DNA of 33,295 nt, taken from contig VGIW01000029.1 of assembly GCA_016867715.1 (NCBI GenBank), positions 1-33,295 of the forward strand. The letters are read 5' to 3'. Both the position numbers and the translations under genes were made by a program. This stretch comes from Candidatus Eisenbacteria bacterium (lineage in GTDB: Bacteria; Orphanbacterota; Orphanbacteria; Orphanbacterales; Orphanbacteraceae). The notes beneath the pieces were generated by a model that was not told the DNA's origin, ran no database searches, and saw only the letters and a list, made by a program, of their open reading frames with translations. Shown in pieces: positions 1 to 33,295 of the stretch (position 1 is its first letter; each line of letters begins with the position of its first letter).

Positions 1-2
1 AT

Positions 3-362
3 ATCGACGATTGCATCATCATCAATGGCGGTATTCGCTTCCGAGGCTACCGGAGCGAGTCGGTCGATCTGCGTCCGTCCGGATCGGTGCGGCAGGTCAC
101 CTTCTGGCGGCCGCACGATTACGCGGTCCGCCTGCAGGTCGAGAACCCGGACGTCGTCGTCGAACGAAACCTGATCGTGGATGCCGTGAACACGGGATCG
201 GACTTCCTCTACCTGACTGGCATCCCCTCGGAGTGGCTGCCGACCGGCGCGAGCATCGCATCGGGGCTCGGGGCGTCGGGAATCCGCGAGAACTGGAGCT
301 TTCACGCGGACTCGGCGGCCAACGCGAATCCCCTCTCCCACTTCTCTTTTCTGTGCCCGTAG
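3..362 (+). CDS. Beta-helix surface protein, internal fragment (5' end outside window, frame broken at 360)
   Basis: The frame is open from the first bases of the window with no start codon, so the gene begins to the left. The peptide has the rhythm of right-handed parallel beta-helix proteins: short strand-forming stretches such as DCIIINGG, AVRLQVENPDVVVERN and LIVDAVNTGSDFLYLTG. It runs into TAG at 360-362 and TGA at 366-368. The same frame beyond these stops reads on sensibly (FEPQGWPGAELPPYDNVIGVDPLLTDPEGG), which is the usual end-of-helix wording of this family. It therefore belongs to the same gene as the reading frame ending at 1869. Exported or surface location is inferred from the C-terminal part. 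No function beyond a probable structural or carbohydrate-binding role can be given. Confidence 0.55.
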   Translation: MDDCIIINGGIRFRGYRSESVDLRPSGSVRQVTFWRPHDYAVRLQVENPDVVVERNLIVDAVNTGSDFLYLTGIPSEWLPTGASIASGLGASGIRENWSFHADSAANANPLSHFSFLCP

Positions 363-458
363 GGGTGATTCGAGCCTCAAGGCTGGCCGGGGGCCGAGCT
401 TCCGCCCTACGACAACGTGATCGGGGTCGATCCTCTTCTCACGGATCCCGAGGGGGGG
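360..458 (+). other. Reading-frame lesions within the beta-helix gene
   Basis: Two defects separate the left and right parts of one gene. First, stops at 360-362 and 366-368 interrupt a frame whose continuation (from about 369) is clearly homologous in style. Second, a run of seven G at 452-458 shifts the frame. Removing one G makes LLTDPEGG continue directly into DFRPQPGSPAAGYGC and then into the frame that ends at 1869. The first lesion probably needs an indel pair rather than one substitution. Homopolymer miscall, real decay and slippage-based switching are all possible. Confidence 0.6.
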
Positions 459-621
459 CGACTTTCGCCCGCAACCGGGATCGCCGGCCGCGGGATACGG
501 CTGCAGGACGTTTCCCGAGACTCCGCACCGCGCACGGCGCGAGGCGGTCTTTTCATCGTATCCGGTCCCCGTCGACCGGGCCGGCCGCGGCGGTCTTCCG
601 TTCGAGGCGCGCGCGCTCGAC

Positions 622-1869
622 GTGTCCGGGCCGATCGAGACGAACACCGTCTGGAGCGCCGACATGGTGCGCGTTCAAGGAGACATCGAGGTGGCGGACG
701 GCGTCACTCTCGCCGTTTCTCCCGGCGTGCGCGTGGAGTTCCAGGGCTACTTCTCGCTGACCGTGCGCGGACGGCTGCTGGCGCTCGGCGAGCCCGAAGC
801 GCGCATCGAGTTCACGAGCTCCGACCCCGACTCTTTCGCCGCGGACTCCACCCTTGCCGGGGCGTGGGCCGGCATCCGCTTCCCATTTACTTCGGAAATC
901 AACCAATGTTCCGAGTTGAAATACTGCGTGATCGAGTATGCCAAGAACGCCGGCGACTCCTTGCGCGGCGGCGCTCTGCGAGTGAACGGCTTTTCCAAGC
1001 TCCGCGTGGAGAACTCGGTTCTGCGCCGCAACGTCGCCGATTTCGGGGGCGCTTTCGCCTTCACGCACTTCGCTTCGCCCGAGATCACGGGCTGCCTCAT
1101 CGTCGAGAACGTCGCCTTCATCGGGGGTTCGGCCGTCCATTGCCTCGACGCCTACCCGCGGCTCGCCGCTTGCACGATCGTGGCGAACGAGGACCGGAAC
1201 TCGGAGATGTTCGATCCGGCCGCCGCGATCTACGCGCACCTCTCGAAGCCCCGAATCACCGGGAGCATCCTCCGGGAAAATCCGTCCAACTACTTCGAGC
1301 CGACGCAGATCTTGTACGGGAAGAACTGGTACACGACGTGGAGCGACATCGGCGGCGGCTGGCCGGGCGGGGGGAACATCGATGAGGATCCGCTCTTCGT
1401 CGGCGAGGCGCCGCATCCCTTTGCGCTTCAAACGATGTCGCCCTGCGTGAACGCGGGACCGCCCGACAGCGCGGGCCTCGGTCTTCCCGCGAGGGATCTG
1501 GGCGGAACTCCCCGCTTTCTCGATGGACGGATCGACATGGGCGCCTACGAAGGCGATCCGCAGGCGACCGGGGTCGGGCTCGCCGTCGGCCCATTCCGAC
1601 TCGAGCCCAACCTCCCCAATCCCTTCGCCTCGGCGACGTCGATTCGCTTTCGCTTGGCGGAGAGCCGTTCCGTTCGTGTCGACGTCTGCGACGCGGCCGG
1701 ACGCCGGGTCGCGCGGCTCGCGGACGGAGTTCGCGGTCCCGGTCTCCACGAGGTCGCCTGGAACGGGACGCACGATCGCGGCCGGCCCCTTCCGAGCGGC
1801 GTCTACTTCGCGCGGCTGGACGCGGGGCCGGTGAGCGGTTCGCGGAAACTGATCCTCTTGCGTCGATAA
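622..1869 (+). CDS. Right-handed beta-helix protein with FlgD-Ig/type-A sorting-like C-terminus
   Basis: The first GTG in this frame (622) gives 415 residues, but the frame is coding from about position 459, so this start is only formal and the protein is the C-terminal half of the broken gene. Residues about 1-310 show beta-helix repeats (GGALRVNG, VENSVLRRNVADFGGAF, PEITGCLIVENVAFIGG). They close with the family's typical ending, including SPCVNAGPPDSA, DLGGTPRFLDG and IDMGAYEG. Residues about 325-415 form a FlgD-Ig-like domain, with LEPNLPNPFASATSIRF, VRVDVCDAAGRRV, LADG, HEVAWNGTHDRGRPLPSGVYF and a basic end (SRKLILLRR). This resembles C-terminal sorting domains of FCB-group bacteria. Secretion and surface attachment are inferred; the ligand is unknown. 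Confidence 0.75.
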   Translation: MSGPIETNTVWSADMVRVQGDIEVADGVTLAVSPGVRVEFQGYFSLTVRGRLLALGEPEARIEFTSSDPDSFAADSTLAGAWAGIRFPFTSEINQCSELKYCVIEYAKNAGDSLRGGALRVNGFSKLRVENSVLRRNVADFGGAFAFTHFASPEITGCLIVENVAFIGGSAVHCLDAYPRLAACTIVANEDRNSEMFDPAAAIYAHLSKPRITGSILRENPSNYFEPTQILYGKNWYTTWSDIGGGWPGGGNIDEDPLFVGEAPHPFALQTMSPCVNAGPPDSAGLGLPARDLGGTPRFLDGRIDMGAYEGDPQATGVGLAVGPFRLEPNLPNPFASATSIRFRLAESRSVRVDVCDAAGRRVARLADGVRGPGLHEVAWNGTHDRGRPLPSGVYFARLDAGPVSGSRKLILLRR

Positions 1870-1971
1870 CGTCGATCCGTCGGAAGCGTGCTTCTTGCGC
1901 CCCGGTCGGGAAAACACCGGTCGTGTTCCTGTCGGCCTGAGAAACCACCCGCCGGAGCGGTGATCCCCGCG

Positions 1972-2337
1972 CTATCCCGGCAGCCCGACCCCTTGCCAGC
2001 CGAGGAAGCCGGAAATGAGAACATTAATGCTCATGTCGACAACAGCCAATACATAAAGGACCGCCGAAATCTGGAAGACGGATCTCCGCGCCCTTCTCGT
2101 TTCGAGCACGAAGGCAAGAGCCCCGATGCCGATCGAGAGGACGAGGAGGGCGGTGTCGAGCATTGACCAGACCCGGTAGTGGAAACCGCCCGCGAGAGGA
2201 GAGGCGAGCAGGAAGAGGAACTGGATCACGAGGAATCCCTTGAGGCGGGTCATCTCCTCGGGGGAAGCCTCCTCGATAGAACCGCTTGGGGCCGCCTGTG
2301 GAAACCGGTTCTCGCTATGGTCTTCGGCGTCGTGCAT
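1972..2337 (-). CDS. Small membrane protein with three predicted helices
   Basis: 121 residues starting at ATG with GGGAG six bases upstream. The first 32 residues are hydrophilic and acidic. Hydrophobic segments then lie at about 34-50, 58-78 and 87-108, the last two separated by a basic loop (ETRRARRS). This basic loop suggests a cytoplasmic loop between helices two and three. I do not recognise a family. It follows the CoA-transferase gene on the same strand after 141 bases and faces the beta-helix gene tail to tail. No motif suggests enzymatic activity; it could be a small uncharacterised inner-membrane protein. The clear start signal and clean alternation of hydrophobic and charged segments support it as a real gene. 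Confidence 0.7.
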   Translation of the reverse strand: MHDAEDHSENRFPQAAPSGSIEEASPEEMTRLKGFLVIQFLFLLASPLAGGFHYRVWSMLDTALLVLSIGIGALAFVLETRRARRSVFQISAVLYVLAVVDMSINVLISGFLGWQGVGLPG

Positions 2338-2478
2338 GGGGTTCTCCCGCTCGGCTCTCGCACGGGCGCGGCCTCCGGACGGGAGCCGCGCGGGAACGAT
2401 CCCGCGAGCCGAGTAGGGATCTCTCCCGAAGGCGAAACGCGCCGCGCCCGAAAACGTTCAAGCGAACGCTGCGGCCGA

Positions 2479-3672
2479 CTAGATCGCTCCCTTCTCCTTG
2501 AGAGCCTTACGATCGGCCTCGCCGTATCCGAGCGAGCCGAGGATCTCCGCGGTATGCGCGGAGAGACGGGGCGGGGGCGCATCGACGCTCGCCGGCGTGC
2601 TTGAGAACTTGGCGGTGAGGTTGAAGAGCCGGATCTCGCCGATCTCGTCTTCCTTCACGCTGACGATCGACTCGCGGTGCCGGATCTGCGCGGAGTCGAG
2701 GGCGGCTCCCAGCGAAAGGATGTCTCCGGATGGAATCCCCTTCGCGTTCAGCGCCTCGACCCACTCGGCGGTTCCCTTTTCCGCGAGCCTCGCCTCAAGG
2801 AGCGGCGTGAGGAGCTTCCGGTTCGCCTTGCGCGTGTCGCGCTCCTGGAATCTGGGATCGGTCTTCAGCTCCGGAACGCCGAGGATGTCGGCGAGGTCCT
2901 CCCACTGCTTCTGCTGGTTGGCGGCGATGTTGATGTGGCCGTCCTTCGTGCGGAATGTGCCGGACGGGGCGGCGGTGAAGTTGTCGTTCCCCATCGGGAC
3001 GGGGGGCTTTCCGCCGATGAGAAGATTCGCGGCGACCCATCCCATGAGAGGCATGATCGAATCGAGGAGCGCGATGTCGATGAACTGCCCCTCGCCGCTC
3101 CGCTCGCGATGGAAGAGCGCCGCCAGGATCGCGAAAGCGGCGTTCAGCCCGCCGACCGTGTCGCATACGGGGAAGCCTGAGCGGAGCGGGTGCAGGCGCT
3201 CGTCCCCATTCACGTCCATGACGCCGGAAAGCCCCTGCACGATCTGGTCGTAAGCGGGCTTGAACGCGTCCGGGCCTGTCTGTCCGAACCCGGAGATCGC
3301 GCAGTAGATCAGCTTCGGGTTCGTCTTGCGGAGCTCGCCGTAGGAGAACCCGAGCCGATCCATCACGCCGGGCCTGAAGTTCTCGACGAGCACGTCGGTC
3401 GTACGAATCAGCTTGCGGAAGACCTCCTTCGCCTCCTCGACCTTGAGGTTCAGCGTGATCGACTTCTTGTTCGCGTTCTGGGCGAGGAAGCTCGTCCCCA
3501 TCAGCTTCTTGTTCAGCTCGGGCACGTTCCCAAGCTTGCGCGCGAGGTCTCCCCCGTCCGGGTTTTCGATCTTGATCACCTCGGCGCCGAGGAGCGCGAA
3601 GTGCATCGTGGCGAAGGGGCCCGCGAGCACGTTGGTCATGTCGACGACGCGGATGTTATTGAGAAGCTTCAT
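2479..3672 (-). CDS. CaiB/BaiF (family III) CoA-transferase
   Basis: 397 residues, the usual length for family III CoA-transferases, which move CoA between carboxylic acids through aspartyl-CoA thioester intermediates. The N-terminus (IRVVDMTNVLAGPFATMHFALLGAEVIKIENPDGGD) is the classic opening of the family. DVLVENFRPGVMDRLG and ISGFGQTGP also match. Asp171 in VCDTVGGLNAAFAILAAL sits where the catalytic aspartate of formyl-CoA transferase lies. The region FIDIALLDSIMPLMGW agrees as well. The start lies six bases after the stop of the upstream HMG-CoA-lyase-like gene, so the two are surely cotranscribed. Human SUGCT, a family member, transfers CoA from succinyl-CoA to 3-hydroxy-3-methylglutarate and related diacids. 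With a lyase next door, that activity is a reasonable inference, but the substrate cannot be read from sequence. Confidence 0.9.
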   Translation of the reverse strand: MKLLNNIRVVDMTNVLAGPFATMHFALLGAEVIKIENPDGGDLARKLGNVPELNKKLMGTSFLAQNANKKSITLNLKVEEAKEVFRKLIRTTDVLVENFRPGVMDRLGFSYGELRKTNPKLIYCAISGFGQTGPDAFKPAYDQIVQGLSGVMDVNGDERLHPLRSGFPVCDTVGGLNAAFAILAALFHRERSGEGQFIDIALLDSIMPLMGWVAANLLIGGKPPVPMGNDNFTAAPSGTFRTKDGHINIAANQQKQWEDLADILGVPELKTDPRFQERDTRKANRKLLTPLLEARLAEKGTAEWVEALNAKGIPSGDILSLGAALDSAQIRHRESIVSVKEDEIGEIRLFNLTAKFSSTPASVDAPPPRLSAHTAEILGSLGYGEADRKALKEKGAI

Positions 3673-3678
3673 GACGGA

Positions 3679-4620
3679 TTATTCTCCCGCTTTCTTGAGA
3701 TCGAGGAGGGATCCCGACTTCAGAATGAACCCAGGAAGTTCACGGTTGAAATACGTGCCGACCATTCGGGCGACGTCGAGGAGCTTGTCGAGCCGAATGT
3801 CGGTCCGGATGCCCATCCGCTGAAAGGAGTGGACGAGGTCCTCGCTGCTCACGTTCCCCGCCGGGAGCTTCGTGAACGGACATCCGCCGAGGCCGCCGAA
3901 CGCGGACTCGAACGAGACGGCGCCGGCTCTCCACGCGGCGTAACAGTTCGCGAGGCCGAGCCCGTAGGTGTTGTGGAAGTGGCAGGCCGGCCGCGCCGCT
4001 GGGTCGAGGTCCCGGATCGCGCCGAACATCTCCTCGACTTGGATCGGGTGCGCGTGTCCCGCGGTGTCCGCGAGGCTGATCTCCCGGATTCCGGCCGCGA
4101 GATACTCCTTCACGATCCCGAGCACCTTCTCCTTCTCGACCGGACCCTCGAAGCCGCAGCCGAACGCGGATTGAACAGAAACCTGCACCTTCTTCCCCGC
4201 CTCGGCCGCCTTCTTCGCCATCGGCACGATTCGAGAGAGCGCTTCCGCGGTGCTCATGCCGGTGTTCTTTCGGCTGTGCGTTTCGCTCGCCGACACGCCC
4301 ATGCAGAACATCTCGACCCCTGACGCCATCCCGCGGTCGAGCCCCTTTTCGTTGAGGACGAGGCCGGAGAGCGTGACCCGCTCCGGCTTCCTTCCGGGCG
4401 CGGTAAGGAGCGCGAAGAGCCGATCCGTGTCGGCCATCTGCGGCACCTTCTCCGGATGGACGAAGGAACCGACCTGCACGATATCCACGCCCGATTCGAC
4501 GAGAGCATCGATCCAGCGAATCTTCTCCTCGGTCGGCACCGCGGTCTTCTCGACCTGCAAACCGTCGCGCAGGCCGACCTCGTGGATGAGAATCGCGTTG
4601 TTTCCCCATTCGCTTCGCAT
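3679..4620 (-). CDS. Hydroxymethylglutaryl-CoA lyase-like protein
   Basis: 313 residues from ATG at 4620, chosen because GGAGAAGG precedes it at good spacing; the frame is open further upstream but without family similarity. This is a TIM-barrel DRE-TIM metallolyase of the HMG-CoA lyase group, which splits HMG-CoA to acetyl-CoA and acetoacetate. Visible hallmarks are VGLRDGLQVEK near the N-terminus (Arg18-Asp19 are the catalytic/metal pair), SLADTAGHAHP, the metal-binding His-x-His in CHFHNTYG, and the cysteine loop GGLGGCPFTKLPAGN with the active-site Cys. The best-known enzyme has GVGTP where this one has GHAHP, so the true substrate may be a related acyl-CoA such as a citramalyl-CoA. It is the first gene of a two-gene unit with the CoA-transferase: the acid is activated by the transferase and cleaved here. 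Confidence 0.88.
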   Translation of the reverse strand: MRSEWGNNAILIHEVGLRDGLQVEKTAVPTEEKIRWIDALVESGVDIVQVGSFVHPEKVPQMADTDRLFALLTAPGRKPERVTLSGLVLNEKGLDRGMASGVEMFCMGVSASETHSRKNTGMSTAEALSRIVPMAKKAAEAGKKVQVSVQSAFGCGFEGPVEKEKVLGIVKEYLAAGIREISLADTAGHAHPIQVEEMFGAIRDLDPAARPACHFHNTYGLGLANCYAAWRAGAVSFESAFGGLGGCPFTKLPAGNVSSEDLVHSFQRMGIRTDIRLDKLLDVARMVGTYFNRELPGFILKSGSLLDLKKAGE

Positions 4621-4805
4621 GTGATCCTTCTCCGTGCGCTCGCGGCGCGTGCGGCGTCGTTCGAGCGGCCGGTTCTCCCCGATGAACCCGCCCCCTCGGA
4701 CCGCTCCTATCGATTCGTCGATCGGGGTTCCACGCCGCGGTTCGAGACGAGTGTATCCTAGAACTCGCCGGGAGTTCAACGAGCTCCGGCGCAGCGGGAG
4801 AGCGC

Positions 4806-4834
4806 TCGAACTCGTGTATTTATATGTGGTTATG
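4806..4834 (+). repeat. 29-base AT-rich dispersed repeat, copy 1
   Basis: A strikingly AT-rich island in a GC-rich intergenic region between the lyase gene and rqcH. It aligns without gaps to 16932-16960 with 24 of 29 identities. The shared blocks are TCGAACTC at the left, TATTTA in the centre and GGTTATG at the right; flanking bases do not match. Both copies are in intergenic DNA and in the same orientation relative to the window, but opposite relative to their nearest downstream gene. Identity as a binding site, recombination site or mobile-element trace is unknown. Confidence 0.6.
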
Positions 4835-4881
4835 GCGATAGCGCCGGGCGGGTGCGTGGTTCTCCTTCGCCGGGCGCTCGG

Positions 4882-6552
4882 CTACTCACCGGGGATCCCC
4901 GGCTCGACGAAGAGGGTCTTCTCGCGCGCGCAGGTCACCTTGCCGGGAGGCCAGCCCTTCGGCTTCCGCACGTGGCGCCTCTCGGTGTAGATCACGGGGA
5001 CCTTCGCGGCGTGCTTCGCCTTCGAGTGCCGCGCGGCGATCGCTGCGGCTTCGAGAAGAGCCTCGCGGGGGACCGGCTTCTTCGGATCGTCGCGGAGAAG
5101 GACGACGTGCGATCCGGCGGCCTGCGCCGCGTGAAACCAAAGATCCCGCGGGCGCGCGATCTTGAAGGTTAAAAGATCGTTCTCCTTGTTGTCGCGCCCG
5201 ACGAGAACGGTGTAGCCCCCGGCGATCGTGTATTCCCTCGGGCGGACCGGAAGGGCGCGCTCCTTCGGCTTCTTGATCTTCTCGCGCCAAGAAGCCTCGC
5301 GTCTTGCCGGGCGGAGAAGCGAGCCGACGCGCGCGCGGATGTGTTCCGCTTCCTCCTCGCTCCGGACTCCGTCGATCTCCGCGAGAATCGATTCCAGCGA
5401 GGCGATGCGGCGCTCATTCTCCGCGATCCGCCCCTCTACGATCTCCGCGCCTCTCTCCCCCTTCTTGGCGAGCCGGAAGAGACGCTCGATGTTCTCCCGC
5501 GCGCTCGCCGCCGGGTCGAGCGCGATCGTGATCGCGCCCCCTTGGTACGGATCGGGGAGGACGACCTCGGATGCGCCCTTCTCGATCTCGCCGAAGTGGA
5601 TGCTGAGGATCTCCGCCTCCTTGCGATGGATCGGGGCTCGTTCCGCGTCGCGGAGCTCGGCCCGTTGCTTCTCGAGAACCCTGAGGAGACGCTTTCGCTC
5701 CCGCGCCGCGCTCGAGCGAATCTCGCGAACGGTATCCGCGAGGAGGACTTCCCCGCCGGCCATCCGCCACCAGGTCCGGGCCGCCTCGAGCGGATCCGCG
5801 AACGTCTCCGGAGAATCGTCCTCGGTTCGCGGCGCGATGGTCGATAGATGAAGTTTTCTGCCGCTCCGGTAGAGATGCGACCGATTCGACCGCTCGTGCT
5901 CGTCGACAAGATCCCTCCACGCGCGAACGAGCGCGGTCCTCCGGTTCTCAGGCGCGGCTTCGGCGAGGCGTGCGCGCGCGACCCACTCCGCCGCCCACTC
6001 GCCCGGAAGGAAGAGAACTCGATCGCGGATCGCCGCGCGCGCGCTTTCCTCGTCGCTGAGGCTTGCAGGGAGCGTCTCCGGATCGAAGCGGAGAACATCG
6101 GGACGGTCGATGCGCCCTGCCTCCGGGAGCGCGCCGCCGCTCTTCCCTTCGCTCTCGGGAAGCGCGAGGAGGACGGACGATCCATCGAGAACGCGAAGGA
6201 CCGGGCGCCGCATGAGGTCGATCCGCATCGCAAGACCGCTCTCCCACTCAACGAAGAGCGTTCTGTCCACCGCGGGCGCGTACGCTCGGACGAGCGCATG
6301 CCCTTCGAGAAGCCGGGCGAGCTTCGCTGCGGCCGCGCTCTCCTCGCCCTCGGGGCTCTTCCCCTCATCGAGCCGCGCGACGCACGGGAGATCGGGGCGG
6401 AGCGAGACGAGGAGCGTCCCCGCCGGCGTTTCCATGCGGAACAGGAAGACAGGGCCGGACGGCCGCGCGGCTTGGAGCACGTACCGGAGCCTCTTCCCCG
6501 CGAGCGCCGCGGTGATCGCGGGCGCCGCCTTGTGGATGAACAGCGCGTTCAT
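4882..6552 (-). CDS. rqcH: RqcH/NFACT family ribosome-associated quality-control protein
   Basis: 556 residues, normal for bacterial NFACT (FbpA/Rqc2-like) proteins. In characterised members RqcH binds obstructed 50S subunits carrying peptidyl-tRNA and recruits tRNA-Ala to add C-terminal alanine tails that mark stalled peptides for proteolysis. The N-terminal NFACT-N domain includes VDRTLFVEWESGLAMRIDL; Asp96-Arg97 fall where the functionally essential DR pair of Rqc2/RqcH lies. The middle (about 280-430) is charged and helical, consistent with the coiled-coil arm. The C-terminal NFACT-R domain is clear: GGYTVLVGRDNKENDLL, ARPRDLWFHAAQAAGSHVVL and the final basic segment. It is transcribed alone, divergently from yicC. 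The older name fibronectin-binding protein reflects a side activity in Gram-positive bacteria and should not be taken literally. Confidence 0.92.
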   Translation of the reverse strand: MNALFIHKAAPAITAALAGKRLRYVLQAARPSGPVFLFRMETPAGTLLVSLRPDLPCVARLDEGKSPEGEESAAAAKLARLLEGHALVRAYAPAVDRTLFVEWESGLAMRIDLMRRPVLRVLDGSSVLLALPESEGKSGGALPEAGRIDRPDVLRFDPETLPASLSDEESARAAIRDRVLFLPGEWAAEWVARARLAEAAPENRRTALVRAWRDLVDEHERSNRSHLYRSGRKLHLSTIAPRTEDDSPETFADPLEAARTWWRMAGGEVLLADTVREIRSSAARERKRLLRVLEKQRAELRDAERAPIHRKEAEILSIHFGEIEKGASEVVLPDPYQGGAITIALDPAASARENIERLFRLAKKGERGAEIVEGRIAENERRIASLESILAEIDGVRSEEEAEHIRARVGSLLRPARREASWREKIKKPKERALPVRPREYTIAGGYTVLVGRDNKENDLLTFKIARPRDLWFHAAQAAGSHVVLLRDDPKKPVPREALLEAAAIAARHSKAKHAAKVPVIYTERRHVRKPKGWPPGKVTCAREKTLFVEPGIPGE

Positions 6553-6638
6553 GACCGCTCCCGCCGATCGCCCCTTCGCGCTCGGGCGCGCCGCGAAAGT
6601 GCTTGCGCCATCAAGAGATAGCCCGTCCTGTCTCCCCG

Positions 6639-6667
6639 TTGACGGCCCGCCCCCCTTGGGATATGAT
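6639..6667 (+). promoter_or_regulatory. Sigma70-type promoter of the yicC operon
   Basis: TTGACG at 6639-6644 and TATGAT at 6662-6667 are separated by exactly 17 bases; each hexamer matches five of six consensus bases. Transcription would start near 6674, about 20 bases before the yicC ATG, leaving just room for the GGGAG ribosome-binding site. It is the best-looking promoter in the window and would drive the long plus-strand run. Confidence 0.75.
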
Positions 6668-6694
6668 CAAACCCCTTCCAAACGGGAGTTGTCC

Positions 6695-7573
6695 ATGACC
6701 GTCTCCAGCATGACCGGCTTCGGCCGCTCGGAAACAAAAGCCTCCAGTCTCACATTCGCGGTCGAGATCCGTTCCGTCAACCACAGGTATTTCGAAGCTT
6801 CATTCCGGCTCCCGGCGGTTCTTCTCGGATCGGAGCAGAAGATCCGAGAGGTTCTCCAGAGCGCGCTCGCCCGCGGCCGCATCTCGCTCGCCGTGGACGT
6901 CGACGGCGGCGGCGAGGAGATCGAGGTCCACGTGGACGAGGCGCGCGTTCGCGCGTATCTTGCTCTGGCGCGCCGGCTGCGGGAGAAGCACGGCGTCGGC
7001 GGACCGCTCGACGTCTCGACCCTCCTTCATCTTCCCGACGTGCTGGCGGTCAAGGGACGAACGCTCCGCGAGCAGGAAGTCTGGCCGCCGGTCGAAAAAG
7101 CGATCCGGCGCGCGCTCGCCGATCTCGTGCGGATGAGGCGGCGGGAGGGCGCGATCCTCGCCGCGGATCTCCGCAAGAGGCTTCGCGCGATCGGCGCCTC
7201 GCTCGGGCGTGTCGAGAAGCGCGCTTCCGTTCGATCGGGCGCAGCGATGAAAGAGCTTCGGGGGCGCCTCGAGAAGCTCCTCGAAGGTCTTCCGGTGAAC
7301 GAGGAACGGCTCGCCCACGAGGCGGCGGCCCTCGCCGACCGGCTCGACTGCACCGAAGAGGTCGTCCGCGCGCGCGCGCACGTCGATCAGTTTCTCCGGT
7401 TCCTCCGCGAGGGAGGACCGGTCGGACGGCAGCTCAACTTCCTGCTTCAGGAGCTTCATCGCGAAATCAACACGATCGGATCGAAGGCGTCGGACGCCGA
7501 GATCTCCCGCGAGATCGTCTTGCTCAAGGAGGAGGTCGAGCGCCTTCGCGAGCAGGTGCAGAACCTGGAGTAA
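6695..7573 (+). CDS. yicC: YicC/YloC-family endoribonuclease
   Basis: 292 residues from ATG with GGGAG six bases upstream; the open frame extends much further left, but family similarity begins exactly at MTVSSMTGFGRSE, the conserved YicC opening. Other landmarks are EIRSVNHRYFEASFRLP near residue 30 and the C-terminal DUF1732 part with RLDCTEEVVRARAHVDQF, GRQLNFLLQELHREINTIGSKA and EISREIVLLKEEVERLREQVQNLE. Characterised members are endoribonucleases in the cytoplasm that act in RNA turnover and, in E. coli, on the small RNA RyhB. The gene is followed after three bases by gmk, and the yicC-gmk-rpoZ-coaBC order is widely conserved in bacteria, which strengthens all four calls. It is first in its operon, directly behind a strong promoter. 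Confidence 0.95.
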   Translation: MTVSSMTGFGRSETKASSLTFAVEIRSVNHRYFEASFRLPAVLLGSEQKIREVLQSALARGRISLAVDVDGGGEEIEVHVDEARVRAYLALARRLREKHGVGGPLDVSTLLHLPDVLAVKGRTLREQEVWPPVEKAIRRALADLVRMRRREGAILAADLRKRLRAIGASLGRVEKRASVRSGAAMKELRGRLEKLLEGLPVNEERLAHEAAALADRLDCTEEVVRARAHVDQFLRFLREGGPVGRQLNFLLQELHREINTIGSKASDAEISREIVLLKEEVERLREQVQNLE

Positions 7574-7576
7574 CGA

Positions 7577-8182
7577 ATGGTTGAAACCAAAAGCTCTTTT
7601 CCGATCGTGATCGCGGGGCCGTCCGGAGCGGGAAAGACGACGCTCGCGCGCGCGGCGGCGGCGCGCGATCCGAGGCTTCGCTTCTCGATCTCGGACACGT
7701 CGCGCCCGATTCGGGAAGGCGAAGCCGACGGCCGCGACTACCGTTTCGTCGGGGAGGAGGAGTTCGAGGAGCGAATCCGCGCCGGGCGCTACGCCGAGTG
7801 GGCGAAGGTGCACGGCGATTACTACGGCACGCCCCGCTCGGAGATCGAGGAGGGGATCGCGCGGGGCGAGGATGTCGTCCTCGATATCGACGTTCAGGGA
7901 TGCGAACAGGTCCGGGCGAAGTACTCCGCGGCGCTCGCGATCTTTATCGTGCCTCCTTCGCTCGCCGTTCTCGAGAAGCGGCTCCGCGAGCGGCGGACGG
8001 AGCCGGAGGAGAGGATCCGAACGCGGCTCGAGAACGCCCGAGCGGAGATCGAGAAGAAGTTCGAGTACGACTACATCGTCGTGAACGACCGGCTCGACGG
8101 GGCGATCGAGACCGTGCTCTCGATCATCCGCGCCGAGCGGTGCCGCGCGGCGAGGCTGCGGGAGACCGCCGGCGCGAGATGA
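7577..8182 (+). CDS. gmk: Guanylate kinase
   Basis: 201 residues, standard size. It phosphorylates GMP (and dGMP) to GDP with ATP, an essential cytoplasmic step of GTP supply. The P-loop GPSGAGKTT occupies residues 14-22. The GMP-binding region has ISDTSRPIREGEADGRDYRFV followed by EEFEERI, AEWAKVHGDYYGTP and VVLDIDVQGCEQV, all family signatures. The basic lid segment RLRERRTEPEERIRTRL follows. ATG lies three bases after the yicC stop, and its Shine-Dalgarno GGAG is inside the yicC 3' end, indicating tight translational linkage. Confidence 0.97.
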   Translation: MVETKSSFPIVIAGPSGAGKTTLARAAAARDPRLRFSISDTSRPIREGEADGRDYRFVGEEEFEERIRAGRYAEWAKVHGDYYGTPRSEIEEGIARGEDVVLDIDVQGCEQVRAKYSAALAIFIVPPSLAVLEKRLRERRTEPEERIRTRLENARAEIEKKFEYDYIVVNDRLDGAIETVLSIIRAERCRAARLRETAGAR

Positions 8183-8224
8183 CGCCGTTCGCCGGCGAGG
8201 AATCTGGAAACCGAGGAGAAGAAG

Positions 8225-8494
8225 GTGACCGAGAAGAAGACTCCCGAGAGGGAGAACACGTACGAGCAGATCGTGGTCGCCGCGCGCGAGGCGCGGCGCC
8301 TGAACGCGATCCGCATCCGAAGGGGCATCGGGGCGGGAGACGCCAAGGTGACGTCCGAAGCGCTCGAGAGGACGCTGCGGGGAGAGGTGGAGTGGAAGGT
8401 GGCGGAGGCGAGCGAGACCCGCGAGCCGGATGCTGGCGAAGCGGCCGGATCGGTCGGAGGGACGAAGAAGGAGGATCCATCGTTTGGCGATTGA
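8225..8494 (+). CDS. rpoZ: RNA polymerase omega subunit
   Basis: 89 residues with a GTG start behind GAGGAGAAG. Omega binds the C-terminal tail of beta-prime and aids RNA polymerase assembly; in many bacteria it also forms part of a ppGpp site. The core motif is NTYEQIVVAAREARRLNAIRI, the usual YE-hydrophobic-AA-REARRLN helix of omega, followed by KVTSEALERTLRGEVEWKV. The last 30 residues are acidic and low in complexity, as is common in omega. Position between gmk and coaBC is the classic location. The stop overlaps the proposed TTG start of coaBC by 11 bases. Confidence 0.93.
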   Translation: MTEKKTPERENTYEQIVVAAREARRLNAIRIRRGIGAGDAKVTSEALERTLRGEVEWKVAEASETREPDAGEAAGSVGGTKKEDPSFGD

Positions 8495-9752
8495 GGGGAG
8501 GAAGATCCTTGTCGGCGTGACGGGGGGCGTCGCGGCGTACAAGACGCTCGAGGTGGTCCGCCTTCTCGGCGCCTCCGGCGCGCGTTGCCAAGCGGTGCTC
8601 ACCCGATCGGCCACGGAGCTGATCCGTCCGGAGAGCTTCGAGGCGCTCACGGGAAGGCGCGCCGTCTGGGATCTCTGGACGAGCGATCGCGAGGCCCGTC
8701 CCTCGGATGCCTTCGCCCCGGAGACGAAGCCGATCCACATCGACATCGCGCAGAGCGCGGATCTCTTTCTCATCGCGCCGGCCACGGCGAACATCCTCGC
8801 CAAGATGGCCGCGGGGATCGCAGACGACCTTCTCACGACTGCCTATCTCGCGGCGACTTGTCCCGTCGTCGTCGCTCCCGCGATGAACTCGTTCATGTGG
8901 GCGCACAAGACGACCGAGAGAAACCTCGCACGGCTTCGCGGGGACGGCGTGCGGATCATCGAGCCGGACGAGGGGGATCTCGCGTGCGGATACCGCGGCA
9001 AGGGACGTCTCGCGAGTCCGGAGCGGATCGTCGCCGTCGTGCGCGAGATGCTCGATCGCCCGGGCGATCTCGCCGGGCGAAGGATCCTCGTGACCGCGGG
9101 CCGCACCGAGGAGGCGATCGATCCGGTGCGCGTTCTCACGAATCGATCGAGCGGGAAGATGGGAGTTGCGCTCGCGGGCGAGTGCGCGCGCCGCGGAGCG
9201 GAGGTCGTGTTCGTCGCGGGCGCTCTTTCGGTCGCGCCCCCCGCGGGGGCCCGCGTGATCGAGGCGACCACGGCAGAGGCGATGGCCGAGGCGGTGCTTC
9301 GCGAGGGTCCGACGTGCGACGTTGTGCTCATGGCGGCCGCCGTCGGCGACTACCGGCCGAAGAAGTTCTCGGGCGAGAAGCTGAAACGCTCGGGGCCGAT
9401 CCGCATCGAGCTCGAGCCGACCGAGGATATCCTCGAAACGCTCGCCGCGCGGCGCGGCTCCATTCGGGTTCTCGCCGGGTTCGCGCTCGAGACCGACTCG
9501 CCGGAAGCGCGCGGGCTCGAGAAGATGAAAAGGAAGAAGCTCGACCTTATTGTCGTAAACCGTCCCGACGTCCCGGGCGGAGGGATCGGGCGCGAGGAGA
9601 CCGAGGCGATTCTTCTCGGCCGGGACGGGTACCGCGAGGAGATCCCGTTCGCCTCGAAGGACTCGGTCGCGGCGCGCATCGTGGACCGCGTCGCCGCGAT
9701 GCTCAAACCCGAAGGCGAAGATCCCGTGAAAACGAAATCGAGGGGGAGATGA
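8484..9752 (+). CDS. coaBC: Bifunctional CoaBC: phosphopantothenoylcysteine synthetase/decarboxylase
   Basis: 422 residues from TTG at 8484, chosen because AAGGAGG lies nine bases upstream. An ATG at 8430 would add unconserved residues inside rpoZ. The enzyme joins 4'-phosphopantothenate and cysteine (CoaB, CTP-dependent) and decarboxylates the product with FMN (CoaC) in coenzyme A synthesis. CoaC domain: VGVTGGVAAYK at 11-20, catalytic His85 in IHIDIAQSADL, PAMN motif with Asn135, and Cys168 in ACGYRGKGRLA. CoaB domain: VTAGRTEEAIDPVRVLTNRSSGKMG, MAAAVGDYRPK and the Lys-containing EKLKR. All key residues appear intact. Cotranslational coupling to rpoZ upstream and an ATGA overlap with the uracil-DNA glycosylase gene downstream fit one operon. 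Confidence 0.96.
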   Translation: MAIEGRKILVGVTGGVAAYKTLEVVRLLGASGARCQAVLTRSATELIRPESFEALTGRRAVWDLWTSDREARPSDAFAPETKPIHIDIAQSADLFLIAPATANILAKMAAGIADDLLTTAYLAATCPVVVAPAMNSFMWAHKTTERNLARLRGDGVRIIEPDEGDLACGYRGKGRLASPERIVAVVREMLDRPGDLAGRRILVTAGRTEEAIDPVRVLTNRSSGKMGVALAGECARRGAEVVFVAGALSVAPPAGARVIEATTAEAMAEAVLREGPTCDVVLMAAAVGDYRPKKFSGEKLKRSGPIRIELEPTEDILETLAARRGSIRVLAGFALETDSPEARGLEKMKRKKLDLIVVNRPDVPGGGIGREETEAILLGRDGYREEIPFASKDSVAARIVDRVAAMLKPEGEDPVKTKSRGR

Positions 9753-10447
9753 GCGGCTCGGTGTTCGAACTCCTCAGGCGGTACGCCGCTCAGCAGCGGG
9801 AGTTTGGGTTTCCGGATCCGATTCTTCCGCGCGTCGAGGCGCGCGCGCGCCGTGAGGCGGACGCGACCCCCTCGCGGGCGGACGGCGTCTCGGAGCTCGC
9901 CGAGGTTCGGCGCGCGATCGACGGGTGCACGCTCTGCCCGCTTCATGCGGGACGCAAGACGATCGTTTTCGGAACCGGCGATCCGAACGCGGCTCTCATG
10001 TTCATCGGCGAGGGGCCCGGAGCGGACGAGGACGCTGCCGGCGAGCCGTTCGTCGGGCCGGCCGGGAAGCTCCTCGATCGGATCTTCGAGGCCGCGGGCA
10101 TCGCGCGCGGCGAGGTCTACATCGCGAATGTGGTCAAGTGCCGCCCGCCGCAGAACCGGGACCCGGAGCCCGAGGAGGTCGCCGCCTGTCTTCCGTTTCT
10201 TCGTAGGCAAATCGAGCTTGTGAACCCGAGGATCATCTGCGCGCTGGGCAAGCACGCCGCCCAGACTCTTCTCGGGAGGACCGATCCGATCGGCCGGCTG
10301 AGGGGCGCCTGGTATGATTGGGAGGGGAGGAGGCTCATCTGCACGTATCATCCTTCCGCCTGTTTGCACAACGCATCGTACAAGCGTCCGGTATGGGAGG
10401 ACTTTCAGATCCTGCGGGACGCGTATCGGGCGATTCGCCCGCTGTAG
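9749..10447 (+). CDS. Family 4 uracil-DNA glycosylase (iron-sulfur)
   Basis: 232 residues; ATG overlaps the coaBC stop (ATGA) behind GGGGGAG. Family 4 enzymes remove uracil arising from cytosine deamination and carry a 4Fe-4S cluster. The four cluster cysteines are visible as Cys60 and Cys63 (CTLCPLH), Cys131 ([12 protein letters not shown]) and Cys147 (VAACLPF). The active-site motif [24 protein letters not shown] spans about 87-110, and the second motif HPSACLHN lies near residue 205. The variable N-terminal 55 residues are typical for the family. Uracil repair is logically useful in a GC-rich genome; cotranscription with dnaB links it to replication, though this may be chance. Confidence 0.94.
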
Positions 10448-10457
10448 GAGTCGAACC

Positions 10458-11885
10458 GTGCCCCCAGCGAGGAAGAGACCGCAGGCGAAGAGCGCGGAAG
10501 GAACGTTCGACCGAGTTCCGCCGCAAGCGGTGGAGGCGGAACGGGCCGTTCTCGGCGCGGTTCTTCTCGACGGCGAGGCGATGAACAAGGTTCTCGACAT
10601 TCTGACGGAGAGTTCGTTCTATCGGGAGGCGCACCGGAAGATCTACGCCGCGATGGTTTCCCTTTACGAGCGAAGCGAGGCGATCGACGTCATCACGGTG
10701 GTCGACGAGATGTCTCGTCTCGGGACGCTCGAGAGCGCGGGCGGGCGGCTCTATCTCTCCTCGCTCCTCGACGAGGTGGCGACGTCGGCGAACGTGAGCT
10801 ACCATGCGGGCCTCGTTCTCGAGAAGGCGCTCCTTCGCCGCATGATCCACGCGGGGACCGAGATCGTGCAGAGGGCGTACGAAGGGGTCGAGGACGTCAA
10901 GGCTCTTCTCGACCGGGCGGAGCAATCCATCTTCGACATTTCCGAATCGCAGGTCACGAGCGGTTTCCTTCCGATTCGCGCGGTGGTGAAGCCGGTCTAC
11001 GACGAGGCGAAGGCGATGGCGGAGGGTGGGCGCTCGCATCTCGGCGTGCAGTCCGGCTTCCCGGATCTCGACGCGCTCCTCTCCGGTTTCCAGAAGGGGG
11101 ATCTCATCATCGTGGCGAGCCGCCCCTCGATGGGGAAGACCTCTTTCTGTCTCAACATCGCCCAGAACGTCGCGCTCGATTCCAAGCTCCCGGTCGCGAT
11201 CTTCAGCCTCGAGATGTCGCGCGAGAACCTCGTGCAGCGCCTCCTCTGTTCGGAAGCGCGCGTCGACAGCCACGCGCTTCGAACCGGGTACGTTCCCCAG
11301 AGGGACTGGCCGAACCTGACCACCGCCGCGAGTCTTCTTTCGACGGCGCCGATCTTCATCGACGACAGCGCGAGCCTCACGGTCTTGGAGATGCGGTCGC
11401 GCGCCAGGCGGCTCCACAAGGAAGCAAGCTTGGCGCTTCTCATCGTGGATTATCTCCAGCTGATTCGCGCGTCGGAGGCGGCGGAAAACCGCCAGCAGGA
11501 GATCTCGTTGATCTCCCGCTCTCTCAAAGCGCTCGCCAAAGAGCTGAACCTCCCGGTCGTCGCTCTCTCGCAGCTCTCGCGTGCCGTGGAAACGAGGACC
11601 GGCGCGCATCGGCCCGTTCTTTCGGACCTTCGCGAATCGGGAGCGATCGAGCAGGACGCCGACGTCGTCCTCTTCCTCTATCGGCCCGAGGTGTACGAGA
11701 AGATCCCCGAGAACGAGGGGAAGGCGGAGGTGATCATCGGGAAGCAGCGAAACGGGCCGCTCGGCACCGTCGACCTCACGTTCCTCAAGAGCTTCACGCG
11801 TTTCGAGAGCCTCTCTGCCCGCGAGGCGGTCGAAACCCCGGTCGGGGGCGGCGGCGAGGAGTACGGCGAAGCCGGGGAGGCGTAG
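10458..11885 (+). CDS. dnaB: Replicative DNA helicase DnaB
   Basis: 475 residues from GTG at 10458 with TAGGAG seven bases upstream; the frame is open to the left but overlaps the glycosylase gene and lacks similarity there. DnaB is the hexameric 5'-3' helicase of the replication fork. The N-terminal domain (VPPQAVEAERAVLGAVLLD, FYREAHRKIYAAM) is followed by a linker and the RecA-like domain. Walker A is SRPSMGKT (221-228). IFSLEMSRENLVQRLLC, the Walker B region LLIVDYLQLI, LSQLSRAVETR and DLRESGAIEQDADVVLFLYRPE are all present, the last with the arginine-finger region. No intein or insertion interrupts it. The C-terminal tail (GGGGEEYGEAGEA) is acidic. The mlaE start follows after three bases. 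Confidence 0.97.
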   Translation: MPPARKRPQAKSAEGTFDRVPPQAVEAERAVLGAVLLDGEAMNKVLDILTESSFYREAHRKIYAAMVSLYERSEAIDVITVVDEMSRLGTLESAGGRLYLSSLLDEVATSANVSYHAGLVLEKALLRRMIHAGTEIVQRAYEGVEDVKALLDRAEQSIFDISESQVTSGFLPIRAVVKPVYDEAKAMAEGGRSHLGVQSGFPDLDALLSGFQKGDLIIVASRPSMGKTSFCLNIAQNVALDSKLPVAIFSLEMSRENLVQRLLCSEARVDSHALRTGYVPQRDWPNLTTAASLLSTAPIFIDDSASLTVLEMRSRARRLHKEASLALLIVDYLQLIRASEAAENRQQEISLISRSLKALAKELNLPVVALSQLSRAVETRTGAHRPVLSDLRESGAIEQDADVVLFLYRPEVYEKIPENEGKAEVIIGKQRNGPLGTVDLTFLKSFTRFESLSAREAVETPVGGGGEEYGEAGEA

Positions 11886-11888
11886 CGC

Positions 11889-12677
11889 TTGGCCGGGTCG
11901 ATCACCAGAGTCGGCGGCCGCGTGGTGAGCGCGGTCAGCGAGCTAGGCGACATCACCGTTCTCCTCGTACGCATCCTTCGGTCTTTTCCTCAAGTTCACA
12001 AGGTCGGAAGGCTCACTCTCGTCCAGATGATGGAGATGGGAGTCCGTTCGATGCCGCTCGTCGTGGTGACCTCGTTCTTCACGGGGACCGTCGCGGCGAT
12101 CCAGGCGGCGTATCAGTTCCAAGATTGGATCCCGCTCCGCTACGTCGGGTCGGTGGTCGGGAAGTCGGTGATCATCGAGCTTGGGCCGGTGCTCACGGGT
12201 CTCGTCGTCGGCGGGCGCGTGGGGGCATCGATCGCCGCCGAGCTCGGGACGATGAAGGTGACCGAGCAGATCGACGCGCTCGAGGCGCTCGCGATCGACT
12301 CGATCCGCTATCTCGCCCTGCCGCGCTTCATCGCGGGGGTGGTCATGATCCCCGTGGTCGTCGTCTTCGCCGACATACTGGCGATCGTGGGCGGGATGCT
12401 CGCGGCGGTCTACTCGATCGGAATGTCCGCGCAGTCGTTCGCTTTCGGGCTCAAGCTGTTTTTCGTGATGGACGATGTGTGGGGCGGCCTCATCAAGTCG
12501 GTGATCTTCGGCGGGATCATCGCGCTCATGGGATGTTACTACGGTCTCCGCACCGAGGGAGGCGCCGAGGGAGTAGGGCAGGCGGCGACCCGCGCGGTCG
12601 TCTCCTCTTGTCTGCTCATCCTCATCTCCGATTATATCTTGGCCGAGCTCTTGTTCGGCTTCGTGTTCGCGAGGTAG
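11889..12677 (+). CDS. mlaE: MlaE/YrbE-family ABC transporter permease
   Basis: 262 residues beginning with TTG eight bases after GGGAGG. MlaE-type permeases form the inner-membrane channel of MCE transporters that move phospholipids between inner and outer membranes. The hallmark region VTSFFTGTVAAIQAAYQF is followed by VVGKSVIIELGPVLTGLVVGGRVGASIAAELGTMKVTEQIDALEALAIDSIRYLALPR, essentially a textbook YrbE signature containing the E-G coupling loop. Several hydrophobic segments follow. The ATPase (mlaF) and substrate-binding MCE protein (mlaD) lie downstream, but a serine protease gene is inserted between permease and ATPase, four bases after this stop. Confidence 0.95.
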   Translation: MAGSITRVGGRVVSAVSELGDITVLLVRILRSFPQVHKVGRLTLVQMMEMGVRSMPLVVVTSFFTGTVAAIQAAYQFQDWIPLRYVGSVVGKSVIIELGPVLTGLVVGGRVGASIAAELGTMKVTEQIDALEALAIDSIRYLALPRFIAGVVMIPVVVVFADILAIVGGMLAAVYSIGMSAQSFAFGLKLFFVMDDVWGGLIKSVIFGGIIALMGCYYGLRTEGGAEGVGQAATRAVVSSCLLILISDYILAELLFGFVFAR

Positions 12678-12681
12678 CGGC

Positions 12682-13464
12682 ATGGGCGGCGGCGGCGTGG
12701 AGGGACGATGGAAGATGAGGATCTTCTATCTCGCGGCGCTCGGCGCGCTCCTTCTGTGCGTTTCGTTTCTCTCTCGCGGCCGCGTCGTCGCGGTCGCCGA
12801 GCGGGCCGCCTCGTCCGTCGTTCTCGTCTGGTATCAGGATGACGCGGGGACCGCGAGCTACGGGACCGCGTTCGCCGTCGATGACAAGGGGCACTTCCTC
12901 ACATGCGCGCATGTGGTGCGCGGAAGGCAGGAAGTGGCGATCGCGTTTCCCACGGTGGAAGGAGAAGCGAACGTCGCCGCCCGCGTCGTCGCCTCGGACG
13001 AGCGAATCGACGCTGCGCTCCTCAAAGCGGACGAGAAGGGGCTCCCCGCGGCGCGGTTCGGCTCGACGAAGGGACTTCGCGTCGGCGAAGAAGTGATCTT
13101 CGCGGGGTATCCGATGGGCTACACGCTGAACGCGGATCTCGAGCCGAGCGTCGGCTTCGGCCACGTGTCGGCGCTCCCGAAGTGGCGCGTGAGCGCGCGG
13201 GCCCCGCGGATCCCGATCGTGCAGATCGACGCCTCCGTGGCCCTCGGACACAGCGGGAGTCCCTTGTTCCGGACTTCGAGCGGCAAGGTGATCGGGATGC
13301 TGAAATCCCATGTCGGCGTTCCCGGGCTCGTGAAGTCGAACGACGAAGTGCTCGACTTCGTCGAGTCGATTCCCTCGGAGCTTGTCGGACGCGCCGGCAT
13401 CGGGATCGCCTTGCCCGCGGACAGCCTGCGGCGCTTCCTCGAGCGTCACGGAGTGAAGACGTGA
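12682..13464 (+). CDS. Membrane-anchored trypsin-like serine protease (no PDZ)
   Basis: 260 residues from ATG at 12682; a second in-frame ATG at 12715 (MRIFYLAALGAL) would leave an 11-residue shorter protein and is also possible. A hydrophobic segment at about 13-30 should be a signal anchor or signal peptide, placing the catalytic domain outside the cytoplasmic membrane. The S1/HtrA-like fold shows His77 (TCAHVV), Asp110 (DERIDAALLK) and Ser191 (ALGHSGSPLF); GHSGSP replaces the usual GNSGGP. The domain ends without a PDZ domain, unlike DegP or DegS. The gene sits inside the Mla operon, and its stop overlaps the mlaF start (GTGA), so stoichiometric coproduction with the transporter is likely. 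A role in processing or quality control of that transporter is inference only. Confidence 0.87.
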   Translation: MGGGGVEGRWKMRIFYLAALGALLLCVSFLSRGRVVAVAERAASSVVLVWYQDDAGTASYGTAFAVDDKGHFLTCAHVVRGRQEVAIAFPTVEGEANVAARVVASDERIDAALLKADEKGLPAARFGSTKGLRVGEEVIFAGYPMGYTLNADLEPSVGFGHVSALPKWRVSARAPRIPIVQIDASVALGHSGSPLFRTSSGKVIGMLKSHVGVPGLVKSNDEVLDFVESIPSELVGRAGIGIALPADSLRRFLERHGVKT

Positions 13465-14225
13465 GCGGAAGAGACATCGTCATCTCGCTTCGCGGAGTGG
13501 AGAAGTCGTTCGGCGCGCAGCCCGTGCTCCGCGGCGTCGATCTCGACATCTACCGCGGGGAGTCCCTCGTCGTGATCGGCCCGAGCGGCTGCGGGAAGAG
13601 CGTGCTCTTGAAGCACCTGATCGGTCTGATTCTCCCGGACAAGGGCTCCATCCGGATCGATGGAGCGGATATCACCGATATGGACTCCTCTTCCCTTTAT
13701 GACGTGCGAAAGAAGTTTGGTATGCTCTTCCAAGGCGCGGCGCTGTTCGACTCGCTCACGGTCGAGGAGAACGTCGGCCTCGGTCTCGTCGAGCACACGA
13801 AACTCGGCCCGAGGGAGATCGCGGAACGCGTCGCGGAGAGCCTCCGGAAGGTCGGCATGGAGCACGCCGCTCGGAAGAAGCCGTCCGAGCTTTCGGGCGG
13901 CATGAAGAAGAGGGTCGGGCTCGCGCGCGCCATCGCGATGGATCCGGAGATCGTTCTCTACGACGAACCGACCACGGGGCTCGATCCGATCATGGCGGAC
14001 GTAATCAACCGGCTGATCCGATCGCTCCAAAAGGAACTGAACGCGACTTCGATCACGGTGACGCACGACATGACCAGCGCCTCGAAGGTGGCCGATCGCG
14101 TCGCGATGCTTCACGAAGGAAGAATCGTGTTCGAGGGGAGCGTTGAGGAGGTTCGAGCCACGGCGGACCCGGTCGTTCGGCAGTTCGTGCGCGGGGAGGC
14201 GGAAGGGCCGATCCACGTTCTGTGA
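13461..14225 (+). CDS. mlaF: MlaF-type ABC transporter ATP-binding protein
   Basis: 254 residues from GTG at 13461, overlapping the protease stop by four bases. Upstream open frame is noise antisense-like sequence inside the protease gene. Walker A GPSGCGKS is at 40-47, the Q-loop MLFQGAALFDSLTV begins near 88, the signature LSGGMKK is at 144-150 and Walker B EIVLYDEPTTGLDP starts at 163; the H-loop is in TVTHDMTSA. The FQGAALFDSLTV stretch is characteristic of MlaF/Mkl-type ATPases of MCE systems rather than of amino-acid importers. It energises the MlaE permease. About 60 bases separate it from mlaD. Confidence 0.96.
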   Translation: MSGRDIVISLRGVEKSFGAQPVLRGVDLDIYRGESLVVIGPSGCGKSVLLKHLIGLILPDKGSIRIDGADITDMDSSSLYDVRKKFGMLFQGAALFDSLTVEENVGLGLVEHTKLGPREIAERVAESLRKVGMEHAARKKPSELSGGMKKRVGLARAIAMDPEIVLYDEPTTGLDPIMADVINRLIRSLQKELNATSITVTHDMTSASKVADRVAMLHEGRIVFEGSVEEVRATADPVVRQFVRGEAEGPIHVL

Positions 14226-14286
14226 GGGGCGACATTCCGGGACGTGCGCGGGATTCGGCCGCGGGCGCGCCCGGAGGGAGGACGCG

Positions 14287-15183
14287 ATGACCTCGAAAGG
14301 ACTGGAGTGGAAGGTCGGTCTGGTGGTGCTCGCCGCGACCGTTCTCTTCGTCGTCGGGGTGATCTACCTGGGCCAGATGGAGATCGGGCGCCCGGGCCCG
14401 AGAGTACGCGTCGCGTTTCCCGAGGTGGGTGGCCTCAACGTGGGAGACCCGGTCATGGTCTCCGGCCTCCGGCGAGGATCGGTTTCGAGCATCGAGCTCG
14501 GAACGCGGGAGGTCCTCGTGACGCTCAAGCTGCGGCCCGATGTCGTTCTTCACACGGACGCCTCGTTCCGAGTGGAGAACATGGGCATCATGGGAGAGAA
14601 ATTCATCGCCGTCCTTCCCGGGACGAGCTCCGACACCCTCGACACGAGAAACCTCGTTCGAGGGGGCTACTCGCCGGGGATCACCGAAGCGATGGCGGAG
14701 CTCGGGATCGTGCTCGACGACGTCGGGAAGATCGTCGCTCGCGTCGAGGGGCTCTTGCAAGAGCAGGAGATCGTCGGACCGATGCGGGAGGCCGTACGCT
14801 ATCTGCGGGACGTGTCCGCCGACCTTCAAGGGATGCTCGCGGAGAACCGCACGGATGTCCGAAGCTCGATCCAGAACTTCCGATCGCTCTCCGAGAATCT
14901 CGACGAGACGCTTCGGGAGAACCGGGGGAAGATCGACACGGCGGTGACACGGGCCGCGGCCGCCTCCGCTCGATTCGACGAGACGATGGAAAGACTGGAT
15001 CGCACGATTCTGTCGCTCGAAGAGGTCGTGCAGCGCATGGAGAACGGCCAGGGAACGCTCGGGCAGCTTTCCCAGGACGATAAGCTATACAAGGAAATGA
15101 TGGATGCCTCGCGCAATTTGAACGACTTGCTGCGCGACGTGCGCGAGAATCCCAAACGCTATCTGAAGATCACGATCTTTTGA
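14287..15183 (+). CDS. mlaD: MCE/MlaD-family lipid-binding protein
   Basis: 298 residues, ATG behind GGAGGGAGGA. One N-terminal membrane helix (about 10-29) anchors the protein in the inner membrane. A single MCE domain follows at about 38-115 (VRVAFPEVGGLNVGDPVMVSGLRRGSV, RVENMGIMGEKFIAVLPG). The remaining 170 residues are helical and rich in heptad-like repeats (SIQNFRSLSENLDETLRENR, FDETMERLDRTILSLEEVVQRMENGQGTLGQL), which probably form a periplasmic helical extension. The GQGTLGQL...D..LY motif recurs in long MlaD homologues. It would bind lipids and hand them between the permease and outer-membrane partners; no MlaB or MlaC gene follows. The stop is overlapped by the TTG start of ispD. 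Confidence 0.93.
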   Translation: MTSKGLEWKVGLVVLAATVLFVVGVIYLGQMEIGRPGPRVRVAFPEVGGLNVGDPVMVSGLRRGSVSSIELGTREVLVTLKLRPDVVLHTDASFRVENMGIMGEKFIAVLPGTSSDTLDTRNLVRGGYSPGITEAMAELGIVLDDVGKIVARVEGLLQEQEIVGPMREAVRYLRDVSADLQGMLAENRTDVRSSIQNFRSLSENLDETLRENRGKIDTAVTRAAAASARFDETMERLDRTILSLEEVVQRMENGQGTLGQLSQDDKLYKEMMDASRNLNDLLRDVRENPKRYLKITIF

Positions 15184-15881
15184 TCCGCGAAACTTCTTTA
15201 CCACGAGTGATCGTCATCGTGCCCGCGGCCGGGGCGGGCCTCCGTCTCGGGGGCGCGGTTCCGAAGCCGTACCGCGCGGTCGAAGGCCGCGCGATCCTCG
15301 CGCGCACGCTCGAGGCGGTCGCCTCGGCGCCCTCGGTCGGAGGGATCGTGGCGGCGGTCGCCCCGGGAGAGACGGAGCGCGCTGCCTCGCTCGCGCCGCC
15401 GGCTCTCGCCTGGTTCCGCGCCGTGGAGGGGGGAGAGGAGCGCTTCGACTCGGTCCATCGGGGTCTTCTCGAAGTGCCGGAGGAGACCGAGATCGTCGCC
15501 GTGCACGACGGGGTCCGACCGTTCGTCACGGCGCGCGAGATCGAGGAGACTGTGGCGCTCGCGCGGACGATCGGCGCCGCGGCGACGATGAGCGCGCCGG
15601 TGGAGACCGTGAAGCGGGTGGACGGCGACGAGGTGACGGCGACGCTCGATCGCGCGAAGATTCGGCTCGCGCAAACCCCTCAGGCCTTCCGCGCGGAGCT
15701 TCTCCGCGAAGCGTACCGGCGGGCGATCGAGGAGGGATGGAAGGGGACCGACGAGTCGGCGCTCGTCGAGCGGATCGGGGCGAGGGTCGGGATCGTGCAG
15801 GCGGACCGCTGGAACATCAAGATCACCGTCGAGGAGGATCTCCTTCTCGCGGAGTGGATCGCGAGGGAGGTTCGCGGATGA
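15180..15881 (+). CDS. ispD: 2-C-methyl-D-erythritol 4-phosphate cytidylyltransferase
   Basis: 233 residues; the TTG start overlaps the mlaD stop (TTGA). IspD makes CDP-methylerythritol from MEP and CTP, the third step of the non-mevalonate isoprenoid pathway. The nucleotide-binding loop PAAGAGLRLGGAVPKPY lies at 15-31, with Arg22 and Lys29 as the expected catalytic basic residues. VHDGVRPFV, APVETVKRV, AQTPQAFRAELLREAY, GTDESALVE and the terminal NIKITVEEDLLLAE match family blocks in order. It is followed by ispF with an ATGA overlap, a pairing common in bacteria that sometimes becomes a fused IspDF. Confidence 0.96.
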   Translation: MIRETSLPRVIVIVPAAGAGLRLGGAVPKPYRAVEGRAILARTLEAVASAPSVGGIVAAVAPGETERAASLAPPALAWFRAVEGGEERFDSVHRGLLEVPEETEIVAVHDGVRPFVTAREIEETVALARTIGAAATMSAPVETVKRVDGDEVTATLDRAKIRLAQTPQAFRAELLREAYRRAIEEGWKGTDESALVERIGARVGIVQADRWNIKITVEEDLLLAEWIAREVRG

Positions 15882-16393
15882 GCATGCCTCGTGTCGGGAT
15901 CGGCTACGATTCACATCGCTTCCGAGAAGGGCGCCCGCTCGTCCTCGGCGGGGTCGCGATTCCCCATCCGCGGGGTCTCGACGGCCATTCGGACGCGGAT
16001 GTCCTCGTTCATGCCGTGATCGATGCCCTTCTCGGCGCCGCCGGCGCGGGCGATATCGGCTCTCTCTTTCCCGAGACCGACTGCGCTTTTCAGAATGCTT
16101 CGAGCATCAATCTCTTGGAGCGCGCGGCCGAAGAGGTTCGGCGCCTGGGCTATGCGGTCGGAAACATCGACGCGGTCGTCGTGGCCGAGGAGCCGCGCCT
16201 TCTCCCGCACCGGGAAGCGATGCGCCGGAACCTCGCGAAGGCTCTCGGCATCGACGAGGGATCGGTCTTCGTGAAAGGGAAGACGAACGAAGGGATGGGC
16301 GCGATCGGCGGCAAGGAAGGAATCGCCGCCTACGCGGCCGTGCTTCTCGTCGAGGCGGATTCCGACGGACGGAAAGGCAAGGCGGGGAAATGA
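15878..16393 (+). CDS. ispF: 2-C-methyl-D-erythritol 2,4-cyclodiphosphate synthase
   Basis: 171 residues from ATG overlapping the ispD stop. It cyclises CDP-ME 2-phosphate to MEcPP, releasing CMP. Metal ligands Asp11 and His13 (GIGYDSHRF) and His45 (HSDADVLVHAVIDALLGA) are present, and the GDIGSLFPETD and KGKTNEGMGAIGGKEGIAAYA blocks are intact. The last dozen residues (ADSDGRKGKAGK) are a polar tail slightly beyond the normal end. It is the last gene of the long plus-strand run; a potential structured element starts five bases beyond the stop. Confidence 0.96.
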   Translation: MSMPRVGIGYDSHRFREGRPLVLGGVAIPHPRGLDGHSDADVLVHAVIDALLGAAGAGDIGSLFPETDCAFQNASSINLLERAAEEVRRLGYAVGNIDAVVVAEEPRLLPHREAMRRNLAKALGIDEGSVFVKGKTNEGMGAIGGKEGIAAYAAVLLVEADSDGRKGKAGK

Positions 16394-16397
16394 AGAA

Positions 16398-16510
16398 GGC
16401 CGGAAGAGCGGTTAGGAGATTTGAGAAGGAGGAGAGAGGGCTCTGCCCCTCTCTCCCTCTACATTGCCGAATTTCCCGTAGTACTGGGATAGTGGAGGGC
16501 TCTTCCGGCC
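16398..16510 (+). other. Three-stem (three-way-junction-like) element downstream of ispF
   Basis: A perfect 12-base inverted repeat, GGCCGGAAGAGC at 16398-16409 and its complement at 16499-16510, encloses two further hairpins. One has a 10-base-pair stem (GGAGAGAGGG at 16431-16440 with CCCTCTCTCC at 16447-16456, loop six bases). The other is weaker, with TCCC at 16474-16477 and GGGA at 16486-16489. The nested layout is that of a multistem RNA or a REP-type palindromic unit. It is not a standard intrinsic terminator, because the only T run (16528-16533) lies 17 bases beyond the stem, though it might still end the ispF transcript. Confidence 0.55.
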
Positions 16511-16931
16511 CAACGCGATCCGTATCATTTTTCTATTCTGAATACTAGTGAAAATCGACCTCCTTCGCACGTCCTTTCGAGGGTGATTTCCAAGTCCGCG
16601 ACGCCGCGCTCGGCGGGGGATCTCTTCCTTCCTCTCGCGGACCTTCTCCCGATCTCAAGTTAGACCCGGTTCCCCGAAGCTTCAAGCGAATCGTCGGCGC
16701 GTTCGGAGATTGTCTTCTCGGGCACGGACGCCCGGACGCTCGCCGCGCGCGAGAGGGATGCTGCGAAGCGTTGAGGCGCGGGCGGTCGAGCCGCTCCTCA
16801 CACGCGGCGCGAGGCCGCCCGGTTCCCGAAACCCGCCTCCGCGCGGCCCCTGAGACCGGGCAGGTCCACATTGTCCTCTTTTTTATACACTTCGCGATCG
16901 TGGCCACTCCGCCCCGGGCGCGGCTGTCTTT

Positions 16932-16960
16932 TCGAACTCTTTTATTTACAATTGGTTATG
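16932..16960 (+). repeat. 29-base AT-rich dispersed repeat, copy 2
   Basis: Aligns without gaps to 4806-4834 at 24 of 29 positions, sharing TCGAACTC, TATTTA and GGTTATG. It stands out against GC-rich flanks that do not match between copies. Sharp loss of similarity at both ends suggests a discrete unit rather than chance composition. Confidence 0.6.
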
Positions 16961-17082
16961 AATGGACCCGCGTTTCGCGGCGGCGCCAACGGCTTGGCAC
17001 GTCTCTTGATCCTCCTATCGGGCAGCAGCCTGTCGGGAAGCAGTGAGGCTCGGCGCTTCAGCCCTCCAGCGCATGAGGAAGC

Positions 17083-17173
17083 GGGTACCGGGAATGTGGG
17101 AGCTCCCGGTACCCTGCTCCCGGCGGCAGAACGAGATTCCAAGACAGCCGAAAGGCTGGAAAGGGGGTCTGCC
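17083..17173 (+). other. Cluster of two strong hairpins, one with a GAAA tetraloop
   Basis: GGGTACCGGGA at 17083-17093 pairs perfectly with TCCCGGTACCC at 17104-17114 (11 pairs, 10-base loop). Next, GGCAGA at 17125-17130 pairs with TCTGCC at 17168-17173 and encloses CAGCC-GAAA-GGCTG (17145-17158), a GNRA-capped stem. No coding sequence or protein similarity is seen. It may be part of one larger structured transcript together with the palindrome that follows, or debris of palindromic mobile units. Confidence 0.5.
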
Positions 17174-17194
17174 AGCGGAGAGTAGGAGAGGAAA

Positions 17195-17294
17195 AACGGG
17201 GGTCAGGTCAGTCCGGAATGGAAGTTTGGGGAACTCAATCGCAAACGGTAGCACCCATGTCTTGGACCAAGGACCAGCCCCCGTTCTTCTTTTT
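17195..17294 (+). other. Long imperfect palindrome ending in a T-rich tract (REP-like unit or ncRNA with terminator)
   Basis: AACGGGGG (17195-17202) pairs with CCCCCGTT (17278-17285). Nested inside are GGTC/GACC (17206, 17272), GTCC/GGAC (17211, 17264), ATGG/CCAT (17218, 17255) and GTTTG/CAAAC (17224, 17242), giving a rod with small internal loops. CTTCTTTTTC follows immediately, so a transcript would end like an intrinsic terminator. The left end GGGGGTCAGGTC resembles ends I associate, from memory only, with REP-associated IS200-like transposon families. No transposase gene is present. Confidence 0.5.
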
Positions 17295-17360
17295 CGATCG
17301 TTCGGTCTCGCCACGCGCCTCCCGACTCAGCTTCCCTCGCCGGTCCGCAGGGTCTCTCGC

Positions 17361-17389
17361 TTGACGATCCGACACGCCCCGACTACTGT
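17361..17389 (+). promoter_or_regulatory. Sigma70-type promoter of the M23 peptidase-bactofilin operon
   Basis: TTGACG at 17361-17366 and TACTGT at 17384-17389 with a 17-base spacer. The predicted start of transcription is near 17396, about 48 bases before the ATG at 17444. The -35 hexamer is identical to that of the yicC promoter. Confidence 0.6.
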
Positions 17390-17443
17390 CGTGGCGTCGA
17401 GCGCGGATCTTTTCTTCTTCCCGCGGGCGAGTGGACGGAGACA

Positions 17444-18280
17444 ATGCCCTCTAGGAACTACTCGATCATCGTCGCGCCGTCGGACGGAAGTCGAAGCTAT
17501 CACCTCCAAGTCTCCCGGCGGGCCGTGATCGCCGCTGCTCTTCTTCTTTGTCTTGCGGGAGCCTCGTTCGTCTTTCTCGCCGCGACCCACGGCGTTCTCA
17601 CCCGAAAGGTCAGCTCTTGGGAGAGCCTCGAGGCGCGCTGCAGGGATCTCGAGCGCGAGGCCGCGCGGGTGGGAGAGCTCGAGGAAGAAGTGAGTCGGCT
17701 CCGCGAGATGGACCGGAGGGTCAGGAGCCTCCTCGGGCTTCCGGAGCCTCCTGCGACGGTCTCGTCGAACGAGGAAAGCGTGGGGCGAAACGAAGAAGCC
17801 TGGACTCCCGGAGCGACGCTCGATCTTCCCGATGCCGTCGTTCCGAACGAAGAAACGCGCCTCGCGCTCGAGAAAACTCTCCGCGCGCGTCGCGGCGCGC
17901 TCGCCTGGCCGGTCAGCGGCTTCGTCACCTCCTCGTTCGGCGAGGAAAGAGGCGAGGGCGGGGTCCACGTCGGGATCGATGTCGCGGCGGCGCGAAACAC
18001 TCCCGTCACGGCGCCGGTCGCGGGGAGCGTGATCGAAGCCGGATGGCATTCGATCTATGGTAATGTTGCGGTGATCGACCACGGGGGCGGTCTCGTCGCC
18101 GTGTACGGTCACAACGCTCGCCTCCTGGTGCGCAAGGGAGATCGAGTCAAGGAAGGGGACACGGTGGCCCTCGTCGGAAGCACGGGCCAATCGAGCGCCC
18201 CGCATCTCCACTTCGAGACGAGGCAGGACGGGTACGCGATCGACCCGCTCTACCTCTTGAAGAGAAAGGAACGCTCGTGA
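17444..18280 (+). CDS. M23 (LytM-type) peptidoglycan endopeptidase, membrane-anchored
   Basis: 278 residues. A membrane helix at about 27-48 follows a short basic N-terminus, then a coiled coil at about 58-95 and a linker, then the M23 domain at about 165-275. All zinc ligands are present: His175 and Asp179 in VHVGIDVA, and His254 and His256 in PHLHFE; the YGHNARLLV and KEGDTVALVGSTGQS segments agree. It should therefore be an active cross-link-cutting enzyme rather than a degenerate NlpD/EnvC-type activator. The neighbouring bactofilin gene is a recurrent partner; in other bacteria such pairs control local cell-wall cutting and cell shape. The start is supported by the promoter spacing and N-terminal topology; no other in-frame start fits better. 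Confidence 0.92.
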   Translation: MPSRNYSIIVAPSDGSRSYHLQVSRRAVIAAALLLCLAGASFVFLAATHGVLTRKVSSWESLEARCRDLEREAARVGELEEEVSRLREMDRRVRSLLGLPEPPATVSSNEESVGRNEEAWTPGATLDLPDAVVPNEETRLALEKTLRARRGALAWPVSGFVTSSFGEERGEGGVHVGIDVAAARNTPVTAPVAGSVIEAGWHSIYGNVAVIDHGGGLVAVYGHNARLLVRKGDRVKEGDTVALVGSTGQSSAPHLHFETRQDGYAIDPLYLLKRKERS

Positions 18281-18357
18281 GCGCACGCCCATCGATCGAC
18301 GGACAGCGGACGACACGGGAGCGATCTCGAGACGAATCGGACAACGAAGGAGCGGTC

Positions 18358-18771
18358 ATGTTCGGAAAAGACGTCAAAGACAAGCCGGAGGAAGCCGGGC
18401 TCGCCCCGACGGAGAAAGGGTCCGGCCTGAACACCTTCCTCGGTCCGGGCACGAAGTACACCGGGAAGCTCGATGGCTCGGGGAGCGTGCAGATCGACGG
18501 GAACTTCGACGGCGAGATCGTCGTGCGCGGCACGCTGCTTGTCGGGCGCGAGGGGGTTGTGAAGGCGAAGGTGGGCGCCCATCAGGTGGTCGTGCATGGA
18601 AGGCTGGAGGGCGAGATCGACGCGGGGTCGAAGGTGGAGCTGATGGGGGGATCGACGTTCCTCGGCAGCGTGTCCTCCCCGTCATTCGTCATCCAGGAGC
18701 GGGCGCAGTTCGAGGGGACCTGCCGCATGCCGCGCAGGGAGGAGTCGTCCGTTCCCGGAAAGCCGAGGTAG
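18358..18771 (+). CDS. Bactofilin
   Basis: 137 residues from ATG at 18358, chosen because GAAGGAG stands seven bases upstream; a GTG at 18277 overlapping the previous stop would add 27 unconserved residues. Bactofilins polymerise without nucleotide into filaments built from a right-handed beta-helix. The core reads GLNTFLGPGTKYTGKLDGSGSVQIDGNFDGEIVVRGTLLVGREGVVKAKVGAHQVVVHGRLEGEIDAGSKVELMGGSTFLGSV, with the regular short repeats of the family. The hydrophilic N- and C-terminal tails are usual. Cotranscription with an M23 peptidase points to a scaffold that positions cell-wall hydrolysis at the inner membrane. Confidence 0.93.
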   Translation: MFGKDVKDKPEEAGLAPTEKGSGLNTFLGPGTKYTGKLDGSGSVQIDGNFDGEIVVRGTLLVGREGVVKAKVGAHQVVVHGRLEGEIDAGSKVELMGGSTFLGSVSSPSFVIQERAQFEGTCRMPRREESSVPGKPR

Positions 18772-18807
18772 AGGACGCGGCCTTTTCGGACGGCGCCGAG
18801 CGAGCCC

Positions 18808-19299
18808 TTACAGACTGTCCGCGGCGGGCGAGCGGGGCGTCCGGTCGGCGCGCGCTTCCTCGAAATCCAACCATCCGGCCGACGTTTCGTAGGAACCCGC
18901 GACGACGAACGCAGGCGATTCCGGTCCGATGAGGACTCGCGCGGGGCGATGCTCGCTCGTCGACGGCTCGGACGGAGGAAGCCCGCGGGCGAGGATCGCG
19001 ACGAGCGCGCACGCCGCCGCGGCCGCGTACGCGGGAATCGGCCTTCTGAGATAGGAGCCGATGCCCCTCCTGCGCCTCGCGGGAAGAGAAGCCCGGATTC
19101 GCTCGCGGAGAGTCTCGAGCGCCCGCTTCTCTTCCGCGGTTTCGTCTCGGACGGCGTCCCGCAGGCGAAGGAGAGACCGCTCTTCCTCGCGGCAGGCCTC
19201 GCACGCGAGGAGATGCTCCTGGAGGAGCGCCTCCTTCTCGTCATCCGGCTCGCCGAACACCATCTCAAACAGCTCGTTCTTCGCGTCTTCGCATCGCAT
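18808..19299 (-). CDS. Anti-sigma factor with zinc-binding (ZAS/zf-HC2) domain
   Basis: 163 residues. The N-terminal domain has the ZAS pattern Cys3, His29, Cys33, Cys36 (HLLACEAC), which binds zinc and clamps the cognate ECF sigma factor. A membrane segment lies at about 89-104 (AYAAAAACALVAILA) and a short domain of about 55 residues would be outside the membrane. Its ATG lies inside the upstream sigma gene (35-base overlap), so the two are translationally coupled, as expected for a sigma/anti-sigma pair. Release could be by redox change at the zinc site or by intramembrane proteolysis; neither is shown. It is the last gene of the minus-strand unit beginning with sufS or the TPR gene. Confidence 0.88.
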   Translation of the reverse strand: MRCEDAKNELFEMVFGEPDDEKEALLQEHLLACEACREEERSLLRLRDAVRDETAEEKRALETLRERIRASLPARRRRGIGSYLRRPIPAYAAAAACALVAILARGLPPSEPSTSEHRPARVLIGPESPAFVVAGSYETSAGWLDFEEARADRTPRSPAADSL

Positions 19300-19867
19300 G
19301 GCGTGATGCCTCCTTGGGACTTCCGAGGGAATCCTGATCGAAGAGGGAATTCCGCAAGTTCCTCACCGCGTAGTGGAGTCGCGACTTGACGGTTCCCTCC
19401 GGAATGCAGAGAGTTCGGGCGATCTCGCGGATCGCCATTCCGCGGCGCACGCGGAGGAGGACGACGGCCCTCTGCTCGTCGGGAAGAGCGGCGATCCCCG
19501 CGCGCACCGCGTTCAGCGTCTCGTTTCTTTCCAGCCTCTCGTCGGCCGCCGGCTCCGGCAGATCGTTGATGTGCAATACAAGATCGTCTTCGGCGGCGCC
19601 TCGGCAGCGGGCGCGGCGAAGCTCCGTTCGCGCGAGGTTCGTCGCGATGCGGTACACCCAGGCGCGGAAGGCGCCGCGCTCCCGGTAGCGTCCGATGTTC
19701 CGATGAACGCGAAGCATCGTCTCCTGGAGAAGATCCTCGGCCGCGGCGCGTTCCCTCACCATTCCCCGCAAGTAGCCGAGAAGCGGCCCCGCGTAGCGGT
19801 CGAAGAAAGCGTCGAACGCGCGCGGATCGCCGTTCCCGATTCGTCGTGCGATTTCCTCGTCTTGCAG
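19265..19867 (-). CDS. ECF-type RNA polymerase sigma factor (probable CTG start)
   Basis: 200 residues if translation begins at CTG 19867, which has GAGGAG seven bases upstream. No ATG, GTG or TTG gives the full sigma region 2: the first conventional start, TTG at 19771, would remove DEEIARRIGNGDPRAFDAFFDRYAGPLLGYL, which is plainly conserved ECF sequence. Region 2 continues with AEDLLQETMLRVHRNIGRY and FRAWVYRIATNLARTELRR. Region 4 is LPDEQRAVVLLRVRRGMAIREIARTLCIPEGTVKSRLHYAVRNLR, a standard helix-turn-helix binding -35 elements. It directs RNA polymerase to stress-type promoters when freed from the overlapping anti-sigma factor. A sequence error at a true ATG is the main alternative explanation for the start. 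Confidence 0.9.
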   Translation of the reverse strand: MQDEEIARRIGNGDPRAFDAFFDRYAGPLLGYLRGMVRERAAAEDLLQETMLRVHRNIGRYRERGAFRAWVYRIATNLARTELRRARCRGAAEDDLVLHINDLPEPAADERLERNETLNAVRAGIAALPDEQRAVVLLRVRRGMAIREIARTLCIPEGTVKSRLHYAVRNLRNSLFDQDSLGSPKEASRHAMRRREERAV

Positions 19868-19906
19868 GGTCGGACTCCTCGTTCGACGGGCGAGCCGTCT
19901 TTCTCT

Positions 19907-21163
19907 TCACTCCTCGAACTTCTCGATCCAAACCGCGGGCGCCGAGGACCCCGGGTCCCATTTCTTCCATGTCTCGGCGAGCGTTCGGCCGAGCGACCGC
20001 GCGAAGCCGTTCTTCTTGTGGAACTCGCAGATGCGGAGAGCGTGCGCGATCCGTGCTCTCGCGCCCTCGAGATCGCCTTTCTCCACGAGCGCCCCCGCGA
20101 GGCGCGACTCCACGGCGGCGTAGTTCACGACGAGGTTGGCAAGTCCCGAGTAGTGCTCCCAGTCGAGGCCGAGGCTCGTGGCGCTGTCGAGCCGATAGCT
20201 TCGATCGAGGTTTTCCTTGAGCGCATCGATGTCGATCTCCGCTTCCTCTCCTTGATCGGGGAGCATCCGATAGACAAGCCCTTCCAGTGAGAGCCGGTTC
20301 GGAATCGGGAGGTTGCCGCGGTTGACGGTGACCGCGGCGTAGAGCGGGCGCTTCCATCCGTCGCGACCGAGGTTCTCGACGAGCCCCATGAGGGCGGCGC
20401 CCACTTGCGGGCCTTTCGCATCCTCATCGATGACCGGGAGCGGCACGGCGTGCGGTCCCTCGCGAAGCTCCTTGCGGTACCAGGCCGTGTTGAGGAGGCT
20501 GAGGTTCACGATCGCCGCGTCCTTTCGAAGGCCGCGCGCGGCCTGAAGCGCGAGCGGCGGGTATGTGTCGTTGTCTCCGTTCGTGAGGATGATCGCGTTC
20601 TCTTCCACCGCGACGAGCAGGTTGTACGCCATGTCGAGAAGGAACTCGGGGATGTGGCCGCCCCGAACGAGCGCCTCGAGATGCGCGGCAGCCTCGTCTC
20701 TCTTTCCTTGGAAGAGCTTCATGACCCAGAGCGAGTAATGAGGCTCGCCCGACCGCGGGTCGAGGGCGAGCGCCTTTTCAAGCTCGCGGATCGCGTCGGC
20801 GGGATCCTCCTTCGCCTCGGGACAGTACATGCACCAATTGTTCGAGCCGAGCACGAGGCGCGCGTCGGCGTAGTTCGGGTCGAGCTTGACCGCCTTCTTG
20901 GCGTAATCAAGATAGACCTCGCACGGCTCTTCGGCGTAGCGCGCCGCCTTCGCGAGCTCCGTCCACCCGACCGCGTCCTTCGGGTGCGATCCCGTGTACG
21001 CCTTCCACTGGTCGCGGAGCTCTCGATAGCGCTCGGGAGAGAGGATGCGGATTCTCTTCGAGTAGATCCTCTCCGGCGGATCGACGGCCCCCGAAATGGA
21101 AGCGGGAAGGACCGCCCCGAGAAGGACGCCGAGAAGAAGAGCCTGTATCTGCTTTCGAATCAT
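19907..21163 (-). CDS. Secreted TPR protein resembling the soluble tail of DUF2723 membrane proteins
   Basis: 418 residues from ATG at 21163, behind AAGGAGG; the frame stays open far upstream, antisense to sufS, without meaning. A signal peptide occupies about residues 1-26 (IQALLLGVLLGAVLPASISGA). Residues about 60-150 contain tetratricopeptide-like helices (AVGWTELAKAARYAEEPCEVYLDYAKKAVKLDPNYADARLVLG, ADAIRELEKALALDPRSGEPHYSLW). The middle carries ENAIILTNGDNDTYPPLALQ and DAAIVNLSLLNTAWYRKELR, wording I know from the C-terminal region of DUF2723 glycosyltransferase-like membrane proteins, here without any membrane part. The function is unknown; a periplasmic protein-interaction role is likely. 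It lies 39 bases upstream of the sigma gene, so it may be the signal source or a client of that system. Confidence 0.8.
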   Translation of the reverse strand: MIRKQIQALLLGVLLGAVLPASISGAVDPPERIYSKRIRILSPERYRELRDQWKAYTGSHPKDAVGWTELAKAARYAEEPCEVYLDYAKKAVKLDPNYADARLVLGSNNWCMYCPEAKEDPADAIRELEKALALDPRSGEPHYSLWVMKLFQGKRDEAAAHLEALVRGGHIPEFLLDMAYNLLVAVEENAIILTNGDNDTYPPLALQAARGLRKDAAIVNLSLLNTAWYRKELREGPHAVPLPVIDEDAKGPQVGAALMGLVENLGRDGWKRPLYAAVTVNRGNLPIPNRLSLEGLVYRMLPDQGEEAEIDIDALKENLDRSYRLDSATSLGLDWEHYSGLANLVVNYAAVESRLAGALVEKGDLEGARARIAHALRICEFHKKNGFARSLGRTLAETWKKWDPGSSAPAVWIEKFEE

Positions 21164-21246
21164 GATGTTTCCTCCTTCGACTTCGCGGTTCATCGCGCCG
21201 CGTGTCTTCGTGGTCCGCCCTATCAACGAGCGGATTCCGCGAAGGT

Positions 21247-22497
21247 TCACGCGCCCTCGACGTCTTTCCACGCCGATCGAGGGAGGGCCGCCGCCTCGCG
21301 AAGGGCGGAGGCGAAGCGGGCGATCTCGTCCGTCGTGTTGTAGAGGTAGAAGGACGCGCGCGCGGTCGCGGCGATCCCCATCGACCGAAAGAGAAGCTGC
21401 GTGCAGTGATCTCCGGCGCGGACCGCGATCCCCCTTTCGTCCAGAAACCGGCCGAGGGCGGCCGGACGAATTCCTTCGATGTTGAAGGAAATCACTCCCG
21501 CTCGGTTCTCGCTCGTATCCGGGCCGTAGAGGGCGATGCGCGGGACTCCCGCGAGCGCGTCGAGGGCGGTCTCGGTGAGAACCCTCTCGTGTTCGCGGAT
21601 CGCGTCCATGCCGATCTCCTCGAGGAACCCGATCGCCGCCTCGAGGCCGAGCGCGTCCGCCACGCTCGGCGTTCCCGCCTCGAGCTTCCAGGGCGCCTCG
21701 TTGAAAGACGAGCCGTCGCGGCTCATCTCCCGGACCGTGCCGCCGCCTCCGAAGAAGGGGCGCATCGCATCGAGGATATCCTTCTTCGCATAAAGGACGC
21801 CGACTCCTGTCGGCCCGAGCATCTTGTGGCCGGAGAAGACGAAGAAGTCGCATCCGATCGCGCGGACATCGACGGGGATGTGCGGGACCGACTGCGCACC
21901 GTCGATGAGGATCGGCACTCCTCGCGCGCGCGCGGCGGCTGCGAGCTCCTCGACCGGATTGACGGCGCCGGTCGAGTTCGACACATGGATGAGCGCGGCG
22001 AGCTTCGTGCGCGGCGTGAGGATCTTGTCGAGCGCGGGGCTGCGGAGCCGCCCATCGGCGCCGACTCGGAGAAACCGGAGCGCGGCGTTCTTCTCGCGAG
22101 CGAGAAGCTGCCACGGAACGAGGTTTGAGGAGTGCTCCATCTCGGAAACGACGATCTCGTCCCCCTCGCCGATCCGCTCCCACGCCCAGGAGAAGGCGGC
22201 GATGTGAATCGCGTCGGTCGCGTTTCGCGTGAAGACGATCTCGGACGGGTCGGACGCGCCGATGAATCGCGCGACAGTCTCCCGCGCGTGTTCGTAGAGA
22301 CGGGTCGCCTCTCCCGTCAGCGCGTGCACCCCGCGATGCACGTTGCCGCACCCCGATCGATAGAACGAAGCGATGCGCTCGATGACCACATCCGGTTTCT
22401 GGGTCGTGGATGCGTTGTCGAGATAGACGAGCGGCGCGCCCTCGCGCTTCGCGCGAAACGCGGGGAACCGCTCGCGCACTTTATAGACTTCGAGCAA
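21247..22497 (-). CDS. sufS: SufS-type cysteine desulfurase
   Basis: 416 residues; the start is TTG at 22497 with AAGGAG seven bases upstream. This is a PLP enzyme that takes sulfur from cysteine as a persulfide for iron-sulfur cluster assembly. Group II features are visible: YLDNASTTQKPDVVIERI at the N-terminus, His122 in EMEHSSN stacking on PLP, Asp199 in LIDGAQSVPH, the Schiff-base Lys225 in FSGHKMLGPTGVGVLY, and catalytic Cys365 in RAGDHCTQLLF (normally HCAQP). No other suf gene (sufBCDU) is adjacent, so it works in trans with others or in another sulfur-transfer path. A promoter-like sequence lies just upstream. Confidence 0.95.
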   Translation of the reverse strand: MLEVYKVRERFPAFRAKREGAPLVYLDNASTTQKPDVVIERIASFYRSGCGNVHRGVHALTGEATRLYEHARETVARFIGASDPSEIVFTRNATDAIHIAAFSWAWERIGEGDEIVVSEMEHSSNLVPWQLLAREKNAALRFLRVGADGRLRSPALDKILTPRTKLAALIHVSNSTGAVNPVEELAAAARARGVPILIDGAQSVPHIPVDVRAIGCDFFVFSGHKMLGPTGVGVLYAKKDILDAMRPFFGGGGTVREMSRDGSSFNEAPWKLEAGTPSVADALGLEAAIGFLEEIGMDAIREHERVLTETALDALAGVPRIALYGPDTSENRAGVISFNIEGIRPAALGRFLDERGIAVRAGDHCTQLLFRSMGIAATARASFYLYNTTDEIARFASALREAAALPRSAWKDVEGA

Positions 22498-22530
22498 CGG
22501 CCCGCTCCTTCCGTGAAATCGCTCGGTCCA

Positions 22531-22559
22531 AGTCTATCTTCCTCCCGCGGGCGAGACAA
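22531..22559 (-). promoter_or_regulatory. Candidate promoter of sufS
   Basis: On the minus strand TTGTCT (22559-22554) and TAGACT (22536-22531) are separated by 17 bases, four of six matches each. Transcription would start near 22524, about 27 bases before the TTG start and just upstream of the AAGGAG site. Confidence 0.45.
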
Positions 22560-22625
22560 TGGGCGTTGCGACAGACATGACTCAACGCGGATCGGAATCG
22601 CCGTTCATTGAGCTCTCCCGCCCGC

Positions 22626-22654
22626 CTTTCCCCTTCCCGCGGGAACGTGGTACG
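22626..22654 (+). promoter_or_regulatory. Weak candidate promoter of the DEAD-box helicase gene
   Basis: TACGAT at 22649-22654 is a fair -10 hexamer; 17 bases upstream stands TTCCCC, a poor -35. The start would be near 22661, leaving a leader of about 70 bases. Listed because no better candidate exists in the divergent gap with sufS. Confidence 0.3.
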
Positions 22655-22730
22655 ATCGATCGGACGTAAGAGACGCCGGCCGGGCGCCGGGGAAGCCGCC
22701 GGACCGATCCTACAAAGGACGAGGATTTCA

Positions 22731-24227
22731 ATGACGCATGATTCAAGCAACCATCAGGAAAGCCCGCCGGCGGAGATTGGGCTCAAGGATCTTCCCGAGG
22801 TCCTCCGAAGGGCGGCGGAGAGCCAAGGTTGGACGGCGCTTACGCCGGTTCAGGCCAAGACCATTCCGTACATTCGCGCGGGGCGCGACGTGATGGTCCA
22901 GTCCCGCACGGGGACCGGGAAGACCGCCGCGTTTCTTCTTCCGATCCTTGAGAGGATCGATGCGGACCGCGCCGAGTGCCAGGCGCTCGTTCTCGTTCCC
23001 ACTCGGGAGCTGGCGCGGCAGGTGACCGCCGACGCAGAGGCGCTCGCGACGGAGACGCGCGTTCGCACCGTGCCGCTCTACGGAGGCGTCGGCTACGGGC
23101 AACAGCTCGATGGGCTTCGCAAGGGAGCGCACCTCGTCGTCGGAACTCCTGGCCGCATTCTCGATCATCTTCTTCGCGGCTCGCTCGTTCTCGATCGGCT
23201 TCGCATTCTCGTCTTCGACGAGGCGGACCGAATGCTCTCGATGGGATTCTACCCGGACATGAGGGCGCTGCAGGCGTACCTTCCGGAGCGGCGGGACGGC
23301 TTCATGTTTTCCGCGACGTATCCCTCGGTGGTCCGTTCGCTGGCCGGCCAGTTCCTGAGAGAGCCGGCGTTCCTGTCGCTCAGCCGGGACCGGGAGTACG
23401 TCGCGGAGACGGAGCACGTCTACTACGAAACGCCCGGGATGGAGAAGGACCGCGCGCTCGTCCGAATCATCGAGATCGAAAACCCGGCCTCTGCGCTCAT
23501 CTTCTGCAACACGCGGGCGAACGTCGCGTACGTTTCGAAGGTGCTCCAGCGCTTCGGATACGACGCGGACGATCTCTCCGCCGACCTCGTGCAGAAGGAA
23601 CGGGACAAGGTGCTCGAGCGGGCGCGCAGCGGAAAACTCCGGTTTCTCGTCGCGACCGACGTGGCCGCGCGCGGGATCGACATCGTCGATCTTTCCCACG
23701 TCTTCCTCTACGACTTCCCGGAAGACCACGAGTCGTATATCCATCGTGCCGGACGGACCGGACGCGCGGGGGCGGGCGGCGCGGCGATCTCTCTCGTCGA
23801 TGTTCTGGAGAAGATGGAGCTGAAGGCGGTCGCGAAGCAATACGGGATCGACATGTTGAGACGCGAACTGCCGACCGACGAGGACGTGCGCGCGATCGTG
23901 TCGGAGCGGGTCACCGCCCAGCTCGAGATGGAACTGCGCGGTCTCGACAAGCTGGTGCGCGAGAGGATGGAGAGGATGATCCCGCTCGCGCGGCGCCTCG
24001 GGGAGACCGACGACGAGCTCGCCGTCGTCGCGATGCTGATCGACGAGTTCTACCAGAGAACCCTGCACGCGCCCTTGGAAATCCCGCGCGAGAAAGGAGA
24101 AGCTCCGGAGCCGAAGAGAGAACCGAGTCGAGGCGGCGGCTCCGGACGGGAACGTTCTTCCTCGCGCTCGAGCCGATCCGGGGGCGGCCGTTCGAGGGGC
24201 GGGCGAGGCCGGAAAAGAAAAGGGTAG
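22731..24227 (+). CDS. DEAD-box ATP-dependent RNA helicase
   Basis: 498 residues from ATG behind GAGGA. All motifs are present in order: Q motif (TALTPVQAKTIP), I (SRTGTGKTA), Ia (PTRELA), GG, Ib (TPGR), II (DEAD), III (SAT), IV (LIFCNT), V (ATDVAARGID) and VI (HRAGRTGRAG). A region of about 90 residues follows the helicase core. The protein ends in an arginine/glycine/serine-rich tail (GRERSSSRSSRSGGGRSRGGRGRKRKG) typical of RNA-binding RhlE/CsdA-like helicases. It would remodel RNA duplexes in ribosome assembly, mRNA decay or cold adaptation; which one cannot be told. It is probably a single-gene unit. Confidence 0.95.
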   Translation: MTHDSSNHQESPPAEIGLKDLPEVLRRAAESQGWTALTPVQAKTIPYIRAGRDVMVQSRTGTGKTAAFLLPILERIDADRAECQALVLVPTRELARQVTADAEALATETRVRTVPLYGGVGYGQQLDGLRKGAHLVVGTPGRILDHLLRGSLVLDRLRILVFDEADRMLSMGFYPDMRALQAYLPERRDGFMFSATYPSVVRSLAGQFLREPAFLSLSRDREYVAETEHVYYETPGMEKDRALVRIIEIENPASALIFCNTRANVAYVSKVLQRFGYDADDLSADLVQKERDKVLERARSGKLRFLVATDVAARGIDIVDLSHVFLYDFPEDHESYIHRAGRTGRAGAGGAAISLVDVLEKMELKAVAKQYGIDMLRRELPTDEDVRAIVSERVTAQLEMELRGLDKLVRERMERMIPLARRLGETDDELAVVAMLIDEFYQRTLHAPLEIPREKGEAPEPKREPSRGGGSGRERSSSRSSRSGGGRSRGGRGRKRKG

Positions 24228-24588
24228 ATGCGCGAAAGGTTCGTCGCGCGCGGAATCCACTCTCCATCGGCATCGGGACCGATCGGAGCCGAGCGAGCCT
24301 CGCGGCTTTCTCCGGCCGCGGCCGATGGCGCTTCCGGCTGGACGGCGCCCGTTCCTCCGAATACAATCGACGATCGGCGGCCGGCCTTCATCCTAGAACG
24401 TTCTTCTCGTTCTGCGTCGGCCTGCCGGGCGCATGCGAGAGAGGGAGACGCCGTTCGCGGCCGGCACGTACGGCAAGCCTCGTGAGGCCGCGATCCGCGG
24501 CCGCAGCAGGTAGCGCGCGCATCATTCAGGCGAGGTCCCCGGTGATCCGCCGCGATCGTCCGGGGCGCTTTCGAAAGGAGACACACAC
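24228..24588 (+). other. Non-coding leader region upstream of the synthase-like gene
   Basis: About 360 bases without a credible gene. It contains the promoter at 24339-24367 and thus a leader of roughly 215 bases. The leader has a strong hairpin, GGCCGCG at 24486-24492 with its complement at 24496-24502 around a three-base loop, and a smaller one near 24395. No T tract follows either, so simple attenuation is not supported. Confidence 0.5.
24339..24367 (+). promoter_or_regulatory. Sigma70-type promoter of the spermidine-synthase-like gene
   Basis: TGGACG at 24339-24344 and TACAAT at 24362-24367, spacer 17 bases. The -10 matches five of six consensus bases. The initiation point would be near 24374. 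Confidence 0.55.
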
Positions 24589-27500
24589 CTGAGCGACTCG
24601 CGCTCCGAGCCAAGCATTGCGGGAACGATCGGCAGGAGGACGGCTGCGTTCGTGCTCGTCCTCTTCGTGCTTTCGGGGGCCGCGGGTCTCGTCTACGAGA
24701 TCGTCTGGGCCCGCATGCTCACGCTGGTCTTCGGAAACACGGTGCACGCCGCGAGCACCGTGATCGCCGCCTTCATGGGCGGGCTCGCCCTCGGGAGCTT
24801 TCTCTTCGGGCGCCTTGCGGATCGGCGGCGCGACACGCTTCGTCTCTACGGGCTCCTCGAAGCGGGCGTGGCCGTCTACGCGCTCTTCATGCCCCTCATC
24901 CTGCGCGGGCTGAACGTCGTCTACGGCGGCCTCTTCCGCTCCTTCGGCGAGGACCCGGCTCCTTTCTTCGTCGCGCGCTTCCTGCTCTCTTTCGTTCTTC
25001 TCCTCCCCCCGACCATCCTGATGGGAGGAACGCTCCCGGTTCTCACCCGCTTCTTCGTGAGCCGCCGGGAGAGCCTCGGCGGCCGCGTGGCCGCTCTCTA
25101 TGCTCTTAACACGCTCGGGGCCACGGCGGGATGTTTCGCGGCTGGATTCTTCTTGATCGAAAGATTTGGTGTTCGAGCGAGCAATAATGTTGCCGCGGCG
25201 GTGAGCCTGACCGTTGCGGTGCTCATCATCCTCCTCGCGCGCCGCGTGTCGCCGGCGCCGAGTGCGGTCGAAGCGCCGGTCGAGATGGGACCGAGAAGGC
25301 CCCCGGCGCGCGTGTCCGAGAGGGAATCCGCCACCGGAGGGTACTCCCCGAAGCTCCGGCGTCTCATCCTGGTTTCCGTGGGGCTGGCCGGGTTCGCCTC
25401 TCTCGCGTACGAAGTGATCTGGACGCGGGTCATCATCCATGTCGTGACCGCGAGCATCGAGGCTTTCGCGGTGGTTCTCACGACCTTCCTGGCGGGAATC
25501 GCCCTCGGAAGTCTGCTCGTGGCGCGTTGGGTCGACCGCAGGCGCCGCCTCCTGTCGCTGTTCGGCGCGATCGAGATCGCGATCGGGCTCGCGGCGGTGG
25601 CGTCGATCCCGCTTCTCGCCGATCTGTACAAGCTCTACGCCTACGTCGCCCACTTCGCTCCCCCCGGCTTCTGGGGATTGACCACGGTTCGGTTCGCTGC
25701 GGCGGCCGCGGTGATGGCGGTGCCGGCGCTTCTCATGGGCGCCGCGTTTCCGGTCGCGGTCGCCGGCTTCGTTCGGACCGTCGGGGGCGCGGGGCGCGGT
25801 GTGGGCGCTCTCTACGCGGTGAACACGGTGGGAGCGGTTGCCGGCTCGCTCACCGCCGGCTTCCTTCTTCTTCCCGCGCTCGGCGCCCAACACGGACTCA
25901 TGGCGGTCGCGCTCTTCAATCTAACGGTGGGCGTGGTTCTCTGGTCGGCCGAGCCGGGGCGGCGTGCTCGGGGCATCGCGTGTGCGGCGGCGGTAGCGGC
26001 GGCGGGCTTTCTCCTCGGGGCGTTTCTCATCCCGCCGCGCGCCTTCCACAGGCTCTTTGCACAATCTCATCCGGGAACCGAGCTCATCTACTGCAGCGAG
26101 GACGTAACGGCCACGATCACGGTTCACCAATATCCGCCGGGCTACAACTTCCAGGACGACATGCGGGTCATCTGCACGACCGGGGTGGATGTCGCGGGCA
26201 CCGACTCGATGCTCCGCACGACGCAGCTTCTTCAGGGGCATCTTCCCCTTCTCTTCCATCCGAACTCCGGGCCGCGCGCTCTCCAAATCGGGTTCGGGAG
26301 CGGAGAGACGACGCGAGTGGTTCTCCTCGAAGGCGCCTCGAAGCTGGACGCGGTGGAGATCTGCGCCGGTCTTGTTCAGGCCGCGCCGTTCTTCGCCGAC
26401 ATCAACGGCCTCGCCTACAAGGATCCGCGCGTTCGCATCATCATCATGGACGCCAAGAACTATGCTCTCCTCACGGGCGAAACCTACGACATCATCATGA
26501 ACGACTCGATCCATCCGCGGGTGAGCGGCAACGCGAGCCTCTATACGGTGGACTACTTCGCGGACTGCCGGCGCCGCATCGCACCGGGAGGGTTCATGTC
26601 GAGCTGGTTCCCTGTGTACGGGCTCCGGCCCGAGGAGCTCCGGATGATCGTGCGGTCGTTCCGGACCGTCTTTCCACATGCCACGATGTGGATGGCCTAC
26701 AACATGGTGAATCGCCACGCGCTTCTTCTCGCTCCCGTCGACGACGTGCCGCTCCGGATCGATTGTCGGGAGTATCTCCGGCGGATCACGCGTCCCGAAA
26801 TCCAAGCGGATCTCTCGGTCGTCGGCTTGAACGACGCGACTTTCTTCCTCAGCAGCCTTGTGATGGATGAGGACGCGCTTCGCGAGTATTCCGAGGGAGC
26901 GAGGCTGAACACCGACGATCATCCGCTCCTTGAATACCTCGCACCCAAGTTCGTCGTGAACGACGAGTTTGCTTGGGCGGCGATCTTGGAATCGCTCATT
27001 CCCCACCGATCGGACGTGCGCGAGCTTCTCGTCAACTGGCCTGAGGACCCGGAGGAGAGGCGAGCTCTCGACGAGGAGCTGGGCGACTATCTTCGGAGCA
27101 ACGAGCTCGTGCTTCGCGGCATGGCGAAGGGTCTTCGCGGGGATCCCGACTCGTGGGAAGATTTCGAGGCGGCAGAGAGGATCACTCCGGTCCATCCGGC
27201 GGTGCGGATCGCGCGCGAGAGGAGAGAGGGCGAGCTTGCGCGAAGACTGACGGAGGTTCGGAACGACCCCGACAATCCGGATGCACGGATCCGTCTCTCC
27301 GAGACATATCTTCGCGCCGGCCGTGCCGAGGAGGCCGCGCGCCATTTGCGCGATGCGGCCGCGAGAAACCCGGGGCGCGTCGATCTTTGGATCGGTCTCG
27401 GGATGCTCGAAGCGCGGCTCGGACGCAACGATGAGGCCGTGTCCGCCTACCGAGAGGCTCTCGAGATCGCGCCGCAATCGGTCGACGCTCTGAACAAGCT

Positions 27501-27852
27501 CGCGCTTCTCGATGCGGAAAGAGGGAACCACGAGGAAGCGGTCGCTCTTCTTCGGCGCGCGACATCGGCTCATCCGAGGCATCCCGAGGCATGGAACACG
27601 CTCGCCTGGCTTCTCGCCGAGCGGGGAGCCGACCTCGACGAGGCGCTCCGCTTCGCCGAACGAGCGGTCTCGCTCGATCCGTCGGCCCCCCACCTCGACA
27701 CGCTCGCCTGGGTCCTCTTCAAGCGGGGCGATCTTTCTCGCGCGCGTGAAACTGTGCGGAAGGCGCTCGATCTCTCTCCCGAAAACGAGACCTACCGCGA
27801 ACGCCTCCGGCTCATCGAGCAGGAGATCGAGTCGAAGAGAGGGAAGACGTAA
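24589..27852 (+). CDS. Large membrane protein fused to a spermidine-synthase-like domain and TPR repeats
   Basis: 1087 residues if started at CTG 24589, which has AAAGGAG eight bases upstream; GTG at 24652 (1066 residues) is the conventional alternative, with AGGAGG twelve bases before it. Two similar membrane halves open with SGAAGLVYEIVWARML and AGFASLAYEVIWTRVI, each followed by several hydrophobic helices. Such paired blocks precede the synthase domain in fused spermidine-synthase proteins. The soluble domain (about 480-740) has the Rossmann loop ALQIGFGSGETT, LDAVEICAGLV, RVRIIIMDAKNYALLTGETYDIIMNDS and the gate-like LNTDDHPLLEY. The last 220 residues form TPR helices (NPDARIRLSETYLRAGRAEEAARHL and following). 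Whether it makes polyamines is uncertain; such fusions are often uncharacterised. Confidence 0.88.
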   Translation: MSDSRSEPSIAGTIGRRTAAFVLVLFVLSGAAGLVYEIVWARMLTLVFGNTVHAASTVIAAFMGGLALGSFLFGRLADRRRDTLRLYGLLEAGVAVYALFMPLILRGLNVVYGGLFRSFGEDPAPFFVARFLLSFVLLLPPTILMGGTLPVLTRFFVSRRESLGGRVAALYALNTLGATAGCFAAGFFLIERFGVRASNNVAAAVSLTVAVLIILLARRVSPAPSAVEAPVEMGPRRPPARVSERESATGGYSPKLRRLILVSVGLAGFASLAYEVIWTRVIIHVVTASIEAFAVVLTTFLAGIALGSLLVARWVDRRRRLLSLFGAIEIAIGLAAVASIPLLADLYKLYAYVAHFAPPGFWGLTTVRFAAAAAVMAVPALLMGAAFPVAVAGFVRTVGGAGRGVGALYAVNTVGAVAGSLTAGFLLLPALGAQHGLMAVALFNLTVGVVLWSAEPGRRARGIACAAAVAAAGFLLGAFLIPPRAFHRLFAQSHPGTELIYCSEDVTATITVHQYPPGYNFQDDMRVICTTGVDVAGTDSMLRTTQLLQGHLPLLFHPNSGPRALQIGFGSGETTRVVLLEGASKLDAVEICAGLVQAAPFFADINGLAYKDPRVRIIIMDAKNYALLTGETYDIIMNDSIHPRVSGNASLYTVDYFADCRRRIAPGGFMSSWFPVYGLRPEELRMIVRSFRTVFPHATMWMAYNMVNRHALLLAPVDDVPLRIDCREYLRRITRPEIQADLSVVGLNDATFFLSSLVMDEDALREYSEGARLNTDDHPLLEYLAPKFVVNDEFAWAAILESLIPHRSDVRELLVNWPEDPEERRALDEELGDYLRSNELVLRGMAKGLRGDPDSWEDFEAAERITPVHPAVRIARERREGELARRLTEVRNDPDNPDARIRLSETYLRAGRAEEAARHLRDAAARNPGRVDLWIGLGMLEARLGRNDEAVSAYREALEIAPQSVDALNKLALLDAERGNHEEAVALLRRATSAHPRHPEAWNTLAWLLAERGADLDEALRFAERAVSLDPSAPHLDTLAWVLFKRGDLSRARETVRKALDLSPENETYRERLRLIEQEIESKRGKT

Positions 27853-27867
27853 AGGCTGGAGGACGAA

Positions 27868-27906
27868 GCTCCCGCATACCGCCGGGGGAGCGCGCGAGCC
27901 CGCGCG
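27868..27906. terminator. Convergent hairpin pair between two genes
   Basis: GCTCCC (27868-27873) pairs with GGGAGC (27886-27891), and CGCGCG (27891-27896) pairs with CGCGCG (27901-27906) around a four-base loop. They lie exactly between the two converging stop codons, which suits a bidirectional terminator, but neither has a T tract on either strand. Confidence 0.3.
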
Positions 27907-28794
27907 TCAGAGATTCGGAGTGTTCGCGCGCGGCTGGTAGGCGCAGTCGATCAGGATCTTTCGATCCGAAGGAATCGAGACGATGTTGCGGATCCAGATC
28001 CGGGAGAAGCGGTCGTCCTCGCTCGACGTCGTCGTTCCGTTCGTGTTCCAGACGAAGAGGTAGTCGTGCTCCCCGATCTCCTTCCGATCGAGCGCGCCGT
28101 CCTCGTGGAAGCCGATCGGAAGACCGGAGCCGTCGATCGGCGCGTCTTCCTTCGCGGCGCTCGGTCCCGCGTGCTGAAGGCGAAGCCATCCCCCGCCGTC
28201 GATCGACCGAAAACGCAGGTAGTGTTTCCCCGAGCCCTCGTCGTAGTGATAGCCGATCCGGTCGGGCCCGATGGCGCCGTAGGAAGCGGTCGCGTATCCG
28301 GGGATGTACCAATCCGCGACGGTGCGCGTTTCTTCTTGGATGGCGATCGTCGTGTGCAGCCGGTAGGGGACGTCGTCCACGATCGCCGAGGCGGATCCCT
28401 CTTTGCCGTTCTGCACCCCCTTCACGTACACCGAGTGGCGTAACCCGTTCGTGAGATCGACGAGCCAAACCTCCATGCGGCCTTGGACGAGGGAGTTCTG
28501 CTCCTGGAGAAGCGGGAGGTTCGAGGCGCTCCCCGGTTTCGTTTCGAAGGCGCTCCACACGTAGAACGCGTCCCAATCTTCGCGTTTCAAATAAACCTTG
28601 TAGCCTGAGAAGCTGACTCCTGGACTCACTTCGTCGATGAAGTCCCAGCGGAGAAGCATGCGCCTCGACCCGTTTTCGAGCGAAACCCCGCCGGGCGGCG
28701 AGGGGATCGCATCGAGGTCGACCGGGTCGATCCCGTCGCAAGCGAGGGATAGAAGCGCGGCGAAGAGAAGGAGCAAGAGAATCGCGCGGCTCAT
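27907..28794 (-). CDS. Lipoprotein with fibronectin-III-like domain, function unknown
   Basis: 295 residues, ATG preceded by AAGGAG. The N-terminus is a lipoprotein signal (SRAILLLLLFAALLSLAC) with the lipid-attachment Cys19. The segment from about 30 to 125 (IPSPPGGVSLENGSRRMLLRWDF, FSGYKVYLKRE, SVYVKGVQNGKEG) has the pattern of a fibronectin type III domain, common in surface lipoproteins of FCB-related bacteria. The rest (GSGKHYLRFRSIDGGGWLRLQHAG, IGEHDYLFVWNTNGTTTSS) looks like beta-rich sequence and ends without a recognisable domain. It is monocistronic. Envelope location is well supported; ligand and role are unknown. Confidence 0.82.
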   Translation of the reverse strand: MSRAILLLLLFAALLSLACDGIDPVDLDAIPSPPGGVSLENGSRRMLLRWDFIDEVSPGVSFSGYKVYLKREDWDAFYVWSAFETKPGSASNLPLLQEQNSLVQGRMEVWLVDLTNGLRHSVYVKGVQNGKEGSASAIVDDVPYRLHTTIAIQEETRTVADWYIPGYATASYGAIGPDRIGYHYDEGSGKHYLRFRSIDGGGWLRLQHAGPSAAKEDAPIDGSGLPIGFHEDGALDRKEIGEHDYLFVWNTNGTTTSSEDDRFSRIWIRNIVSIPSDRKILIDCAYQPRANTPNL

Positions 28795-28857
28795 GAGCCC
28801 GGAACTCCTTGTTGTTGTGAAAGTTAACGTCCCCCGCTTTGCGGGTCTCCTCTGAAC

Positions 28858-28886
28858 ACTTTAGCCTATTCTCGCGCTTTCCGAAA
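28858..28886 (-). promoter_or_regulatory. Weak candidate promoter of the lipoprotein gene
   Basis: Minus-strand TTTCGG (28886-28881) and TAAAGT (28863-28858) with a 17-base spacer. A CCCGC-AAA-GCGGG hairpin lies between it and the gene. Only the -10 is a reasonable match. Confidence 0.25.
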
Positions 28887-28930
28887 GGGGCGCGGATCGG
28901 CGAGGCGCATCGGCTCTTCCCGAGGCGCGA

Positions 28931-30064
28931 TTAGGGGAGAAAGCGTTCCGGGTGCCGAATCTTCTCGGGCAAGTACTCGTCGATCACGTAGTTTAGGCCG
29001 TGCTTGGCGAGCGCCTGCTGCTCGGCGCGAACCCCCATCTGGATGAGCTGTTGAATCGCCCGCTGCCATGCCTTGTGATGAAGAACGAACGGATCGTTCT
29101 TGAGAGCGTCTTTCGCCCGCTTGATGTCGACGTCCTTGAGCGGGTGCGTCGGGAGCTTGTAGTCGACGATGTCCTGCGGCGTGATGCCGAGAAAGCGCGC
29201 CTGAGGCACGCAGAAGAACTCGTTCAGGTGGGCGGCGTTCCCCGATCCGACCTTGAGGGTGCGGTAGATGTTCGTGATGCCGTATGGGTCGCCGTCCACG
29301 AAGACGTACACCGGGAGTTTTTTCGTGTCGGCGAGGCGCCGGATGAAGCGCCGGCAGGCGCGCGTCGGCACGCCTCCCATCGACACGAGGATGCAGTTCC
29401 CTCTCTTCCAGTAGTTGTGTTTGACGAGCCTTTGGAACATCCCCGCCGTCTCGATCACGAGGATGAACTCGGCCCGCGTCTCGAAACCGAGGTGCTCCAC
29501 CGAGATGGGAATCGAATAGGCGCCGGAGCCGAACTTCCGGCAATCGATGCGAAGGCTCTCTCCGGTCTCCGCGTCCCGATCGACGACGACGAGCTCGCCC
29601 GCGACGTCGCCTCCCTTCTCCTCGGGAACGAAGCCGAGTTGCTCGCGGTTCACTCTGAAGAGCGCCTCCACATCCTCGATCACCGTATCCGATTCCGGCT
29701 GCTCGCTGAAGCGAGCCTCCCCCCAATTCTTGGACACGTAGTATGCTTCCCTCTTCGTGGCGATGTCGTCCGTCTCGACGAGCTCCTTCGAGAGGGCCAT
29801 CATGCGAAGCGTCTGCGCGAACGTCTTCACCGTGTTCACCGTGAGCGTGCGCTCCTTCGTGCGGCCTCGGATCTCGAAGAACCCCTTCTGCGACTGGTAG
29901 CTCACGTTCCGCAGGGAGCGGAGAGGAAAGCGGAGAGAAGGCTTCTTCCCTTTGGCGATCCTCTCCTCGACGTTCTTCGCCTCCGAAACAATCTTTCCGG
30001 AAACCGGCGTTTCCCGGACTCTCGGCGGGTTCTTTCGATCCGCGCTCTTCTTCGTCTTCGGCAC
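28931..30064 (-). CDS. top6A: DNA topoisomerase VI subunit A (Spo11-like)
   Basis: 377 residues from GTG at 30064 (GGAG seven bases upstream), 22 bases after the subunit B stop. Subunit A cuts both DNA strands through a tyrosine. In TKREAYYVSKN the second tyrosine (Tyr109) aligns with the catalytic tyrosine of Spo11/Top6A in the winged-helix domain. The Toprim domain supplies metal-binding Glu205 (ILVIETAGMFQRL) and the Asp257-x-Asp259 pair (VFVDGDPYG), followed by NIYRTLKVGSG. ITPQDIVDYKLPTHPLKDVDIKRAK matches the archaeal family end. The first 45 residues are basic and variable. With an intact subunit B, an active type IIB topoisomerase that relaxes or decatenates DNA is expected. Confidence 0.94.
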   Translation of the reverse strand: MPKTKKSADRKNPPRVRETPVSGKIVSEAKNVEERIAKGKKPSLRFPLRSLRNVSYQSQKGFFEIRGRTKERTLTVNTVKTFAQTLRMMALSKELVETDDIATKREAYYVSKNWGEARFSEQPESDTVIEDVEALFRVNREQLGFVPEEKGGDVAGELVVVDRDAETGESLRIDCRKFGSGAYSIPISVEHLGFETRAEFILVIETAGMFQRLVKHNYWKRGNCILVSMGGVPTRACRRFIRRLADTKKLPVYVFVDGDPYGITNIYRTLKVGSGNAAHLNEFFCVPQARFLGITPQDIVDYKLPTHPLKDVDIKRAKDALKNDPFVLHHKAWQRAIQQLIQMGVRAEQQALAKHGLNYVIDEYLPEKIRHPERFLP

Positions 30065-30086
30065 CGTCTCTCTCCAATCGAAAGGG

Positions 30087-31793
30087 CTACACCTTCCGGC
30101 TCTTCTCGAGGATCGTTTCGAGCTCCTTCATTCTCCGGTCGCGGCGCTCGTCCGAGAGCCCGAGGATTTCCTGCAAGGCGATCCCGATGTGCGGGAGGTA
30201 TTTCTCGATGTAGCTCTTCTTCTTCTCAGCCTCGGCGAGACGCCTGCCGCGCCGGATGTAGACGCCGAGCTTCCTCCCGCACTCCTGCAGCGCGAGACGA
30301 ATCTCCTTGGTGATCTCCGGGTACGAGGCGATCGCCTCCTTCGATTCAGACGTAAAGGGAACCCAGACGGAGGCGATGTGCACGGCGATCGCCATCGGCG
30401 CGGTCGGAAGGGCGCCGCGGCTCTGTGGGACCATGTAGTTCTTCCACGCCACGTCGATCACGCTCTTCGTGATGGCGCACGCCGACTTCTGGTATTGCAG
30501 CGGCACGCGGTTTGCGAGACGGTAAAGTTCCGCCGGCTGGTCGGTCTCGAACGAGGGCCCGCCGTACGCGAGGGCCGCCTCGATGAGGAACGGGTTCCCA
30601 CGGTAGACCGCGGCGGGGCGCGTGACCGCCGCTACGAACGCCGGCTCGTGGTGCGTCTTGAGAGAGAGCGTGAGCTGCTCCTCGCCGATCGGCGAGAGGC
30701 AGTTCGTCGGGGGGTTCATGATCTTCGTCTTCTGGATCGCGCGATAGAGGATCTCCGCGGCATCCCGATGCACGCGGGCCGGGCTCGTCTCGGGCTTGAG
30801 AGCCGCCTTCTCGAGAATCTCGTCCGCCACCTTTCCGCTCACGCGGCTGAACTCCGCTGTGAGAAAGCCGCGCACGTTCCGCGATTTCGTTTCCTTCAGC
30901 ATCTTCATCAGGGTTCCGAGCTCGACTCCTCGCGGGTGCGGCTTGATTTCCCTCGCTTCCGTGGGAAGCCGCTCGACGGCGCGCTCGTAGCGGAAGGTCT
31001 CTCCCTTCGGCGACCGATAGACGATCTCCGCGTGCGGGTTGGCGAGCGCGACATGCCGCAGGTAGCGGTCGACCGAATGATGGCCGGCCTTGTAGCTCGC
31101 CTCGAGCTCGATCGTAACGCGCGTGCCGTGCTCGAGCGGCCAGTCGATCTCCTCCTCGGATGCGATGACCGGAAGGTTCTTTTTCGTATCAAGGAGAAGA
31201 GCGAACCGATGGGCCGGCTTGTTCGCGCCGAGCCGGGAGATCACGATCATCGGTTTGCCGGTCGTCATCTGGCCGTACATGCCGGCGGCGGAGATGCCGA
31301 TCCCCTGCTGGCCGCGCGACTGGCGGAGCCGGTGGAATTTGCTCCCGTAGAGGAGCGACCCGAAGATGCGGGGCGCTTCCTTCCGCGCGATCCCCGGCCC
31401 GTTGTCCTCGACCGTCACGAGGAAGCGGTCCTCGGCGAGCTCGTCGATTCGCACATCGAGCCTCGGGAGGATCGCCGCCTCCTCGCAGGCGTCGAGCGAG
31501 TTGTCCACGGCTTCTTTGACGGTCGTAAGGAGCGCCTTGGATGGATTGTCGAAGCCGAGCAGGTGGCGGTTCTTCGCGAAGAACTCGCTGACCGAGATCT
31601 CGCGCTGCTTCGGGAGCCGCGGGGCGGAGGTCCGCTTCGCCGGAGGCGCCTTCTCTTCGGGGGCCGGGAGAGCGATCGTCTCCGCCTTTCCCTCTTTCTT
31701 CTTGGGGGAAGAGATCTTCTTCTCTTCCGGTTCCTGGAAGAGGTCGGGCTGCTTCTTCGCCGCCGAGCTCCCCGTTGTGCGCGAGCGCTTCAT
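30087..31793 (-). CDS. top6B: DNA topoisomerase VI subunit B
   Basis: 568 residues from ATG at 31793, selected because AAGGAGG lies five bases upstream (a TTG seven codons earlier is unlikely). Residues 1-62 are a lysine/proline/glutamate-rich extension not seen in typical archaeal subunits. The GHKL ATPase follows: N-box KEAVDNSLDAC (Glu94, Asn98), G1 DNGPGI (130-135) and G2 RGQQGIGISAAGMYGQ from 160. An H2TH-like segment (MLKETKSRNVRGFLTAEFSRVSGKVADEILEKA) and the transducer with ANRVPLQYQKSACAITKSVIDVAWKNY come next. ATP-driven dimerisation of this subunit gates the DNA passage through the A2B2 enzyme. It is the first gene of a two-gene operon. Confidence 0.95.
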   Translation of the reverse strand: MKRSRTTGSSAAKKQPDLFQEPEEKKISSPKKKEGKAETIALPAPEEKAPPAKRTSAPRLPKQREISVSEFFAKNRHLLGFDNPSKALLTTVKEAVDNSLDACEEAAILPRLDVRIDELAEDRFLVTVEDNGPGIARKEAPRIFGSLLYGSKFHRLRQSRGQQGIGISAAGMYGQMTTGKPMIVISRLGANKPAHRFALLLDTKKNLPVIASEEEIDWPLEHGTRVTIELEASYKAGHHSVDRYLRHVALANPHAEIVYRSPKGETFRYERAVERLPTEAREIKPHPRGVELGTLMKMLKETKSRNVRGFLTAEFSRVSGKVADEILEKAALKPETSPARVHRDAAEILYRAIQKTKIMNPPTNCLSPIGEEQLTLSLKTHHEPAFVAAVTRPAAVYRGNPFLIEAALAYGGPSFETDQPAELYRLANRVPLQYQKSACAITKSVIDVAWKNYMVPQSRGALPTAPMAIAVHIASVWVPFTSESKEAIASYPEITKEIRLALQECGRKLGVYIRRGRRLAEAEKKKSYIEKYLPHIGIALQEILGLSDERRDRRMKELETILEKSRKV

Positions 31794-31817
31794 GAGCGCC
31801 TCCTTGTCCGGCAAGGG

Positions 31818-31846
31818 AGTATAGCGGCCTGTTCGCGAGCCGACAA
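31818..31846 (-). promoter_or_regulatory. Promoter of the topoisomerase VI operon
   Basis: On the minus strand TTGTCG (31846-31841) and TATACT (31823-31818) with a 17-base spacer; the -10 matches five of six. The start would be near 31811, leaving a leader of about 18 bases that carries AAGGAGG. Confidence 0.6.
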
Positions 31847-31859
31847 GAGGCCGGCTAGG

Positions 31860-33080
31860 CTAGGAGAGGGCGATCGCCGCGAACGAGACGATCGATCCTT
31901 CTTCTCCCATGACCGCCTGCTCGTAACGAAGGAGCGCGCCCTTCCCTTGGTCGAGGGCGGAGAGAAGGAAGTGAATCGGGGAATAGCCGCAGATGCGGGT
32001 CCGGTCGCCCGTTCGCTTCATGCGCCGGGTGAGGGCGCCCGCGTCGACGGCGAGGATGGAATCGATAAACGCGCGGTCGGAGGTCTCGAGGATCCTTCTC
32101 TCTCCGCTCGAGGGCGCGGCTTCGTCTCCGTAACGAGGACCCACGTGCGAGAGGTCTGCGCTCGCAACGAGAAGGACGCTCTCCTCGCGGTGTTCGAAGA
32201 TCGCGCGCATTGCGTCGATCGTCTTCTCGATTCGCCCGCGCTCCTCCGGCGGCGCGTCCGGTTCGAGGTGAGGCCACGCGTACGAACAGAGGAGCGGGGC
32301 GATCTTCGTCTTTCGACCGAAGAGCCGGCGCACGAAGAGCGCCTGGAACTCGATCGTGTGCTCGCGCCTGTGGGCGAGCTCGTCCTCGAAGAGCCCGCCG
32401 GCCGCGCGGTCGAGCTCGCGAAGAAACCGCCGGTCGGTCGAGACGGAGCCGAGCGGCGTGTCGAAGTCCTTCTCGGTAGCGGCCACGAGCGTTCGGAGCG
32501 TCGCGTGGCAGGTGCCGAGGAGTACGGCGAGCGCGGGCGGTTCGGATCGGTCGATCGTCTTCCATCCCGCGGCGCACACGGGCCCGCCGAGGCGAAGATC
32601 AATATGCGGGACGATGAGCCCTCGGATTCGGCCTTTTGGAGGCGGCGACTCCGGATCTCCCGCCGAGGCGAAGAAACCGTCCATCCATCGCTTCCACGTC
32701 GCTGGGTCGGCGTCCAGCGCGGAGAGGTGGACCGCGGGGCGAGTCTTCATCTCGTGATAGGCGCGTTCGGATTCTTCCTTCTTCGCGCGGAACCGATCGT
32801 TCTCGAGAAGCAGGGCGTCGTCAAGCTGTCGGAGAAGTTTCCTGATGTCGTCCGAAAAAATAAGGTCGCCGAAGCGGCGCGCGTACGCTGCCTGGATGTC
32901 GAGAAGGGTGTGCTCGCCGTCCATGAAGCCGAGAAGGAAGGCGGCGCGATCGGAAACAACGAGAGGGTTTTCGGAGAAACCTTCCGGATCGCGAAGGATG
33001 ATGCACGATCGCCCCTCGTGAATCGTTGGGATCGCTTCGATCGGTCGCAAGCGAGGCTTGGGATCTTCGCCGCTCAACAC
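31860..33080 (-). CDS. Memo-family protein (AmmeMemoRadiSam system protein B) with PqqD-like N-terminus
   Basis: 406 residues from GTG 33080; TTG 33077 is equally possible, since GAGGAG lies three bases before GTG and six before TTG. The frame is open further upstream, through the structured right-end element, without protein-like sequence. Residues about 1-110 (FMDGEHTLLDIQAAYARRFGDLIFSDDIRKLLRQLDDALLLENDRF) look like a PqqD-type small winged domain. The Memo domain follows at about 150-406 with VPHIDLRLGG (His159), LLGTCHA (His192), EHTIEFQALF, ASADLSHVGPRYGD (Asp309, His312) and ICGYSPIHFLL (Cys364), matching the His/Cys metal site of human MEMO1. Partners of the usual trio (AMMECR1 protein and radical SAM enzyme) are not in the window; they could lie beyond the left or right edge. 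The biochemical function of the bacterial system is not established. Confidence 0.88.
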   Translation of the reverse strand: MLSGEDPKPRLRPIEAIPTIHEGRSCIILRDPEGFSENPLVVSDRAAFLLGFMDGEHTLLDIQAAYARRFGDLIFSDDIRKLLRQLDDALLLENDRFRAKKEESERAYHEMKTRPAVHLSALDADPATWKRWMDGFFASAGDPESPPPKGRIRGLIVPHIDLRLGGPVCAAGWKTIDRSEPPALAVLLGTCHATLRTLVAATEKDFDTPLGSVSTDRRFLRELDRAAGGLFEDELAHRREHTIEFQALFVRRLFGRKTKIAPLLCSYAWPHLEPDAPPEERGRIEKTIDAMRAIFEHREESVLLVASADLSHVGPRYGDEAAPSSGERRILETSDRAFIDSILAVDAGALTRRMKRTGDRTRICGYSPIHFLLSALDQGKGALLRYEQAVMGEEGSIVSFAAIALS

Positions 33081-33138
33081 GCGCTCCTCGCGGACACCTG
33101 CCGCCGCCACCCGCCGTGGTTGCGTTGGTGAACGGCGG

Positions 33139-33244
33139 GTCTCACGCGCCCAGGTTTGTCTTGCTCCTGAGACGGGGGTGAGGCAGAGCGGCGAGTTGCC
33201 GCGCGCCGCGCGCGGCATGTTTGAGCAAGCGAGCCTCACCCTCG
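33139..33244. other. Pseudoknot-capable structured element at the right edge
   Basis: Complementary segments: GTCTCA (33139-33144) with TGAGAC (33168-33173); CTTGCTC (33160-33166) with GAGCAAG (33223-33229); CGGGGGTGAGGC (33173-33184) with its partner at 33233-33244 (one G-T pair); GCGGC-GAGTT-GCCGC near 33190-33204. The second and third pairings interleave, the arrangement of a pseudoknot, so they are either alternative or tertiary structures. It sits directly upstream of the Memo gene on the minus strand and could be its leader or an intergenic repeat of the species. Confidence 0.45.
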
Positions 33245-33295
33245 GCTCCGGAGCTTCCCGTCTTCGCTGGATCGGATCCGCGTTTTCCTGCCGCG

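Follow-up and report, generated by a model that had tools for sequence, protein, structure and literature searches.

In 6S RNA the two ends form a long stem that surrounds an open interior, an architecture shared by the RNA described here. GlmY and GlmZ are small RNAs (sRNAs) that are homologous to one another. They form an envelope-related pair, in which GlmY, according to the accessible part of the source, is transcribed from a sigma-54 promoter preceded by activator sites. The LhrC sRNAs of Listeria are predicted to cover the Shine-Dalgarno sequence and are induced by cell-envelope stress, as stated in the accessible part of the report (PMC4132741). For PmaR of Agrobacterium, linked to cell-wall biosynthesis by the title of its paper, the accessible text describes an open loop, closed by a long stem, in which C-rich regions bind the targets (PMC6234868). 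Here we describe RNA-A, a putative sRNA of Candidatus Eisenbacteria encoded in a stretch of 33,295 nucleotides (the window, analysed as a whole), together with a second unrecognised structured RNA, RNA-B, in its vicinity. The phylum was sampled with seven genomes (G000-G006), all of one family, G000 being the window genome and G001 its congener.

Compared to LhrC, which occurs in five copies in another phylum and consists of two stem-loops linked by a single-stranded stretch, RNA-A has one enclosing stem; the likeness, drawn from the accessible part of the source, is one of description (PMC4132741). PmaR shares the long closing stem and the open, C-rich interior, but it belongs to an unrelated organism and, as far as the accessible text goes, its binding sequence is not anti-Shine-Dalgarno and most of its targets are regulated positively (PMC6234868). 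The promoter layout of GlmY, as given in the part of the source available, is similar to that of RNA-B. Unlike GlmY and GlmZ, however, RNA-A and RNA-B show no clear relationship to one another, and the sigma-54-like promoter belongs to RNA-B, not to RNA-A. An identity of RNA-A with 6S RNA was rejected, since the best match of the 6S model (RF00013) lies at another locus in all seven genomes, with E <= 1.8e-5 in six of them and E 0.13 in G005. The 6S RNA of the phylum itself (for example G000:C99:2812-2992) scores over the Rfam cut-off in three genomes and below it in four; this, along with the E value in G005, indicates that the model fits poorly in the phylum.

By its sequence, RNA-A is an unrecognised, phylum-restricted family of structured sRNAs that would belong to a known kind, the trans-acting structured sRNAs, as its non-coding structure is conserved and its strand defined. 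Like CU-rich anti-Shine-Dalgarno sRNAs, it displays an accessible CU-rich motif, CCUCCAC; a second such motif is mostly paired in G000 and G001. The parts of RNA-A are as follows.

16386..16512, minus strand: RNA-A, a small gene for a structured RNA, tail included (range of covariance model R1); orthologues in 7/7 phylum genomes, one locus each (alignment A3)
16499..16511, minus strand: 5' arm of the 13-pair closing stem; 91/91 cells paired on the minus strand
16492..16498, minus strand: arm 1, CCUCCAC; invariant in 7/7, mean unpaired probability 0.75-0.97
16474..16489, minus strand: hairpin 1, UCCC/GGGA, the smaller hairpin; its pairs never vary
16463..16472, minus strand: AUUCGGCAAU, conserved apart from a single A-to-G change in G003
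16431..16456, minus strand: hairpin 2, variable in sequence; three pairs changed on both sides
16410..16430, minus strand: arm 2, pyrimidine-rich; holds CCUCCUUC, present in 6/7
16397..16409, minus strand: 3' arm of the closing stem, complementary to the 5' arm
16386..16396, minus strand: U-rich tail after the closing stem, overlapping the ispF stop codon; interrupted in the window genome
16513..16575, minus strand: AT-rich region, the expected place of the RNA-A promoter; no sigma-70 site above chance

An earlier note on this DNA had described, at this site, a perfect 12-pair outer stem around a 10-pair hairpin and a smaller hairpin. The outer stem is found with arms at 16398-16409 and 16499-16510 (12 perfect pairs, 13 when one G-U pair is counted), and the 10-pair hairpin lies within 16431-16456 (arms 16431-16440 and 16447-16456). 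The smaller hairpin is likewise present, although it is best described on the minus strand, as UCCC/GGGA at 16474-16489. The 113 nt element folds with -55.9 kcal/mol on the plus strand (z -4.1) and with -54.5 kcal/mol on the minus strand (z -5.1), and on either strand 0 of 200 dinucleotide shuffles fold as well, in keeping with the compact multistem RNA that had been proposed. When the U tract is left out, the minus-strand folds of all seven orthologues beat 200 of 200 shuffles (z -4.0 to -6.5). The corresponding plus-strand folds show z values of -2.2 to -5.3, with 5/200 shuffles as good in G005 and 0/200 in each of the other six genomes.

The outer stem occupies the same positions on both strands and hence provides a fair strand test. 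On the minus strand 91 of its 91 cells pair, nine of them as G-U; on the plus strand 82/91 pair, and those nine cells become C-A mismatches. For all three helices, a comparison that leans towards the minus strand as hairpin 2 was defined there, standard pairs are found in 171/175 cells on the minus strand (26 G-U) versus 146/175 on the plus strand. RNAalifold, applied to separate alignments of the two strands, yields -39.6 kcal/mol for the minus and -26.9 kcal/mol for the plus strand. On the basis of the pair counts and these weaker energies we rejected the plus-strand reading of the earlier note, and we are highly confident that RNA-A is a minus-strand structured sRNA. An element of the 3' UTR, or a GGA-rich sponge of the CsrA/RsmA type, co-transcribed with ispF on the plus strand, could draw on the good plus-strand folds and on several GGA motifs; given the nine mismatches in the outer stem, the absence of a T tract on this strand and the presence of ispF next to RNA-A in merely 2/7 genomes, it is most improbable.

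The T tract of a normal terminator had also been reported as lacking. This holds for the plus side, where the nine bases after the stem contain no run of more than three T, but not for the minus strand, on which 6, 7, 5, 8, 6, 5 and 7 T, that is 5-8 in each of the seven genomes, lie in the nine bases past the 12-pair stem. A wrong-strand reading can thus conceal a probable terminator. The site was not listed by a terminator scan whose loops are limited to 3-8 bases; the stem encloses about 90 nt. RNA-A is probably about 115 nt long and ended by its own closing stem and U residues. That the element is a terminator and nothing else, either the long-armed end of a minus-strand transcript or an end shared with ispF, would agree with the closing stem and U tract on the minus strand in 7/7 genomes and, in the window genome, with the start of the 12-pair stem 5 bases past the ispF stop. 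We consider this very unlikely, since a terminator has no need of a conserved 90-nt interior, the minus-strand ORFs upstream are merely mechanical calls (e.g. 16545-16907, 120 aa) in DNA poorly conserved among the seven genomes, and ispF is adjacent in just 2/7. As to the other end of RNA-A, the best sigma-70 matches do not stand out from those in shuffled sequences (89 to 409 of 500 as good), and a promoter scan for RNA-A returned 0 sites.

Rfam 15 gives 0 matches at the gathering score in the whole window, in line with the earlier remark that no known RNA family was recognised, and permissive matches comprise only microRNA and lncRNA models far below their cut-offs (E >= 1.5); newness of RNA-A is claimed here only as absence from Rfam 15. 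A blastn search for copies, which the earlier note had proposed, detected a single copy in the 3.5-Mb window genome, the nine other matches being fragments of 14-22 bases with E >= 0.46. In a search of 60 genomes, including its own, strong matches (E <= 1.8e-10) occur in six other family members, and elsewhere only short fragments are matched. Covariance model R1, built from the seven phylum genomes, finds one RNA-A locus in each of them; two additional weak matches, in G003 and G006, correspond to the opposite strand of these loci. Across 386 genomes, searched with stricter filters at which weak matches are lost, R1 gives 7 matches, all within the phylum, and 0 in the 379 others. Phage and plasmid collections contain no RNA-A match, and viral contigs no exact match of one pattern. 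We also rejected a mobile or dispersed repeat (a MITE, a REP/BIME or an integron attC-like hairpin), of which several copies would be expected: the long, perfect terminal inverted repeat would suit such an element, yet there is one locus per genome, at an orthologous position in 7/7, which leaves this reading a practically negligible probability.

The absence of compensatory changes, or of the outer stem, in relatives had been named beforehand as evidence against the element. Compensatory changes are present, and the outer stem is kept in 7/7 genomes, the window genome included. The covariation score of RNA-A amounts to 0.272, compared to 0.213 +/- 0.026 for shuffles, of which 4/500 score as high; related sequences can, however, exceed such shuffles without structure. 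Both sides have changed in 5 of 25 pairs (reached by 20/500 shuffles) and in eight cells (7/500), counts that come from only seven sequences with changes shared by descent and with cells that are not independent events. The share of paired cells is 97.7%, a value reached by 17/500 shuffles, and structures slid along the alignment pair 48-65% of cells; the number of further pair types is ordinary (231/500 shuffles as high). Hereby, the outer stem, with an A-U to G-C change in G005, and hairpin 2, which covaries at three pairs, one of them broken in three sequences, are moderately supported by covariation. The pairs of hairpin 1 are invariant, so that covariation lends them no support and the case for this hairpin is made by thermodynamics and conservation. 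Compared with the five genomes of other genera, the window genome shows 66-76% identity in RNA-A and 54-58% in the adjacent M23 coding DNA; the respective values for the congener are 96% and 90%. A coding sequence was rejected for RNA-A, as no reading frame is open across it in 7/7 genomes on either strand, internal gaps are one to three columns wide and in 2/7 the core has a different length modulo three; yet one minus-strand frame is open in 6/7.

The surroundings of RNA-A comprise the following features.

15878..16393, plus strand: ispF, convergent neighbour in the window genus only; adjacent in 2/7, not in 4, and in G004 the contig ends
16872..16889, plus strand: conserved dyad YGTCYNC-N7-TACA; begins 122-124 bases before TGGCACGT in 7/7
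16994..17011, plus strand: sigma-54-like RNA-B promoter, TTGGCACGTCTCTTGATC; TGGCACGT in 7/7
17017..17292, plus strand: RNA-B, start inferred; the model of its 3' domain matches 7/386 genomes
17228..17256, plus strand: RNA-B core, GGGRAACTCAATCGCAAAYGGTAGCACCC, 29 bases
17444..18280, plus strand: M23 peptidase gene (Pfam PF01551), constant neighbour, 7/7
18355..18771, plus strand: bactofilin gene (Pfam PF04519), constant neighbour, 7/7

In the window, genes for MlaD, IspD and IspF follow each other on the plus strand, and RNA-A had been placed at the end of a putative 10-kb operon, just after ispF. Among the six genomes with sequence on the far side of RNA-A, this tie is confined to the window genus. 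The gene on the far side of RNA-A is ispF in G000 and G001 and an amidohydrolase gene in G005, and in G002, G003 and G006 mechanically called ORFs without a Pfam match are found there. The distance between ispF and RNA-A is 1.5 kb in G005, 6.6 kb in G002 and 16 kb in G003; in G004, where RNA-A lies at a contig end, and in G006 the two are on different contigs. In the fragmented assembly of G006 the ispF match (G006:C499:3141-3611) contains one in-frame TAG, which may be an assembly error. The ORFs flanking RNA-A point towards it in G000, G001 and G005 and run along with it in G002, G003 and G006. Because their orientation varies among these six genomes (in G004 the contig ends at RNA-A), RNA-A is not the leader of one conserved flanking gene, a role that was accordingly rejected. 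The near side shows a constant order in 7/7: RNA-A, 0.4-0.6 kb, the RNA-B promoter, RNA-B, the M23 peptidase gene and the bactofilin gene.

RNA-B measures about 240-300 nt and folds into several hairpins, its end being formed by a GGGG/CCCC stem and a pyrimidine-rich tail. Its 29-base core is found, with three mismatches allowed, in 7/386 genomes, all of them members of the phylum, and varies at two positions. Both sides have changed in 14 of the 43 pairs predicted for the whole RNA, and in 0/20 pairs of the 3' domain, the structure of which is thus without covariation support. RNA-B may act as leader of the M23 gene, or else be an RNA of its own. The consensus of sigma-54 promoters at -24/-12 is TGGCAC-N5-TTGCW. 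Upstream of RNA-B, the pattern TGGCACGT-N3-TYG occurs on the plus strand in 7/7 genomes, and its -24 part fits sigma-54 in all of them; the C of the -12 GC is found in 2/7 (G003 and G006), with A or T in the other five. The promoter is therefore likely, short of proof, to be of the sigma-54 type, and an RpoN DNA-binding domain is encoded in 7/7 phylum genomes. The spacing between the dyad and TGGCACGT is fixed although the spacer varies in sequence, as would be the case for an enhancer site, and the dyad is a probable site for an activator (enhancer-binding protein). The combination of the dyad and the TGGCACG pattern was found at two further places, L149 (G001:C65:6697-6823) and L146 (G002:C7:21262-21386), versus 0 in the reversed control; these may be chance matches or further members of the same regulon. 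Sigma-54 has been tied to the control of the bacterial exterior, according to the accessible part of the report (PMC3162934), which fits the M23 peptidase and bactofilin genes as neighbours of RNA-B.

On this basis we propose that transcription of RNA-A would start near 16512, in the stretch separating it from RNA-B, independently of ispF. Within the resulting RNA of about 115 nt, the two ends would pair in the 13-bp stem, which together with the U residues could terminate transcription and shield the RNA. Inside the stem, the model places two hairpins, the open CCUCCAC arm, AUUCGGCAAU and the partly open, pyrimidine-rich arm 2. The CCUCCAC arm, perhaps aided by arm 2, would pair with purine-rich ribosome-binding sites of mRNAs and thereby alter their translation, and the regulation might concern the cell envelope, a role suggested by the fixed place of RNA-A beside RNA-B, the M23 peptidase and bactofilin. 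Taken as a whole, this explanation (a minus-strand RNA with its own terminator, CCUCCAC acting at ribosome-binding sites, envelope control) comes, in our estimation, somewhat close to an even chance without reaching it.

The mode of action by itself we put forward only tentatively. Pairing with ribosome-binding sites, of the kind proposed for LhrC according to the accessible part of that report (PMC4132741), was preferred, and confidence in it was lowered because arm 2 is mostly paired in the window genus. In detail, the unpaired probability of CCUCCUUC is 0.50-0.64 in four relatives and 0.15 in G000 and G001, and the motif is missing in G004. CCUCCUUC resembles the anti-Shine-Dalgarno end of 16S rRNA. 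In arm 1, the second CC is partly paired in G003 and G006, and in AUUCGGCAAU the GG is predicted to be mostly paired and the remainder mostly open. Complements of arm 2 occur at 39 sites in the seven genomes, four of them RNA-A itself, compared to 27 for the reversed control. Among the 28 sites inspected (two self), six lie near a start codon, one of which (L180) probably begins a gene; the other five sites are crossed by a longer open frame in a different phase. The 11 sites outside this inspection comprise two self matches and nine others. No conserved mRNA target was found among the sites of the arm 2 pattern in the seven genomes.

This outcome, together with the only partly open arm 2, would also suit a protein-binding scaffold or sponge, in which hairpin 1 and AUUCGGCAAU form the putative protein site and mRNA pairing is secondary or absent. 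The invariance of hairpin 1 and the single change of AUUCGGCAAU in seven sequences are consistent with such sequence recognition. However, the CCUCCAC arm, too, is invariant and also open, as an antisense seed would be, and we regard the scaffold as unlikely, if still worth weighing against the preferred pairing with ribosome-binding sites.

The interest of RNA-A derives from its arrangement with RNA-B. A phylum sampled by seven genomes hereby gains two families of structured RNAs, together with their coordinates and covariance models, and the fixed order of RNA-A, dyad, sigma-54-like promoter, RNA-B, M23 and bactofilin amounts to a testable proposal for RNA control of envelope or cell-shape genes. 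In an extended version, RNA-A and RNA-B would form a divergent, phylum-specific switch, in which an activator bound to the dyad drives sigma-54-dependent transcription of RNA-B and both RNAs set the expression of M23- and bactofilin-type envelope genes, one through CCUCCAC on ribosome-binding sites, the other as leader, decoy or sponge; to this we assign a rather low probability. Pairing between RNA-A and RNA-B, assessed with RNAduplex and by the longest exact complement, is not above chance, with 22 to 198 of 200 shuffles as good. Nominal exceptions concern arm 2 versus RNA-B in G005 (10/300 shuffles), G003 (34/300) and G006 (35/300). Beside the bactofilin gene, two minus-strand ORFs of the window (18808-19771) resemble anti-sigma and ECF sigma factors.
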